Shown: piece after piece, positions 1 through 64,000 of the stretch
How positions within the stretch are numbered: the stretch's first letter is position 1
Layout of the letters: the number at the start of each line of letters is the position of its first letter
Origin: Croceimicrobium hydrocarbonivorans
GTDB taxonomy: Bacteria > Bacteroidota > Bacteroidia > Flavobacteriales > Schleiferiaceae
Length of the DNA: 64,000 bases
Direction of reading: 5' to 3'
NCBI RefSeq assembly: GCF_014524565.1
Contig: NZ_CP060139.1
Location: 2,921,501-2,985,500 of the forward strand
The notes under the pieces: model-generated
Told to the model about the DNA's origin: nothing
The model's input: only the letters and a program-made list of their open reading frames with translations
The model's database searches: none
Position numbers and translations under genes: made by a program

Positions 1-116
1 AGAGCAAGTTCCGCTATACCAAACAAGGTATTACCCGTGGTAACACTGGTAAGTATAAGAAAGCCATTGTGCAGGTTCGCAGTGGTGAAACTATTGACCT
101 CTATAGCGAAATATAA
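1..116 (+). CDS. rplW: Ribosomal protein L23 (uL23), 3' end only
   Basis: The window opens inside this gene. The reading frame starting at base 3 gives 37 residues ending in the motif [10 protein letters not shown] before TAA at 114-116. The lysine- and arginine-rich tail and the position directly before rplB match L23, the 23S rRNA protein at the peptide exit tunnel that docks trigger factor and SRP. The next start codon follows after two bases, so the gene is part of the S10-spc superoperon. Only the C-terminal end is visible, so the call rests mainly on gene order. Confidence 0.85.
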
Positions 117-118
117 TC

Positions 119-943
119 ATGGCTGTACGTAAGTTAAATCCGGTTACTCCCGGACAGCGTTTTAAGGTTGTAGGTCAGTTTGAAACTGTAACCGCCAGCA
201 AGCCTGAGAAGTCTCTTGTAAAAGGGAAGTCTAAGTCGGGCGGACGTAACAATAGTGGTAAAATGACTGTTCGCCAGTTAGGTGGTGGTCATAAACGTCG
301 TTATCGTGTGATCGATTTCAAACGCGAAAAAGACGGCGTTCCTGCAACTGTAAAGTCAATCGAGTATGATCCTAACCGTTCAGCTCGCGTGGCTTTGTTG
401 TTTTATGCAGATGGAGAGAAGCGTTACATTATCGCTCCTAACGGTTTACAAGTTGGGCAGCAGGTATTAAGTGGTAAAGATGCTACTCCTGAAATCGGTA
501 ACACCATGTTCCTAGAGAATATTCCTTTAGGTACAGTAATCAGTTGCATTGAGATGCGTCCTGGACAAGGAGCAATCATTGCACGTTCTGCCGGATCTTT
601 TGCCCAATTAGCGGCTCGCGATGGTAAGTATGCTATCGTGAAAATGCCTAGCGGTGAAACCCGTATGATCTTGACTACTTGTAAAGCTACCATTGGTGCT
701 ATCGGAAACTCAGATCACCAGTTAGAGCGTAGTGGTAAGGCAGGTCGTAGCCGTTGGTTAGGCCGTCGTCCTCGCGTTCGTGGTGTAGCGATGAACCCAG
801 TAGATCACCCCATGGGTGGTGGTGAAGGTCGTGCCAGCGGTGGCCATCCACGTTCACGTACTGGTATTCCAGCCAAAGGGTACAAAACTCGTACTCCTAA
901 GAAGGCTTCGAACAAGTATATCATTGAAAGACGTAAAAAGTAA
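119..943 (+). CDS. rplB: Ribosomal protein L2 (uL2)
   Basis: L2 is a primary 23S rRNA binder of the large subunit, close to the peptidyl transferase centre. The 274-residue length is standard. The C-terminal block [13 protein letters not shown] holds the conserved histidine, here about residue 230, and is followed by a basic [18 protein letters not shown] tail. The start lies two bases after the rplW stop and six bases separate the stop from rpsS. No Shine-Dalgarno sequence precedes the ATG, which is usual for Bacteroidota. Confidence 0.98.
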
Positions 944-949
944 TTAGCT

Positions 950-1231
950 ATGGCGAGATCACTAAAAAAAGGTCCTTTTATTCACCATAAGCTGGAGCAG
1001 CGAGTATTGGCACAAGCCGATAGCGGTAAGAAGTCGGTAATTAAGACTTACAGCCGTGCCTCCATGATCTTTCCTGAAGCAGTAGGTCAGACTATAGCTG
1101 TACACAACGGAAGAACCTTTGTTCCTGTTTTTGTAACTGAAAACATGGTAGGTCACAAATTCGGTGAATTTGCATTGACTCGTACCTTCCGTGGACACGG
1201 TGGTAATAAGAAAGATAAAGGTAAGCGCTAA
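950..1231 (+). CDS. rpsS: Ribosomal protein S19 (uS19)
   Basis: S19 is a small-subunit head protein that pairs with S13 near the A-site. The 93-residue product starts [11 protein letters not shown] and contains the conserved blocks [26 protein letters not shown] and a lysine-rich end. Length and order between rplB and rplV are canonical. The gene is transcribed within the superoperon and has no promoter of its own that I can see. Confidence 0.98.
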
Positions 1232-1240
1232 GAATAGGTT

Positions 1241-1675
1241 ATGGGATCTAGAAAGAAACAATCTGCTGAAGCAAGAAAGGAAGCCCGTAAGAACGTGGCG
1301 ATTGCTCAGCTGCGCAATTACCCAACCAGCCCTCGCAAGATGCGTTTGGTAGCTGATATGGTACGTGGAATGGATGTTGAAAAAGCTTTGTACCTCTTGA
1401 AGTACAGCCCTAAGCATGCCAGTATCCCCATGGAAAAATTATTGCGCTCAGCGATTAACAACTGGGAGCAGAAGAATGAAGGAGAGCGTATCGAAGATGC
1501 CGGATTATTTGTTTCCAGCATTCAGGTTGACTCCGCTCGTATGTTGAAGCGTATTCAAGCCGCCCCACAAGGACGTGCTCACCGCATTCGCAAACGCAGT
1601 AATCATGTAACCATTGTGGTAGATGCTCGTAGCAACGACGAAGCAGCCGCAGAATCTAACGAAGTAAACGAATAA
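1241..1675 (+). CDS. rplV: Ribosomal protein L22 (uL22)
   Basis: L22 binds several 23S rRNA domains and its beta hairpin lines the exit tunnel. The 144-residue product has the conserved N-terminal stretch [19 protein letters not shown], the helix carrying [11 protein letters not shown], and the hairpin region [20 protein letters not shown]. After the core comes a short acidic, alanine-rich tail ([12 protein letters not shown]), so the protein is about 30 residues longer than E. coli L22. Nine bases separate it from rpsS and four from rpsC. Confidence 0.97.
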
Positions 1676-1679
1676 CCGC

Positions 1680-2405
1680 ATGGGACAGAAGACTAATCCA
1701 ATAGGAAACCGATTAGGATTTATCCGCGGCTGGGATAGCAATTGGTACGGTGGCCGTAATTATGGCGACAAGATCGCGGAAGATGCCAAAATCCGCAATT
1801 ACTTGTACGCACGTTTAAATAAGGCCAGCGTTAGCCGTATCATTATTGAGCGTACCCTTAAACTGGTTACCATTACCATTACTACCAGTCGTCCTGGTAT
1901 TATCATCGGTAAAGGTGGTCAGGAAGTTGATAAATTGAAGGAGGAGCTTAAAAAGCTCACCAAGAAAGAAGTTCAGATTAACATTTTCGAGATCAAGCGT
2001 CCTGAACTAGATGCCAAACTGGTGGCTGATTCTATCGCCCGCCAAATTGAAGGACGTATCTCTTACCGTCGTGCTGTGAAAATGGCTATTGCCGCTTCGA
2101 TGCGTATGGGAGCTGAAGGGATTAAGATTATGGTTTCTGGTCGTTTGAACGGTGCGGAAATGGCGCGTTCCGAAATGTATAAAGACGGACGTACACCCTT
2201 GCACACTTTCCGCGCAGACATTGACTATGCTTTGACAGAAGCTCACACTACCTATGGTCGTTTGGGGATCAAAGTATGGATCATGAAAGGAGAAGTATAC
2301 GGAAAACGCGACCTGAGCAACCCATTCGGTACTGCTAAGAAGAGCAATGGACCGGCTGGTGGAGCCAATGCAGGTGGCGGACGTAACAGAAGAAAAAGAA
2401 AATAA
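1680..2405 (+). CDS. rpsC: Ribosomal protein S3 (uS3)
   Basis: S3 lies at the mRNA entry channel of the small subunit. The 241-residue product starts [13 protein letters not shown], carries a type II KH domain with the [14 protein letters not shown] loop at about residues 75-88, and has the C-terminal S3 domain with [20 protein letters not shown] and [14 protein letters not shown]. The tail is glycine/arginine rich. The gene sits between rplV and rplP, which is the standard order. Confidence 0.98.
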
Positions 2406-2429
2406 GCAGACCGCTTAAAATATTGAAAG

Positions 2430-2852
2430 ATGTTACAACCTAAGAAAACAAAACACAGAAAGCAGTTTAAAGGCCGCATGAAGGGTAACTCCCAGCGCGG
2501 TGTAGAGATTGCTTTCGGTAGTTTCGGTCTGAAAGCGATGGATTCGGTTTTCATCACCTCACGTCAGATCGAGGCAGCACGTATTGCAGCTACCCGTTAT
2601 ATGAAACGTGAAGGTCAGTTGTGGATCCGTATTTTCCCCGATAAGCCCATTACCAAAAAGCCAGCCGAAGTACGGATGGGTAAAGGTAAAGGTGCCTTGG
2701 ATCACTGGGTTGCTGTTGTTCGTCCCGGACGTATCCTCTTCGAACTTGATGGTGTGAACCAAGAGATCGCTCAAGAGGCATTGCGTTTGGCCGCTCAGAA
2801 GCTTCCCGTTAAATGTAAGTTTATCGTTCGCCGGGATTATACCGGTGCCTAA
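2430..2852 (+). CDS. rplP: Ribosomal protein L16 (uL16)
   Basis: L16 is a late-assembling large-subunit protein that helps position A-site tRNA. The 140-residue product begins [19 protein letters not shown] and shows the conserved [22 protein letters not shown] loop and the [10 protein letters not shown] end. The length matches the family. A 24-base gap to rpsC and 13 bases to rpmC keep it within the operon. Confidence 0.98.
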
Positions 2853-2865
2853 TTAAGATTGAAAG

Positions 2866-3066
2866 ATGAAGGCATCCGTAATTAGAGAAATGACCACGCA
2901 AGAAATCTCCGATCAAGTAGCTGAGGAGAAGATCAATTACGACAAGTTGCGTATGGCGCACCACATTTCTCCCTTAGAGAATCCTGTGGAATTGAAAGAA
3001 AAAAGAAAGTTGATCGCTCGCTTGAGTACTGAGCTTCGTGCTCGTTCTGAAGAAAGCGCATCTTAA
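2866..3066 (+). CDS. rpmC: Ribosomal protein L29 (uL29)
   Basis: A 66-residue helical protein with the L29 pattern: an N-terminal helix containing [14 protein letters not shown] and a second helix with [27 protein letters not shown]29 sits next to L23 at the exit tunnel. Its position between rplP and rpsQ confirms the call. The start is preceded by an A-rich stretch and no Shine-Dalgarno sequence. Confidence 0.96.
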
Positions 3067-3080
3067 TAAGACTGTTCAAA

Positions 3081-3341
3081 ATGGAACACAAAAGAAACTT
3101 GCGTAAAGAACGTATCGGGGTAGTTACCAGCAACAAAATGGCCAAGTCCATCGTGGTGTCGGTAGAGAAAAAGCAAAAGCACCCTATGTACGGTAAGTTT
3201 ATTAAGCTTACCAAGAAGTTTCATGCTCACGATGAGAAGAATGAGTGCAATATCGGTGATACCGTACGCATTATGGAAACTCGTCCCCTGAGCAAGACCA
3301 AGAACTGGAGACTAGTAGAAATCATTGAAAGAGCGAAGTAA
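3081..3341 (+). CDS. rpsQ: Ribosomal protein S17 (uS17)
   Basis: S17 is a primary 16S rRNA binder with an OB fold. The 86-residue product has the family blocks [40 protein letters not shown] and the signature [16 protein letters not shown]. Length and gene order are standard. The next gene, rplN, starts three bases after the stop. Confidence 0.98.
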
Positions 3342-3344
3342 GCG

Positions 3345-3713
3345 ATGTTACAACAGGAATCTAGACTTAAAGTAGCGGATAACACCGGGGCCAAGGAAGT
3401 TCTGGTAATTCGTGTGTTGGGAGGTACCGGTCGTCGTTATGCTTCCGTTGGAGACCGCATCGTGGTTTCTATCAAGGAATCTACTCCTTCCGGTAATGCC
3501 AAGAAAGGACAAGTATCCAAAGCGGTAGTGGTTCGCACAAAAAAAGAGGTTCGTCGTCCTGATGGATCTTATATCCGTTTTGATGATAATGCTTGTGTAT
3601 TACTGAATGCGAATAATGAAATGCGTGGTACCCGTGTATTCGGACCCGTTGCTCGTGAACTTCGCGATAAGCAGTATATGAAGATTGTATCACTAGCCCC
3701 TGAGGTACTTTAA
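3345..3713 (+). CDS. rplN: Ribosomal protein L14 (uL14)
   Basis: L14 forms an inter-subunit bridge and part of the factor-binding surface. The 122-residue product starts [19 protein letters not shown] and contains [33 protein letters not shown] and [14 protein letters not shown], all hallmarks of the family. The 122-residue length is the universal bacterial one. Confidence 0.99.
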
Positions 3714-3724
3714 ACGAAAGAACA

Positions 3725-4045
3725 ATGGCCAAATTTCATATCAAAAAAGGTGATAAAGTAGTTGTTCTCTCCGGCGAAGACAAAGGCAAGGAGGGTACAG
3801 TACTAGAGATGCTTCCTAAAAAAGGAAAGGCGATCGTGGAAGGTATCAATGTGGTTAAGAAACACAAGAAACCTAGCGCTACCGATCCTCAGGGAGGAAT
3901 CGAAGAAGTAGAAGCTCCTGTTTACCTATCAAAATTGATGTTGATCGATCCCGCTAATGGTGAGCCCACCCGCGTAGGTCGTAAAGCTGACGAGAATGGT
4001 AAGCTAGTACGGTATTCAAAGAAAACTCAAGAGATTATTAAGTAA
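3725..4045 (+). CDS. rplX: Ribosomal protein L24 (uL24)
   Basis: L24 starts large-subunit assembly and sits at the tunnel exit. The 106-residue product shows the KOW motif near the N-terminus ([20 protein letters not shown]) followed by [14 protein letters not shown] and the beta-rich C-terminal part. The stop TAA shares one base with the rplE start (TAATG at 4043-4047), which suggests translational coupling. Confidence 0.97.
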
Positions 4046-4593
4046 TGGATTTTTCTACCAAATTAAAAGATAAGTACCAGGAGCAGATCGTTCCGGCTCT
4101 TACCGAAGAATTCGGATATCAGAATCGCATGGAAGTTCCTCGCTTGAAAAAGATCGTTCTTTCTCAAGGTGTAGGTGAAGCTACCGGAGATAAGAAACTG
4201 GTTGAGCAAGCGGTTGAGCAAATGTCTATGATTGCTGGTCAGAAAGCGATCGTTACTTATTCCCGCAAGGATATCTCAAACTTTAAACTTCGTAAAGGCA
4301 TGCCTATCGGAGCTAAAGTGACTCTTCGCGGCGAGCGCATGTTCGAATTCCTCGAGCGTTTATTGTGGTCTGCATTACCACGTATTCGTGACTTTAACGG
4401 AATCAAGAATAATGGTTTTGATGGTCGTGGTAACTATACCTTAGGTATTACCGAGCAGATCATCTTCCCCGAGATGAATATTGACAGAGTGCCACGCATT
4501 ACCGGTATGGATATCACTTTTGTGACTTCCGCTGAAACCGATAAAGAAGCTTTGGCATTGTTGAAGAACTTTGGTTTACCCTTCAAAAAATAA
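4045..4593 (+). CDS. rplE: Ribosomal protein L5 (uL5)
   Basis: L5 binds 5S rRNA and contacts S13 in the inter-subunit bridge. The 182-residue product has [16 protein letters not shown], the loop [28 protein letters not shown] split around the conserved RKGMPIG, RDFNGI and the C-terminal [24 protein letters not shown]. The start codon overlaps the rplX stop by one base. Confidence 0.98.
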
Positions 4594-4596
4594 GAC

Positions 4597-4866
4597 ATGG
4601 CGAAAGAATCAATGAAAGCGCGCGAGCGCAAACGCGAAAAGCTGGTAGCCAAATACGCTCAGAAGCGTGCCGAGCTCAAAGCAGCCGGTGATTATGAAGC
4701 TTTACAAAAGCTTCCTAAGAATGCTTCTCCTGTGCGTCTGCACAATCGTTGCAAGCTTACCGGTCGTCCACGTGGATACATGCGCCAGTTCGGAATTAAC
4801 CGGGTAACCTTTAGAGAGATGGCCAATGATGGTCTGATCCCAGGAGTTAAAAAAGCCAGTTGGTAA
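4597..4866 (+). CDS. rpsN: Ribosomal protein S14 (uS14), zinc-free form
   Basis: S14 belongs to the head of the small subunit. The 89-residue length and the block [22 protein letters not shown] identify it. It is the long form without the four zinc-binding cysteines seen in the 61-residue S14 type: the only cysteine visible is in NRCKLTG. It follows rplE after three bases. Confidence 0.97.
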
Positions 4867-4878
4867 AAAGGTTTAGAG

Positions 4879-5277
4879 ATGATTACAGATCCAATTGCAG
4901 ATTATTTGAACCGTGTTCGTAACGCCATTTTGGCCGGACACAAAGTAGTGGAAATCCCTGCTTCTAACTTGAAGAAGGAAATCACTAAAATTCTTCAGGA
5001 TCAGGGTTATATCCTGAACCACAAAATCCTGGAAGAAGGACCTCAAGGCACTATCAAAATTGCTTTGAAATATGATCGTATTACCAATGAGCCCGCTATC
5101 CGTTCTTTGAAGCGTGTTAGTAAGCCAGGTTTACGTACTTATACCGGCAGTGCAAACATGCCACGGGTAATCAATGGTTTGGGTATTGCTATCGTATCTA
5201 CTTCGAAAGGAGTGATGACCGATAAAGAGGCCCGTAAAGAGAATGTAGGTGGCGAAGTTCTTTGCTACGTATACTAA
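4879..5277 (+). CDS. rpsH: Ribosomal protein S8 (uS8)
   Basis: S8 is a primary central-domain 16S rRNA binder and, in E. coli, the translational repressor of the spc operon. The 132-residue product begins MITDPIADYLNRVRNA and ends with the family signature GLGIAIVSTSKGVMTDKEARKENVGGEVLC, split here by the conserved STSKGVMTD. Whether the repression mechanism exists in this lineage cannot be told from the sequence. Confidence 0.98.
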   Translation: MITDPIADYLNRVRNAILAGHKVVEIPASNLKKEITKILQDQGYILNHKILEEGPQGTIKIALKYDRITNEPAIRSLKRVSKPGLRTYTGSANMPRVINGLGIAIVSTSKGVMTDKEARKENVGGEVLCYVY

Positions 5278-5287
5278 AATTTAAGAG

Positions 5288-5839
5288 ATGTCACGAGTAG
5301 GAAAAGCCCCCATTAGTATCCCAGCCGGAGTTGAAGTAAGCTTCAAGGATGGTGTGGTTGCCGTGAAGGGTAAATTAGGTGAGCTTCAGCAGACTGTTTC
5401 TGACAGTGTGGAGTTGAGCATCGAAGATAATACCATCACTGTGAGCCGTAAGAATGATGAAAAGCAATCGCGTGCCGACCATGGTTTGTACCGTGCTTTA
5501 ATCAACAATATGGTAATTGGTGTTTCTGAAGGTTTCGAAAAGAAATTAGAACTGGTAGGTGTAGGTTATCGTGCAACCAACCAGGGACAACTTTTGGATC
5601 TTTCTTTAGGATACTCTCATAATATCGTTCTTGAGGTGCCTCAAGAGGTTAAGATTGAGACCGTAGCTGAAAAAGGTAAGAACCCGATTGTAATCCTTAA
5701 GAGTCACGACAAGCAACTGGTTGGTATGGTAGCGGCTAAGATTCGTTCTTTCCGTAAGCCAGAGCCTTACAAAGGAAAAGGTGTTCGCTTTGTAGGTGAG
5801 TACATCCGTAGAAAGGCTGGTAAAACTGCTAGTAAATAA
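5288..5839 (+). CDS. rplF: Ribosomal protein L6 (uL6)
   Basis: L6 binds helix 97 of 23S rRNA near the sarcin-ricin loop. The 183-residue product starts MSRVGKAPISIPAGVEV, contains the two alpha/beta repeats of the family, and ends with the signature KIRSFRKPEPYKGKGVRFVGEYIRRKAGK (residues about 154-180). Ten bases separate it from rpsH and seven from rplR. Confidence 0.98.
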   Translation: MSRVGKAPISIPAGVEVSFKDGVVAVKGKLGELQQTVSDSVELSIEDNTITVSRKNDEKQSRADHGLYRALINNMVIGVSEGFEKKLELVGVGYRATNQGQLLDLSLGYSHNIVLEVPQEVKIETVAEKGKNPIVILKSHDKQLVGMVAAKIRSFRKPEPYKGKGVRFVGEYIRRKAGKTASK

Positions 5840-5846
5840 TTAAGAC

Positions 5847-6200
5847 ATGGCACTGACTAAAACAGAAAGAAGAACCCGAATCCGCAACCGGATTCGTAAA
5901 AAAGTAAGCGGTACTAATAGTATTCCTCGCTTGTCGGTTTTCCGTTCCAATAAAGAAATTTACGCTCAGTTAATCGACGACGTGAGTGGTAAAACTTTGG
6001 CTGCTGCATCTTCTTTGGATAAAGAGATCAGCAAAGAAGGAACCAAGTCGGATATGGCGAAAGCTGTAGGCTCTGCCTTGGCTAAGAAAGCCACAGAAGC
6101 AGGCCTCGAAACTTGCACCTTCGACCGTGGTGGGTATTTATATCACGGACGGGTTAAAGCTTTAGCTGAAGGTGCTCGCGAAGGTGGATTAAAATTTTAA
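5847..6200 (+). CDS. rplR: Ribosomal protein L18 (uL18)
   Basis: L18 brings 5S rRNA into the large subunit together with L5. The 117-residue product has a basic N-terminus ([19 protein letters not shown]), [18 protein letters not shown], and the end [19 protein letters not shown], which is the family signature. Position between rplF and rpsE is canonical. Confidence 0.98.
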
Positions 6201-6209
6201 GAAAATCCC

Positions 6210-6734
6210 ATGATTAAAGGACACAAAAATATTCAACGCGTAAAGCCGAGTGGTCTGGAATTAACTGACCGCGTAGTAGGCATTCAACGGGTAACCAAAG
6301 TGACCAAAGGTGGACGTACCTTCGGTTTCTCTGCCATCGTTGTGGTAGGAGATGAAAACGGGGTTGCCGGTTACGGATTGGGAAAAAGCAAGGAAGTATC
6401 CGAAGCCATTCAGAAAGGTATTGAAGATGCCAAGAAGAATTTGGTACGTATTCCGCTCGTGAAGAATACTATTCCTCATCAGCAGGATGGTAAATTCGGA
6501 GGAGCTCGCGTATTCCTACGTCCTGCATCAAACGGTACCGGAGTAATTGCCGGTGGTGCGATGCGTGCGGTTTTAGAGAGCCTTGGTGTACATGATGTAC
6601 TTGCCAAGTCTAAAGGTTCTTCTAACCCTCACAACGTGGTAAAAGCTACCTTCGACGCATTGCTTTCATTGCGTGATGCTGGTGCGATTGCTAAGACTCG
6701 CGGTATTAGCGTGGATAAAGTATTTAACGGTTAA
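6210..6734 (+). CDS. rpsE: Ribosomal protein S5 (uS5)
   Basis: S5 helps set decoding accuracy and lies at the mRNA entry site. The 174-residue product has the N-terminal double-stranded-RNA-binding-like domain with [22 protein letters not shown], then [15 protein letters not shown] and the C-terminal part with [20 protein letters not shown]. The gene order rplR-rpsE-rpmD is standard. Confidence 0.98.
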
Positions 6735-6745
6735 GATATAGTTTC

Positions 6746-6928
6746 ATGGCTAAGATCAGAGTTAAACAAGTACGCAGCAAAATCAAGCGTCCCGAGGATC
6801 AAAAACGTACCTTGGAGGCCTTAGGCCTGCGTAAGATGAACCAAGTGGTTGAACATGAAGCCACTCCTCAAATTTTAGGTATGGTGCGTAAAGTAGCCCA
6901 CCTATTGGAAGTGGAAGAGTTGAACTAA
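6746..6928 (+). CDS. rpmD: Ribosomal protein L30 (uL30)
   Basis: A 60-residue protein with the L30 pattern: MAKIRVKQVRSKIKRPEDQ, TLEALGLRKMNQVVEHE and a C-terminal stretch ending KVAHLLEVEE. Length and position between rpsE and rplO are those of the bacterial family. A 24-base gap leads to rplO. Confidence 0.96.
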   Translation: MAKIRVKQVRSKIKRPEDQKRTLEALGLRKMNQVVEHEATPQILGMVRKVAHLLEVEELN

Positions 6929-6952
6929 GCTAACGCATAGAAAGATAGTATA

Positions 6953-7402
6953 ATGAGCTTGAATAATTTAAAACCTGCGGAAGGTTCTGTAAAGAACACA
7001 AAGCGCATCGCCCGCGGTGAGGGAAGTGGACATGGTGGTACTTCTACCCGTGGTCACAAAGGTGCCAAGTCTCGCAGTGGATATAAGTCCAAGATTGGTT
7101 TTGAGGGTGGTCAGATGCCATTACAGCGTCGTGTACCCAAGTTCGGTTTCAAAAACCCTAATCGTGTAGAGTATAATGGTATTAACCTCGATACTTTACA
7201 GTCTTTAGTAGACAACGGTAAAATTAGTGGTGATTTAACCGTACAAAGCCTTATCGATAACGGATTGATCGCTAAGAATGATCGCGTTAAGATTCTTGGA
7301 CGTGGCGAATTGACCGCAAAGTTGAACGTAGAAGCACACGCTTTCTCTGCCAGCGCTAAAGCAGCGATCGAGGCCCAAGGAGGCGAAGCTAAAACTGTAT
7401 AA
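6953..7402 (+). CDS. rplO: Ribosomal protein L15 (uL15)
   Basis: L15 joins late in large-subunit assembly. The 149-residue product has the glycine-rich N-terminal block RGEGSGHGGTSTRGHKG, then FEGGQMPLQRRVPKFGFKN, and the C-terminal domain with VKILGRGELTAKLNVEAHAFS. Nine bases separate it from secY. No Shine-Dalgarno sequence is present; the leader is A-rich. Confidence 0.98.
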   Translation: MSLNNLKPAEGSVKNTKRIARGEGSGHGGTSTRGHKGAKSRSGYKSKIGFEGGQMPLQRRVPKFGFKNPNRVEYNGINLDTLQSLVDNGKISGDLTVQSLIDNGLIAKNDRVKILGRGELTAKLNVEAHAFSASAKAAIEAQGGEAKTV

Positions 7403-7411
7403 AACCGGAGC

Positions 7412-8755
7412 ATGAAGCGATTTATCGATACGATCAAGAATATCTGGGCAATCCAAGAACTAAGGGAAAAGATTCTTTTAACCTTAGGTCTTTTGCTTAT
7501 TTATCGCTTAGGTTCCAACGTGGTTCTTCCTGGCGTTAATACCGAAACCCTTACATCTTTGCAAAGTCAAGCTGATGGTGGTTTAATTGGTATTTTGAAT
7601 GCCTTCACCGGAGGAGCCTTCGCAAATGCCTCTATTCTGGCATTGGGAATTATGCCCTATATCTCTGCCAGTATCGTAATTCAGCTTCTCGGTATGGCCG
7701 TTCCTACCATCCAAAAGATGCAAAAGGAAGGAGAGAGTGGCCGTCGTAAACTGAATCAAATCACTCGGATCTTAACCATAGGGATTACCATGGCACAGGC
7801 TCCGGGTTATGTTGCCAACCTGATGGCACAAGGTGTGGAAACAACCGTAAGTGGTCAAACTTTCTGGTTGTTGAGTATCGTAGTTCTTACTGCTGGTACC
7901 ATTTTCGCCATGTGGTTAGGTGAGCGTATTACTGACAAAGGAATTGGTAATGGTATCTCCCTTCTTATTATGGTGGGTATTATCGCCAGCTTACCTCAGG
8001 CCTTCTTACAAGAACTCGTTTCTAAATTGGAACGCAGTGGTGGTGGTATGGTACTCTTTGTGGTAGAGATCGCAGCATTGATTATTGTTATTCTTTTGGC
8101 GGTTGCCCTAGTACAAGCGGTACGTCGTGTTCCTGTACAGTATGCTAAGCGTACTACTGGAGGACGCACCTTTACCGGTAATATGGCTCGTCAATATATT
8201 CCTCTTAAGGTGAATGCTTCTGGTGTAATGCCGATCATTTTTGCGCAAGCAATCATGTTTATTCCGGTAACCATCCTTAGCTACACCGCGGCTGGTGAAG
8301 ATGCGAGCGGCGGATGGTTAATTACAGCCTTCAGCGATATTCAGGGATTCTGGTACAACTTTGTGTTTGCCGTACTGATTATCTTATTTACCTATTTCTA
8401 TACTGCAATTCAGGTTAACACTAATCAAATGGCTGAAGACCTGAAGCGCAACGGTGGTTTTATTCCGGGTATTAAACCGGGTAAATCGACTGCAGAATTC
8501 TTGGACACGGTACTGTCTCGTATCACCTTACCGGGATCCATTTTTCTGGCCATTTTGGCCATTTTACCAGCCTTCGCGATGATCGCTGGTGTAAATACTC
8601 AGTTCGCATATTTCTATGGAGGTACAAGCTTACTCATTATGGTGGGTGTAGTATTGGATACTCTACAGCAAATAGAGAGCTACCTATTGAATCGTCATTA
8701 TGATGGTTTGATGAAAAACGGAAAATTAAAAGGAAGAGCAGTTAGCGCATTCTAA
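7412..8755 (+). CDS. secY: Preprotein translocase channel subunit SecY
   Basis: SecY forms the inner-membrane channel through which signal-peptide proteins, including all the T9SS cargo in this window, leave the cytoplasm. The 447-residue product has about ten hydrophobic segments and the conserved regions [40 protein letters not shown] and [18 protein letters not shown]. Its place after rplO is standard, but no adk or map gene follows; infA comes directly, with a Shine-Dalgarno-like AAGGAG overlapping the secY stop. Confidence 0.98.
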
Positions 8756-8759
8756 GGAG
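8754..8759 (+). promoter_or_regulatory. Consensus Shine-Dalgarno sequence before infA
   Basis: The hexamer AAGGAG ends nine bases before the infA ATG at 8769 and overlaps the last two bases of the secY stop codon. The other starts in this ribosomal superoperon that I checked show no comparable purine-rich match. Bacteroidota ribosomes are known to use Shine-Dalgarno pairing very little, so a textbook site here stands out. Confidence 0.6.
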
Positions 8760-8768
8760 AAGAACACT

Positions 8769-8984
8769 ATGGCGAAACAATCGGCAATTGAACAAGACGG
8801 AACTATTGTAGAGGCATTGAGCAATGCAATGTTCCGGGTTGAATTGGAGAATGGACACGTTATTACTGCGCACATCTCCGGAAAAATGCGAATGAACTAC
8901 ATTAAACTTTTACCCGGTGACAAAGTGAAACTTGAAATGTCACCCTATGATTTAAGCAAAGGTCGTATTACTTACCGCTACTAA
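8769..8984 (+). CDS. infA: Translation initiation factor IF-1
   Basis: IF-1 blocks the A-site of the small subunit during initiation. The 71-residue product is a single S1-type OB fold with [25 protein letters not shown] and [25 protein letters not shown], a near-perfect family match. It lies between secY and rpmJ, as in other Flavobacteriia. It is preceded by AAGGAG, the one clear Shine-Dalgarno sequence in the superoperon. Confidence 0.98.
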
Positions 8985-8988
8985 GATT

Positions 8989-9105
8989 ATGAAAGTAAGA
9001 GCATCATTGAAAAAAAGAAGTGCAGATTGCAAGATCGTACGTCGTAAAGGCAAGCTGTACGTGATCAACAAGAAGAATCCCAAGTTCAAACAAAGACAAG
9101 GTTAA
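8989..9105 (+). CDS. rpmJ: Ribosomal protein L36 (bL36)
   Basis: A 38-codon gene between infA and rpsM. The product begins [20 protein letters not shown] and ends [12 protein letters not shown], the classic L36 pattern. Of the zinc-ligand set (C-x2-C, C, H) found in zinc-binding L36, only the cysteine in SADCKIV is visible, so this is the zinc-free form. Four bases separate it from the infA stop. Confidence 0.95.
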
Positions 9106-9117
9106 TATTTAGCTGAT

Positions 9118-9495
9118 ATGGCGAGAATTGCTGGTATTGATTTACCGAAAAATAAGCGAGGCGAGATTGGCCTTACCTATATCTTCGGCATTGGCCGCAG
9201 CCGTGCTGTAAAGATCCTCGAAGAGGCCGAAATCGACCCAAATATCAAGGTTAGCGAATGGGACGACGATCAGTTGACCACCATCCGTCGAGTTATTTCT
9301 GAAAATTACACCGTGGAAGGTGAACTGCGTTCTGAGATCCAATTGAACATCAAGCGTTTGATGGATATTGGTTGCAATCGTGGTATTCGTCATCGTGCCG
9401 GCTTGCCACTTCGCGGTCAGCGCACCAAGAATAACTCTCGTACGCGTAAAGGTCGTCGTAAGACCGTTGCCAACAAGAAGAAGGCCACTAAATAA
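9118..9495 (+). CDS. rpsM: Ribosomal protein S13 (uS13)
   Basis: S13 lies in the small-subunit head and contacts P-site tRNA and L5. The 125-residue product starts [22 protein letters not shown], has the GIGRSRA helix-hairpin turn, and carries the family signature [25 protein letters not shown] (residues about 89-113) before a lysine-rich tail. It opens the alpha-operon part of the cluster. Confidence 0.98.
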
Positions 9496-9507
9496 TATTG
9501 ACGCATC

Positions 9508-9900
9508 ATGGCAAAGAAGCAAGGAAAAGTTACTAAGAAGCGTAATGTGGTGGTTGAAGCGGCCGGAGAGGCGCATATCAACGCTACATTCAATAACATC
9601 ATTATCTCGCTTACCAATACTCGCGGTCAAGTTATTTCTTGGTCTAGCGCCGGTAAAATGGGATTCCGTGGTTCTAAGAAAAACACTCCTTACGCTGCTC
9701 AAATGGCAGCCGAGGACTGTGCAACTAAAGCTGCAGAATACGGATTGAAAAAGGTAAAGGTTTACGTTAAAGGACCAGGTAATGGTCGTGAATCTGCTAT
9801 CCGTAGCATCCACAACAGTGGAGTAGAGGTTACTGAGATTGTTGACGTAACCCCAATTCCTCACAATGGATGTCGTCCACCCAAGAGAAGAAGAGTTTAA
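9508..9900 (+). CDS. rpsK: Ribosomal protein S11 (uS11)
   Basis: S11 lines the E-site cleft on the small-subunit platform. The 130-residue product has [36 protein letters not shown] and the signature [16 protein letters not shown] followed by [16 protein letters not shown]. Length and order match the family. Confidence 0.99.
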
Positions 9901-9923
9901 TCACCGATTTAGATTAAAGAGTA

Positions 9924-10529
9924 ATGGCTAGATACACAGGCCCCGTTTCCAAGATCGCACGTAAATTCCAAGACCCTATTTTCGGTCCTGATCGTGCCTT
10001 AGAAAGAAAAAACTATCCTCCCGGTCAACACGGTCCTAACCGTCGTCGCGGGAAGAAATCGGAATATGCTATTCAGTTAGCTGAAAAGCAAAAGGCAAAA
10101 TACACTTACGGTATTCTGGAACGTCAGTTCGCGAATATGTTTGATCGTGCTTCACGTGCAAAAGGTATTACCGGTGAGGTATTACTTCAATTATGTGAAA
10201 GCCGCTTAGACAATATCGTGTACCGTTTAGGGATTGCTCCAACCCGTCGTGCTGCACGTCAGTTGGTAGGTCACCGTCATGTCACTGTAAATGGTGAGGT
10301 GAACAATATTCCTTCTTACCACGTGAAAGTTGGAGATATCATCGCTGTGCGCGAGAAATCCAAATCACTTCAAGTGGTATCTGATTCATTATCCGTTCGC
10401 AAAGAACCATTAGAATGGTTAGAATGGAATGAGTCTTCACACAGCGGTAAAATGCTGAGCGTACCTATGAGAGCTCAAGTTCCTGAAAACATCAAGGAGC
10501 AGCTCATCGTAGAATTGTACTCTAAATAA
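9924..10529 (+). CDS. rpsD: Ribosomal protein S4 (uS4)
   Basis: S4 nucleates assembly of the small-subunit body. The 201-residue product starts [15 protein letters not shown], has the rRNA-binding core and an S4 domain with [27 protein letters not shown] and [17 protein letters not shown]. It lies between rpsK and rpoA, the usual arrangement. Confidence 0.98.
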
Positions 10530-10553
10530 TTAATAATCTTAATCCCTACCCTT

Positions 10554-11546
10554 ATGGCGATTTTAAATTTCCAGAAGCCTGATCAGGTTATTATGAATCA
10601 AGCGACCGACACTGAAGGTCAATTTGAGTTCAGGCCTTTGGAGCCCGGTTACGGTCTCACCGTAGGAAACGCGCTGCGTCGGGTTCTTTTGTCATCACTG
10701 GAGGGCTTCGCCATCACTTCTGTTCGCATCGAAGGAGTGGACCACGAGTTCTCCACCATTAAAGGTGTGGTAGAAGACGTTACTGAAATCGTTCTTAACC
10801 TTAAACAAGTACGCTTTAAGCGTCAGATTGAGGAGAACGAAACTGAGAATATCAATGTGAGCATTAGCGGCCAAGAACGTATCACCGCCGGTGATATCGG
10901 TAAATTTGCCAGCTCTTTCCAGGTACTGAATCCAGACTTGGTAATTTGTAATCTCGATCCTTCAGTGACCATTACCATGGACATCACCGTTGAGAAAGGT
11001 CGTGGTTACGTGCCTGCTGAGGAAAACAAGAAAAGTGGTGCTCCCATCGGAACCATCGCTGTAGATGCTATCTATACTCCCATCAAGAATGTGAAGTACA
11101 GCATCGAAAACTATCGTGTGGAACAAAAGACCGACTTCGAAAAGTTGATCTTAGACATCACCACTGATGGTTCTATTCATCCTAAGAAAGCACTTACTGA
11201 AGCCGCTAAAATCTTGATCCAACACTTTATGTTGGTGAGCGATGAAAAGATCTCTTTAGAAGACAATTCCTCTTCTGAGGCTGATAAGTACGATGAAGAA
11301 ATCCTTCACATGCGCCAATTGCTTAAAACCAAATTGGTAGATATGGATCTTTCAGTTCGTGCGTTGAACTGCTTGAAAGCAGCTGAAGTTGATACCTTGG
11401 GAGATTTGGTAACTTACACCAAGAGCGATCTGATGAAATTCCGCAACTTCGGTAAGAAATCTCTTACAGAACTTGACGAATTAGTGGAAAGCAAGGGATT
11501 AAACTTCGGTATGGATATCTCTAAATACAAATTAGACAAGGACTAG
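10554..11546 (+). CDS. rpoA: RNA polymerase alpha subunit
   Basis: RpoA dimerises to seed core polymerase assembly and its C-terminal domain contacts UP elements and activators. The 330-residue product has the N-terminal assembly domain with [23 protein letters not shown] and [16 protein letters not shown], then a linker at about 235-250 and the C-terminal helix-hairpin-helix domain with [16 protein letters not shown] and [12 protein letters not shown]. It lies between rpsD and rplQ. Confidence 0.99.
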
Positions 11547-11553
11547 TTAACCG

Positions 11554-12126
11554 ATGAGACACGGAAAGAAAATAAATCATCTCGGTAGAAAGTCAGCACA
11601 CCGCAAGGCTATGCTGGCCAATATGGCAAACAGCCTTATTGAACACAAGCGTATTAACACCACCGTTGCCAAAGCCAAGGCTTTGAAATTGTTTGTGGAG
11701 CCGTTGATCACTAAATCAAAAACCGACAGCACTCACAACCGTCGTATTGTATTCTCTTATTTGAAGAATAAAAATGCGGTTACTGAATTGTTCCGTGAAG
11801 TGGCTGCCAAAGTTGGTGATCGTCCCGGTGGATACACTCGTATCATTAAAACCGGTACTCGTTTAGGTGATAACGCCGAGATGTGTATGATCGAACTGGT
11901 TGATTTCAACGAAATCTACACCAGTGCCAAGAAAGAAGCTACTAAGTCTAAGCGTAGTCGTCGTGGCGGTTCCGGAAAAGCTCAGAAAGAAGCATCTCCG
12001 GCTGTTGAAGCGGCTGCTGAAGAAGTAGTAGTTGAGGAAACTCCAGCAGTAGAAGAGGCTCCAAAAGCCGAAGCTCCTGAAGCACCTGCTGAAGAATCGA
12101 ATGAAGAAGAAAAGAAAGGCGAGTAA
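11554..12126 (+). CDS. rplQ: Ribosomal protein L17 (bL17) with acidic tail
   Basis: L17 sits near the tunnel exit. Residues 1-125 form the normal domain: [39 protein letters not shown] and [19 protein letters not shown]. The remaining 65 residues are a low-complexity tail, first lysine/serine/arginine and then almost only alanine, glutamate, valine and proline. This makes the protein 190 residues against about 120 in E. coli. It closes the superoperon and is followed by a strong terminator. Confidence 0.97.
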
Positions 12127-12150
12127 TTGAATTTCTTTTAACGTATACAA

Positions 12151-12185
12151 AAGGGATAAGAGCATTAGTTCTTATCCCTTTTTTT
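12151..12185 (+). terminator. Rho-independent terminator of the ribosomal superoperon
   Basis: A perfect ten-base stem, AAGGGATAAG at 12151-12160 and CTTATCCCTT at 12171-12180, encloses a ten-base loop and runs into a T tract ending at 12185. It lies 24 bases after the rplQ stop. The end of the T tract doubles as the -33 element of the carA promoter. Confidence 0.93.
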
Positions 12186-12214
12186 GTGGGTGATTGCTTT
12201 AGGAATTAACTTTG
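12183..12214 (+). promoter_or_regulatory. Bacteroidota-type promoter of carA-eno-gltA
   Basis: TTTG at 12183-12186, a 20-base spacer and TAACTTTG at 12207-12214 match the TTTG-N17-23-TAnnTTTG consensus of Bacteroidota housekeeping promoters exactly. The predicted transcript start is roughly 12220, only about ten bases before the carA ATG, so the messenger would be nearly leaderless. Confidence 0.8.
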
Positions 12215-12229
12215 AAGAGTTTTTGAAAG

Positions 12230-13339
12230 ATGGCCAATTTTACACGTAAGAAAGCAGTTGTAGTCCTGCAAGATGGAACTACATTTTGGGGAAGATCTGT
12301 CGGTTTAGAAGGAAGTTCTACCGGCGAAATTTGTTTTAACACTGGCATGACCGGCTACCAGGAGATCTTCACTGATCCCAGCTACTATGGTCAGTTAATG
12401 GTTACTACCAATGCCCATATCGGTAATTATGGAGTGAAGGACGATGAAGTAGAGTCCGACTCTATTAAAATTGCCGGATTGATCTGTAAGAACTTTAGTT
12501 TCGATCACAGTCGGGTAGGAGCCAACAATTCCCTTTTGAAATACTTCGAAGAGAATGGCAAACTGGTAATCTCTGATGTGGATACTCGTGCACTTGTGCG
12601 TCATATCCGCAGCAAGGGAGCCATGAACGCTATTATCAGCACCGAGACCGATGATCTTGAAGCGCTGAAAGCACTACTCAATGAAGTGCCCTCAATGGAA
12701 GGCCTGGAGCTTTCCTCTAAAGTGGCTACGACCGAAGCTTATTATTTCGGAGATGAAAATGCCACTTATAAATTAGCCGTTCTCGACTTAGGTGTAAAGC
12801 GCAATATTTTGCGCCATTTTGCCAATCGCGGTTGCTATATGAAGGTATTCCCAATGGATACTTCTTTGGAAGAAATGAAAGCCTGGGCCCCGGATGGATT
12901 ATTTATTTCCAATGGACCTGGAGATCCCGCCGCAATGCAAAACACGGTAAGTATCGTAAATGATATGGTAAACTCAGGATATCCCGTATTTGGTATTTGT
13001 CTTGGGCATCAGCTGATTGCCATTTCACAGGGCTTAAATACCTATAAAATGCATCAGGGGCACCGTGGAATTAACCACCCGGTACTTAATATCTTAACCG
13101 GTAAGGGAGAAATCACCACTCAGAACCACGGCTTTGTGGTAAGCATGGATGCCGTTGAGGAGCATGCAGAAATAGAATTAACTCACCGTCATTTAAATGA
13201 TGATGGCGTGCAAGGCATTCGCCTGAAAAATAAACCGGTAAGCAGCGTGCAATATCACCCCGAGGCATTCCCCGGGCCGCACGATTCTGAATACCTTTTT
13301 GATCAATTCGTAGAACAACTGAAACAATCTAAATCCTAA
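12230..13339 (+). CDS. carA: Carbamoyl-phosphate synthase small (glutaminase) subunit
   Basis: CarA hydrolyses glutamine and channels ammonia to CarB to make carbamoyl phosphate for arginine and pyrimidine synthesis. The 369-residue product has the N-terminal CPSase domain with GEICFNTGMTGYQEIFTDPSY and a class I glutamine amidotransferase domain with the nucleophile in VFGICLGHQLIA and the His/Glu pair in QYHPEAFPGP. carB is not in the window. The gene leads a three-gene unit with eno (3-base gap) and gltA (9-base gap), joining nucleotide/arginine supply with central carbon metabolism. Confidence 0.97.
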   Translation: MANFTRKKAVVVLQDGTTFWGRSVGLEGSSTGEICFNTGMTGYQEIFTDPSYYGQLMVTTNAHIGNYGVKDDEVESDSIKIAGLICKNFSFDHSRVGANNSLLKYFEENGKLVISDVDTRALVRHIRSKGAMNAIISTETDDLEALKALLNEVPSMEGLELSSKVATTEAYYFGDENATYKLAVLDLGVKRNILRHFANRGCYMKVFPMDTSLEEMKAWAPDGLFISNGPGDPAAMQNTVSIVNDMVNSGYPVFGICLGHQLIAISQGLNTYKMHQGHRGINHPVLNILTGKGEITTQNHGFVVSMDAVEEHAEIELTHRHLNDDGVQGIRLKNKPVSSVQYHPEAFPGPHDSEYLFDQFVEQLKQSKS

Positions 13340-14626
<1,287 letters not shown>

Positions 14627-14635
14627 TATTCGTAA

Positions 14636-15940
14636 ATGGAAAATTTAAAACAGCACTTTTCTACTAAAATAGATTCAGCTGCAGCTGAGATCAAAGATTT
14701 CCTTGCTAAGCATGGAGATAAAGTAGTGGGTGAGGTGAAAATCAGTCAGCTTTACGGCGGTATGCGCGGTGTAAAAGCTCTGATCACCGAAACCTCCAAA
14801 TTAGATCCGGCCGAGGGTATTCGCTTCCGCGGATATTCAATCCCTGAATTGCAAGATCTTTTACCTAAGGCTCCCGGAGGAAACGAACCACTTCCCGAAG
14901 GCATCTTTTATCTGATGTTATTCGATGAGCTTCCTACTCAAGAAGCCGTGCAAGCGGTTACCAAGGAATGGCAAAAGAGAGCGGATGTACCGGCTCACGT
15001 ATTTAAGGTATTAGATGCTTTGCCAACCGATACTCATCCTATGACTCAGTTCGTATCTGCCATCATGGCCTTACGTACTGAGAGTGAATTCCACACCGCT
15101 TACCGCGATGGAATTAATAAGAAAGATTATTGGCAACCTACCTTCGAAGATGTAATGAACCTCATTGCTCGTCTTCCCCGTGTAGCTGCTTATATCTACC
15201 GTCGTACTTACCATAATGGCGATCATATTGCTCCGGATCCAAGCTTGGATTGGGGAGGTAACTTCGCTCATATGCTTGGATTTAATGATGAGGAATTCCG
15301 CGAATTAATGCGCATATACCTTACCATTCACTCTGATCATGAAGGTGGTAATGTATCCGGTCATACCATTCACTTGGTAGGATCCGCCTTGAGTGATGCT
15401 TATCAGTCATTCGCTGCCGGAATGAACGGTTTAGCCGGACCATTGCATGGATTGGCAAATCAGGAAGTAATTCGCTGGACCTTAGCCATGCGCGACGAAT
15501 TAGGTGGCGGCTTACCTAGCAAAGATGCCATTGAAGGTTATGTGCGCAAGACCTTAGACGAAGGCAAAGTAATTCCAGGATTCGGCCACGCTGTATTGCG
15601 TAAGACTGACCCTCGTTACACTGCTCAACGTGAATTCGCCTTAAAGCACATGCCCGAGGATGAGTTATTCCAGGTGATTAGCCGTATTTACGAAGTAGTT
15701 CCTGCGGTATTGGAAGAATTAGGCAAGGTGAAAAACCCATGGCCTAATGTGGATGCCCATAGTGGACAGTTATTGATGCATTACGGATTAACCGAGTATG
15801 ACTTCTATACCGTATTGTTCGGGGTAAGTCGTTCTTTGGGAACCCTGGCCAGCTTAATCTGGGATCGTGCATTAGGAATGCCTATCGAGCGTCCTGGATC
15901 CACTACCACTAAATTGTTGAAAGAAGAATACGACGCTTAG
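14636..15940 (+). CDS. gltA: Citrate synthase, mitochondrial (eukaryotic) type
   Basis: Citrate synthase condenses acetyl-CoA and oxaloacetate at the entry to the TCA cycle. Catalytic residues are His271 ([10 protein letters not shown]), His318 ([14 protein letters not shown]) and Asp373 (NVDAHSG). Many blocks, such as [43 protein letters not shown] and [12 protein letters not shown], follow the mitochondrial enzyme rather than the hexameric proteobacterial GltA. The 434-residue length also suits the dimeric, NADH-insensitive class. It is the last gene of the carA unit and is followed by a terminator. The symbol is used by position and reaction only. Confidence 0.96.
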
Positions 15941-15960
15941 TCCCTTCTTTATCGATATAG

Positions 15961-15992
15961 AAAAAGGCTGTTCAAATTGAGCAGCCTTTTTT
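15961..15992. terminator. Bidirectional terminator between gltA and the minus-strand T9SS gene
   Basis: GGCTGTTCA and TGAGCAGCC pair (one G-T wobble) around a three-base loop, flanked by an A run on the left and a T run on the right, so it can end transcription in both directions. It lies 20 bases after the gltA stop and reaches the stop of the convergent gene at 15991. Confidence 0.85.
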
Positions 15993-17379
15993 ATTGGGCT
16001 ATAATTTGAAGCTTTAGGGAGCTCTTGCTCTTAAGTGAATTCAGAAAATAGATTCCGGCTGGAGCATCAATCTCTAAATTACGACCTCTTAGCTTAAAGG
16101 GATGTGATCTGCCGTAGGCATCAGTAAGCGTCCAATCATCAGAAATCACTTCCTGATTAAGATGAAATAGACCTTTTGAAGGATTGGGATAGGCCGATAA
16201 AAGGGGAGTAGAAGAATACTGATTTTGAGAAAGTCCTTTGGCCTGACCTCGAGCCAAAATAAGACTGGGCGCCTGATTGAAGTCTGAACCCGCGGCAAAG
16301 AACTGTCCTTGATCATCGCAAACTAGGCCACTACCAATACAGGTGGGGGAACTAGAATGACTATCAATAAAAAGGCGATTACCGGCTGAGTCACTTTCCA
16401 CCACAATCATTTCAGTTTGACCGTTTTCCGGTGCAATACGATAGCCAGTAAAGAGATAAGTATCGTAGGGGCTAATGGCCATATCAAAGCAGGCATCATT
16501 CTTTACCACTCCGGGATGAACAAAGACATCAGAAAGCACATTGAGATTGCTGTCCAGAAGGGTTAGGGTAATGTCGAAGTACACGGATAGGGCAGAGGCA
16601 CCTTCACCACCAATGGCAATTTGCCCTTTGGAATTAACGCCAATAGCATTTCCTCCTCGGGTAAAACCACTGGAGACAATCTTACGATTGACCTGTTGAC
16701 CTTGATTATTGATTTTAGTTACTAGGTAATCAAAGCGAGTGGCGAGCTCATAATCGGAGGTATAGGCCCATCCGCCGGAAGGCAAAGCAATAATTTCCTG
16801 CGCCACAAAAGAGAGGGTATCGATTTGGGTATGGCGGTGCAGGATGTTTAAAGCGGTATCCAGAATCAAAACCTGGGCACTTTGCTCCGCGCCACTCTGG
16901 CTGCGCATTTGACTAAGTAGGGCAATTTGATTTTGTTGGTTGGCTGCTATATCCTGACCCGCTAAAATGGTATCACCGGAACCAAAGCGCTTTTCTTGTA
17001 GGAGGGTTCCACTGGTATCAAGGATACTTACCCAGGCTTGATTGGTGTCATTCCATGATCTTTCACCCGCTACAAAGAGTTTTTCTTGCAAGAAAATGAT
17101 TTGAGATGCGGCATAGTTTCCGGTGGTCCCGAATACTTTTTTCCAAAGAACCTGTCCCTGAGAATTGAGCTTATAGAGCTGCCATTTGTTACCGGGAAAT
17201 TGGTTGGTATCGCCATTGGCCAGGTAGTAGATATTGCCTGTGGGATCCAAGCAAAGTTTAGCAGCAGTTTCCAAGCTTTGATTTGGGCCAAAGTTCTGCC
17301 AAACAGCACTTTGACTGTATAAGGTAGAACAAAATAATAGGAGAATCAGAATGCGCATAAGGCTAAGGTAATTCCTCAA
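15991..17379 (-). CDS. T9SS-sorted secreted protein, probable beta-propeller
   Basis: Function unknown. The 462-residue product has an N-terminal signal peptide (hydrophobic stretch ILILLLFCSTLYSQ) and ends with a type A T9SS sorting domain of about 70 residues beginning SAYPNPSKGLFHL and containing the PAGIYFL strand. In between are repeated units with the pattern 'hydrophobic - G - D - ...DTSGTLL' typical of WD-like or SBBP-type propeller blades, for example WKVNSQGQVLWKKVFG-like segments. It is a single gene that converges on gltA. It is probably exported and anchored at or released from the cell surface. Confidence 0.8.
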   Translation of the reverse strand: MRNYLSLMRILILLLFCSTLYSQSAVWQNFGPNQSLETAAKLCLDPTGNIYYLANGDTNQFPGNKWQLYKLNSQGQVLWKKVFGTTGNYAASQIIFLQEKLFVAGERSWNDTNQAWVSILDTSGTLLQEKRFGSGDTILAGQDIAANQQNQIALLSQMRSQSGAEQSAQVLILDTALNILHRHTQIDTLSFVAQEIIALPSGGWAYTSDYELATRFDYLVTKINNQGQQVNRKIVSSGFTRGGNAIGVNSKGQIAIGGEGASALSVYFDITLTLLDSNLNVLSDVFVHPGVVKNDACFDMAISPYDTYLFTGYRIAPENGQTEMIVVESDSAGNRLFIDSHSSSPTCIGSGLVCDDQGQFFAAGSDFNQAPSLILARGQAKGLSQNQYSSTPLLSAYPNPSKGLFHLNQEVISDDWTLTDAYGRSHPFKLRGRNLEIDAPAGIYFLNSLKSKSSLKLQIIAQ

Positions 17380-17445
17380 TTTGAATTGGCCTATTTCGCT
17401 TTCGAAATATCACTCTATACTCTCTGAGTTTCAAAAAAATAACTT

Positions 17446-17453
17446 TACCTTTG
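17446..17453 (+). promoter_or_regulatory. Candidate -7 box of rpsA
   Basis: TACCTTTG matches the TAnnTTTG element exactly. No convincing TTTG is found 17-23 bases upstream. The predicted start would leave a leader of about 115 bases before the rpsA ATG, long enough for the autoregulation known for S1 in other bacteria, though no defined structure is visible. Confidence 0.55.
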
Positions 17454-17575
17454 CGCTCCTTTTTCTGGGGAGTGAAATGGATCAGGAAAAGGCTTAGAAT
17501 CAAAATGATGTAAAAATTCTTTCGTTGCGGGTTTCCCTAATGATCTTACCGGCGCGAAATACAAATGATTTCTGC

Positions 17576-19483
17576 ATGTCAGAAGAAAACAAAAAAGTAG
17601 AAGAGGAAGTAGCAAATACTCCGGAAACTACCCAGGAGGCGGCTGCTGAGACTGCTGCTGAAACTAAGACCGAAACTGTTGAAGAAGCTCCTGCTAAAGA
17701 AGTAGCTCCTGAAGTAGTTGAGGAAAGCACTGAGTTTGATTGGGACGAATTCGAATACGGAATCGCTTCTAAAGGAAAAGCTCAGCGCGAAGAGCTCACC
17801 AAGTTGTATGAGGAAAGCCTCACTAGCATCGATGAGCACACCATTACCGAAGGTAAGGTGATCAACATGACCGATCGCGAAGCTATCGTAGATATCGGTT
17901 ACAAGTCGGAAGGGGTAATCTCCCTGAACGAGTTCCGTTACAATCCTGATTTGAAAGTAGGTGACCAGGTTGAAGTTTTGGTTGACAAAACTGAAGATAA
18001 AGAAGGTCAGTTAGTACTTTCTCACCGTAAAGCCCGCTCTATCAAGGCTTGGGATCGTGTGAACGAAGCTCACGACAATGAGGAAGTAGTGAAAGGTTAC
18101 ATTAAGTGTCGTACTAAAGGTGGTATGATCGTTGACGTATTCGGAATTGAGGCTTTCTTGCCTGGTTCTCAGATCGACGTGAAGCCTATCCGCGATTACG
18201 ATGCCTATGTAGATAAAAACATGGAATTCAAGATTGTTAAGATCAATCACGAATTCAAGAACGTGGTAGTATCTCACAAAGCCCTTATCGAAGCCGACCT
18301 CGAAGAACAAAAACGCGAGATCATTGGCAAACTCGAGAAAGGTCAAGTACTCGAAGGTGTGGTGAAAAACATCACTTCTTACGGAGTATTTATCGACCTG
18401 GGTGGTGTAGATGGTTTGATCCACATTACCGATTTGAGCTGGAGCCGTATCAACCACCCAAGCGAAGTGGTAGAATTGGACCAGACTTTGAACGTGGTAA
18501 TTTTGGACTTCGACGAAGACAAAACCCGTATCCAATTAGGTCTGAAGCAGCTTGAGGCTCATCCATGGGATAACCTCGATAGCGAGTTGAAAGAAGGTGA
18601 TAAGGTGAAAGGTAAAGTAGTGGTATTAGCTGACTACGGTGCATTCGTTGAAATCATCCCCGGTGTTGAAGGTTTGATTCACGTTAGTGAAATGAGCTGG
18701 AGCACTCACTTGCGTTCTGCTCAAGACTTCATGAAAGTTGGTGACGAGGTTGAAGCAGTTATCTTAACTCTCGACCGCGAAGAGCGTAAAATGTCTTTAG
18801 GTATCAAGCAATTGAGCACTGATCCTTGGACTGATATCACTACCAAATATCCTGTTGGTTCTAAGCACGAAGGTGCCGTACGTAACTTCACCAACTTCGG
18901 TGTGTTCGTAGAATTGGAAGAAGGTATTGATGGTCTGATCCACATCAGCGACTTAAGCTGGACCAAGAAAATTAAACACCCAAGTGAGTTTACCTCTGTA
19001 GGTGCTAAATTGGAAGTGGTTGTATTGGATATCGATGTTGAAAATCGTCGCTTAAGCCTTGGTCACAAACAAGTTGAAGACAATCCATTCGAAACTTATG
19101 CCACCTTATTAGAAGAAGGTAGCGTAATCGAAGGTAAAGTACTTCGCAAAGTTGACAAAGGTGCTGAGATCGTATTCGAAAACCTCGGAGTAGAAGCATT
19201 CGTTCCTTCTCGTCACATGGTGAAAGAAGATGGAAGTGAAGTGGCTGCTGATGAGCGTATCGATTTCAAAATCATCGAATTTAATCCAGATGCCCGTCGC
19301 GTGGTAGCTTCTCATACCGAGCTTCACAAACAAGTGAAAGCCGATAAGCAGAAAGCCGATCGCGTTCAAGCTAAGAAAGCCGTTAAAGTGATCAACTCTA
19401 ATGTAGAGCGTTCTACCTTAGGTGACCTTGATGCTTTAAGCAAGCTGAAAGAGCAAATGGAAGACGACGAAAAGAACGGTTAA
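17576..19483 (+). CDS. rpsA: Ribosomal protein S1 (bS1)
   Basis: S1 brings mRNA to the small subunit and matters most where Shine-Dalgarno pairing is weak. I start at ATG 17576 ([11 protein letters not shown]...), giving 635 residues; the frame is open 51 bases further up to a TTG but that stretch has no protein-like features. After an acidic, alanine/glutamate-rich leader of about 60 residues there are six S1 OB repeats, with typical blocks [17 protein letters not shown]-like at the third and [10 protein letters not shown]-type motifs in repeats 3-5. A terminator follows directly. Confidence 0.96.
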
Positions 19484-19505
19484 TACCGATTTAAGTCATA
19501 TTCGA

Positions 19506-19543
19506 CCCCGGTTCTGGTTTTATACTTGAACCGGGGTTTTTTT
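19506..19543 (+). terminator. Rho-independent terminator of rpsA
   Basis: CCCCGGTTC at 19506-19514 pairs perfectly with GAACCGGGG at 19528-19536, with a 13-base loop, and is followed by seven T. It begins 22 bases after the rpsA stop. Confidence 0.93.
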
Positions 19544-19597
19544 ATGGCTAAAATTGAGATATATTAGGGCTCTGATAGGATTCGGATCTGTTTTAAC

Positions 19598-21370
19598 TTG
19601 AAAGTCAATCTCTTTTTTCTTCGTTCATTCTTGCTCCTGTTTAGCTTGAGTTCGCAGGCTCAACTTAGCATGGAGGAGAATGTGGATTCCCTGAATAATC
19701 TTTATGCAAAAGGATTGTATGAAGAGCTTATTTATATGGGGCAGTCCAATATTGCCGACTGGCCCTTGGGGGACACTCTAAACAGGCATTATGGTCGTAC
19801 CTTATTAAACCTGGGCAAGGCCTTTGGTCAGTTAGAGGTCTATTCTGTGGCTATGCAATATCATCGCCGAGCACTGTCGGTCTACAAACAGATTTCAGAT
19901 TCCTCCGGTGTGGTAAATGCCTATACTTATCTGGCTTCCATTTACTATAGCACTGAAGACTCCGCTGGAGCTTTCGCCAATTTAAATTGGGCTCGTTCCT
20001 ATTATCCTGATTCGGTTTCCAAAACCGAAGAGATGCGTCATACCTATATATTAGGTTTGCTCTATAAGAAATTTGGCACTCCAGAACGTGGCTTGGAGCT
20101 GATTGATAGCCTGATTCCGCATCTTCGAACAAACTCATACCTATATGCCCAGGTGAATGTGGCGAGTATCGATCTTATGGATTCGATGGAGTTTTTAGTG
20201 CGGTACCCTGATATTCTTCTTCATATAGAAAGGTCAAAGTTCTCAGTAGTTTATCGAATTAAAGCTTTGGAGGAAGTGCTAATGCGGGCCAATGAAATTG
20301 GTCGACAGGATATCATTGTGCGCTATCTGCCCAAGTTGGAAAGCCTAATGAAGGACGGCGGTCGAAATGTGTCAATTACCCAAAAGGCTCGTTTTTACAA
20401 GCTTCAGGCGGATGCCAAGGCCTATCAAAAAGATTATCTCTCTGCCTTCAATTTAATGAAGGACTATACCAAGCATTTGGCGCAAATGGATTCGATAAGA
20501 GGCGCATCAGACTTGCAAAAACTTGAAACTCAGGTTCGACTGAAAGATGCCGAACTTAATGCTCAAGAACTTAGCATAGCCTTGCAGGACAGTAAGCGTC
20601 AGACCTATATTTTAATTGTCATTATTGTATTGGCGGGCATTATCATCTTTTTGATATACCGCATTAATCGCAATACCCGCGAACGCAATAGAGCCATCGC
20701 CGAAGTGGCGGCTACGCGTGGTCGAATGCTTTCCATTTTATCGCATGATATCCGTACTCCTCTTGGGCAATTAATAGGAACCCTGGATGCTTTTGAAGAA
20801 GGGGATTTGAATGTGACCGAGCTGAAGGAAATGTTGGGTCCTATCAAAGCAGCAGCAGAGAGTACCAATAAACTATTGGATAATACGGTGGCTTGGATCA
20901 ATGTGAACCGCGCTGATTTTAAACTGAATCCTATCAATTTTGACGTACATGCTTTCTATGAAGATGTATTAAGTCATTTTAAAGCAGTGGCTCGTGCCAA
21001 GGAAGTGAGTTTTGAGCTGGATATTCAATTAAAGAACTTGTATGCCGATCGCTTTTTGGTACAAACCACCCTTTTCAATTTAATAAGCAATGCCCTTAAA
21101 TTCAGTGAGAAGGGCGGACGCTTAGTCTTGAAGAACTATCAGCGAAAGGACCGCAAGGTTTTGGAGGTATCCGATAATGGCCGTGGAATTAGTGAGGCGA
21201 ATTTGGAGATTATTCGCTGGGAGATGCGCATCAGCACCCAGGGAACTCATCGCGAAAGCGGAGGTGGACTTGGTTTAACCATTGTTCGCGATGCCTGTCA
21301 TAAGCTGGAAGCGGATTTCGAAATAGACAGCATCGAAGGTCAGGGCACTAATTGCCGAATAGTTTTCTAG
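19598..21370 (+). CDS. TPR-containing membrane sensor histidine kinase
   Basis: Probable two-component sensor of unknown signal. The frame begins with TTG at 19598; this start is favoured because the next ATG lies after a clear signal peptide (FFLRSFLLLFSLSSQAQ). Residues 25-330 are helical repeats of TPR type, followed by a coiled coil and a membrane segment (YILIVIIVLAGIIIFLI, about 337-355). The kinase core has His383 in LSHDIRTPLGQ, the N box FNLISNALKFSEKGG, the G1 box VSDNGRGIS and the G2 box GGGLGLTIV. No response regulator gene is adjacent, so its partner must lie elsewhere. Confidence 0.9.
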   Translation: MKVNLFFLRSFLLLFSLSSQAQLSMEENVDSLNNLYAKGLYEELIYMGQSNIADWPLGDTLNRHYGRTLLNLGKAFGQLEVYSVAMQYHRRALSVYKQISDSSGVVNAYTYLASIYYSTEDSAGAFANLNWARSYYPDSVSKTEEMRHTYILGLLYKKFGTPERGLELIDSLIPHLRTNSYLYAQVNVASIDLMDSMEFLVRYPDILLHIERSKFSVVYRIKALEEVLMRANEIGRQDIIVRYLPKLESLMKDGGRNVSITQKARFYKLQADAKAYQKDYLSAFNLMKDYTKHLAQMDSIRGASDLQKLETQVRLKDAELNAQELSIALQDSKRQTYILIVIIVLAGIIIFLIYRINRNTRERNRAIAEVAATRGRMLSILSHDIRTPLGQLIGTLDAFEEGDLNVTELKEMLGPIKAAAESTNKLLDNTVAWINVNRADFKLNPINFDVHAFYEDVLSHFKAVARAKEVSFELDIQLKNLYADRFLVQTTLFNLISNALKFSEKGGRLVLKNYQRKDRKVLEVSDNGRGISEANLEIIRWEMRISTQGTHRESGGGLGLTIVRDACHKLEADFEIDSIEGQGTNCRIVF

Positions 21371-21393
21371 CTTCGCAGAGCAAGATTAGAAAG

Positions 21394-22485
21394 ATGCAAA
21401 TAGCGGAAATTATTCGTGTTTTAGAAGACTGGGCTCCCTTAGCTTATCAGGAGTCCTATGATAACAGCAAATTACTATTTGGTCAAAAGGAGAGTGAGCT
21501 GGATCAGGTATTGGTTTCTCTCGATATAACCGAAGCCATTGTGGATGAAGCCCTGCAAAAAGGGGCGCAGATGATTGTTAGTCATCATCCTTTGATTTTC
21601 GGAGGCCTGAAGTCTCTTACCGGCAAGAACGATGCAGAGCGAGCACTGATTAAGGCCATTCAGAATAATATTGCCATTTACGCCTTACACACCAATTTGG
21701 ATAATGTATCTAGTGGAGTGAATGCGGAGATTGGTCGTAGGTTGGGTATTGCTAATCCCAAGATTTTAGCGCCACGTACTGGCATTTTAAAGAAATTGGT
21801 AGTCTTCGTGCCTAACAGCAGTGTTCAGTCACTTAGCGAAGCTTTATGGGCGGCTGGGGCTGGAAATATTGGAAACTATGATCAATGTAGTTTTCGATCG
21901 GAAGGGAAGGGGACTTTTCGAGCTTCTGCAAAAGCCAATCCTAGCATAGGTGAAATCGGAAGCTTGCATCAAGAAGAGGAGTTTCGATTAGAAGTTTTGG
22001 TGGAAGAAGCAAAGCTATCTGGCGTTTTAAAAGCTATGCAGCTGAATCATCCCTATGAGGAGGTAGCTTATGAGATCTATGCCATTGAAAATGCCCATCA
22101 GGAAATTGGTTCCGGGATGTATGGCGATTTAGCAGAAGCCATTTCAAGCGAACAATTTTTGAAGCAAATCAAGCAAACTTTTGGCGGTGTAGTACGCTAT
22201 ACTCAAGCTCATAAGGATGAAATCAAAAGAATTGCTTGGTGCGGAGGAAGCGGTAGTTTCCTCTTATCCAGAGCAAAAGCAATTGGAGCCGATTTGTTTC
22301 TAAGTTCCGACTTTAAATATCATCAATTTTTTGAGGCTGATAACCAGATACTTATTGCTGATATTGGTCATTATGAGAATGAACAATACACTATCGGCCT
22401 GATTGCCGAATATTTGCGGAAAAAATTCCCTAATTTTGCCGTTCTTTTAACGGAAAACAGTACCAACCCGATCAATTATTTATAG
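21394..22485 (+). CDS. Nif3-like dinuclear metal centre protein
   Basis: Member of the Nif3/YbgI/YqfO family of hexameric proteins with a two-metal site; the physiological role is unsettled. I start at ATG 21394 (MQIAEIIRVLEDWAPL), giving 363 residues. Metal ligands are seen in MIVSHHPLIFGG near the N-terminus, ALHTNLDN, and the C-terminal DIGHYENEQ. The long central insert (about 130-230) is the PII-like domain found in the longer family members. It lies four bases before the coiled-coil gene, a pairing common in Bacteroidota. Confidence 0.92.
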   Translation: MQIAEIIRVLEDWAPLAYQESYDNSKLLFGQKESELDQVLVSLDITEAIVDEALQKGAQMIVSHHPLIFGGLKSLTGKNDAERALIKAIQNNIAIYALHTNLDNVSSGVNAEIGRRLGIANPKILAPRTGILKKLVVFVPNSSVQSLSEALWAAGAGNIGNYDQCSFRSEGKGTFRASAKANPSIGEIGSLHQEEEFRLEVLVEEAKLSGVLKAMQLNHPYEEVAYEIYAIENAHQEIGSGMYGDLAEAISSEQFLKQIKQTFGGVVRYTQAHKDEIKRIAWCGGSGSFLLSRAKAIGADLFLSSDFKYHQFFEADNQILIADIGHYENEQYTIGLIAEYLRKKFPNFAVLLTENSTNPINYL

Positions 22486-22489
22486 CTCT

Positions 22490-23266
22490 ATGGCTAAAGA
22501 AGTTACTGTTGAAGAAAAGTTACGCGCTCTCTACGATCTTCAGCTCATTGATTCCCGAATTGATAAAATCCGCAGCATCCGCGGGGAACTACCTTTAGAG
22601 GTAGAAGACCTTGAGGATGAGATTGGTGGATTGGAAACCCGTGTCGAAAAGTTAAACGTCGATATCGACGAGTTGGACCAGGAGGTGAAAGCCAAGAAAA
22701 ACCTGATCAAAGACTCTGAGGAGAAGATCAAGAAATACGAGTCGCAGCAGAAAAACGTTCGCAACAATCGCGAGTTTGATGCACTTTCTAAAGAAATCGA
22801 ATTCCAGGAATTGGAAATTCAATTGGCTGAAAAACGCATTAAAGAGTTTAAAGCCAAAATCGATAATAAGAAAGAAGCTATTGCCGGTGCTGATGAGAAA
22901 TTAGCCGAGCGAAAATCTCACTTGGAGTTCAAGAAAAGTGAGTTGGATAGCATTCTTAAGGAAACTCAAGAGGAAGAAGATCTTCTTTTAAAAGAGTCTA
23001 CCAAGCAACAAAAAGTAATCGAGGAGCGCTTATTGAAAGCCTATACTCGTTTGCGTAACAGTGCTCGCAATGGCTTGGCCGTTGTGCCGGTTGAGCGTGG
23101 TGCTTCCGGTGGTTCATTCTTTACCATTCCTCCCCAACGTCAGTTAGAAATTGCCGCCCGGAAGAAAATCATCACCGATGAGCACTCTGGTCGTATTCTG
23201 GTTGACCCCGAATTAGCTCGGGAAGAGGAAGAGAAAATGGAGAAGCTTTTTACTTCTAAAAAGTAA
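22490..23266 (+). CDS. Coiled-coil protein with degenerate C4 zinc ribbon
   Basis: The 258-residue product is almost entirely charged coiled coil from residue 10 to 190, followed by a short C-terminal domain with FFTIPPQRQLEIAARKKI and SGRILVDPELA. This is the architecture of the C4-type zinc-ribbon family (DUF164/CT398-like) that accompanies Nif3 genes. In that family the ribbon carries CxxC pairs; here the expected positions read ASGGS and DEHS, and the protein contains no cysteine at all. The fold is probably kept without zinc. Function unknown; co-transcribed with the Nif3-like gene. Confidence 0.85.
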   Translation: MAKEVTVEEKLRALYDLQLIDSRIDKIRSIRGELPLEVEDLEDEIGGLETRVEKLNVDIDELDQEVKAKKNLIKDSEEKIKKYESQQKNVRNNREFDALSKEIEFQELEIQLAEKRIKEFKAKIDNKKEAIAGADEKLAERKSHLEFKKSELDSILKETQEEEDLLLKESTKQQKVIEERLLKAYTRLRNSARNGLAVVPVERGASGGSFFTIPPQRQLEIAARKKIITDEHSGRILVDPELAREEEEKMEKLFTSKK

Positions 23267-23283
23267 ATCATATTGCATCTTTG

Positions 23284-23309
23284 AGGGATCCTTAGCGATC
23301 CCTTTTTTT
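23284..23309 (+). terminator. Terminator abutting the next start codon
   Basis: AGGGATC at 23284-23290 and GATCCCT at 23297-23303 form a perfect seven-base stem with a six-base loop, followed by a T run to 23309. The ATG of the next gene begins at 23310, so the hairpin leaves no leader. A near-match -7 box (CATCTTTG, 23276-23283) precedes it. Confidence 0.85.
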
Positions 23310-24773
23310 ATGCGACATTTTTACCTACTCATTTTTAGCCTGGCCTTGTTTTCAGGCACCGCACAAAAGGTGGAATTCAATAAGGCTATGGAAGACGGCA
23401 TCAAGGCGATTGCCGAACTTCGCTATGGCGATCTCCATCAAATCTTGACTCGGGAGCGCAAGGCTAATCCCGGCAATCGAGTTCCGGATTATTTGGAAGC
23501 GGCTGCTCTTTGTATCCGTGGTTTTTTCGTGGAGAATGAAGAATGGTATTCCAATAATGAGGCTCGACTGGATAAGCTCTTTGGTCGGGTAGAAGAACTC
23601 TCGGATACAGAGCCCTACAAGCGTGTATTCTTAGCCGAAATGGCTTTGGGACGCAGTGGCATTCACGGTAAGTACAAAAACAATATTAAGGCGGCATGGG
23701 GTTTTTACCGCGCCTATAATTTATTGGATGATAACCTCCGTGAATTTCCCAATTTTATTCCCACGCTTATTCCCTTTGGGGTTCTTCAAACCGCGGTAGG
23801 TAGCTTGCCTTCGGATTATAAATCGGTGGCTTCCTTATTTGGCTTTAAAGGCAATATCGAAGAAGGATTAAAAATGATCCGCAAGGCTTATTACTATAGC
23901 CTGGCCGATCCTAAATTGAAATTCCATCGCGATTATTTTGGCTTTGTTTATGCCTATGTGAACTACGAGCTCGAGACCGAAGAGCAGGTTAGTTTGTACA
24001 CCCTAGGTATGGATGTAGAAGCTTCCTCCTTCTTCACCTATTTGGAGGCTCAGCAGAAACTTCGATCGGGCGATGCCAGTGAAGCTTTAAAGCTATTGCA
24101 AAATCGTCCTCTAAGCGAAGATTATTTAGAAGTTCCATTCTTTGAATACTATACTGGTAAGGTCGCTTTAATGATCAAGCCAGAAGAGGCTTATAAGCAC
24201 CTGACCTTATTTTTAAAGACGGCCAAGGATGAGGAACATCGCAAATCAGCTTATCGCTATCTAGCTTGGTATCATTTATTAAATGGACAGAAGTCGGAAG
24301 CTGAGGCCTATCGACAAAAGATAATGCAGGAACCGGAAACCCTTACGGGCTCCGATAAGCAGGCGCTTGATGAGGCGATTCGCGGCTTTAACTTAGCACT
24401 GATTAAAGCTCGATTGGATTTTGATGCGGGTCGCTATGCGCGAATCGTAGAGAACCTCAAACCCGAAGGAGTGGAAGATTGCTGCCGTAAAAATTGGGAG
24501 CGACAAGAATACCATTACCGCAGAGCGCGAGCCTTACAGGAATTAGGATTGATTGATCAGGCGATTCCGGCCTTTTTAAAGGCAATGGAATATCAGGATC
24601 CGGTAAGCTTTAGTTTGGCCAATAGTACCTTGCAGGTTGCCATTTTGTTTGAGCATAAGGGAAATTGGTCCCAAAGCAAGCGCTATTTCAAAGAGGCTTT
24701 GGCCTTAGAAGGCTACCCATTTCACGAAGGTGTACAACAAAAAGCAAAAGCCGGATTAGAGCGTTTGCCTTAG
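23310..24773 (+). CDS. Secreted TPR protein resembling TTC39/Iml2
   Basis: Function unknown. The 487-residue product has a signal peptide (HFYLLIFSLALFSGTAQ) and is otherwise helical repeats. The order of an early helix pair, an FRAY-type helix, and then a block containing FGVLQTAVGSLPSDYKS and GFKGNIEEGLKMI recalls the eukaryotic TTC39/Iml2 (DUF3808) family, where a similar 'LP - FIGF.G....GL' block occurs. The C-terminal third has two TPR-like units (YHYRRARALQELGLIDQAIPAFLKA). The similarity is from memory and moderate; a generic periplasmic TPR protein is the alternative. Confidence 0.65.
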   Translation: MRHFYLLIFSLALFSGTAQKVEFNKAMEDGIKAIAELRYGDLHQILTRERKANPGNRVPDYLEAAALCIRGFFVENEEWYSNNEARLDKLFGRVEELSDTEPYKRVFLAEMALGRSGIHGKYKNNIKAAWGFYRAYNLLDDNLREFPNFIPTLIPFGVLQTAVGSLPSDYKSVASLFGFKGNIEEGLKMIRKAYYYSLADPKLKFHRDYFGFVYAYVNYELETEEQVSLYTLGMDVEASSFFTYLEAQQKLRSGDASEALKLLQNRPLSEDYLEVPFFEYYTGKVALMIKPEEAYKHLTLFLKTAKDEEHRKSAYRYLAWYHLLNGQKSEAEAYRQKIMQEPETLTGSDKQALDEAIRGFNLALIKARLDFDAGRYARIVENLKPEGVEDCCRKNWERQEYHYRRARALQELGLIDQAIPAFLKAMEYQDPVSFSLANSTLQVAILFEHKGNWSQSKRYFKEALALEGYPFHEGVQQKAKAGLERLP

Positions 24774-24807
24774 ATGAATTTCATAATTTCCCCAGCAAAT
24801 CATAAAG

Positions 24808-25887
24808 ATGGATCAACTGCTGAGTATCACTTGGGACGCGGGTCGCGGAATTGACCTGGGATTTTTTACCCTCCGCTATTATAGCCTGCTCTTTGCATTA
24901 GGCTTCGTGCTGGGATACTTCATCATGAAGCGAATATTTAAGCGTGAAGGTATTCCCATCGAAAAGCTGGATACCCTGCTTACCTATACCGTGGTGGCCA
25001 CGATTGTAGGTGCTCGTTTAGGCCATGTTTTCTTTTACCAATGGGATTATTATTCGCAGCATCCCTGGGATATTATTAAAGTGTGGGAAGGTGGATTAGC
25101 CAGTCATGGAGCGGCGGTAGCCATTATTATCGCCATGATTATCTATTCTAAGAAAGTACTGGATAAGTCTACTTTATGGATATTAGATCGGGTGGTTATT
25201 ACCGTGGCTTTGGCCGGATGTTTTATTCGTTTAGGCAATTTTGCGAACTCCGAAATTTATGGGGATGTCTCTAACTCCGCTTGGGAAATGGTCTTTACCA
25301 ATCCGGTGCGTGATCGTATTTTAAATACCAATGGACAGTGGATTGATGGGGTAGAATTCATCGAAAAAGAGGAATATGAGATTACCGATTCGATTACCTA
25401 TCCCATTTACGATGTAGAAGTTCATTTCAATCCTAAGATCGGCAACCGAGCAAGGGCGCAAGAGAGCTTTTTAGATCATATAAAACCCTTATTGGCAAGC
25501 GCTAGTAAAGAGGATAAAAACTTGGTGATTACCGGAAATGAATTCGAATGGGACGAGTCTGAAACTCTCGTAGGAACCATTGAGGCTCGCGGTTATCCTC
25601 GCCGACCCACCCAAATTTTTGAAGCCCTGGCCTATCTGGCCATCTTCTTTATCCTGGCTCGTTTGTATTTGGTGGCCGATGTTCGTCAAAGGGTAGGTAT
25701 GCTCTTCGGACTTTTCTTAATCTTGGTCTTTGGCTTCCGCTTTGCAATCGAATTTTTGAAGGAGAATCAAGTAAGCGCCGAAGAAGGACGTGCTTTTAAT
25801 ATTGGTCAGAGTTTAAGTATACCGCTGGTGATTGCCGGTTTGTATTTCAGCATTTTCGCTAAAAAATTGAAGAATGAAAAAGAATAA
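24808..25887 (+). CDS. lgt: Prolipoprotein diacylglyceryl transferase
   Basis: Lgt transfers diacylglycerol from phosphatidylglycerol to the lipobox cysteine of prolipoproteins; several such lipoproteins are encoded in this window. The 359-residue product has about seven membrane segments, the GGLASHGA histidine loop, the signature IRLGNFANSEIYG, and RRPTQIFEA. It is about 70 residues longer than E. coli Lgt because of an extra hydrophilic periplasmic stretch (about residues 165-250). Its end overlaps the DUF192 gene by 14 bases. Confidence 0.96.
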   Translation: MDQLLSITWDAGRGIDLGFFTLRYYSLLFALGFVLGYFIMKRIFKREGIPIEKLDTLLTYTVVATIVGARLGHVFFYQWDYYSQHPWDIIKVWEGGLASHGAAVAIIIAMIIYSKKVLDKSTLWILDRVVITVALAGCFIRLGNFANSEIYGDVSNSAWEMVFTNPVRDRILNTNGQWIDGVEFIEKEEYEITDSITYPIYDVEVHFNPKIGNRARAQESFLDHIKPLLASASKEDKNLVITGNEFEWDESETLVGTIEARGYPRRPTQIFEALAYLAIFFILARLYLVADVRQRVGMLFGLFLILVFGFRFAIEFLKENQVSAEEGRAFNIGQSLSIPLVIAGLYFSIFAKKLKNEKE

Positions 25888-26404
25888 GCAGCGCATCATT
25901 GCGATTGTACTATTAATCGCCCTGGGCTTGTGGATTGTAATTTCGGTAATTCCTAAAGGAACAAGTGGTCGCTCCAGTGATCGCCAGGTAGCACCTTCCA
26001 AGGCAGAACCTCCTTTTACCAAGGAAGCGGAATTAGCTATTCTTGATACTTCCGGTACCGATGTCTTGATGAACCTGGATATTGAATTAGCCGAATCGGT
26101 AGCTGAAATCCAGTATGGTATGATGTACCGCAAAAGCATGGATCGCAATATGGGAATGCTTTTCATTATGGGTAGCGAGGCCCCACGTTCCTTCTATATG
26201 AAGAACACCTATGTTCCTCTGGATATCATCTTCATTAATGATGATATGGAGATTGTAAGTATCCAAAAAAATGCGAAGCCTTTAGATGAAACTTCCTTGC
26301 CTAGTGAAGGTCCTGCCTCTTTGGTTTTAGAAGTGAAAGGTGGCCTAAGTGATGAGCTGGCTTTAGTGAAAGGCCAAAAAATTCGCTGGAATCGCCTACA
26401 TTAA
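25874..26404 (+). CDS. DUF192 protein with N-terminal membrane anchor
   Basis: The 176-residue product has a membrane anchor or uncleaved signal (IIAIVLLIALGLWIVISVI) and a DUF192 domain from about residue 55: LAESVAEIQYGMMYRKSM, GMLFIM, FYMKNTYVPLDIIFI and VLEVKGGLSDEL. DUF192 proteins are exported beta proteins of unknown role. The start lies inside lgt, and the YCII-like gene follows after four bases, so the three are one unit. Confidence 0.92.
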   Translation: MKKNKQRIIAIVLLIALGLWIVISVIPKGTSGRSSDRQVAPSKAEPPFTKEAELAILDTSGTDVLMNLDIELAESVAEIQYGMMYRKSMDRNMGMLFIMGSEAPRSFYMKNTYVPLDIIFINDDMEIVSIQKNAKPLDETSLPSEGPASLVLEVKGGLSDELALVKGQKIRWNRLH

Positions 26405-26408
26405 GGGC

Positions 26409-26831
26409 ATGAAAAAGCTCGGTATATTATTGGCCTTGATGCTCTTTAGCATTGCGGGGCAGGCTCAGGTAGAAGTGGATGCAGAAGGTTTCGAAACCTT
26501 TAAAATGCAAGAAGGAGATACCACTTACCTCATGAAAAAGTACTTCTTAGTTTTTTTGAAAAGAGGCACGGAGCGCAGTCAAGATCAAGCCGAAGCGTTG
26601 AAAATTCAGACCGCCCATTTAGCCCACATGGATTCGCTGGCCAATATTGGTCAGTTGGATTTGGCTGGCCCCATGGGCGATGATACGGATTTAAGAGGAA
26701 TCGTGGTTTTACGAGTTCCTACTATGGAAGCTGCCGAAGCCTGTGTAAAGGCAGATCCTGCCGTAAGGGCCAATCGATTGAGCTATGAAATTCACCCTTG
26801 GTGGGCAGCGGTAGGAAGTAAATTGCGTTAG
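26409..26831 (+). CDS. Exported YCII-domain protein
   Basis: The 140-residue product has a signal peptide ending in AGQAQ, then a YCII-type ferredoxin-like domain: KKYFLVFLKRG, HLAHMDSLANIGQLDLAGPM, and the end LSYEIHPWWAA. YCII relatives are often small putative enzymes or chaperone-like proteins; being exported is less usual. The stop overlaps the convergent NlpC/P60 gene by four bases. Confidence 0.85.
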   Translation: MKKLGILLALMLFSIAGQAQVEVDAEGFETFKMQEGDTTYLMKKYFLVFLKRGTERSQDQAEALKIQTAHLAHMDSLANIGQLDLAGPMGDDTDLRGIVVLRVPTMEAAEACVKADPAVRANRLSYEIHPWWAAVGSKLR

Positions 26832-27406
26832 CCTTTGTAGCGTCCGCCTTTAAAGAAGCGCTTAGACCAGTAAGCATTGCTTAAAGACGAAATCATCACT
26901 CCTCTGCTAGAGCTGGTATGCGCAAATTGACCATCACCAAGGTATATACCAACGTGATCGATTCGACGGCCTCGCACCTTAAAGAAAACCAGGTCGCCAA
27001 ACTCCAATTCATCCTGATTTAAGGCTTCCATCTCAGAAAAGATATCCTCGGCCCGCCTGCCTTGGAATTCGCGTTCAAAAACCTCCTGATAGGCGATAAT
27101 CACAAAGCCACTGCAATCCACTCCTTTTTTAGTCATGCCTCCCATACGGTGCGGAGTGCCATACCAATCATCAATAAAGCTTTCTAAATCACTTTCCTTA
27201 GCATCGAGGGCGGGCGCTTCATCGATCTCTTCGGATTTGCTTTTTGGCTTAGTAGTTTTATCCTTTTTTGAATTCAGGATTTCATGCTCAAACTGCGGTG
27301 CCGACTTGGGTTTGGATTTAGCAGGACTGCGCTGCAAACTTCCACAGGAAGAAAGCAGGAGTATAAAGCTTAGGGCCAAAAGGTATTTCGAATAGCGCCA
27401 AATCAT
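26828..27406 (-). CDS. NlpC/P60 family lipoprotein (cell-wall endopeptidase)
   Basis: A C40-type peptidase expected to cleave peptidoglycan stem peptides in the periplasm. The 192-residue product has a lipoprotein signal (LALSFILLLSSCGS, cysteine about residue 21), a charged lysine/serine-rich linker to about residue 70, and the catalytic domain with Cys98 in VDCSGFV, the histidine in RIDHVGIYLGDGQF, and AHTSSSRGV. It converges on the YCII gene and lies downstream of the M1 peptidase gene beyond a terminator. Confidence 0.93.
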   Translation of the reverse strand: MIWRYSKYLLALSFILLLSSCGSLQRSPAKSKPKSAPQFEHEILNSKKDKTTKPKSKSEEIDEAPALDAKESDLESFIDDWYGTPHRMGGMTKKGVDCSGFVIIAYQEVFEREFQGRRAEDIFSEMEALNQDELEFGDLVFFKVRGRRIDHVGIYLGDGQFAHTSSSRGVMISSLSNAYWSKRFFKGGRYKG

Positions 27407-27478
27407 AGGTCAAATTTCGGGAAGGAAATGAGATCTGCGGTCCTGAGTCTGAATTGTTATTGACAGGCTGATATGAAC

Positions 27479-27503
27479 TAAAAAACCCCGTTTGCACGGG
27501 GTT
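27479..27503 (-). terminator. Terminator downstream of the M1 peptidase gene
   Basis: AAACCCCG and CGGGGTTT pair around a six-base loop; on the minus strand the stem is followed by a T run (the A run at 27479-27485). It lies about 90 bases after the stop of the M1 peptidase gene and before the NlpC/P60 gene, separating the two units. Confidence 0.85.
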
Positions 27504-27590
27504 TATAGAGGGGGAAGGTTCCAATAGTTTTCACTATTTCCTTATTCAAAGTACGTATCTGTCGCCTTTAAAGGAAATAGGTCATTTGCC

Positions 27591-29888
27591 TTATTTACCG
27601 GCTTGCTGCATACGGTTTTTCGATTCACCGTAATTGCGAGAACGGTAGATTTCGAAACGACTGGCCTTGCGTTCTTCGGGCCAAACATTGTCTTCTAAGT
27701 CGGTATCTGCGGTTTCTAGGAAAGGATCCAGCTCTATTTTCACCACTTCTTTTTCGAAAACAAAAACCTTTTTAAAGCGTAGTTCATTTTGGATCCAAAT
27801 TTCCGCCGGATGACGGCTCACTTCGGTGCTGCCATCGGCAAAGGTGAAACGGAGGATTACCGGCATTACCAGGCCACCTTGATTTTCAAATTCAATTTCA
27901 TAGAAATTCCATCCCGCATCGAGGTATTTCTTTTGCTCCTCACTAAGGCTCTCGCGGTATTTCTTGTACTGCTCACGATCGTAGGGAAGCACCGTAAAAT
28001 CGTCATTCTTATTGTAGAAGTCAGCCATTTCTGGATGGGCATCACTGTAGTGCTTGCCTTTTAATTCCTTGCTATTTCGGCTATCGCCAATAAACTCATT
28101 TTGGGCCTCTTTGCGTTCGCGCGCCTTTTCAATATCCGGGTTTTTAGTATCGAAGCGATACCATTTTACTTCCTTCAGGGCGATGTCCACATTATCGGTG
28201 GTATAGAACCATCCGCGGAAGAACCAATCCAGATCGGTGGCAGAGGCATCTTCCATAGTGCGGAAGAAATCAGCCGGGGTAGGATGCTTAAACATCCAGC
28301 GTTGGCAATAGGTCTTAAAGGAATAATCAAAGAGCTCACGACCCATTACCGTTTCCCGCAGAATATTGAGGGCGGTGGCAGGCTTGCCATAGGCATTATT
28401 ACCAAATTGAAGGATGCTTTCCGAATTGGTCATAATAGGCACCATATCCTGTTTTTCGGAGCGCATATAATCGGCAATCTTATAAGCTGGGCCACGGCGG
28501 CTGGGATAGTTCTCTTCCCATTCTTGTTCGGTTAAATATTGTACAAAGGTGTTGAGTCCTTCATCCATCCAGGTCCACTGACGCTCGTCGCTGTTCACAA
28601 TCATGGGGAAGAAATTATGCCCTACTTCATGAATGATTACTCCAATCATACCGTATTTGGTATTCTTGCTATAGGTGCCATCCGCTTGGGGGCGACCGCC
28701 ATTAAAGCAGATCATGGGGTATTCCATTCCGATGCGGTCGGTATGTACTGAGATGGCTACCGGATAAGGATAGTCGAAGGTGAATTTGGAATAGGTTTTA
28801 ATGGTGTGAGCAACCACGCGAGTAGAGTAGCGCTCCCACAATGGATTACCCTCTTTAGGATAATAGCTCATAGCTAAAACCGTGCGATCGCCAAACTTAA
28901 CTGCCATGGCATCCCAGATAAATTTACGACTGGAGCAAAAGGCGAAGTCACGCACATTATGGGCTTTGAAATGCCAGGTTTTTTCACCCTTTTCCTTTTT
29001 GCCTTCGGCTTTACGGGCTTCCATTTCATTCACAATAAAAACCGGATCTTCGGTATTATTGCGGGCTTCTTCCAAACGCTCTAGTTGTTCTTTGCTTAGT
29101 ACCTCTTCACTATTTTGAAGGGTGCCGGTAGCTCCAACTATATGATCGGCCGGAGCAGTGATTTCAACATCATAATTACCAAAGGGCAGGGCAAATTCAC
29201 CTCGACCTAAAAACTGTTTGTTCTGCCAGCCTTCCACATCATTATACACTGCCATGCGGGGAAAGAACTGAGCAATGGTATAGAGGTAATTGTCTTCATC
29301 CTCAAAATACTCCAGGCCAGAACGACCACCCAATTTGGCGCGATCATTAATATTATACCACCATTTAATGCTGAAGCTTACGCTATCGCCACTTTGTAAA
29401 GGCGCATCCAGATTAATGCGCATCATGGTATAATTGATTTTATAAGATTGGTCTTGACCCGATTGATCTTTAACCTGATCAATTTTAAAACCGCCATCAA
29501 AATCGTAGAATAGCTTTTCGATCTCATAGGTGCTCATACTTGAGCCTACATCACCAGTTTTTGTTTGCTGAGTGAGACTGTTTTGAGCGCGCATGTTCTG
29601 ATCCAATTGCACCCAGAGATATTCTAATGACTCAGGTGCATTATTGATATAGGTAATAGTTTGCTCACCATAAATGCGTTGATTTTCATCATCGAGGCGA
29701 ATCTTCATTTTATAGTTCGCCTGCTGCTGATAATAAAAGGCTCCCGGAGCACCACCACCGGTGCGATACATATTGGGGGTCGGGAGTAAGTCCTTCATCT
29801 GCCTGAAATGGCTGGTGTTGACATTTGGACTTTGGCCTCTAAGGCCTGCTGTTAGTAAGATGAAGGTCAGTAACAGTCCTCGTTTCAT
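27591..29888 (-). CDS. M1 family zinc metallopeptidase (aminopeptidase-like), exported
   Basis: The 765-residue product has a signal peptide (RGLLLTFILLTAGLRGQ), an N-terminal beta domain with YTIAQFFPRMAVY, and a gluzincin catalytic domain with zinc ligands His420 and His424 in HEVGHN and Glu443 in WMDEGLN, plus YGKPATALNILRE. A hydrophilic C-terminal region from about 590 replaces the usual ERAP domain. M1 enzymes trim N-terminal residues from peptides; an exported copy suggests periplasmic or surface peptide use. It follows the epimerase gene by 39 bases. Confidence 0.93.
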   Translation of the reverse strand: MKRGLLLTFILLTAGLRGQSPNVNTSHFRQMKDLLPTPNMYRTGGGAPGAFYYQQQANYKMKIRLDDENQRIYGEQTITYINNAPESLEYLWVQLDQNMRAQNSLTQQTKTGDVGSSMSTYEIEKLFYDFDGGFKIDQVKDQSGQDQSYKINYTMMRINLDAPLQSGDSVSFSIKWWYNINDRAKLGGRSGLEYFEDEDNYLYTIAQFFPRMAVYNDVEGWQNKQFLGRGEFALPFGNYDVEITAPADHIVGATGTLQNSEEVLSKEQLERLEEARNNTEDPVFIVNEMEARKAEGKKEKGEKTWHFKAHNVRDFAFCSSRKFIWDAMAVKFGDRTVLAMSYYPKEGNPLWERYSTRVVAHTIKTYSKFTFDYPYPVAISVHTDRIGMEYPMICFNGGRPQADGTYSKNTKYGMIGVIIHEVGHNFFPMIVNSDERQWTWMDEGLNTFVQYLTEQEWEENYPSRRGPAYKIADYMRSEKQDMVPIMTNSESILQFGNNAYGKPATALNILRETVMGRELFDYSFKTYCQRWMFKHPTPADFFRTMEDASATDLDWFFRGWFYTTDNVDIALKEVKWYRFDTKNPDIEKARERKEAQNEFIGDSRNSKELKGKHYSDAHPEMADFYNKNDDFTVLPYDREQYKKYRESLSEEQKKYLDAGWNFYEIEFENQGGLVMPVILRFTFADGSTEVSRHPAEIWIQNELRFKKVFVFEKEVVKIELDPFLETADTDLEDNVWPEERKASRFEIYRSRNYGESKNRMQQAGK

Positions 29889-29914
29889 AAAGAGCGTGTT
29901 TTTTTGGAAAGGCC

Positions 29915-29922
29915 CAAAAATA
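29915..29922 (-). promoter_or_regulatory. Candidate -7 box of the M1 peptidase gene
   Basis: The minus strand reads TATTTTTG, an exact TAnnTTTG match, about 26 bases before the ATG. No TTTG lies at the right distance upstream, so it is a weak candidate; the gene could also be read from the epimerase promoter. Confidence 0.35.
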
Positions 29923-29927
29923 GGAAT

Positions 29928-30833
29928 CTAATTGGGATATAAGTCTTTGAGTGCAGCTTCCAGGTCAGGGAATTGATATTCAAATCCTGAATTTTGGATT
30001 TTTTCACTGCTACAGCGAGTGCTGGCCAGGGTTATGGCAGCCATCTCACCTAAGATTAATTTAAGTAAGCCGGAAGGGATAGGAGGGAGCCAAAAGGGAC
30101 GATTTAATACCCCTGCTACTTTTTGACTAAGCGCTTTGTTTTGCACGGATTCCGGCCCAACGGCATTGTAGACACCCGTGCTTAAATTTTCATTTTCCAA
30201 GGCATGAACAAATATGCGGGCAAGATCACTACGATGTATCCAGGGCATCCATTGTTTGCCATCCCCTAATGGAGCACCTAGGCCCCATTTGATTGGTTCC
30301 GCAATTTTTGCCAAAGCCCCTTCCTTGGCATCCAGCACAATACCAATTCGCAGGCGTATGGTGCGGATCTTGAGATCTTCAAAAAGCTGGGCTTCCTGCT
30401 CCCATTTTTGGCAAACCAAGCTTAAGAAATCATTGCCAGGTGCATCCGTTTCCTGGTATATTTTATCAGGGTGATTGGGATAATATCCAGAGGCGCTGGC
30501 ACTGATAAAGGCCTGGATTTTCTTAGGACTTTTCCGAACGGCATTATACAGTAAGCGGGTTCCATCCACCCGACTGCGGATAATGGTATTCTTGAAATGC
30601 GGGGTCCACCTCTGAGCAATATTAGCACCAGCCAGATTAATGATCGCATCGGCGAAAGCCAAAGCCTCCGAATCGATTTGATCCAGATCTGGATCCCATT
30701 GGAATACTTGAACGGATGCTATCTCCGACTTAGTACTGCGACTGAGCCAAGCGACTTGATGTCCTTTTTCTAAAAGTAGTTTTGTGATCTCCCGGCCAAT
30801 AAGGCCACTGCCGCCGCTGATTAATACATTCAT
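29928..30833 (-). CDS. TIGR01777-type NAD(P)-binding epimerase family protein
   Basis: A short-chain dehydrogenase/epimerase-like protein of the YfcH family (sometimes mislabelled as a cell-division inhibitor). The 301-residue product starts with the Rossmann motif ISGGSGLIGREITKLLL, has INLAGANIAQRWT, the active-site-like stretch SASASGYYP, and RIGIVLDAKEGAL, followed by a DUF1731-type end with RPFWLPPIPSGLLKLILGEM. Substrate unknown. It is probably the first gene of a pair with the M1 peptidase. Confidence 0.88.
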   Translation of the reverse strand: MNVLISGGSGLIGREITKLLLEKGHQVAWLSRSTKSEIASVQVFQWDPDLDQIDSEALAFADAIINLAGANIAQRWTPHFKNTIIRSRVDGTRLLYNAVRKSPKKIQAFISASASGYYPNHPDKIYQETDAPGNDFLSLVCQKWEQEAQLFEDLKIRTIRLRIGIVLDAKEGALAKIAEPIKWGLGAPLGDGKQWMPWIHRSDLARIFVHALENENLSTGVYNAVGPESVQNKALSQKVAGVLNRPFWLPPIPSGLLKLILGEMAAITLASTRCSSEKIQNSGFEYQFPDLEAALKDLYPN

Positions 30834-30894
30834 TAGCTAAACCTGGAATTTGGGTTCAAGGTAAAGCTAATTAACCGCCCTAAGCTATGCTTGT

Positions 30895-32481
30895 TCAATG
30901 ACCGTGATAAATCCAGCGCTGTAGTGAAATAAACTCCTTATTGAAGTATAACTCCACTAAATAGCTGCCTTTGGGAAGGTCATTAAGATCGAGGTCACGA
31001 TGTCTTTGACCTGCCATCTGAGTCCAGCTTTCTTCGCTGATGAGTCTACCGCTTTCATCCCGGAAGGCAAGCTTAAATACACCTGATTGTTCCGGTTCCT
31101 GATACCAAATTTGGGCATGCTTACCGGGGTTAGGCGCTAATTGCCAGTTGAATCCTGATTTAGGGTTTTCCAATTCTTTTTGTCCTAAGTTTAATTGGGA
31201 CTTAATCAGGGAAACTTTAAAGAAATTGCTGCTGGCACTACTTTCATTACCCGTATTACTGAGAAAGATATTAGCAGCACTGCTTTCAATCCCACCAAAA
31301 ATATAGCCGATAAAAACGGTATCGCCAGTTAATTGATTGTAATCGATAATGCCAGGTGCAGCCAATGGAATAGAAGGGTCGATAAAGAATTCGGAACCAG
31401 CTCCCAGCAAGGCGGGCATTTCCGCTTGAAATTTATGCTCCCAGAAATTACCCATGCTATCGCGACTTACACTGGCAATAGTTTTTACGAAGGGTACATT
31501 ATTATCCTGAGTACGCACTCCATTTTGCTCGAAGTACTGCGCAATACCCCCGAAAAAGAGATTGTGCATCGCTTTGTTCTGGGCATCATAAAGAGCCACA
31601 TTAGCGCAATGGTAATGATTGTAGTACTGATTGAAATTTGGGATTTCGGTCGCTCCACTGCTGTTGATGCGCACCGCATTGAGATAGGGTAGGTCAACAT
31701 TAGGCTGAAAAACGCCCGAATAGGCGATTAGCCCAAAGCTGCCATCCTCGCGAATTTCTGGACCAACATTATAGTCGCGGCGGTGCAAAAGTTGGGGATC
31801 GCTGATGCTGTTTTCCCAGCTTACCTGAAATTGAGGAAAGCTGCCATTAATGCGAAAACGTCGCACAGCATTGGTATAAGTTTGGGTAAAGCTGGGGCCA
31901 TTATGCGGATTATACCGTCCGGTAAACTCATGGCCTCCTACCAGATAGAAGGTGCTGTCTATACGTTCTAATTGTCCCCCGCAAACTGCAAAGTCAGGAT
32001 GGCTGATTTGCTGAATGGCCGAAGTTGGAACCGACATGCCACTGCTTAAATTATGAAGTTGACTGAGGTCGATGATGGTAAGGGTAGCATGGGTAATATG
32101 GCTGCCGCCCGAGATTCCATAACCTCCTACTAAAAAGAGATAATCCCCTTCTTGATAATAGTTCAGGTTGGTGGATTTTAATGGATCTACGATACTGCTG
32201 CTTAGTTGTCCTAAGCTAAGTTTATAAAAGCCTGTATCGGGTTCAATTACCCAGATCTCATCATTATGCCCGGCGGCATCAAAAGAAGCGAAAGGTTGCC
32301 TTTGATGCAGACCATCGAGGCGACCGCCTACCAAGTAAAACTTGCCCTGATACTCGGCATGGGCAAAGGATTGTAAACCTCCACTTAGAGGTAAATTAAT
32401 GCTCTCCAGAATCAGTTCGGATTGAGCGATTCCAACTAGGCTGAGGAGGCTTAAAAATAAAAGGCTTAAACGACGGAACAT
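30895..32481 (-). CDS. T9SS-sorted Kelch-like surface protein
   Basis: Function unknown. The 528-residue product has a signal peptide (LLFLSLLSLVGIAQS) and repeated Kelch-type blades: GKFYLVGGRLDGL, YLFLVGGYGISGG, STFYLVGGHEFTG and later FFGGIAQYF and GYIFGGIESS. It ends with a type A T9SS sorting domain starting QLAPNPGKHAQIW with the final strand region LPKGSYLVELYFN. Kelch blades usually make a propeller for protein or glycan contacts. A consensus -7 box lies just upstream. Confidence 0.82.
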   Translation of the reverse strand: MFRRLSLLFLSLLSLVGIAQSELILESINLPLSGGLQSFAHAEYQGKFYLVGGRLDGLHQRQPFASFDAAGHNDEIWVIEPDTGFYKLSLGQLSSSIVDPLKSTNLNYYQEGDYLFLVGGYGISGGSHITHATLTIIDLSQLHNLSSGMSVPTSAIQQISHPDFAVCGGQLERIDSTFYLVGGHEFTGRYNPHNGPSFTQTYTNAVRRFRINGSFPQFQVSWENSISDPQLLHRRDYNVGPEIREDGSFGLIAYSGVFQPNVDLPYLNAVRINSSGATEIPNFNQYYNHYHCANVALYDAQNKAMHNLFFGGIAQYFEQNGVRTQDNNVPFVKTIASVSRDSMGNFWEHKFQAEMPALLGAGSEFFIDPSIPLAAPGIIDYNQLTGDTVFIGYIFGGIESSAANIFLSNTGNESSASSNFFKVSLIKSQLNLGQKELENPKSGFNWQLAPNPGKHAQIWYQEPEQSGVFKLAFRDESGRLISEESWTQMAGQRHRDLDLNDLPKGSYLVELYFNKEFISLQRWIYHGH

Positions 32482-32498
32482 TTGGATGGTATTTCCGC

Positions 32499-32506
32499 CA
32501 AATCTA
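32499..32506 (-). promoter_or_regulatory. Candidate -7 box of the Kelch-like T9SS gene
   Basis: The minus strand reads TAGATTTG, an exact TAnnTTTG match ending about 18 bases before the ATG, which would give a very short leader. No clear -33 TTTG is present. Confidence 0.4.
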
Positions 32507-32538
32507 GAATATCAAAATGGCCTAATGGGTGACATAAG

Positions 32539-32988
32539 TCATTCGGCTAAAAGCTTTTTGGCTACCAATCGATCGATGGGTAAATTTAGCTCGTTGGGAT
32601 TCAATTCATCGATGCTTTTCCAAATGAGTTCTTGATCCCCATGTTGGTTTAGTGCCTCACGATCACTGCGATGTAAGAGCGGGCTGAGGTCGGAACAGCT
32701 CACTTTATAGTAAATGCTCATAACCTGCATTCGATTGGAAAAGGCGGAAGGAACAAAATCTTCGGTGGTATAAAAGTGCTCATCCACCTGAATGTTGAGC
32801 TGACATTCTTCTTGAAATTCTCTGCGCAAGCATTCGAGGGTTCCTTCGCCAAATTCTAAACCACCCCCTGGGAATTTTAGATAAACCCCACCATAGATGT
32901 TTTCGCGTGAAAGCAGAATTTGCCCATCGTGAATTAATAATCCATAAACGCGAATGGTGAAGGCTTCAATACTTTTTCCGGTACTCAT
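32539..32988 (-). CDS. Nudix hydrolase
   Basis: Nudix enzymes hydrolyse nucleoside diphosphate derivatives. The 149-residue product shows the Nudix box as GGGLEFGEGTLECLRREFQEEC (about residues 40-61), with the catalytic REFQEE glutamates present; the usual glycine after EE-x is replaced (EECQL). Substrate unknown. Its start overlaps the end of the upstream CHU_C-type gene by four bases, an unusual coupling of a cytoplasmic enzyme to a secreted protein. Confidence 0.9.
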   Translation of the reverse strand: MSTGKSIEAFTIRVYGLLIHDGQILLSRENIYGGVYLKFPGGGLEFGEGTLECLRREFQEECQLNIQVDEHFYTTEDFVPSAFSNRMQVMSIYYKVSCSDLSPLLHRSDREALNQHGDQELIWKSIDELNPNELNLPIDRLVAKKLLAE

Positions 32989-34952
32989 CGTACCAAATTT
33001 ACGATTCCACGATGGATTCGCTCTTCACCTCCCGGTTGAATTTGATAGATCATGAAATAGGTATAGGCTCCGGCCGACATACCCTCACCATCCCAACTTT
33101 GGTTCTCTAATTGGGCTTGCCTTTTGCCATAGCGATCAAATATTTCCATGCGAAAGAAATATACGGCACTAGGATGGGGCCCAAATACATCATTTAAACC
33201 ATCACCATTTGGAGTAAAGGCATTCGGCATTACCAATTCCAATTCGCGAAAGCGCGGAAAAAGAGTATCTCTTTGAGTACAGGAATTGGTGTCGATATAG
33301 GATACAATTACGCCCTCCGCCATTTGGGCTTCCGAGGCTACCCGCACGGGGTTTCCCATAATAACCGTGCTGCCATAGGTCCACTGAACCATTTCTCCTA
33401 CGCCGGGGGCTTCAAATAGTATGCTGTCTCCAAGGATGGGGATTTCTGGACTAAAGCGAGCTTCAATGGGCTGAGCAGGGAAAAAGTCGAGGTAAATAGA
33501 ATCCCTAAAAGAATCGCCACCACAAGGTTGGCTAATTTCACACCAGTATAAACCAGGCTTAATAATTTGAATGCTATCTGAAGTAGCTCCGGTGCTCCAA
33601 AGGATATCATAGTCTTCGCCACCCAAATCAATGCCCAGATAATTCGTGTCGCCGGGGCAGATGCTTCGATCTTGTCCCAAATCAAATACCAAAGGATCGT
33701 CAATGGTGCAGAAATCGGCAATGTTTAAAGGCAGACCGCTATTGGGGTAAGCTTTATTTACGATGGTGAAATCTCCATAACGATCCGGACTGAATACCGG
33801 AGAAACAGGGTCTGCGGATACGGTTGCAGGTTCTGTACTTATTGGGCTGAAAGTAGCAGGGCAGGTTGCCAAATTACTAAGGTCTTCATCTAACCAGCGA
33901 ATGCTTTGAGCAATATTGGGGTTGAGGTCGAAGGTGAGCATTCCGCTAATGACCAATCTACCATTTGGCAGAACCTCAAGATCACGGGCCGATAGGCTGT
34001 AACCAAGATTAAATGGCAATCGATAGGAACTAAGGTACTGGCCATTTTCGTCTATTTCTATAATACCCCATTGACCATTACCCACCGAAAAATCAGTATA
34101 GGGGATTAGCAAATGACCTTCATCGTTTATCACGCAGGCTCCTGCATTAATATTTAAGAAGTTTTCGCTGCTCCAAACAACATTACCTTGAAGGTCAATT
34201 TTAAAGACATTCGTACGATCCAGAGCACCTACGAATTTCCCGAAAATCAAATAGCCATCCGGGAGGGAGATAGGAGGAAGGTTGCTTTGGTAGGAATTAT
34301 CATAGCGTTTGATCCATTCAATATTGCCATTTCGATCGACCTTAAAAACCATTCGTCCCACGATATTGAGAACACCACCGGAAAGGGCAGGGGTCGACAT
34401 TCCCCATATGCGCACATCACTATACTGAAAGGCATGAATTTCCTGTGCTTGGGGATTGAGCTTTAGAATGGTATTGGCCGGACCATTATTCGTAGTGGCA
34501 TTTCCCGTGAAAATCAGGTTGCCATCTACATCAATATGAAACTGATACCAAACGAAGTTAATGGGTGCCGAAATGCGCTTGCTGATTAGCACTTGGCCCG
34601 TGTTTCCATCAATTTTAATTAGGGCTACGGCACTGTCGTGGCTAGCACCAATGGCAGCGGCCAGCCATAAATTCGTATCATCATTCTGAATCCGAAGAAT
34701 GCGAGTAAAGTTGGTGCCTTCGAAAAACTTCCGCGCCCAAAGCGTATCACCACAAGCGTCAAAGCGGATAACTAAAGAAGATCGTGGACCATTAATAGGA
34801 GTGGAAGTGGCGCAAAGAGCAATGGAGCCATCGCTAAAGGCAGTGCTTTCTGTATTGAGACTGGCATTATAACCGGTAATAATTTTTTCCTGCCCCTGCA
34901 TATAAAAGGCAGTGCATAGCAAGAAAAGACAAATTTGAGGCTTAATGCGCAT
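32985..34952 (-). CDS. Secreted protein with gliding-motility-type (CHU_C, type B) T9SS domain
   Basis: The 655-residue product has a signal peptide (PQICLFLLCTAFYMQGQ), a propeller-like region with repeated 'IDGNTGQVL' or 'VDRNGNIEWIKRYD' type blades (about 30-370), an Ig-like or PKD-like part with ICPGDTNYLGIDLGG and LYWCEISQPCGGDSF, and a C-terminal CHU_C domain: AFTPNGDGLNDVFGPHP, MEIFDRYGKRQ and SWDGEGMSAGAYTYF. This type B signal sends proteins through T9SS to the surface. Role unknown; adhesin or sensor-like surface protein are both possible. Confidence 0.85.
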   Translation of the reverse strand: MRIKPQICLFLLCTAFYMQGQEKIITGYNASLNTESTAFSDGSIALCATSTPINGPRSSLVIRFDACGDTLWARKFFEGTNFTRILRIQNDDTNLWLAAAIGASHDSAVALIKIDGNTGQVLISKRISAPINFVWYQFHIDVDGNLIFTGNATTNNGPANTILKLNPQAQEIHAFQYSDVRIWGMSTPALSGGVLNIVGRMVFKVDRNGNIEWIKRYDNSYQSNLPPISLPDGYLIFGKFVGALDRTNVFKIDLQGNVVWSSENFLNINAGACVINDEGHLLIPYTDFSVGNGQWGIIEIDENGQYLSSYRLPFNLGYSLSARDLEVLPNGRLVISGMLTFDLNPNIAQSIRWLDEDLSNLATCPATFSPISTEPATVSADPVSPVFSPDRYGDFTIVNKAYPNSGLPLNIADFCTIDDPLVFDLGQDRSICPGDTNYLGIDLGGEDYDILWSTGATSDSIQIIKPGLYWCEISQPCGGDSFRDSIYLDFFPAQPIEARFSPEIPILGDSILFEAPGVGEMVQWTYGSTVIMGNPVRVASEAQMAEGVIVSYIDTNSCTQRDTLFPRFRELELVMPNAFTPNGDGLNDVFGPHPSAVYFFRMEIFDRYGKRQAQLENQSWDGEGMSAGAYTYFMIYQIQPGGEERIHRGIVNLVR

Positions 34953-35025
34953 GGCTTGAGGTCATTACTCTAATAACGCGAAAATATTGGCCTCGGTTGA
35001 ATTTAACTTGCTGATTGATGCTGAG

Positions 35026-35700
35026 CTATACTTCCTTGAGTGCTCGCGCCATTTCCCGTTTTCCCGGCGGTCCGGGGATCTTTTCCACCTCTAATTCAGC
35101 TGCTTTCATGGCTCGACGTACAGAGCCTTTAACACAATAGGTGACCAATCGCCCCCCTGCTTTTAAGGCTTTGTGCATTTCAGCGAAAACTGATTCGCTC
35201 CAAAGTTCTGGTTGGGCTTCAGGCGAAAAGGCATCAAAATAGATTAGGTCGTATTGGGCCGCTTTCGCGGAATAGGTCCTTAGGTCGGTGCAGTTTTTCA
35301 GAAGGGTGAAATCAGGTCGTAAGCACACTTCCTGCTCCCAGGCTGCTTTATGTAAATCGAGGTAAAATTCTTGATATTCCGGTTTTTCAGAAAAGAGCTC
35401 AGGCCATTCTAAAGCTTGCCATTCTTCTTCCTGCAGGGGATATTTTTCCATGCTGTGGTAATAGATCGATTGGCTTGGCTTCTGCTTTTCAAAATGGCTG
35501 AGTAGTGCATTTAAACCAGTGCCGAATCCTACTTCCAGTATGCGAACTTCCTTTTGATCGGCAAAGAGTTTTAGGCCTGCCTCTATAAAAACATGGCGCG
35601 ACTCCTGGAGCGCGCCATGTAGGGAGTGATAATTTTGTTGAAGTTCAGGAACATAAAGGCTGGGACTACCATCTTTGGTTTTTACCCAATGCCGATTCAT
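35026..35700 (-). CDS. mnmD: MnmD-type tRNA U34 methyltransferase
   Basis: MnmD methylates nm5(s2)U34 in tRNA, the step done by the N-terminal half of E. coli MnmC. The 224-residue product has the SAM motif ILEVGFGTGLNALLSHF-like at about 55-70, the family block YDLIYFDAFSPEAQPELWS, and the end VEKIPGPPGKREMARALK. The oxidase half of MnmC is absent, as expected for the stand-alone form. Its ATG overlaps the stop of the cytochrome gene (ATGA), so it is translated from that operon despite an unrelated role. Confidence 0.92.
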   Translation of the reverse strand: MNRHWVKTKDGSPSLYVPELQQNYHSLHGALQESRHVFIEAGLKLFADQKEVRILEVGFGTGLNALLSHFEKQKPSQSIYYHSMEKYPLQEEEWQALEWPELFSEKPEYQEFYLDLHKAAWEQEVCLRPDFTLLKNCTDLRTYSAKAAQYDLIYFDAFSPEAQPELWSESVFAEMHKALKAGGRLVTYCVKGSVRRAMKAAELEVEKIPGPPGKREMARALKEV

Positions 35701-36185
35701 GATTCGCCTTCTTGAATGCGCATTTTACGAATTTTGGGAAGGGGGCCCTGACAGTAAATCGTGTGGCAACTGGCACAAGTGCCTACCATATTGTTATAAG
35801 CTTTGATGCCTTCTTCACGATTTTCCGCTTTGGTAATCGCTTCCATATTTTTGATGTACTCCTTAGCCAACGCATCGAAAGTTTCATTCAGCTTTTCGTT
35901 GGCTTTGGCGGTGTGGATAGTTAGGAAGTCCTCAGGGAAACTTTCCGGAATATCCCCTTCCATAATCTGCTTTTTAAGGGCAAGATTACGGTCGTACATA
36001 CTGCGCATTAAGAGAGCCAATTCGCTGGGCTCGTTCATTTCGAGCTCTTTTTTAGGCTGCGGTGCCTGGTCCTTGGTAGCGGCTTCAGCAGCTTGAGTTT
36101 CGGAATTAGACTCTTGTTGGCAGGCCACAAAAAAGGATGCCCCAATGAGGCATCCTCCTATAAATAATTTGCTAAAACGATTCAT
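35697..36185 (-). CDS. Small c-type cytochrome lipoprotein
   Basis: The 162-residue product has a lipoprotein signal (LFIGGCLIGASFFVACQQ, likely lipid cysteine about residue 22), a charged alpha-helical middle, and one haem site Cys137-Ala-Ser-Cys140-His141 near the C-terminus, in GTCASCHTIYCQGP. This arrangement is like cytochrome c' or the small helical monohaem proteins. It probably carries electrons in the periplasm. Its start overlaps the DUF4920 stop by one base (TAATG) and its stop overlaps the mnmD start. Confidence 0.85.
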   Translation of the reverse strand: MNRFSKLFIGGCLIGASFFVACQQESNSETQAAEAATKDQAPQPKKELEMNEPSELALLMRSMYDRNLALKKQIMEGDIPESFPEDFLTIHTAKANEKLNETFDALAKEYIKNMEAITKAENREEGIKAYNNMVGTCASCHTIYCQGPLPKIRKMRIQEGES

Positions 36186-36709
36186 TAGCTCTTAATGATC
36201 ACACCGTTAGCGGTGAAGTTTACACTGATTTCAGGCTCAGTGATTTGAGCAATTTCTTCTTCGGTTTTACCGGCATCTTCAGCGAGGTGCTTCAAGAAGT
36301 CAATGTCTAAGGTATCAACATAAGCAGTTCCTTGAACTACCGCATGCTCACCATTTAAGTTTTTAGGTACGAAGAAAGAATAGTCACGGAAACTTACACG
36401 TAATTCTTTACCATCACCCATATCCATTTTCATCCAACAACCTTTCTTCTGACAAGAGGAGTTTACGGTACCGGATAATTTCACGTCGATGGAGTCATTT
36501 CCATTCATCATGGCCAATAATTGGCTAACATCTACAGCATCATCTTCATTAATAGTGTCGCCATAGTAGTGATTTTCAATAGCTTCCGTGCTGGCTTCTA
36601 CTGCGGTGCTATCGGAGCTAGCGGAGGTTTCGCTGTCACCTTCGTTTGTTGTATTTTTGCAAGCGCTAAGAAGGGCTACAGCAGATAGGAAAAATGCGAA
36701 CTTTTTCAT
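36185..36709 (-). CDS. DUF4920 lipoprotein
   Basis: The 174-residue product has a lipoprotein signal (FAFFLSAVALLSACKN), an acidic serine-rich linker to about residue 45, and a DUF4920 domain with SGTVNSSCQKKGCWMKMDM and VSFRDYSFFVPKNL. The CQKKGCWM motif may bind a metal or form a redox disulfide; the function of the family is not known. It is the first gene of the three-gene operon with a cytochrome and mnmD and has a full consensus promoter. Confidence 0.88.
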   Translation of the reverse strand: MKKFAFFLSAVALLSACKNTTNEGDSETSASSDSTAVEASTEAIENHYYGDTINEDDAVDVSQLLAMMNGNDSIDVKLSGTVNSSCQKKGCWMKMDMGDGKELRVSFRDYSFFVPKNLNGEHAVVQGTAYVDTLDIDFLKHLAEDAGKTEEEIAQITEPEISVNFTANGVIIKS

Positions 36710-36732
36710 GGATTCTTTCTGAATTAGAGTAG

Positions 36733-36761
36733 CAAAGATAGCATTCTCTCAAAAGCGCAAA
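36733..36761 (-). promoter_or_regulatory. Bacteroidota-type promoter of the DUF4920-cytochrome-mnmD operon
   Basis: Read on the minus strand: TTTG (36758-36761), a 17-base spacer, and TATCTTTG (36733-36740), which fits the consensus fully. The predicted start near 36726 leaves a leader of about 17 bases before the ATG at 36709. Confidence 0.75.
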
Positions 36762-36797
36762 ATAATGGAACTGATTTCGTTCCAATAAAATTTAAGT

Positions 36798-37844
36798 ATG
36801 AAGATCACCAAAACCAAGCAGTCCCGAATAAACGATGTGGACTTTTCAAATCTGGTATTTGGGACTCAGTTTAGCGATCACATGTTGATTGCTGAATACA
36901 GCAATGGGTCCTGGTCAGAGCCGGAGATCAAACCTTATGGTCCACTGAGTTTTACCCCAGCCATGCATACTTTGCACTACGGTCAGGCAATCTTCGAAGG
37001 GCAGAAAGCCTATTATATGGAAGATGGTAAGATCGGGATTTTCCGTCCAGAGGCCAATGCCAAGCGATTGAATCATTCTGCTCGCCGTATGTTTATGCCC
37101 GAGCTTCCGGAGGATTTATTCATGGAAGGGATTCAAGCCTTGGTGGATTTAGATCGCCAGTGGGTGCCTAAAGCTGAGAACCACTCTTTATACTTGCGTC
37201 CTTTTATGTTCGGTAGCTCCGAATTTGTAGCCGCTCGTCCTTCCGAGAAATACATCTTCTGTATTATCTGTTCACCTGTTGGTCCTTATTATTCTGGGGA
37301 TGTGAAGGTGAAAGTAGAAGAAACCTTTACCCGTAGCGCCAGTGGCGGGGTGGGTTCTACCAAGTGTGCTGGAAATTATGGAGGTGCATTTTTTGCCACC
37401 GATCAAGCTCGTAAAGAAGGCTATACTCAGGTTATTTGGACCGATCATGCCAATCATGAATTGGTAGAAGAAAGTGGTACCATGAATGTGGCCTTTATTA
37501 TTGATGATACATTTATCACTCCTCCCTTAAGCGACCGTATCCTGGCCGGTATTACCCGCGATAGCATCCTTACCTTATTGCGCGATCGTGGTATAGTGAA
37601 GGTGGAAGAGCGTCCGGTTAAAGTGGAAGAGGTAGTGAATGCCGCTAAAGAAGGTCGTTTGCAAGAAGCCTTTGGTATGGGAACGGCCGCTGTAATCAGC
37701 CCCATTACTTCAATCGGTTTCCGTGGAACAGACTATGCAATTGCAACGCCACAAGATGGTTATGCGATGCGTATCAAAAAGGAACTTACCGATCTCCGTA
37801 GTGGAGCGGCTGAAGATCCTTATGGATGGATGCTGAAGTTCTAA
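36798..37844 (+). CDS. ilvE: Branched-chain amino acid aminotransferase
   Basis: A class IV PLP aminotransferase that interconverts leucine, isoleucine and valine with their keto acids. The 348-residue product has GPLSFTPAMHTLHYGQAIFEG, LYLRPFMFGS, the PLP-lysine region GSTKCAGNYGGAFFA, LVEESGTMNVAFI and the C-terminal GTAAVISPI. Length and motifs suit the long IlvE type of Bacteroidota. It is a single gene followed by a terminator. Confidence 0.96.
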   Translation: MKITKTKQSRINDVDFSNLVFGTQFSDHMLIAEYSNGSWSEPEIKPYGPLSFTPAMHTLHYGQAIFEGQKAYYMEDGKIGIFRPEANAKRLNHSARRMFMPELPEDLFMEGIQALVDLDRQWVPKAENHSLYLRPFMFGSSEFVAARPSEKYIFCIICSPVGPYYSGDVKVKVEETFTRSASGGVGSTKCAGNYGGAFFATDQARKEGYTQVIWTDHANHELVEESGTMNVAFIIDDTFITPPLSDRILAGITRDSILTLLRDRGIVKVEERPVKVEEVVNAAKEGRLQEAFGMGTAAVISPITSIGFRGTDYAIATPQDGYAMRIKKELTDLRSGAAEDPYGWMLKF

Positions 37845-37854
37845 GGATAGATTT

Positions 37855-37876
37855 AGACGATAGACAATAGACTTTA
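37855..37876. repeat. Short degenerate AGAC-GATAG repeat after ilvE
   Basis: Between the ilvE stop and its terminator lies a run of near-identical words, AGACGATAG, AGACAATAG and AGACTTTAG, each starting eight bases after the last. The word AGACGATAG returns twice at 38737-38745 and 38758-38766 in the large non-coding tract, so both places hold the same repeat family. No coding or folding role is evident. Confidence 0.6.
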
Positions 37877-37883
37877 GATATTA

Positions 37884-37908
37884 GAGGCCTCCGAAAGGGG
37901 GCCTTTTT
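37884..37908 (+). terminator. Rho-independent terminator of ilvE
   Basis: GGCCTCC and GGGGGCC pair (one T-G wobble) around a GAAA tetraloop and are followed by five T. It lies about 40 bases after the ilvE stop. Confidence 0.9.
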
Positions 37909-37983
37909 CTTGTAGATAGTATTAGGCCCGATGTTAATTACTTCTGTTAAACTGATTATTTTCACAGCCTTAAAACCTAGGCC

Positions 37984-38619
37984 ATGAATTTTTACCTTAT
38001 AAAAATTGTTTTTTTTGGAATAGCCATCTTCGTCTATTTCTGGAGAAGGGAACAGGCACGGGAAGCCAAGGAGCGTCAATCATTTTATTTTAACCCCGAT
38101 CCAAATTCTATCCTACGCCTGCTTCCGGTAGAAAATCGAATGGACTTAAAGGAGGAGTTTCGCCAGCTGCATTTAAACTCTGGTAAAGGTTCTAAGCCTT
38201 ATTTAAGCGAAGCGGGTTTTCGATTTCCTGAGCCTAGCCATCCAATTTTGGATCGAAAAATAACAAAGGATAGTCTGTCGAAAGTTTTAGGTCAAGCTAA
38301 TTTGCCAGTGCGGTTCGAATGCTCTACTGGCGATCAAGCAGGGGATTTTATGCTTAAAAAGAGCCATGGCTATGGATGGAACGGCCAGGGCATCTGTTTT
38401 ACTTTTAATAAAGAAAACCTGGTTAACGAAATTTGGATTGCTGGAGACTTGGCTTCTGTTTATCCTAAAATGAAGCCTGTCTTATTGGATTTGGGTAAGA
38501 AATGGAATTTGTTGCTGGCAGATTCTAAGCGGCAGAAAACCATTAGTCTCAGTAATGAAGATGCTCTGGATGAATATTACTTCCGTGAGGAAGAAGAAGT
38601 TCGGAGTAGAATGAGTTAG
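37984..38619 (+). CDS. Small membrane-anchored protein of unknown function
   Basis: I do not recognise this 211-residue protein. It starts with one hydrophobic segment (YLIKIVFFGIAIFVYFW) followed by a basic stretch, which suggests a cytoplasmic C-terminal part. The rest is soluble, mixed alpha/beta, with GYGWNGQGICFTFNKENLVNEIWIAG as two halves of a possible beta hairpin. Codon use looks like that of neighbours. No close partner gene: ilvE upstream is separated by a terminator and the repeat tract follows downstream. Confidence 0.65.
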   Translation: MNFYLIKIVFFGIAIFVYFWRREQAREAKERQSFYFNPDPNSILRLLPVENRMDLKEEFRQLHLNSGKGSKPYLSEAGFRFPEPSHPILDRKITKDSLSKVLGQANLPVRFECSTGDQAGDFMLKKSHGYGWNGQGICFTFNKENLVNEIWIAGDLASVYPKMKPVLLDLGKKWNLLLADSKRQKTISLSNEDALDEYYFREEEEVRSRMS

Positions 38620-38696
38620 GATGTTTAGGTGAAATTTGAACCAGAGGTCAATTAAAGTGCCTTTGTATTTTCAAGCCTGCCGGGAGATTAAGAAGA

Positions 38697-39140
38697 GTAA
38701 TTGGTAGATTGTAGTTGGTCGTTGGTAGATTGTTTGAGACGATAGTATATAGACTATAGACGATAGAATTGATCGAAACAGTAGCTAGTCGTTGGTTAGA
38801 CGGAGGATAAAAGATGTTTTTCATCCATTTATAAGGAGTTGTGAATCTAACCGCAAAGAAGCAAAGTTTCGCAAAGTTTCGCAAAGTATCTCACTAATAA
38901 CCGATAGGCCTCTGCGACCCTCTGTGCTCTCTGATTCTCGAGCGAAGCGGGCGGTGAGGCTAACCGCAAAGACGCCAAGAAGCACCTGCCTGCCGGTAGG
39001 CTGGAAGGTCCGCAAAGCCTCTCTCATTATTTAACAATGAAACTTCCTGCCCTACAATTGGTCTCTGTGCACCTCCGCGTCCTTTGTGCCTCGAGCGAAG
39101 CGGGCGGTGAAGTAAGTAGCGAAGCGGTAAAAACCGCAAA
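38697..39140. repeat. Non-coding tract of degenerate interspersed repeats
   Basis: The gene-free stretch 38620-39194 holds several repeat types. TTGGTAGATTGT occurs at 38701-38712 and 38722-38733. AGACGATAG occurs twice at 38737-38766. A ten-base unit GCAAAGTTTC is repeated in tandem at 38861-38890, the third copy with one change. A 21-base string containing CGAGCGAAGCGGGCGG occurs exactly at 38937-38957 and 39090-39110. A near-palindrome (CCTGCCTGCC / GGTAGGCTGG) lies at 38985-39004. CCGCAAA or CGCAAAG words recur throughout. Short frames on both strands read these words and are not believable genes. Similar word families are known to litter Bacteroidota intergenic regions, but their origin is not clear. 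Confidence 0.8.
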
Positions 39141-39141
39141 C

Positions 39142-39173
39142 AAAAAAAAAGCCCCCTTATCCAGGAGGCTTTC
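39142..39173 (-). terminator. Rho-independent terminator of metK
   Basis: On the minus strand AAAGCCTCCT and GGGGGCTTT pair around a short loop (with wobble) and are followed by a run of nine T (A run at 39142-39150). It lies 22 bases after the metK stop. Confidence 0.88.
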
Positions 39174-39194
39174 TCATATTATAACCATTCAGTC

Positions 39195-40487
39195 CTAAAG
39201 TCCGAAGGCTTCTTTAACATCCGCTACCCGGTCTAGTTTTTCCCAGGTAAAGAGTTCTACTTCCATTTCCTTGCTTTCGGTGCCAATTCCATCCGGACGT
39301 TCGAAAGTCATTTTTACGGTCTCATTCTTACGTCCCATGTGGCCATAGGCAGCAGAGGCCGAATAAATAGGATTACGCAGCTTTAGGTTTTTCTCGATCA
39401 AACCTGGACGCAGGTCAAAGAGTTCAATCACCTTAGCGGCAATCTGACCGTCATTCAAATCAACTTTTGCACTGCCATAGGTGTCTACAAAAACACCCAT
39501 CGGTTCTACTACACCAATGGCGTAGGATACCTGCACTAAAATTTGATCGGCAACACCAGCAGCTACCAAGTTCTTGGCAATATGACGCGCAGCATAAGCA
39601 GCACTGCGGTCTACCTTACTGGGATCTTTACCGCTAAATGCACCACCGCCGTGAGCACCCTTACCTCCGTAGGTGTCTACGATAATCTTACGTCCGGTAA
39701 GACCCGTGTCGCCATGTGGTCCGCCAATTACGAATTTACCGGTAGGGTTAATATGGTATTTAATATCCTCACCAAACAAAGCTTGCAATTCGGGGCTAAG
39801 CTGAGCTTTTACTTTAGGGATAAGGATAGAGATAATGTCTTCACGAATTTTATTCAGCATTTGGATGTCGGCATCCTCCTGACTAAGACCATTGCCCGCT
39901 TTTACAAAATCGTCGTGTTGGGTAGATACCACAATGGCATCAATGCGTTGAGGTTTGTGGTCATCATCGTATTCGATGGTTACCTGAGCCTTTGCATCTG
40001 GACGGAGGTAGGCGATTTCACTGGCATCGCGACGAAGGTCGGCCAGGGTTTGTAAAATGCGATGACTTAAATCCAATGCCAAAGGCATGTAGTTTTCAGT
40101 TTCATTGGTGGCGTAACCGAACATCATACCCTGATCTCCTGCACCTTGCTCTTCAATATTGCCACGGTCAACGCCTTGGTTAATATCCTGACTTTGCTCG
40201 TGAATAGCCGACAGGATACCACAAGAATTACCCTCGAACATGTATTCGCTTTTGGTGTAACCAATTTTGTTGATCACATTACGGGCAATCTGCTGGAGGT
40301 CGAGATAGGTTTGGGATTTTACCTCACCCGCCAAAACAACCTGGCCGGTAGTAACCAAAGTTTCACAGGCTACTTTAGAGTTAGGATCAAAAGCCAAGAA
40401 ATGATCCAGGATGGAATCAGAAATCTGATCAGCAATTTTATCGGGATGTCCTTCAGAAACGGACTCTGAGGTGAATAAGTAAGACAT
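39195..40487 (-). CDS. metK: S-adenosylmethionine synthetase
   Basis: MetK makes S-adenosylmethionine from methionine and ATP. The 430-residue product has [18 protein letters not shown] at the start, [12 protein letters not shown], the glycine-rich loop [25 protein letters not shown] in two conserved halves, and [16 protein letters not shown]. It is about 45 residues longer than E. coli MetK owing to small insertions, normal for Flavobacteriia. Its product is the ligand of the riboswitch found 1.2 kb away upstream of the metH-metF operon. Confidence 0.98.
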
Positions 40488-40604
40488 ATGCTTCTTTAAA
40501 AAGGTTAGAAGAGGAGAGATTAAAGAAGGCCACTGCTTAAAACTTAAACTGTTTTAGCATTTTTTAAGGTGGTCGCAATCAGCCAAATTTCTCCACTAAG
40601 GCGG

Positions 40605-40612
40605 CAAATGTA
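40605..40612 (-). promoter_or_regulatory. Candidate -7 box of metK
   Basis: The minus strand reads TACATTTG, an exact TAnnTTTG match and the same octamer as the one before the SAM riboswitch. No TTTG lies 17-23 bases upstream; instead that region holds an inverted repeat (40622-40638). The predicted leader is about 110 bases. It contains GGCTGATT and GCTAAAA words but no complete SAM aptamer that I can fold. Confidence 0.5.
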
Positions 40613-40621
40613 GAAAATTTT

Positions 40622-40638
40622 CCTCCTGATTTAGGAGG
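40622..40638. promoter_or_regulatory. Inverted repeat in the metK promoter region
   Basis: CCTCCT at 40622-40627 and AGGAGG at 40633-40638 form a perfect six-base inverted repeat with a five-base spacer. It falls where the -33 element of metK should be and so is a candidate operator. It could also be a chance repeat. Confidence 0.3.
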
Positions 40639-40698
40639 CGCAATTCAATTTTCATGGCATCGACTTTGCATGGATCGTTTTAGGCAAAATTCTCTGCT

Positions 40699-41670
40699 AT
40701 GCGATTCTTGTTCAGCTCTATTTTAATTCTTTTAATCAGCCTCTTTGCTGGTGCTTGCCGAAATTATCAGGCCACCCTCGCGCCTCCCACCAATGCTTTG
40801 GTAAGTCCCCCATATCCCTCAGCTGAGACGATTCTCAAATTAGGAGAATCTCCGGAACGGGCTATCGTAGTAGGGATGCGAGAAGGTTATCAATCAAAAG
40901 AAGTGCCCTGGTCGGAATTAAAGCGTTTGGCTGCCAAGCGCAACTACGATGGTTTAGTAATTATGGACCATCATATCATCCAAACGGAGGAAACCAAAGA
41001 TGCAGGCCCTAATGTTTTGGATGTGATTCTGCTGGCTACGGATACCAGTTATGTTTACGAGCCGAACTACAAGACTTATACTTACGAGAAGCATCAATTG
41101 GAATACCTGCCTTTTATCTATCTGGATCGGATGGAGGAGCGGGATTATTTGGATTGGATAGAGATAGAAGTGCAAGACGCATCCGGCGAAAGCAGCAACT
41201 TCGAAATTCATTTCAATTGGCAAGGTCAAATTGATAGTTTACCCTATTTAAATCAAGAGGATCAATTGGCCCTGCTGGTGCAACCTTGGTTTTTTCTGGA
41301 GCAGATGGGAGAGGCCTGGTTGGAAGATCAAAGTCAGAACTGGTTGAATATGCCCTATCGTCGTTATCAAGGAGCATTTGGTCTCATACAATATTCGCCC
41401 ATGGATTATGGGCAGCAATATCGTTTTTGGATTGGGAAATCGCATTGGGATTTACAATTAGCACAAAATTCAAAAGGACGTTGGCAACTTCAGTCTATTA
41501 AGCATGGTAAGCAATGGCAGCCGATTATACAATCCGATTTTTTGGATCGCACCTTAAGGCAGGAATGGCAAGGCCCAAATGGAACGGCATATCGCTATCG
41601 TTATCATTATAAAAAGGCGCGTCAAATACCCAAGGAATGGATCATTCGTCCCAAAGATTTGCAACAGTAA
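40699..41670 (+). CDS. Lipoprotein of unknown function
   Basis: I do not recognise this 323-residue protein. It has a lipoprotein signal (FSSILILLISLFAGACRN, lipid cysteine about residue 20) and then a globular part rich in aromatic residues: EVPWSELKRLAAKRNYDGLVIMD, a tyrosine-rich stretch with YEPNYKTYTYEKHQLEY, and a tryptophan-rich end. It is divergent from metK. Its last codons contain the -33 TTTG of the promoter for the riboswitch operon. Confidence 0.7.
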   Translation: MRFLFSSILILLISLFAGACRNYQATLAPPTNALVSPPYPSAETILKLGESPERAIVVGMREGYQSKEVPWSELKRLAAKRNYDGLVIMDHHIIQTEETKDAGPNVLDVILLATDTSYVYEPNYKTYTYEKHQLEYLPFIYLDRMEERDYLDWIEIEVQDASGESSNFEIHFNWQGQIDSLPYLNQEDQLALLVQPWFFLEQMGEAWLEDQSQNWLNMPYRRYQGAFGLIQYSPMDYGQQYRFWIGKSHWDLQLAQNSKGRWQLQSIKHGKQWQPIIQSDFLDRTLRQEWQGPNGTAYRYRYHYKKARQIPKEWIIRPKDLQQ

Positions 41671-41689
41671 ATTCTGGCGATTACATTTG
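41658..41689 (+). promoter_or_regulatory. Bacteroidota-type promoter of the metH-metF operon
   Basis: TTTG at 41658-41661, a 20-base spacer and TACATTTG at 41682-41689 match the consensus exactly. The predicted start near 41696 is two bases before the first paired base of the SAM-I aptamer, so promoter and riboswitch fit together precisely. The -33 element lies inside the end of the preceding gene. Confidence 0.85.
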
Positions 41690-41697
41690 CTGCCGTA

Positions 41698-41798
41698 CTT
41701 ATCCAGAAAGACGGAGGGATTGGGCCCTGTGATGTCTTAGCAACCCCTTAGGGCGGGTGCTACTTCCCACCTCAGCAATTTGCGGAGGAAAGATGAGA
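41698..41798 (+). ncRNA. SAM-I (S-box) riboswitch
   Basis: The segment carries the S-box core in order: P1 CTTATC (41698-41703), CAGAAAGACGGAGGGA, a GGGCCC loop, GTGATGTC, TAGCAACCCC, GGGTGCTACTTCC and GGAGGAAAGATGAG, where GATGAG (41792-41797) closes P1. The GGAGGGA...GATG kink-turn, the GCAACC and the GGTGCTA-TTCC blocks are the most conserved parts of the family. It lies ahead of a split metH and metF, the expected targets. No terminator lies between the aptamer and the first ATG, so control may be at translation. Confidence 0.95.
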
Positions 41799-41862
41799 GG
41801 CGTTTCTAAACAAACAATTCCACAACATTCGGGCTTTCGGGATAGGTGATAGTAAAAGAACT

Positions 41863-42870
41863 ATGACCAAAGACGATATTTTTAAGATTCTTGAGGAGCG
41901 CATTTTGGTGCTGGATGGTGCGATGGGCACGATGATTCAGCGGCATAAATTGCAAGAAGCGGATTACCGTGGCGAGCGCTTTAAAGACTATCCCTATGAT
42001 TTGAAAGGGAATAATGATCTCCTCAGTCTAACTCAAGCCGAAATTATTAAGGATATACACCGGGCTTATCTAGCGGCGGGAGCGGATATTATTGAAACCA
42101 ATACCTTCAATAGTACGCGTGTTTCCATGGCCGATTACCATATGGAGGATTTGGTGCCGGAGATTAATGAAGCCGCTGCACGATTGGCGCGGGAGGCCGC
42201 CGATGAATTTACGGCCAGGGAACCACATAAACCTCGCTTAGTAGCTGGCTCCATGGGGCCTACTAATAAAACCACCAGTCTAAGTCCGGATGTGAATAAT
42301 CCCGGGTTTAGAGCGATTGACTTCGATACTTTGGCTCGCGATTATCGTGAACAGGCTGAGGCTTTAATTCGTGGAGGGGTAGATATTTTATTGGTGGAAA
42401 CAGTATTTGATACCCTTAATGCCAAGGCCGCCCTTTTTGCTTTGGAAGAACTCTTTGAAGATTTGGGAAAGGAATATCCAATTATGGTTTCCGGGACGAT
42501 TACCGATGCATCGGGACGAACTTTATCCGGCCAAACCACCGAAGCTTTTTTAACCAGCCTAAGTCATGTTCCCTTGATGTCAATTGGACTGAATTGTGCT
42601 TTAGGCGCGGATCAATTACGGCCTTATGTCCAAATTTTGGATCGTAATTCACCTTTCCCGGTATCGGCGCATCCCAATGCAGGCTTGCCCAATGCCTTTG
42701 GAGAATATGATCAGGGGCCCGAAGAAATGAAAGTTTTGCTGCAAGTATATCTGGAACAGAATTTACTCAATGTGGTGGGTGGATGTTGCGGAACTAACCC
42801 GGAGCATATTCAGGCGATTGCTGAATTGGTAAAGAATTTCGAACCCCGAAAAATTCAGCATCAGCTATGA
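41863..42870 (+). CDS. metH: Methionine synthase, homocysteine-binding half
   Basis: This is the first half of a cobalamin-dependent methionine synthase encoded by two genes. The 335-residue product is a complete homocysteine methyltransferase barrel with [36 protein letters not shown] and the zinc cysteines Cys245 (GLNCALG) and Cys308/Cys309 (GGCCGTN). It stops before the pterin domain; the second gene begins within its last codon (ATGA overlap). A SAM-I riboswitch precedes it. The split is between natural domains, so it is not a frameshift remnant. Confidence 0.95.
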
Positions 42871-45518
42871 GATTGTCAGGATTAGAACCTTTATCGATAT
42901 CGCCAGCCTCCAATTTTGTGAATGTTGGAGAACGGACCAATGTTACCGGATCGCGGAAATTCTTGCGACTCATTAAGGAAGATCTCTATGATGAAGCCTT
43001 GGAAGTAGCTCGGGATCAGGTAGAGGGCGGAGCGCAGATTTTGGATGTTAATATGGATGAGGGCATGCTTGATGGCAAGGAAGCCATGGTCAAGTTCCTT
43101 CATTTAATTGCGGCAGAGCCAGATATTGCTCGTATTCCTATTATGATTGACTCCTCAAAATGGGAGATCATTGAGGCGGGTTTAAAATGCGTGCAAGGCA
43201 AATCGGTGGTGAACTCCATCAGCCTTAAAGGCGGAGAAGCAGAGTTTATTCGCCAGGCCAAATTGGTACGTCGCTATGGGGCGGCGGTAATAGTAATGGC
43301 CTTCGATGAAAAAGGTCAGGCTGATACCTATCAACGTCGTATTGAAATTTGCGAGCGCTCCTATCGCATATTAGTAGATCGGGTAAAATTCCCAGCGGAG
43401 GATATCATCTTCGACCCTAATATTTTTCCGGTAGCAACCGGCATTGAGGAACATCGAAAAAATGCATTGGACTTCTTCCAGGCTACGCAATGGATCAAGG
43501 AAAACCTGCCCGGTGCCAAGGTAAGTGGCGGTGTAAGTAATGTTTCTTTCAGCTTTCGCGGAAATCAATTGGTGCGCGAAGCCATGCATGCCGCCTTTCT
43601 TTACCATGGTATACAGCATGGAATGGACATGGGCATTGTAAACCCCAGTATGTTGGAGGTATATGAGGAGGTGCCCAAAGACCTAATGGAAAGGGTGGAG
43701 GATGTGTTGCTCGATCGCCGGGATGATGCCACGGAACGATTGCTGGATTTTGCGGAAACCGTAAAAGGCGAAGCTCGCAGCAAGGAAAAGGATTTAGCTT
43801 GGCGCGATGCTCCGGTGGCTAAACGGATTGAGCACGCCCTGGTAAAAGGGATTGTTGATTTTATTGAAGCGGATGTAGAAGAAGCGCGTCCCAATTTCGA
43901 TCGGGTATTAGGCTTAATCGAAGGCCCTTTAATGGATGGGATGAATGTGGTTGGTGATCTCTTCGGATCAGGAAAAATGTTTCTGCCACAGGTAGTGAAG
44001 TCGGCACGAGTAATGAAAAAAGCCGTGGCTTATCTCGAACCTTATTTGGAAGCGGAGAAAGCAGCGAATGCGGATCAGTCTAAACGTGGTAAAATCTTAA
44101 TGGCCACAGTGAAGGGCGATGTGCATGATATCGGTAAGAACATTGTAGGGGTGGTTTTAGCCTGTAATAACTTTGATATTATCGACCTGGGGGTAATGGT
44201 TCCCCTGCATGAAATTATCGAAAAGGCCAAAGCGGAAGAGGTGGATTTAATTGGGCTAAGCGGATTGATTACCCCTTCTTTGGATGAGATGATTGAGGTG
44301 GCCAAGGAGATGGAACGCCAATCTTTGGATATCCCTTTGATGATTGGTGGCGCAACAACTTCTCGTGCTCATACTGCCGTGAAGATTGTACCCGAATATT
44401 CCAATATTGTAGTGCATGTAAATGATGCCAGTCGCAGTGTGCCCATTGCACAGAGCCTTACCCGAAAAAGTAGCAGAGAAGTGCTGGGTGCTCAATTGAA
44501 AGCCGAATACGCCAAGGTTCGGGAAGGCTATTTGAATCGTGCAAAGGAGCGTAATCTTTTAAGTATTGCCGAGGCCAGAGCTAATCATCTCAAACTGGAA
44601 TTTAGTGCAGATACCATTTATAAATCGGCGAAGTTAGGTCGACAAGCGGCCTTGACCTTTGATTTGGCAGTACTGCGTGAGTATATTGATTGGACCCCAT
44701 TTTTTCAGACCTGGCAATTGCATGGTAAATACCCTCGAATATTAGAAGATGAGTTGGTAGGTGCCGAAGCGCAAAAGCTCTTTGCCGATGCTCAAGCCAT
44801 GTTGGATCAGATCATCAGCGAAAGCTGGATTGAAGCCAAAGGGGTTTTTGGAATTTGGGAAGCGAAGCGCAAAGGGGCTGATGATATTCAGCTCTATGAG
44901 AATGGACAGGAAAAGGCCTTGCTGCTTAGCTTGCGCCAGCAAAGTTTAAAAGCAAAGGGAGCCTCCAATATGGCTTTGGCCGATTTTGTAGCGGAAGATC
45001 GAAGGGATTATGTGGGAGCCTTTGCCGTTTGTGCGGGTCTGGGAATTGAAAGCAAGCTGGCAGAATTCAAGGAGAATCACGATGATTATTCTTCCATTTT
45101 ATTGAAAGCATTGGCCGATCGTCTGGCCGAAGCAGCAGCTGAGTATTTACATCGTGAAGTACGGATAAAGCATTGGGGCTATGCTAAAGAGGAAGCCTTA
45201 AATAATGATGAATTAATTGCCGAGAAATATCAAGGCATTCGTCCGGCGCCAGGCTACCCTGCATGCCCAGATCACTTAGAGAAAAACACCCTCTTCGAAA
45301 TATTGGAGGCCGAAGAAATAGGCATGAGCTTAACCGAGAGTTTGGCCATGAATCCGGCGGCCAGCGTATCGGGCTATTATTTCGCCCATCCAGAAGCGCG
45401 CTATTTTGGTTTAGGCAAGCTTGATCAGGATCAGGTGGTGGATTATGCCCGGAGAAGAGGAATTAGCCAAGAGGAAGCCGAAAAATGGCTGCGTCCTAAT
45501 TTGAATTACAACTTATGA
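42867..45518 (+). CDS. metH: Methionine synthase, folate-, B12- and SAM-binding part
   Basis: The 883-residue product supplies the remaining three modules of MetH. The pterin-binding barrel has [16 protein letters not shown] near residue 20 and [13 protein letters not shown]. The cap and B12 domain have the lower ligand His420 in [15 protein letters not shown] and [14 protein letters not shown]. The C-terminal reactivation domain has the SAM loop [12 protein letters not shown] at about residue 792. All key residues are present. It overlaps its neighbours by four bases on both sides, so the three-gene operon is translationally coupled. Confidence 0.95.
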
Positions 45519-46468
45519 AAGTAACCGAACATATTGCACAGGCGGAAGGAAGCTTGTTTTCATTCGAAATCTTACCTCCATTAAAAGGCCAGAAGATTGA
45601 AGATATCTACAAGGTGATTGATCCTTTGATGGAATTTAAGCCACCTTTTATTAATGTAACCTACCATCGGGAAGAGGTAATTTATAAGCGTTTGTCTAAC
45701 GGATTACTTGAGCAAAAGACTGTACGTAAGCGTCCGGGGACGGTAGGTATTTGTGCCGCCTTGCAATACCGTTATAAGGTAGATACCGTGCCGCATATGC
45801 TTTGTGGGGGTTTCTCGAAGGAGGATACCGAAAATGCATTGATCGATCTCGATTTTTTAGGGGTGAAGAATATCATGGCCCTGCGAGGAGATAGTATGAA
45901 GAACGAACGCTTCTTTGCACCGGAGGCCGATGGACATACCTATGCCAAGGATTTGGTGGGGCAAATTAAGGCCATGAATCAAGGACGATATTTGGATGAT
46001 GAGCTTCAGAATTCAGCACCCACCGATTTTGCCATCGGGGTGGCAGGCTATCCTGAAAAGCACTTCGAGGCTCCCAGCTTAAATAAGGACATTGAATATT
46101 TGAAAGAGAAAGTAGACGCCGGGGCCGATTATATTGTTACCCAGCTCTTTTTCGATAATCGTAAGTATTTCGATTTTGTAGATCGTTGTCGCAAGGCCGG
46201 AATTGAGGTTCCCATTATTCCGGGGATTAAGCCTTTGTCAACCAAACAGCATTTAAGCTTCTTGCCGCACTTCTTTAAGGTGGACTTACCAGATGAATTG
46301 GTGAAAGCAGTTGTAGACTGTAAGGACAATGCTGCGGCGCGACAAGTTGGGGTTGAGTGGGGGATTCAGCAGGCTAAAGAATTAAAGGCTGCCGGAGTAC
46401 CCGCTATTCACTTTTACAGTATGGGACGGCCTGACAATATAGCGAGTATTGCCCGAGAGGTGTTTTAA
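45515..46468 (+). CDS. metF: 5,10-methylenetetrahydrofolate reductase
   Basis: MetF reduces methylene-THF to methyl-THF, the methyl donor used by the preceding methionine synthase. The 317-residue product has the family features: [11 protein letters not shown] at the start, [23 protein letters not shown]-like [37 protein letters not shown] and [11 protein letters not shown], followed by [12 protein letters not shown]. The start overlaps the second metH gene by four bases. It ends the riboswitch operon. Confidence 0.97.
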
Positions 46469-46576
46469 TTTTTTCAACAGGCAGAAGCGAATTTTGTGGA
46501 TAGAAGCTAAAGTTAGGCGGTCGAAAGGCTATTTCACTTCAGTAAATTAGAGATGTCGAATTGCTAAATCTCATTT

Positions 46577-48016
46577 ATGCCCGCTAAAGCGAAAGCCCCT
46601 GCTGCCAGCAGCAAGACCTCAAAATCGACCAAAACAACCGCCACTAAAGCGAAAACCAGCACCCGAAAGACCCGAGCGAAAAAAGATCCCAAAATCTTCG
46701 TTTTGGATACATCGGTGATTCTCTATGACCACAATTCCATCATGAATTTTGATGAGCATGATGTGGCCATCCCCATTACGGTATTAGAGGAATTGGATGA
46801 GTTTAAAAAGGGTAGCGATACCAAGAATTATGAGGCGCGCCAGTTTATTCGCCTGATCGACCGCAAGGCCGGTGAGCAGAATATCAATGACTGGATTTCA
46901 CTAAACGGCGGCAGTAAAGGCAGCTTTAAAGTGATTATGGATACCCGCGGTCAGGCTGAAGATGCGCAAAGCATTTTTGGTGCAACCAAGAACGATCATA
47001 AGATTTTAAATGCGGCCCTTAACTTGAGTTTGGCGGAACCCGAGCGTAAGGTAATTCTGGTAACCAAGGATATTAACCTTCGGCTTAAAGCCAAGGCCCT
47101 AAACATTACTGCCGAAGATTATGAGACCGGTAAGATTAAGGATGTTGAAAGTCTTTATACCGGTAAGACTAATCTGGAGGACTTTGATCAGGATTTGATA
47201 GACAAACTCTACAAAACCAAGAGCCTGGCGGTAGAAGAAGTGGAACATGCTTATCCCAAGTTCAAGAAGCAGAACAATCATTTCTACATATTAAAAGCCA
47301 GTAAGAGTAGCACCCTTTCCTTCTTCAATGCCCATCAAGAAAGCCTGGATCAGATTGAGAAGAAAAACTTTTACGGTATTAAACCTCGCAATGCAGAACA
47401 GGCCTTTGCCTTGCATGCCATTGCTAATCCGGATGTAAAATTGGTTACCCTGAGTGGCGTGGCTGGAACCGGAAAAACTTTGCTGGCCTTAGCCGGTGCT
47501 TTGGAGCAAAGACGCGATTTTAAACAGATCTATCTGGCGCGGCCCATCGTGCCACTCAGCAATAAGGATATTGGCTTCTTGCCTGGTGATATGAAGGCTA
47601 AGATTAATCCCTATATGCAGCCGCTTTGGGATAATTTGAAGTTCATTAAAAACCAGTTTAGAGAGCAGGACAAGGAGTATAAGCAGATTGATGAGATGGT
47701 GAACTCCGAAAAGCTTTTGGTAACGCCCTTAGCCTATATCCGTGGTCGTAGCTTATCGAATGTGATCTTTATTGTGGATGAGGCTCAAAATCTTACTCCA
47801 CATGAAGTGAAGACCATTATTACGCGTGCTGGCGAAAATTCGAAATTCATCTTTACCGGAGATGTGAATCAGATTGATACCCCTTATCTGGATGAACAGT
47901 CGAATGGCTTGAGCTATCTGATCGATAAAATCAAAGGGAATAAACTCTTTGCTCACGTATTGTTAGAGAAGGGAGAGCGCTCGGAGCTGGCTAATTTGGC
48001 GAACGATTTACTTTAA
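46577..48016 (+). CDS. PIN-PhoH fusion protein (PhoH2 type)
   Basis: The 479-residue product begins with about 37 residues of alanine, lysine, serine and threonine. A PIN nuclease domain follows (KIFVLDTSVILYD at about 38-50, IPITVLEELDEFKKG, and an acidic pocket), then a PhoH ATPase domain with Lys300 in the Walker A motif GVAGTGKTLLAL, the Walker B motif VIFIVDEAQNLTP and FTGDVNQIDTPYLD. PhoH2 proteins are reported RNA helicases with RNase activity in other bacteria. There is no antitoxin-like small gene upstream, so a housekeeping RNA role is likely here. Confidence 0.93.
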   Translation: MPAKAKAPAASSKTSKSTKTTATKAKTSTRKTRAKKDPKIFVLDTSVILYDHNSIMNFDEHDVAIPITVLEELDEFKKGSDTKNYEARQFIRLIDRKAGEQNINDWISLNGGSKGSFKVIMDTRGQAEDAQSIFGATKNDHKILNAALNLSLAEPERKVILVTKDINLRLKAKALNITAEDYETGKIKDVESLYTGKTNLEDFDQDLIDKLYKTKSLAVEEVEHAYPKFKKQNNHFYILKASKSSTLSFFNAHQESLDQIEKKNFYGIKPRNAEQAFALHAIANPDVKLVTLSGVAGTGKTLLALAGALEQRRDFKQIYLARPIVPLSNKDIGFLPGDMKAKINPYMQPLWDNLKFIKNQFREQDKEYKQIDEMVNSEKLLVTPLAYIRGRSLSNVIFIVDEAQNLTPHEVKTIITRAGENSKFIFTGDVNQIDTPYLDEQSNGLSYLIDKIKGNKLFAHVLLEKGERSELANLANDLL

Positions 48017-48022
48017 GGCCGC

Positions 48023-48382
48023 TTAAAGATTATCCTGCTTAAAGGCCAGGAAACTGTAAATGCCTAAGATTAGCTCTATGGTAGAATAGAGCATCAAGCC
48101 CGGATTGGCGAAATCTACAATCAAGAGAGTAGTGAAAAAGGCCGGTTGGAGCATGCGATAATTAATGATCCAACGGTAGAGTCCACTTACTTCGTAATAG
48201 CTGCTTTTGTAGGAGATGAGGCCTTCAATAAACATGAAATAGCCCAGGGTACGGAGCCAAAAATCAGGCACGGTATCTTTCCAGAAAAAGAGTGCTACCT
48301 GCTCTGGTAAAAAAATCAGGATTAGTCCGGAAATCATCAGAACCCATCCGGAGTGTAAAATTGTACGTGCCGTTCTACTCAT
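48023..48382 (-). CDS. Small four-helix membrane protein of unknown function
   Basis: I start at ATG 48382 (MSRTARTILHSG), giving 119 residues. The frame extends up to 48469, but that extension runs into the pckA terminator and is not membrane-like. Hydrophobic segments include GWVLMISGLILIFLP, LRTLGYFMFIEGLI, PAFFTTLLIVDFA and LMLYSTIELILGIYSFLAF. No family is recognised. It converges on the PIN-PhoH gene with a six-base gap. Confidence 0.65.
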   Translation of the reverse strand: MSRTARTILHSGWVLMISGLILIFLPEQVALFFWKDTVPDFWLRTLGYFMFIEGLISYKSSYYEVSGLYRWIINYRMLQPAFFTTLLIVDFANPGLMLYSTIELILGIYSFLAFKQDNL

Positions 48383-48467
48383 CCCTATCGGTACACGAAA
48401 ATAGCGCAAGCGTTTTAATTCCAAACAAAATTCCACAAGGCTTATACAGCAGCTTTGTGAATTAGTC

Positions 48468-48504
48468 AAAAAAAAAATCCCGACTTCTAATTTAGAAGTC
48501 GGGA
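48468..48504 (-). terminator. Rho-independent terminator of pckA
   Basis: A long perfect stem, TCCCGACTTCTAA and TTAGAAGTCGGGA (48478-48504 on the plus strand), is followed on the minus strand by ten T (the A run 48468-48477). It lies about 24 bases after the pckA stop. Confidence 0.95.
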
Positions 48505-48527
48505 CTCTAAGAACTTAGGTCTGAAGA

Positions 48528-50144
48528 TTAACCTACCTTTTCTGAAACTTTAGGAGCTCCAGCCATGATTTCTTCACTGGCATAGTCAGCGAATTTTTCA
48601 AAATTGGCTAAGAACTTCTTCGCCAGATTATTGGCAGTTTGATCGTATTTGTCCTTGTCTTCCCAGGTATTGCGTGGGAAAAGAATTTCTTCAGGAACAT
48701 TAGGGCAAGTGGTAGGCATGGCCAAACCAAATACCTCGTGAGTGCGGTATTCAACATCGTCCAATTTACCTTCCAAAGCGGCGGTAATCATGGCACGAGT
48801 GTATTTCAATTTCATACGGTTACCTACTCCATAAGCACCACCAGACCAGCCAGTGTTCACTAACCATACGTTTACGTTAGAGCTTTGCATTTTTTCGCTC
48901 AGCATATCAGCGTAACGGGTAGGGTGTAAAGGCATGAAAGGCGCACCAAAGCAAGCAGAGAATGCCACTTGAGGTTCAGTAATACCTTCTTCAGTACCAG
49001 CAACCTTAGCAGTGTAGCCACTGATAAAGTGGAAGGCAGCCTGACCTGGAGTTAATTTGGAGATGGGAGGTAATACACCGTAAGCATCACAGGTAAGGAA
49101 GAATACGTTTTTAGGATTCTTACCATTAGAAGGAACCTGGATATTGTCGATGTGCTCGATAGGATAGCTTACACGAGTGTTTTCAGTTAAGCTACTATCA
49201 TGGTAATCCACTTCTTTGCTACCATTTTTGAAAACGATGTTTTCCAATAAAGCACCTGGTTTAACGGCACGGAAAATATCCGGTTCTTTTTCTTCGCTCA
49301 GGTCGATAACCTTAGCATAGCAACCACCTTCGAAGTTGAAGATAACATCGTCTGCAGTCCAGCCATGCTCATCGTCACCGATAAGTTTACGTTGTGGATC
49401 TGCACTTAAGGTTGTTTTACCGGTACCGGAGAGCCCAAAGAAAAGCGCGGTGTCACCATCCTGTCCCACATTCGCAGAACAGTGCATGCTGAGCACATTT
49501 TTTTGATGAGGTAAAATAAAGTTGAGGGCCGAGAAGATTCCTTTTTTGATCTCTCCGGTATATCCGGTGCCACCCACTACAGCCATTTGATCGCTGAAGT
49601 TTAAGATGGCGAAGTTTCCTTGACGGGTATGATCAACCGCTGGATCTGCTTCAAATCCTGGAGCGTTTAATACTACCCAGTCGGGTTCAAAGTCTTTTAA
49701 TTCTTCTTCGCTAGGACGTAAGAACATGTTGTTGGCGAAAATATTCGACCATGGTAATTCGGTGATAACACGAATTTTAAGACGATAGCGATCATCCGCA
49801 CAGGCATAAACATCCCGAACATAAATCTCTTTACCGCTGAGGTATTCGCCTACCTTGCCTTTAAGGCTGCTGTAATGATTGGGTTCGAAAGGAATGTTGA
49901 TATTACCCCACCATACGGCGTCTTGGGTGATTTCGTCTTTTACGATAAAGCGATCTTGGGGAGAACGACCCTTAAACTTGCCTGTGTCAATGGCTAAAGC
50001 TCCGGAGTCGGCTAGCTCACCTAATCCTTTTTCAAGGGTGATTTTTTCAAGATCAGAAGGGGAGAGGTTCCATTTGGCGTCGGCATTTTTAATTCCGTAG
50101 CGCTCCAAGGAATCCTGAGCTGGTCTCACTTCTTTGAAACTCAT
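48528..50144 (-). CDS. pckA: Phosphoenolpyruvate carboxykinase (ATP)
   Basis: PckA makes phosphoenolpyruvate from oxaloacetate for gluconeogenesis. The 538-residue product has the ATP-type signature LIGDDEHGWTADDVIFNFEGG (split across the Mg site), the kinase loop GLSGTGKTTLSAD, SMHCSANVG and NVWLVNTGWSGGAYGVGNRM. With a complete MetK-MetH cycle and a mitochondrial-type citrate synthase nearby, the locus suits an organism living on amino acids or proteins. It has an exact -7 box 34 bases upstream of its start. Confidence 0.98.
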   Translation of the reverse strand: MSFKEVRPAQDSLERYGIKNADAKWNLSPSDLEKITLEKGLGELADSGALAIDTGKFKGRSPQDRFIVKDEITQDAVWWGNINIPFEPNHYSSLKGKVGEYLSGKEIYVRDVYACADDRYRLKIRVITELPWSNIFANNMFLRPSEEELKDFEPDWVVLNAPGFEADPAVDHTRQGNFAILNFSDQMAVVGGTGYTGEIKKGIFSALNFILPHQKNVLSMHCSANVGQDGDTALFFGLSGTGKTTLSADPQRKLIGDDEHGWTADDVIFNFEGGCYAKVIDLSEEKEPDIFRAVKPGALLENIVFKNGSKEVDYHDSSLTENTRVSYPIEHIDNIQVPSNGKNPKNVFFLTCDAYGVLPPISKLTPGQAAFHFISGYTAKVAGTEEGITEPQVAFSACFGAPFMPLHPTRYADMLSEKMQSSNVNVWLVNTGWSGGAYGVGNRMKLKYTRAMITAALEGKLDDVEYRTHEVFGLAMPTTCPNVPEEILFPRNTWEDKDKYDQTANNLAKKFLANFEKFADYASEEIMAGAPKVSEKVG

Positions 50145-50177
50145 AGTGCTTAATTTTGATCAGCAATTATTTAGAGG

Positions 50178-50185
50178 CAAAATTA
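50178..50185 (-). promoter_or_regulatory. Candidate -7 box of pckA
   Basis: The minus strand reads TAATTTTG, an exact TAnnTTTG match about 34 bases before the pckA ATG. No TTTG is found at the right distance upstream, so the promoter may need an activator or be weak. Confidence 0.4.
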
Positions 50186-50269
50186 AGACTAATCAGCGGT
50201 CATACTCTGATTTTTATCACAAAAAAAGAACTTTTTAATAAGCGTAAAAAGTACACTTACTGAATATGG

Positions 50270-50650
50270 CTATTTTCTTAAAGTACCGACTACCAAAAGT
50301 ATCCAGCCCGCAATGAAGCATAATCCACCCAATGGCGTAATGGGGCCGAGAAAGGATAATTGCAGTCCCATTAAGTCATCCAGATTCAATAAATAAATAC
50401 TGCCAGAAAATAAGATTATACCTGCAATCCATAGCCAAATTATCACTTTGCTCAGCTTCAATTTATCCCCGATATGGAGCAAAGCGAAAAGGCCTATAGT
50501 ATGCCACATTTGATAGCGAACTCCAGTTTGGAAACTAGCAATTTGTTCAGGGCTTAAGTGTTCTTTTAAAGCATGAGCGCCCAAAGCTCCCAGTATAACA
50601 GCAATAGCGCCAGAGAGTCCAATGATCCGAATTAGGGATTGTTGCTTCAT
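50270..50650 (-). CDS. DUF423 family membrane protein
   Basis: The 126-residue product has four hydrophobic segments and the DUF423/YgdD pattern: GLSGAIAVILGALGAHALKEHL, FQTGVRYQMWHTIGLFALL, FSGSIYLLNL and ITPLGGLCFIAGWILL. Function unknown. Its start overlaps the end of the DUF4476 gene by four bases, so the two form an operon. Confidence 0.93.
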   Translation of the reverse strand: MKQQSLIRIIGLSGAIAVILGALGAHALKEHLSPEQIASFQTGVRYQMWHTIGLFALLHIGDKLKLSKVIIWLWIAGIILFSGSIYLLNLDDLMGLQLSFLGPITPLGGLCFIAGWILLVVGTLRK

Positions 50651-51624
50651 TTTTTAAATAATGATTTGGCTTGTTCTTTACTTAAGTCAAAGTCTAAACA
50701 GCCTATTAATAGTGCTTGTGAGTCTTTTAGATCATCCTGCTTTGTGAGCAGAAATTGCAGAAAATCCAGGCGACTTTGATCATACTTTAAGCCCTTTAAT
50801 ACCTGTTGTGCTTCCTCTGCTTTTAGCTTTTCAGTAGAGGCAAACTCCTTGGCCATGCTTAATTTGTCGAATTCAAAGTCACTGCTTTCAAAGCTCAAAA
50901 TGAAAGTTGCAAAGCCCCCAACCTTAGGGGTTTCAACTTCCGCAGTATTCAATGCACTGCTATCGATTGTTGTGCTTATTTCAGTTGCTTTGGCAGCTTC
51001 CTCTTGGACTGTCGCTAGCACCACTTTGGCACTGTCTTTCGTCTCTGCACTTGCAATCTCTGTGGCTAAGCTGATCTTATTCAAGCTATCCTTTTTTCTT
51101 TGGAGGGCTTCGGCTTGTTTTTGTTCTACCAGCGCTAATCTTAAGCTGTCTTTTTGCAACGAATCCTTGCGGGCTAGGGCTAATTGATTCTTTTTCCAAT
51201 CCGGAAAATGCGATAAGGTATCCGCTTGTTTAATGGCTGCAAGGGCCGGTTTATTGAAGATGAGCTTTTCTTTATAGTCGAACATCAGGGCCGACTGACT
51301 TAATTCGGTTGAAATGCCACGATAACGCAGCTGGTGCTTGCCTTTAAAGTCTTTATAGATAACGTATTTATGATTGCCTTTGGGGAGTTTAGGAAGCTTT
51401 CGCTTGATGTGAATTCCGTTCTCCAGTACCAGATAAACTTCATTTTCGGCATCGGGGAATTTCTGCAAATTGAGTTTCGGCAAAGCGGTTTCATTTTGCA
51501 GGTAATTATTCATCACCAATTTAAAACCAGTCTTAGTTTGGTCTTCAAACATCAGAATGGTCTGAGCATGGGCCACTTGCGATAGCAGAAGAAACAGGAT
51601 AAAAACAAATCGCCCGAGCGCCAT
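50647..51624 (-). CDS. Exported DUF4476-containing protein
   Basis: The 325-residue product has a signal peptide (FVFILFLLLSQVAHAQ), an N-terminal beta-rich region to about 115 (NEVYLVLENGIHIKRKLPKLP), a charged coiled-coil linker with KDSLQKDSLRLALVEQK and alanine/threonine-rich parts, and a C-terminal DUF4476-like domain: FEFDKLSMAKEFA, QVLKGLKYDQSRLDFLQFLL and CLDFDLSKEQAKSLF. DUF4476 occurs mostly in exported Bacteroidota proteins of unknown role. An exact -7 box (TACCTTTG) lies upstream. Confidence 0.75.
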   Translation of the reverse strand: MALGRFVFILFLLLSQVAHAQTILMFEDQTKTGFKLVMNNYLQNETALPKLNLQKFPDAENEVYLVLENGIHIKRKLPKLPKGNHKYVIYKDFKGKHQLRYRGISTELSQSALMFDYKEKLIFNKPALAAIKQADTLSHFPDWKKNQLALARKDSLQKDSLRLALVEQKQAEALQRKKDSLNKISLATEIASAETKDSAKVVLATVQEEAAKATEISTTIDSSALNTAEVETPKVGGFATFILSFESSDFEFDKLSMAKEFASTEKLKAEEAQQVLKGLKYDQSRLDFLQFLLTKQDDLKDSQALLIGCLDFDLSKEQAKSLFKK

Positions 51625-51640
51625 GAAAGAAAAATTTAAT

Positions 51641-51648
51641 CAAAGGTA
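51641..51648 (-). promoter_or_regulatory. Candidate -7 box of the DUF4476-DUF423 operon
   Basis: The minus strand reads TACCTTTG, an exact TAnnTTTG match ending 17 bases before the ATG at 51624. No -33 TTTG is placed correctly. It faces away from a second exact box at 51668-51675. Confidence 0.45.
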
Positions 51649-51667
51649 GGGCGCAGAGCGATAATTA

Positions 51668-51675
51668 TAAATTTG
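51668..51675 (+). promoter_or_regulatory. Candidate -7 box of the saccharopine dehydrogenase family gene
   Basis: TAAATTTG is an exact TAnnTTTG match 17 bases before the ATG at 51693. No -33 TTTG is placed correctly. With 51641-51648 it forms a compact divergent promoter pair. Confidence 0.45.
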
Positions 51676-51692
51676 TCGCCCAAATTCACCTC

Positions 51693-53039
51693 ATGCGACA
51701 CATCCTTTTAATTGGGGCAGGCCGCTCCACCTATTCATTTGTCGAGTATATCAAACAACATAGCGAGCAAGAAGATTGGCATCTGATTATTGCCGATCAA
51801 GACTATGAGCTTGCCAAGGAAAAGGCGGGGGATCATCCGAGAATGGAAGCGGTAAGCTTTGATGTAAAGGATGAGATTAGTCGGGTAAGCGCTATTTCCA
51901 AGGCCGATATCGTGGTAAGCATGTTGCCCGCCCATATGCATATTCCGGTGGCCAGCGATTGCATAGCCCTGGGTAAGCATATGCTTACGGCCTCCTATAT
52001 CAGTGACGAAATGAAGGCCCTGGATGAAAGAGCTAAGGAGGCTGGCGTTATTCTGATTAATGAGATTGGTGTAGATCCGGGAATTGATCACCTCAGTGCC
52101 ATGAAGGTTCTGGATCAAATCCGTGCCAAGGGTGGCGAGATGCTGCTTTTTGAAAGCTTCACTGGCGGATTGGTTGCACCTGAGAACGACGATAATCCCT
52201 GGAACTATAAATTCACCTGGAACCCCCGCAATGTGGTTTTAGCCGGTAGTGGTGGTGCCGTGAAATTTATTCAAGAAGGGAAATACAAATACATCCCATA
52301 CCATCAATTATTCCGCCGTACCGAGATCATCGCTATCGATGGCTATGGCAAATTTGAGGGCTATGCCAATCGCGATTCATTGAAATATCGCGATGTATAC
52401 GGTCTGAAATCCATTCCTACTATTTACCGCGGAACTTTCCGTCGTCCGGGCTTTTGCCGGGCCTGGGATGTTTTCGTGAAATTAGGGATGACCGATGATT
52501 CCTATCAATTGGAAGTAAGTCCCGAAATGACTTTCCGTGATTTCACCAATCTCTTCCTGGCCTATAATCCGCAGGATTCTGTGGAACTTAAGTTGATGCA
52601 TTACCTCAATATTCCTCAGGATAGTGAGCTGATGGATAAGCTTACCTGGTTAGGGATTTTTGATGATACTCCTATTGGTTTGGATCGTCCCACTCCGGCT
52701 CAGGTATTGCAACGCATCTTAGAAACCAAGTGGACCTTAGGTAAAGATGAGAAGGACATGATCGTGATGTTCCACAAGTTTGGCTATATGCTGAATGGAG
52801 AGAAAAAAATGATCGAATCTTCGATGGTGGCCCTAGGTAAGAATAGTCGTGAAACGGCCATGGCTCGCACCGTAGGTCTGCCTCTAGCAATTGCTACTCG
52901 TCATATCTTAAATGGAAATATTAGTACTCCAGGTGTGCAAATTCCCATTACCAAGGAGATTTATATGCCTATGTTGGATGAGTTAGCCGATTACGGTATT
53001 TCCTTTACTGAGAAAGAAGTTCCTTACCGCGGTTATTGA
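51693..53039 (+). CDS. Saccharopine dehydrogenase family protein
   Basis: The 448-residue product starts with the Rossmann motif LLIGAGRSTYSFVEYI and has the saccharopine reductase (LYS9-type) layout: DIVVSMLPAHMHIPVASDCI, MLTASYISDEMKALDERAKEAG in two adjacent blocks, NEIGVDPGIDHLSA, ESFTGGLVAPENDDNPWNYKFTWNP and the central substrate domain. Such enzymes act on saccharopine in lysine metabolism or on carboxynorspermidine. No lysine gene is adjacent, so the exact substrate is open. The stop overlaps the convergent small membrane gene by seven bases. Confidence 0.9.
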   Translation: MRHILLIGAGRSTYSFVEYIKQHSEQEDWHLIIADQDYELAKEKAGDHPRMEAVSFDVKDEISRVSAISKADIVVSMLPAHMHIPVASDCIALGKHMLTASYISDEMKALDERAKEAGVILINEIGVDPGIDHLSAMKVLDQIRAKGGEMLLFESFTGGLVAPENDDNPWNYKFTWNPRNVVLAGSGGAVKFIQEGKYKYIPYHQLFRRTEIIAIDGYGKFEGYANRDSLKYRDVYGLKSIPTIYRGTFRRPGFCRAWDVFVKLGMTDDSYQLEVSPEMTFRDFTNLFLAYNPQDSVELKLMHYLNIPQDSELMDKLTWLGIFDDTPIGLDRPTPAQVLQRILETKWTLGKDEKDMIVMFHKFGYMLNGEKKMIESSMVALGKNSRETAMARTVGLPLAIATRHILNGNISTPGVQIPITKEIYMPMLDELADYGISFTEKEVPYRGY

Positions 53040-53242
53040 TTATTGCGGTTTCCGCGAAAGCGGTATAAACCGTAAATCAGGGAGCCAAAAAATAGGAAAA
53101 GAGCAATAAAGAGGGCCCAGAACAATTTTTGTTGGGGCTCAATATCTTGTCTTTCTCTCAAATCACGTACTGCTAAAACCGGAGGTGTGATCAAGAGGAT
53201 TAGGATTAATACAATCTCATACGAACTGAAGGTTCCCATCAT
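53033..53242 (-). CDS. PLDc_N-type two-helix membrane protein
   Basis: The 69-residue product has two membrane segments (YEIVLILILLITPPVLAV and LFWALFIALFLFFGSLIYGLYRF) joined by a charged loop, which is the pattern of the short PLDc_N domain often found alone in Bacteroidota. Function unknown. It converges with, and overlaps by seven bases, the saccharopine dehydrogenase family gene, and is downstream of trmN6. Confidence 0.7.
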   Translation of the reverse strand: MMGTFSSYEIVLILILLITPPVLAVRDLRERQDIEPQQKLFWALFIALFLFFGSLIYGLYRFRGNRNNQ

Positions 53243-53262
53243 TTTAAGCTTTTGGCGACAAT

Positions 53263-53988
53263 TTAGCCATTTTGGGGCAGCATAAAATCTTGCACCAGTA
53301 TTTGGTACTGGGGATGTCGAATATGGCTTTGCGCCGATGCGTATAAAATGAGCTTCTCTTTTTCCAGGGAGCTAGCTTGCTTACTAAGTTGGATGAGCAC
53401 TCGACTGGCTTCTGCCGATTCATGATGATGGACCAAGGCCATGCGACGAGGGTAGAGTTCCATCTCCCTGAATTGATCTTGATAGCTTTCCCATTGAAGT
53501 GGGGGGAGCACTAAGGCCAGACTTCCATCTGCCGAAAGCAGATCCCTTAATTTTTGCATCCACAGCAAAAAGGTTTCAGCACTGGCACTGCGGGCCTGAG
53601 CACGACGTTTTTCGGGAGCCAATAAACTTTCTGAAAAGTAAGGTGGATTGCTGATGATCAGATCATACCGTCTTTCCGTATTCCAGTCCCTTAAATCCTG
53701 ATGATGGAATTGAATACGCTTCGACCAAGGGCAGCTTTTGGCATTCTCGCAGCTCTGTTGCCAAGATGCTTTATCGATCTCCAGACCTACAATGCTGGCC
53801 TCAGTAAACCTTTGGGCCATGATTATGCTGAGCAGACCACTGCCGCTACCAAAATCTAAAATAGCATTGGGGTTTGAAGCTTCTACCCATCCGGCCAAAG
53901 CCAGCGAATCGGTGCCAATTTTATGCGCCGATTGATCATGCGCCAAACTGAATTTCTGAAATTGAAAAGGGGTGGGGGACTTAGGCAT
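53263..53988 (-). CDS. trmN6: tRNA1(Val) adenine-37 N6-methyltransferase family protein
   Basis: The 241-residue product has the YfiC/TrmN6 pattern: FQFQKFSLAHDQSAHKIGTDSLALAGW, the SAM loop ILDFGSGSGLLSIIMAQRF and the N6-adenine catalytic motif DLIISNPPYFSESL. The likely substrate is A37 of tRNA-Val. It overlaps rimM by eight bases (53981-53988), placing it in the rpsP-rimM operon; another translation-related gene in the same unit supports the call. Confidence 0.9.
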   Translation of the reverse strand: MPKSPTPFQFQKFSLAHDQSAHKIGTDSLALAGWVEASNPNAILDFGSGSGLLSIIMAQRFTEASIVGLEIDKASWQQSCENAKSCPWSKRIQFHHQDLRDWNTERRYDLIISNPPYFSESLLAPEKRRAQARSASAETFLLWMQKLRDLLSADGSLALVLPPLQWESYQDQFREMELYPRRMALVHHHESAEASRVLIQLSKQASSLEKEKLILYASAQSHIRHPQYQILVQDFMLPQNG

Positions 53989-54514
53989 TGTCCTGATAAA
54001 GCTCCAATAAGCCTTCAGGGAGCTCCATTTCTATGAGCTGCTCTTCGCGAGATATACGCAGTATAAATGGGTCGATGGCCGGAATCAGAATTTCCTTTTC
54101 ATCGGCATCAATCACCTTAAAAAGAGGCTGGGCGCTGGTGTCGAGAACATCTTCGCAGATCCCAATTTCCTGACCTTGATGCATTAGGCGAAAGCCAATA
54201 ACCTCGTGGAAGTAGAAGTTCTTTCCATCCAAAGGTGGGAGCACGCTCAGCGGAAGCCAAAGCTCTTTCCCTATTAATTGACGGGCCGCGGGTTCATCAT
54301 CAACATCTTCTAGTTTCAAGATGAAATGCCCCTTGGAATTGCGGCTACTTTCGTCAATAAAAAAGGGAATCAGTTCCCCTCGATCTTCGAGAAAAACCGA
54401 TTCCAAATTTTCGTAGGCTTCGGGTCGGTCGGTGTCGAATACGGCCACGACTTCGCCTTTAAAGCCATGTAAACGGCTGATGTGACCGAGTTGAAAACAA
54501 TCTTCGATGCGCAT
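53981..54514 (-). CDS. rimM: 16S rRNA processing factor RimM
   Basis: RimM helps mature the 30S head with S19. I start at ATG 54514 (MRIEDCFQLGHISRLHGFKGEV), giving 177 residues, the family size. The frame is open a further 46 codons upstream, but those overlap the rpsP tail in another frame and read as lysine/leucine repeats. The N-terminal RimM domain is followed by a PRC-barrel with YFHEVIGFRLMHQGQEIG and ILIPAIDPFILRI. It lies 13 bases after rpsP. Confidence 0.95.
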   Translation of the reverse strand: MRIEDCFQLGHISRLHGFKGEVVAVFDTDRPEAYENLESVFLEDRGELIPFFIDESSRNSKGHFILKLEDVDDEPAARQLIGKELWLPLSVLPPLDGKNFYFHEVIGFRLMHQGQEIGICEDVLDTSAQPLFKVIDADEKEILIPAIDPFILRISREEQLIEMELPEGLLELYQDNA

Positions 54515-54527
54515 CAGCTTAGTTTTT

Positions 54528-55070
54528 TTAGCCTTCTTTTTCCTCAGAAGCAGCTTCCTCTGCAGGAGCTTCTTCGGTAGCGGCTTCTTCAGCGCTAGCT
54601 TCGGCTTCAGCTTCAGCGGCAGCTTGTGCTTCGGCAGCTTTGCGGGATTCATTCACCACGCGCTCAGCTTCCAGAGCTTTAGCTTTAGCTTCTTCTTGAG
54701 CTTTAGTTAGGCCGTCTTTTTTTGAATTGATCTTGGTGGCTTTTTCTTCCATCCAAGCATCAAAACGCTTTTCAGCTTCAGCTTCGTCAAATGCACCTTT
54801 CTTAACACCTTCTAAAAGGTGTTTTTTCATCATTACACCCTTGTAGCGTAAGATAGCTCGAGCCGTATCGGTAGGCTGAGCCCCTTTCATTACCCAATCT
54901 AAAGCACGCTCGAAATTGATTTCGATAGTCGCAGGATTAGTGTTGGGATTGTACTGACCTAAGCGCTCGATGTATTTACCATCACGCTTTACACGAGAGT
55001 CAGCTGCTACAATTGTGAAGATAGGGCGGCCTTTGCGGCCATGACGTTGCAAACGAATTTTTGTTGCCAT
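54528..55070 (-). CDS. rpsP: Ribosomal protein S16 (bS16) with alanine/glutamate-rich tail
   Basis: S16 is needed for 30S assembly. Residues 1-80 are the normal domain: [26 protein letters not shown], with [15 protein letters not shown] and [19 protein letters not shown]. Residues 80-180 form an extension, first lysine rich ([20 protein letters not shown]) and then nearly only alanine and glutamate. The protein is about twice the E. coli length. It leads an operon with rimM and trmN6 behind an exact -7 box. Confidence 0.97.
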
Positions 55071-55379
55071 GATTAATTGTTAAAGGGTTCGCGACCCGAT
55101 TAATTAATTTTAAAAGGGCGGCAAAGATAGGGCTTTATTTAATTGATTGTGTGGGTGCTTGCAATTTTAAATCGCGGCAAAGACAAAGATTTTCCTTTAG
55201 CTCCCAGTGCATGCAAATTTGCGGCTTTTTCAATAGCCTTCAAATACTTAGTTCAAAATGGCCGTTGAATTTGTGAGTTCGCTAACTATTGCCAATCAAC
55301 TACTTATTAAATCCATTAATCGAAATTAATTGGTGGCTGCCTAAAATGGCCTGACTTTTCAGCACATTTTACCAGGCCT
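55071..55379. other. Gene-free stretch between rpsP and the giant T9SS gene
   Basis: This AT-rich 309-base divergent region holds the rpsP -7 box, several TTAATTAAT runs and the ten-base palindrome GCAAATTTGC at 55213-55222. I find no reading frame with protein character, no RNA gene and no exact promoter match for the plus-strand giant gene. Confidence 0.6.
55122..55129 (-). promoter_or_regulatory. Candidate -7 box of rpsP-rimM-trmN6
   Basis: The minus strand reads TATCTTTG, an exact TAnnTTTG match, giving a leader of about 45 bases before the rpsP ATG. No TTTG is placed 17-23 bases upstream. Confidence 0.5.
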
Positions 55380-58300
55380 ATGAAACTCCAAAGAATACTC
55401 CCCATTCTCAGCCTAATTTTAATGACATTTACTCTGCCAGCTCAGGTGAACTTTAGTTCCGGTGGCTTAAGCGGAGTTTCCATCACCAATCCTACATCTT
55501 TGGATTTTGGTCCCGATGGTCGCCTTTACGTTTCGGTGCAAAGCGGTGAAATCTATGCTTATACCGTGCAACGCCAATCGAATGGTACTTATCAAGTATT
55601 GTCTACTGAAACGATTCTGGCCATTAAGCAAATTCAGAATCACAATGATGATGGCACCTTGCATGCTACCGTCCAAAGGCAAATCACTGGTTTATTGGTG
55701 GATGGAACAGCTGGTCAGCCTATCATTTATGTTGCCAGCAGCGATTACCGTATTGGCGGCGGTGGTGGTGGTTCGGATAAAAATTTGGACTCCAACTCGG
55801 GTATGATTTCTAAACTTATTTGGGATGGAACTACTTGGCAGCGCATTGATCTGGTGCGAGGTTTGGCGCGTTCCGAGGAGAACCATGCGACCAATGGTCT
55901 GCAATTAGACAAGCAAAATAATATTCTCTATATCGCAGCGGGTGGTAACACCAATGCCGGCTCGCCTTCCAACAACTTTGCCTTTTTAAATGAATACGCC
56001 CTTTCGGCGGCGATTTTATCCGTAGATCTTAATGTGTTGGATGCCATGCCCGTATTAACCGATGCGCAAGGTGCACAATATGTTTACGACTTACCAACCC
56101 TGGATGACCCCACTCGTGCCAATGCCAATGGTATTGATGATCCTAATCAAGCGGGTTATGATGGTATAGATATTAATGACCCCTTTGGTGGTAATGATGG
56201 ACTAAATCAGGCCAAGTGGGTAGTGAATGGACCGGTACAAGTTTACGCTTCGGGTTTCCGCAATGCCTATGATATTGTATTGATGGAGGATGGCCGCATG
56301 TACACCTGGGATAATGGCGCCAACCAGGGCTGGGGTGGTCATCCCGATAATGAAGGGGTGGGAACTGCTACCAATAAATGGGTGGTGGGAGAACCAGGTT
56401 CAACCGGTCCCGGACCCAATGATGCCATGGTGAATAATAAAGACGGACTGCATTTTATCAGCGGAGCCGGATACTATGGTGGTCACCCTAATCCTGTTCG
56501 GGCCAATCCGCTGGGAGCGGGCTTATTCACTCACGATCATGCAGATGGAGCAGGTGGTCAGAATGGTGTTTGGCGTACCCAGATTACAACCAATGTTGAT
56601 AGTACTTTACCTGTAGATTGGCCTCCGGTTGATCCCAGTTTGGCACATCCTATTGAGGGTGATTTCCAAAATGCCGGAGTGGATGATGCTTCACTTTATA
56701 CGATAACTGCTTCTACCAATGGTTTGGCGAGGTACCCCGCCAGCAACTTTAATGGTGAAATGGAGAATAATCTCCTGGCGGCCAGCTTTAACGGGAATAT
56801 TTATCGCGTTAAGCTTAATGCCCAGGGAACTCTAAATAGCAATTCCGATGTTAGCGTTTTAGCCACCGGTTTTGGGGCAGTGCCGCTGGATGTTACCGCT
56901 CAGGCGGATGATGAGATTTTCCCCGGAACCATTTGGGCTGCTACTTATGGCTCGAATGCGATTACCATTTTTGAACCTCAGGATTTTAGTTCCTGCACCG
57001 GAGTGTACAGCACTAGCCTCGATGAGGATAATGATGGCTACAGCAATGCCGATGAAATGGATAATGGCACCAATCCTTGTAGCGGTGCCAGTTTCCCGGC
57101 GGATAATGATCAGAGCTTAATTGGTGGATATAAGGTCAGCGATTTGAATGATCCTGATGATGACGATGATGGCCTGGCCGATAGCCTCGATTATTTCGCT
57201 TTGGATGCCAGCAATGGTGCCGGACTTAGCCTGGCTTTTGATTATCCGCTTTTAAATGGCGATCCAGGCTTTGGACTTTACGGTTTGGGCTTTACTGGTT
57301 TTATGAGCAATCAGCAAGAGGATTACCTCGATCTTTATTATCATGAGGATAATAGTGCCACTGAGATTATTGCCGGTGGGGCGGTTGGCTTACTCTCCTT
57401 TAACGATGTTCCAGAAGGTAGTCCGGTAGGACCTGCCAATAGTTTGAAAAATGGTTTTCAATTTGGAATGGACCTGGCTCAGGCGCAATTGCCCTTTGAA
57501 ATTGAAACTGCCTTGGTAGGACCCATTTTTCAGGGCAATCCTCAGGGAGATCAGTTCCATGCTTTTTACATTGGAAAAGGGGATCAGGATAATTTTATCC
57601 TCTATGGAATCCGGGCCAATAATGGCAATCCCATGCTTAGCATTTGGATAGAGGAGAATGGCGGGACTAGTCGCTTGGATTATGCTCTTAGCGGTCTGAC
57701 TTCTGCCGCGGAGATTTCCCTCTATTTGGAATTGAATCCTCTAAGTCAAAGTATTCAGGCGAAAATCAATTTAGGCAATGGCAAGCAAGATGTAGGATCA
57801 GCTATAGCTTTCCCAAGCTTTTTGCAAAACCTATTTCAAAATCAAGAAGCCTTAGCGATTGGAGTCGCCGCTGGAAAATCAAGCGGAACCGCATCCTTTA
57901 ATGCTACCTATGATTTCATCAAAGCTAATTTTCAAGCGAATACCCTTAGTGGAGATTGGAGCTTCGTGCATGATGGCAGCAATTGCCAATGGAATGGCGG
58001 CACCGGATCTTGTCCCCAGGGTCGTCATGAAGCCTCTTATGTTCAGGCTGGAAAATATTTTGTTTTAATTGGTGGTCGTGAGCATGGTTCCAATGCGAAT
58101 TTATACGATCCCAGCACCGGTTTATGGAAGGAAGGGGCCGCCCCGCCTTTCAATTTGCATCATTATCAAGCGGTAGAATTGGATGGTTTAATTTATGCCG
58201 TAGCTGGAATGACAGGTTCCTTCCCCAATGAACAGCCCCTAAGCCATATTTACATTTATGATCCTTTGGCCGATGCCTGGCATCAGGGTGCTGAAATACC

Positions 58301-61300
58301 GGCCAGCCGCAGGAGAGGTAGCGCCGGGGTAGTGGTTTATCAAGATAAAATTTATGTGCTCGGAGGAATACAGCAGGGTCATATTAGTGGCTGGGTGCCC
58401 TGGTTTGATGCCTATGATCCTCATACTAATACCTGGTCCACTTTGGCGGATGCCCCTCGGGAAAGAGATCACTTCCACGCTTTAGTGGCCAATGGAAAAC
58501 TCTATGCCGCTGGCGGTAGAAAAACCGGATTTAGTGGCACTTTCGGCGCTACCATTCCCGAGGTAGATGTGTATGATTTTGCCTCTTCAACTTGGTCTAC
58601 CTTGCCTAATAATTTACCCAATCCTCAAGCAGGAGCTTCTGTGGCTTTAATAGGCAATGAGCTGATTTTGATAGGAGGGGAGAATTCCAGTTCTCAGGCC
58701 AGTAATTTAAGTCAGGCCTTAAACTTAAGTGATGCCAGTTGGCGCTATCTCGATACCTTGAATGTAGGTCGCCATGGTACCCAAGCCATTGTAAATCAAC
58801 AAGCGATTTATCTGGCCAGTGGCTCTCCCAATCAGGGTGGTGGTCAATTAGAAAGTCATGAAGTGTTTAGCTTCGGAGCGGTTCAAAGTCCCAGCTTGCA
58901 GGCCGATACTCGCAGTGTTTTGAGTGGCCCAATAGCGATAGATTTCGGCAGCTTAGCGGCTGGGCAAAATGCACAAAGCACTTTTTACCTAAAAAGTAAA
59001 AATGGAACCCAAGCCCTGATTATTGATTCCCTGAGTTTAGCTACGGCTGATTTCAATTGGCAAAGCAATTACACTTTCCCTATCCATTTGGCGGCAGGGG
59101 ATAGTCTGGCCATCAATTTAAGTGCAGTCGCTAATCAGACTAGCTTTGATACTTTGAAGGTGTACAGCACCGCCAGCAATTCAGAATTTTCCATTCCGGT
59201 TTCGGTAGAAGTAGAAACAGTAGATGCCATTCGCATCAATTGCGGTGGCCCGCAGTATCAAGCACAAAATGGGAATCTCTTCGAAGGGGATAATTACTTC
59301 TTAAATGGCAGTAATTATTCTACCCAAAATAGCATTAGCGGAACTCAAGATGAGCAAATCTACCAAACCGAACGTTGGGCTTCTAATCTAGCTTATAGCA
59401 TTCCGGTAGAGGCTAATGGTCGCTATCAACTGAATTTACATTTTGCTGAAATCTATGCTCCTAATTTTGTGACCGGGGCCAGGGTATTCGATATTAATGC
59501 CGAGGGGCAATTAATTGATGCCGCTTTGGATATATACGATACGGTGGGTGGTTATACGGCTCATATTTTAAGCTATAGTGTAGAGATTAATGATGGCAGC
59601 CTGGATTTAAGTTTAGTAGGCCTGGCCGATAATGCTAAACTTTCGGCCATTGAATTGATGCCAAGTGCAGCTGGACTTGAACTCAGCGCTAGTTCCTATC
59701 ATTTTCAAACTTTAGCCACGGGAAGTATTGATAGTGCAACTTTGAGCATTAACAATGCCAGCAGTCAGCTTTTGAGTATAGATTCTATTCGCGTGCAGGG
59801 AGCGCAAGCCAGCGATTTTAGTCATAATCTAAATGCTGGAACCGCAATTCCATCGGCCTACAGCCAGAACATTAAAGTGTATTTCCACCCTCAAGGTTCT
59901 GTGCCCGTGGTGCGCAGTGCGCAAATGCAAATCTACTATGGTGGTGAGGCATTGCCTTTAATCCTCAATTTATCTGGAGAAGCGGCTTGTCCGGCAGCGG
60001 GCTTAAGCTGTGATGATGGCAATCCTACTACCCTCAATGATACTACTGATGGTAGTTGCAATTGTGCCGGAGAAGTGATTACACCGCCCGCCTTCAGTTT
60101 GAACATCAATTGTGGAGGAGGTGCTTTAGTAAGTCCGGTTAGCGGTAAAAGCTATCTAGCCGATCAATACAATATTGGGGGCTATACGCATAGCTATAGC
60201 GATGGCGTGGCCAATACCCAAGATTCGGCATTGTACAGCACCGCTCGTATTGGTCGCAATATGAGTTATAATATTCCCGTACCTCAAGCAGGAACTTATG
60301 AAGTCCGTTTGCATTTTGCTGAATTGCAAAAGTGGCTCATGGGCAGTGGTCGTAGGGTATTTGATATTTCTCTGGAAGGTCAATTGGTATTTGATGATCT
60401 CGATATCTACAATTTAGCTGGTGGGGGAGCCAAGGCTTATTCGGCTACCGCTACAGTTGTGGTGACGGATGGAGTTTTGAATATTCAAACTGCGGCTAGT
60501 GTGGATAATAGTGTCTTGGTGGCTATTGATTTGAGTTCTTATAATCCTAGCTATCAGGATCCTTATCTGTCGCAAGATCAACTAAGCATAAGTACCACTG
60601 TAGGAGGTCAGGATTCTGCCAGTTTCTATTGGCTAAATGCCGATGGGCAAAGTCGACAAATTGATTCCTTGCGTATTACCGGCAATGCTGCGGCTTATGT
60701 ACAAAGTCAGATAGCAATTGGGCAGCTGGTAAATGCCGGAGATTCTATTTTGGGTTATTTGCATTTCCAGGCGCCCAGCCAAGCTTTTAGCGGATCTGCT
60801 AAAATTTGGTACTACAGTAATAGCGATAGTCTGGAGCAAGATCTATCAGTGCAGGCGCAGTGTTTGGCAGCCGGAACCACTTGTGATGATGGTGATGCCT
60901 CTACCCAAAATGATATAGAAGACGGGAATTGTAATTGCGCCGGTACCCCTATTAATCCTGGCCCTAGCGAGTTTAGCATAAACATTAATTGTGGTGGTGC
61001 GGCCCTAACCAGTCCCATCACCGGAAAGGTGTATCTGGCCGATCAATACAATATTGGTGGTTATACCCATTCTTATAGCAATGGAGTGGCTAACACTCAG
61101 GATTCGGCGCTCTTTAGTACCGCTCGCATTGGTCGTAATATGAGCTATCATGTACCCCTGCCCGAAAGCGGTGAATATGAAATTAGCCTGCACTTTGCTG
61201 AGTTGCAAGGTTGGTTGATGGGGGCAGGCCGACGAGTGTTCGACATTAGTGTGGAAGGGAATTTAATTATTGATGATCTGGATATTTTCACCGCTGCGGG

Positions 61301-62582
61301 TGGAGGGGCAAGCGCTTATACCGAAACCTTTAAAGTGAATGTGAACGATGGTCAATTGGATATTAATACCGCTGCCAGTGTAGATAATAGCCTCTTGGTA
61401 GCGATTGAAATTCGTAAAACGAGTACTATGCCGGTTGCAAGTCGTAACTGGTATCTCAGTGATTCGGCCTTAAGCATTACTATGGCAGCAGGAGCCCTCG
61501 ATTCCCTTGATTTTTATGTGGTAAATAAGGATACTGTCGCTCGCACAATCGATTCGGTTTTAGCCAGCGGCAATGCTCTTTCTTATTTACAATTTGCAGA
61601 TATCAGCGGCCATGTAATCTCGGCTGGCGATTCGCTTTTACAGCGGATGTATTTCCAGGCTCCGAGCCAGAATTTAAATCAGGCCTCAGCCGAATTATAC
61701 TATTACAGTGCTGGAGATATGCTTCAGCAAAATATACTATTGAATAGTAGCTGCCCGGCGGCAGGCCTGGCTTGTGATGATGGCGATTCAAGTACCCAGA
61801 ATGATATTAGCGATGGTAATTGTGGATGCAGTGGCCAGCCCGTTAATCAGGCTTTTAGCATTAATGTAAACTGTGGCGGGCCGGCTCATATCAGTCCGAT
61901 TACAGGCATTAGCTACCTGGCAGATCAATACAATATCGGGGGTTATACTCATAGTTATACTAAGGGAGTGGCGAATACTCAGGATTCTACTCTGTACAGC
62001 ACATGTAGAATTGGTCGGAACATGGCTTATTATATTCCGGTGCCCGAGCCAGCGATGTATGAGGTTACGCTCCATTTTGCCGAATTACAAGGTTGGCTGA
62101 TGGGTCCTGCTCGCAGGGTTTTCGATATTAGTGCCGAAGGGCAATTGGTGCTGGATGATATTGATATTTACAGCCTTAGTGGTGATGGAGCAACCGCCTA
62201 TAGCACCAGCTTCCCAGTGGAAGTATTGGATGGTGAATTGGCCTTAAATACAGCGGCAAGTGTCGACAACAGTTTGTTGGTGGCCATAGAAGTTAAAGCC
62301 GGAGCATCTGCCAAAACTAGCTTGGGAATGCAGCAGAGTGAATTGCAGACTAGCATTTACCCTAATCCCTTGGGGCAAGGGCAAAGCTTGCATCTTGAGC
62401 TTCCGAATGATAAGGAAGTCCAAGTACAAATTTTCAATCTGCAAGGCGCTTTGATTTTTCAGAGCAGCCTGAGAGGTTCTTATAGGTACGAATTAGCCGA
62501 CCTGAATTTAAATTCAGGATTATACCTGCTACGCCTCAATCAAGGGGCAAGTGCAAGTGAGCACAAGCTTATGGTGCCTTAA
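55380..62582 (+). CDS. Giant modular T9SS surface protein with four malectin-like domains
   Basis: A 2400-residue exported protein. Order: signal peptide (1-22); a sugar-dehydrogenase-like propeller (about 30-520, with FGPDGRLYVSVQSGEIYAY and ENHATNGLQLDKQNNILYIA); calcium-binding TSP3-type repeats (about 545-600, DEDNDGYSNADEMDNGTNPC and DPDDDDDGLADSLD); a beta-sandwich-like part (about 620-850); six or so Kelch units (about 880-1170); an ASPM/Hydin-like sandwich (about 1190-1275); malectin-like domains at about 1284-1430, 1571-1718, 1863-2010 and 2157-2305; and a type A T9SS sorting domain (about 2325-2400, SIYPNPLGQGQSLH). Cysteine-rich linkers (CDDGDASTQNDI type) separate the malectin units. 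Malectin folds bind sugars, so glycan binding or processing is likely. A single gene with no polysaccharide-utilisation genes beside it. Confidence 0.85.
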   Translation: MKLQRILPILSLILMTFTLPAQVNFSSGGLSGVSITNPTSLDFGPDGRLYVSVQSGEIYAYTVQRQSNGTYQVLSTETILAIKQIQNHNDDGTLHATVQRQITGLLVDGTAGQPIIYVASSDYRIGGGGGGSDKNLDSNSGMISKLIWDGTTWQRIDLVRGLARSEENHATNGLQLDKQNNILYIAAGGNTNAGSPSNNFAFLNEYALSAAILSVDLNVLDAMPVLTDAQGAQYVYDLPTLDDPTRANANGIDDPNQAGYDGIDINDPFGGNDGLNQAKWVVNGPVQVYASGFRNAYDIVLMEDGRMYTWDNGANQGWGGHPDNEGVGTATNKWVVGEPGSTGPGPNDAMVNNKDGLHFISGAGYYGGHPNPVRANPLGAGLFTHDHADGAGGQNGVWRTQITTNVDSTLPVDWPPVDPSLAHPIEGDFQNAGVDDASLYTITASTNGLARYPASNFNGEMENNLLAASFNGNIYRVKLNAQGTLNSNSDVSVLATGFGAVPLDVTAQADDEIFPGTIWAATYGSNAITIFEPQDFSSCTGVYSTSLDEDNDGYSNADEMDNGTNPCSGASFPADNDQSLIGGYKVSDLNDPDDDDDGLADSLDYFALDASNGAGLSLAFDYPLLNGDPGFGLYGLGFTGFMSNQQEDYLDLYYHEDNSATEIIAGGAVGLLSFNDVPEGSPVGPANSLKNGFQFGMDLAQAQLPFEIETALVGPIFQGNPQGDQFHAFYIGKGDQDNFILYGIRANNGNPMLSIWIEENGGTSRLDYALSGLTSAAEISLYLELNPLSQSIQAKINLGNGKQDVGSAIAFPSFLQNLFQNQEALAIGVAAGKSSGTASFNATYDFIKANFQANTLSGDWSFVHDGSNCQWNGGTGSCPQGRHEASYVQAGKYFVLIGGREHGSNANLYDPSTGLWKEGAAPPFNLHHYQAVELDGLIYAVAGMTGSFPNEQPLSHIYIYDPLADAWHQGAEIPASRRRGSAGVVVYQDKIYVLGGIQQGHISGWVPWFDAYDPHTNTWSTLADAPRERDHFHALVANGKLYAAGGRKTGFSGTFGATIPEVDVYDFASSTWSTLPNNLPNPQAGASVALIGNELILIGGENSSSQASNLSQALNLSDASWRYLDTLNVGRHGTQAIVNQQAIYLASGSPNQGGGQLESHEVFSFGAVQSPSLQADTRSVLSGPIAIDFGSLAAGQNAQSTFYLKSKNGTQALIIDSLSLATADFNWQSNYTFPIHLAAGDSLAINLSAVANQTSFDTLKVYSTASNSEFSIPVSVEVETVDAIRINCGGPQYQAQNGNLFEGDNYFLNGSNYSTQNSISGTQDEQIYQTERWASNLAYSIPVEANGRYQLNLHFAEIYAPNFVTGARVFDINAEGQLIDAALDIYDTVGGYTAHILSYSVEINDGSLDLSLVGLADNAKLSAIELMPSAAGLELSASSYHFQTLATGSIDSATLSINNASSQLLSIDSIRVQGAQASDFSHNLNAGTAIPSAYSQNIKVYFHPQGSVPVVRSAQMQIYYGGEALPLILNLSGEAACPAAGLSCDDGNPTTLNDTTDGSCNCAGEVITPPAFSLNINCGGGALVSPVSGKSYLADQYNIGGYTHSYSDGVANTQDSALYSTARIGRNMSYNIPVPQAGTYEVRLHFAELQKWLMGSGRRVFDISLEGQLVFDDLDIYNLAGGGAKAYSATATVVVTDGVLNIQTAASVDNSVLVAIDLSSYNPSYQDPYLSQDQLSISTTVGGQDSASFYWLNADGQSRQIDSLRITGNAAAYVQSQIAIGQLVNAGDSILGYLHFQAPSQAFSGSAKIWYYSNSDSLEQDLSVQAQCLAAGTTCDDGDASTQNDIEDGNCNCAGTPINPGPSEFSININCGGAALTSPITGKVYLADQYNIGGYTHSYSNGVANTQDSALFSTARIGRNMSYHVPLPESGEYEISLHFAELQGWLMGAGRRVFDISVEGNLIIDDLDIFTAAGGGASAYTETFKVNVNDGQLDINTAASVDNSLLVAIEIRKTSTMPVASRNWYLSDSALSITMAAGALDSLDFYVVNKDTVARTIDSVLASGNALSYLQFADISGHVISAGDSLLQRMYFQAPSQNLNQASAELYYYSAGDMLQQNILLNSSCPAAGLACDDGDSSTQNDISDGNCGCSGQPVNQAFSINVNCGGPAHISPITGISYLADQYNIGGYTHSYTKGVANTQDSTLYSTCRIGRNMAYYIPVPEPAMYEVTLHFAELQGWLMGPARRVFDISAEGQLVLDDIDIYSLSGDGATAYSTSFPVEVLDGELALNTAASVDNSLLVAIEVKAGASAKTSLGMQQSELQTSIYPNPLGQGQSLHLELPNDKEVQVQIFNLQGALIFQSSLRGSYRYELADLNLNSGLYLLRLNQGASASEHKLMVP
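60092..62300 (+). repeat. Three tandem ~880-bp repeat units inside the giant gene
   Basis: The malectin modules 2, 3 and 4 start near 60092, 60970 and 61851, spaced 878 and 881 bases. Each unit has malectin, a beta-sandwich and a CDDG linker; the fourth lacks the second half. The DNA is strongly alike: the string GATCAATACAATAT occurs in all three at 60162, 61041 and 61923. A fourth, more diverged copy starts near 59230. This points to duplication within the gene. Confidence 0.85.
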
Positions 62583-62597
62583 GGTCTGAAAGGAAAA

Positions 62598-63482
62598 TTA
62601 GGAAGCGAAGCTTTGGGCATCATTACTTTCTATGATTTGTTCATCATAGGCTTTACGACCTACTTCGATGAGATCTTCGGCCATATGGAAGTCGAAAACC
62701 CCACAAGTGCTGCGTGGAATACGGATGAGGTATTCGGGTTTATAGGTGGCTAAATCCCGCAAGATGAGCTGGTTTTGCATATGCTCATAACTAGCAGAAA
62801 TGATGTCCATTAAACCGGGATCCTGATTGCCGGAATTCGACTTGAAAAAGTTCAGGTTAATATTGAGCCAGCCTCGGTCTTGATCTTCCTCATCCTTTTT
62901 CATAATGGCGGGTTTCGGGCCAGTGGCATTAATGTCTACTGCCACTACCACATGACCTTCCGGGGCTTTTATCTGGTTTAAGGGAAGCGGGTTTACCACT
63001 CCGCCATCAACCAAAAGGTGTCCTTTCCTCTCTTCATAAGAAACCGGAGTGAAAATACCAGGTATAGAAACGGAGGCGCGCATGGCCTGGTAGAGATCTC
63101 CCTTTTTGAAAACGACCTCTTCACCGGTTTTTAAATCGGTGGCAACCGCTGTGAAAGGAACTTTGAGGTTTTCAATTTTTTGGGGACCAATCAGGTTCAT
63201 GATGGTGCTGAAAATCTTTTCCCCTTTCACAAAACCATGTCTGGCCAGGGTAAAGTCCATCTGTCGGAATACATCCGTCCTTTGTAGCTCCAGCAACCAC
63301 TCGGTGTACTCTTTTAGTTTGCCTGCCGCATAAAGGCCTCCCACTACGGCACCCATGGAACATCCGGCTACTTCAACAATTTCGTTGCCAGCGGCTTCCA
63401 GTCTTTCAATAACGCCAATATGGGCAATACCCCGTGCTCCGCCTGAGGCTAATACCAGGTGAACTTTTTGATTTTCGATCAT
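62598..63482 (-). CDS. Patatin-like phospholipase
   Basis: The product is a lipid acyl hydrolase of the RssA/YlbK-like type. I start at ATG 63482 (MIENQKVHLVLASGG), giving 294 residues; the longer frame up to 63596 would overlap the divergent TPR gene and lacks protein character. The oxyanion loop GGARG is at residues 14-18, the nucleophile Ser42 lies in GCSMG, and the catalytic Asp lies in LLVDGGVVNPLP. There is no signal peptide, so it probably acts in the cytoplasm or on the inner membrane face. It converges with the giant gene with a 15-base gap. Confidence 0.93.
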   Translation of the reverse strand: MIENQKVHLVLASGGARGIAHIGVIERLEAAGNEIVEVAGCSMGAVVGGLYAAGKLKEYTEWLLELQRTDVFRQMDFTLARHGFVKGEKIFSTIMNLIGPQKIENLKVPFTAVATDLKTGEEVVFKKGDLYQAMRASVSIPGIFTPVSYEERKGHLLVDGGVVNPLPLNQIKAPEGHVVVAVDINATGPKPAIMKKDEEDQDRGWLNINLNFFKSNSGNQDPGLMDIISASYEHMQNQLILRDLATYKPEYLIRIPRSTCGVFDFHMAEDLIEVGRKAYDEQIIESNDAQSFAS

Positions 63483-63562
63483 GCTTGGTTCTGATTTTGA
63501 TGCAAGGTAGATACTCTGCTTCGGATTAGGAAGCCTCATTTTAGTAGCTTTAAGTGAAATGT

Positions 63563-64000
63563 ATGCCGTCAGAAAAAAGGGCAGTACTTTCGCCACTTGA
63601 TAAGAACCAAACCATTAGGCCCCCAAAAAGTTTGAAGCGCGTATTCGTCTTTTTCTTTTTCATCTTAATTAGCTTCCCGCTTTTAGCGATTAAGCCGGGC
63701 AGGGCTAAGCTGAGTCCTGCCGAGCGAAATCAAAGGCAGTTGATAGAATCATTGGATAAATCGGATGACCTCAGCGCTTTCACAAATGCTATTGACGGGG
63801 CCACAAATCTGGGCCTGTATAACGAAGCAGACTCTTTGGCTGATGTTGCACAACCCTTACTCAAGAAAGTAAGTGATTCTCTAAGCTATTTTGAGCATCT
63901 GCGAGTTAAAGCACGTTTGTACACCATTTTGAATCGCTATACCCAGGCTTTGGTGTTTTTCCGTCGGGCTCTGGTTTATTATCAAAGGGCTGGATACTGG
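63563..64000 (+). CDS. TPR-containing membrane or exported protein, 5' end only
   Basis: The frame from ATG 63563 stays open to the window edge (146 codons). The product begins MPSEKRAVLSPLDKNQ, has one hydrophobic segment (VFVFFFFILISFPLLAI, about 28-44) and then TPR-like helices, such as YNEADSLADVAQPLLKKV and RYTQALVFFRRALVYY. The layout is like the N-terminal part of the TPR histidine kinase at 19.6 kb, so it may be another sensor kinase or a TPR regulator; the rest is outside the window. It starts divergently from the patatin gene. Confidence 0.75.
   Translation, partial: MPSEKRAVLSPLDKNQTIRPPKSLKRVFVFFFFILISFPLLAIKPGRAKLSPAERNQRQLIESLDKSDDLSAFTNAIDGATNLGLYNEADSLADVAQPLLKKVSDSLSYFEHLRVKARLYTILNRYTQALVFFRRALVYYQRAGYW

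Follow-up and report, generated by a model that had tools for sequence, protein, structure and literature searches.

We think it probable that the tract at positions 38697-39140 of the window (the whole 64,000-nucleotide stretch of DNA that was analysed) belongs to a non-coding composite of nested small dispersed repeats, of which it is one intergenic copy; slippage or recombination would produce the patchwork structure of this composite, and recombination the exchange of gene blocks at its copies. The element is a lineage-limited composite of widely distributed small repeats, and it coincides with gene-block relocation: between the genome of the window (G000) and that of a sister species (G001), the presence or location of gene blocks differs exactly at the edges of the elements. 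For the most part, small dispersed repeats lack an explanation, although they are common. The two sister species provide two states of the same loci, which link a small repeat with whole gene blocks being relocated or lost.

A non-coding mosaic next to metK

The tract (444 nt) lies in a 575-base gap between two convergent genes, namely a 211-aa ORF (37984-38619), for which a Pfam search returned no match, and metK (39195-40487, minus strand), whose apparent terminator it adjoins. It ranked first of the 573 stretches of the window tested for repeated 9-mers, with 36 of them, whereas 500 dinucleotide shuffles gave 0.44 on average and never more than 7. The stretch ranked second, 54391-54945, has 13 repeated 9-mers in 444 nt.

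The original prediction, made from the sequence alone, described a mosaic of several short repeat families, and its coordinates and words were confirmed. TTGGTAGATTGT occurs twice (38701 and 38722), as does AGACGATAG (38737 and 38758); the 21-mer CTCGAGCGAAGCGGGCGGTGA is present in two exact copies, at 38937 and 39090, with a spacing of 153; and 38985-39004 is CCTGCCTGCCGGTAGGCTGG, a GC-rich imperfect palindrome. The ten-base GCAAAGTTTC, reported as occurring three times, has two exact copies (38861 and 38871), the third one (38881) bearing one mismatch. The words CGCAAAG, CTCTGTG and CTCTGCG, which were said to recur, were counted five, two and one times, respectively. It was also correctly noticed that no frame looks like a gene, since the sole ORF of at least 80 aa within the tract is an 80-aa frame with a TTG start, and the copies of the element in the sister species G001 differ by many indels.

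To describe the element, a clean copy at 3.704 Mb of the chromosome was split into three modules, A (TTGGTAG and GAGACGATAG words), B (AACCGCAAAGACGCGAAG...CTCTGTGCACCTCCGCGTCCTTTGTGCCTC) and C (TAGCGACGAAGGAGCGGGCGGTGAGG), and a 20-bp palindrome, P (CCTGCCTGCCGGTAGGCGGG). The order A-B-C recurs among the copies, and P is embedded at several positions (hyphens mark its ends below). The window copy is organized as follows:

38703-38773, plus strand: module A (TTGGTAG / GAGACGATAG words), 90% identical to the module of the 3.704-Mb copy
38774-38847, plus strand: A-B linker, with a by-eye likeness to the linker of the G000 element at 3684.2 kb (GGACTGAGGACAAGAGATGTTGTTTTC...)
38849-38936, plus strand: first B unit, with the 5' arm words AACCGCAAAG and CGCAAAG
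about 38901-38914, plus strand: locus-specific B variant CCGATAGGCCTCTG, within the first B unit
38937-38957, plus strand: module C, first 21-mer CTCGAGCGAAGCGGGCGGTGA
38961-38984, plus strand: second B unit, 5' part (AACCGCAAAGACGCCAAGAAGCA), a phylum-wide word
38985-39004, plus strand: palindrome P, CCTGCCTGCCGGTAGGCTGG, nested at GCA-P-AAG of B
39005-39092, plus strand: second B unit, remainder
39063-39092, plus strand: 3' arm words CTCTGTGCACCTCCGCGTCCTTTGTGCCTC of the second B unit, 100% identical to the 3.704-Mb module
39090-39127, plus strand: module C, second 21-mer CTCGAGCGAAGCGGGCGGTGA followed by TAGCGAAGCGG

Directly behind ilvE, at 37852-37890 of the window, TAGACGATAGACAATAGACTTTAGATATTAG echoes the A-type word AGACNATAG, and a similar stretch occupies the same place in G001.

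Copies in this genome and in its relatives

A search with the full tract and a mapping of the copies relative to genes, both proposed along with the original prediction, yielded 55 matches in the 4.04-Mb chromosome of G000 and elements that are intergenic, in an orientation independent of that of the genes. About 16 clusters located at 3.598-3.705 Mb are all on the plus strand, whichever way the genes on either side of their gaps point. The plus strand also carries the window copy and the minus strand the clusters at 3.357-3.368 Mb, while those at 1.744 Mb are mixed. The GC skew of G000 is mostly positive on the plus strand at 2.92-3.75 Mb and negative at 1.74 Mb (1.738-1.750 Mb), a pattern opposite to the usual leading-strand pattern, given the location of dnaA at position 540. 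That the shared orientation is a plain replication-strand effect was rejected: the clusters at 3.357-3.368 Mb are inverted, in a region where the sign of the GC skew is mostly unchanged.

The composite was found at E<=0.001 in four of 59 genomes (G000 itself and relatives). G001 has 20 matches, with flanks about 90-95% identical; G002 has two weak ones and G020 a single weak one of 25 bases. The composite as such is abundant only in G000 and its sister species G001. The many scattered copies with sequence drift and conserved word order that, according to the original prediction, would support a spreading element do exist in these two species, and the composite is not widespread beyond them; the idea of a spreading repeat is thus partly supported. 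Alignment of the orthologous gaps of G000 and G001 showed that whole modules have been gained and lost while the flanking genes have not moved. As they are short, non-coding, scattered in intergenic DNA and devoid of genes of their own, the elements belong to the general class of small dispersed repeats; the best place for them is with the nested palindromic repeats of this class, rather than in a REP, integron or RNA family. A literature search retrieved no paper naming these sequences, which is weak evidence of absence as subscription papers were largely out of reach.

At 3684577-3688917 of G000, three tandem paralogues of about 413 aa are each followed by an element, and a fourth stretch related to them, without a long ORF, lies at 3682945-3684168. 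This array resembles a gene-plus-element tandem duplication.

Gene blocks at the edges of the elements

The link to gene-block relocation was not foreseen by the original prediction. In G001, the ilvE-metK gap comprises an element, a 5.7-kb block and another element. The block (about five genes, encoding an HU-type DNA-binding protein, three proteins without a Pfam match and a PQQ/BamB-like relative) is collinear with positions 3678459-3684168 of G000, which are 718 kb from the window copy and are bounded by elements there too. A PQQ/BamB-like protein of 414 aa, a relative of that encoded by the block gene, is tandem-repeated with elements in G000. The B variant CCGATAGGCCTCTG was found only in the window element among the G000 stretches examined, and in two diverged copies in G001, one at each end of the block. 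Because the two ends carry different versions of this variant, a collapsed or misjoined assembly of G001 is unlikely to account for the block difference. The block ends of G001 both carry a portion of the resident element, a duplication that a single simple crossover would not by itself produce, and the modules are too reshuffled to fix the crossover points in the comparison of G000 with G001.

At 3651.2-3653.3 kb of G000, two element clusters bracket one 342-aa gene, and the G001 counterpart has the same outer flanks with one element and no gene. A stretch of about 33 kb of G000 (3671.7-3705.6 kb), which includes cas9 and an IS3-type transposase and of which the block found at metK in G001 is a part, has as its G001 counterpart only 1.7 kb, in which an element lies. 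These loci were chosen for carrying elements, and no enrichment of breakpoints at elements is claimed; at least one difference between G000 and G001, of 8.8 kb, occurs without any element, and congeners devoid of the element exchange genes in the ilvE-metK gap as well.

We propose that gene blocks would leave and enter through recombination between elements in direct orientation, a process that would keep the elements at 3.6-3.7 Mb in one orientation with genes pointing either way. The simplest account of movement would be slippage and recombination among the many short direct repeats, which would both rewrite the modules and move the blocks.

Within the element-dense zone, positions 3690000-3701000 of G000 encode a 1363-aa Cas9-type protein, next to ORFs of the size of Cas1 and Cas2 and to two long gaps devoid of ORFs; this Cas9 region is missing from the corresponding place in G001. 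In G004, the ilvE-metK gap (contig C12, 300203-300860) contains 81-aa and 139-aa ORFs resembling a VapBC-type toxin-antitoxin pair.

Module B, a probable descendant of a widely distributed hairpin repeat

As part of the explanation that we regard as probable, module B would descend from an ACCGC...GCGGT hairpin repeat occurring in many phyla. AACCGCAAAGNCGCNAAG was found in 21 of 396 Bacteroidota genomes (13 genera), at 57 places or more, as compared to one for the reversed control. The 20-base head of B, TTTAACCGCAAAGACGCNAAG, occurs in at least 118 stretches of a one-genome-per-species collection, where about 0.5 is estimated by chance. Judging from record titles, the head is present in at least 11 phyla: the matches listed are mostly from Bacteroidota, and the others are from Chloroflexota, Calditrichota, Planctomycetota, Poribacteria, Acidobacteria, Armatimonadota, Edwardsbacteria, Proteobacteria, Verrucomicrobia and Cyanobacteria, the records outside Bacteroidota being mostly metagenome assemblies in which misbinning could inflate the list of phyla. 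The head is mostly intergenic, as 19 of the 125 listed sites fall in ORFs of at least 100 aa, though such ORFs make up 85% of the bases. It is followed within about 210 nt by CTTTGCGGTT, with at most one mismatch, at 40 of these 125 sites versus 0.8% of the control stretches. Such abundance in distant phyla, far above chance, means that the spread of protein-free repeats can now be addressed with defined sequences and sites.

The head is often part of a full hairpin in other genomes. In Flavobacterium-type copies, a strong hairpin (z -6.6 and -8.4 at two loci) has this head as its 5' arm, and another palindrome, CCCGATAGCTATCGGG, is nested between CGCAA and GCAAAG-type words (as read off the copies, uncounted). 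The CGCAAAG and CTTTGCG/CTCTGTG words travel together because they are the two arms of one hairpin. The original prediction had viewed them as one sequence copied and shuffled on both strands; the words do recur, and the two arms of a hairpin that is intact elsewhere offer a simpler basis for it. In G000 and in the window this hairpin is decayed, since the folding of the two window units does not surpass that of shuffles (z -0.19 and 0.11) and a single one of the nine B units tested in G000 folds clearly better (z -3.55). The statement, also in the original prediction, that similar word families occur in intergenic regions of Bacteroidota holds for two pieces, the B word AACCGCAAAGNCGCNAAG and P, and not for the composite as a whole.

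A bolder reading, which we advance tentatively and consider doubtful, is that TTTAACCGCAAAG...CTTTGCGGTTAAA represents a protein-free, intergenic hairpin family that extends over at least 11 phyla, serves repeatedly as a landing place for small palindromes that differ between genera and, in the present lineage, has turned into a platform for the exchange of gene blocks through recombination, as an integrase-free cassette system.

Palindrome P and a proposed origin of the patchwork

Of 297 Bacteroidota genomes, 33 (from 31 genera) contain P, whereas the control gave no hit. G000 has 38 P-like sites, and the flanks of P in this genome read GCA-P-AAG or CTC-P-TAG. In G000 and G001 taken together, the filled points of B are GCA-P-AAG (seven cases), CTC-P-AGCG (seven) and AACCGCA-P-AAG (five), and the matching points of B devoid of P number 9, 27 and 33, respectively. 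The comparison of filled and empty points in these two genomes revealed no duplication of target bases. In four further junctions, of the form GCA-P-TAGCG, a single P connects the left flank of site one with the right flank of site two. Such junctions are what a P-to-P deletion would leave, and they reveal a concrete route by which the patchwork is rewritten. The patchwork would be generated by the insertion of P and, subsequently, by slippage among the numerous direct repeats or by their recombination through short homologies.

We dropped the rule that P targets hairpin loops: at 92 P sites from genomes other than G000, stems in the flanks do not exceed those of controls in strength overall (p=0.27), a strong stem being present at 6 of the 92 sites versus 0.8% of the controls. 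In another family of the same class, in G065 (contig C2, 1200428-1232703), P is clustered, with eight copies in 32 kb that lie mostly within a different repeat, CGTCATTCCGAGCACCAGCGAGG-P-AATC. At four loci of G104, the repeat that hosts P, CGTCATTGCGAGGGAG-P-GAACGACCGAAGCAATC, is a further word family with a wide distribution in bacteria.

Alternative explanations and known systems

The elements might be passive junk that gathers where genes turn over anyway, their coincidence with block ends merely reflecting tolerance. Such a view would accommodate the ilvE-metK gap, which holds different genes in four element-free congeners (G002-G005), and the array zone with its IS3-type transposase and cas9; we nevertheless find it unlikely, as the block ends match element edges in G000 as well as in G001, and each end of the block carries the locus-specific B variant. 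Somewhat less likely still is a REP/REPIN-type family whose present or past spread would depend on a Y1 (HUH) tyrosine transposase (RAYT), the strand preference of which would explain the orientation of the elements. As in the REP, BIME and REPIN families associated with RAYT (PMC2817692, PMC3116915, PMC3733652), we are dealing with short intergenic palindromes in many copies, arranged in composite mosaics and inserted without long target duplication, and in G194 one P lies within 0.5 kb of a Y1 gene. Yet, a PF01797 search found no Y1 transposase in G000 and only one weak hit in G001, and Y1 genes are not associated with P, occurring in 27 of 32 genomes with it and in 28 of 34 without it. In addition, the clusters at 3.357-3.368 Mb point the opposite way, the GTAG tetranucleotide expected at one end of REP/REPIN palindromes (PMC3733652) is absent from the P ends in G000, and the present composite is larger and contains non-palindromic modules. 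The CGTC-tagged palindromic repeats, which have been described in Bacteroidetes among others (PMC3733652), are similar in host group and in reportedly having no dedicated transposase, but a CGTC tag was not observed where B or P ends.

A structured RNA or a cis-regulatory element under selection appears very improbable. It would be consistent with the full hairpins of other genomes, but not with the shuffle-level folding of the window B units, with a module content that changes fast between sister species or with an orientation independent of genes; besides, no Rfam match above threshold was obtained in the window, and 12 element or hairpin loci gave only an unrelated tRNA. Least credible of all is a true integron, in which the elements would be attC-like sites and the blocks would be cassettes moved by an integrase. 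Integron cassette arrays do share repeats in direct orientation separating exchangeable gene blocks, but TIGR02249 detected no IntI (the best score was 83.5 bits for a cut-off of 265, with no candidate within 3.35-3.71 Mb), the genes have both orientations relative to the repeat, and the element is much longer, with 300-450 nt of internally shuffled modules. Concerning MITEs, intact hairpins with inverted ends exist elsewhere and no clean empty site with a duplication was found, the transposon search having covered Y1 and IntI. The composite of nested small dispersed repeats, which is the explanation we prefer, can be likened by description to the GC clusters of fungal mitochondria, which are protein-free, short GC-rich palindromes nested in one another, whereas the elements reported here reside in a bacterial chromosome.
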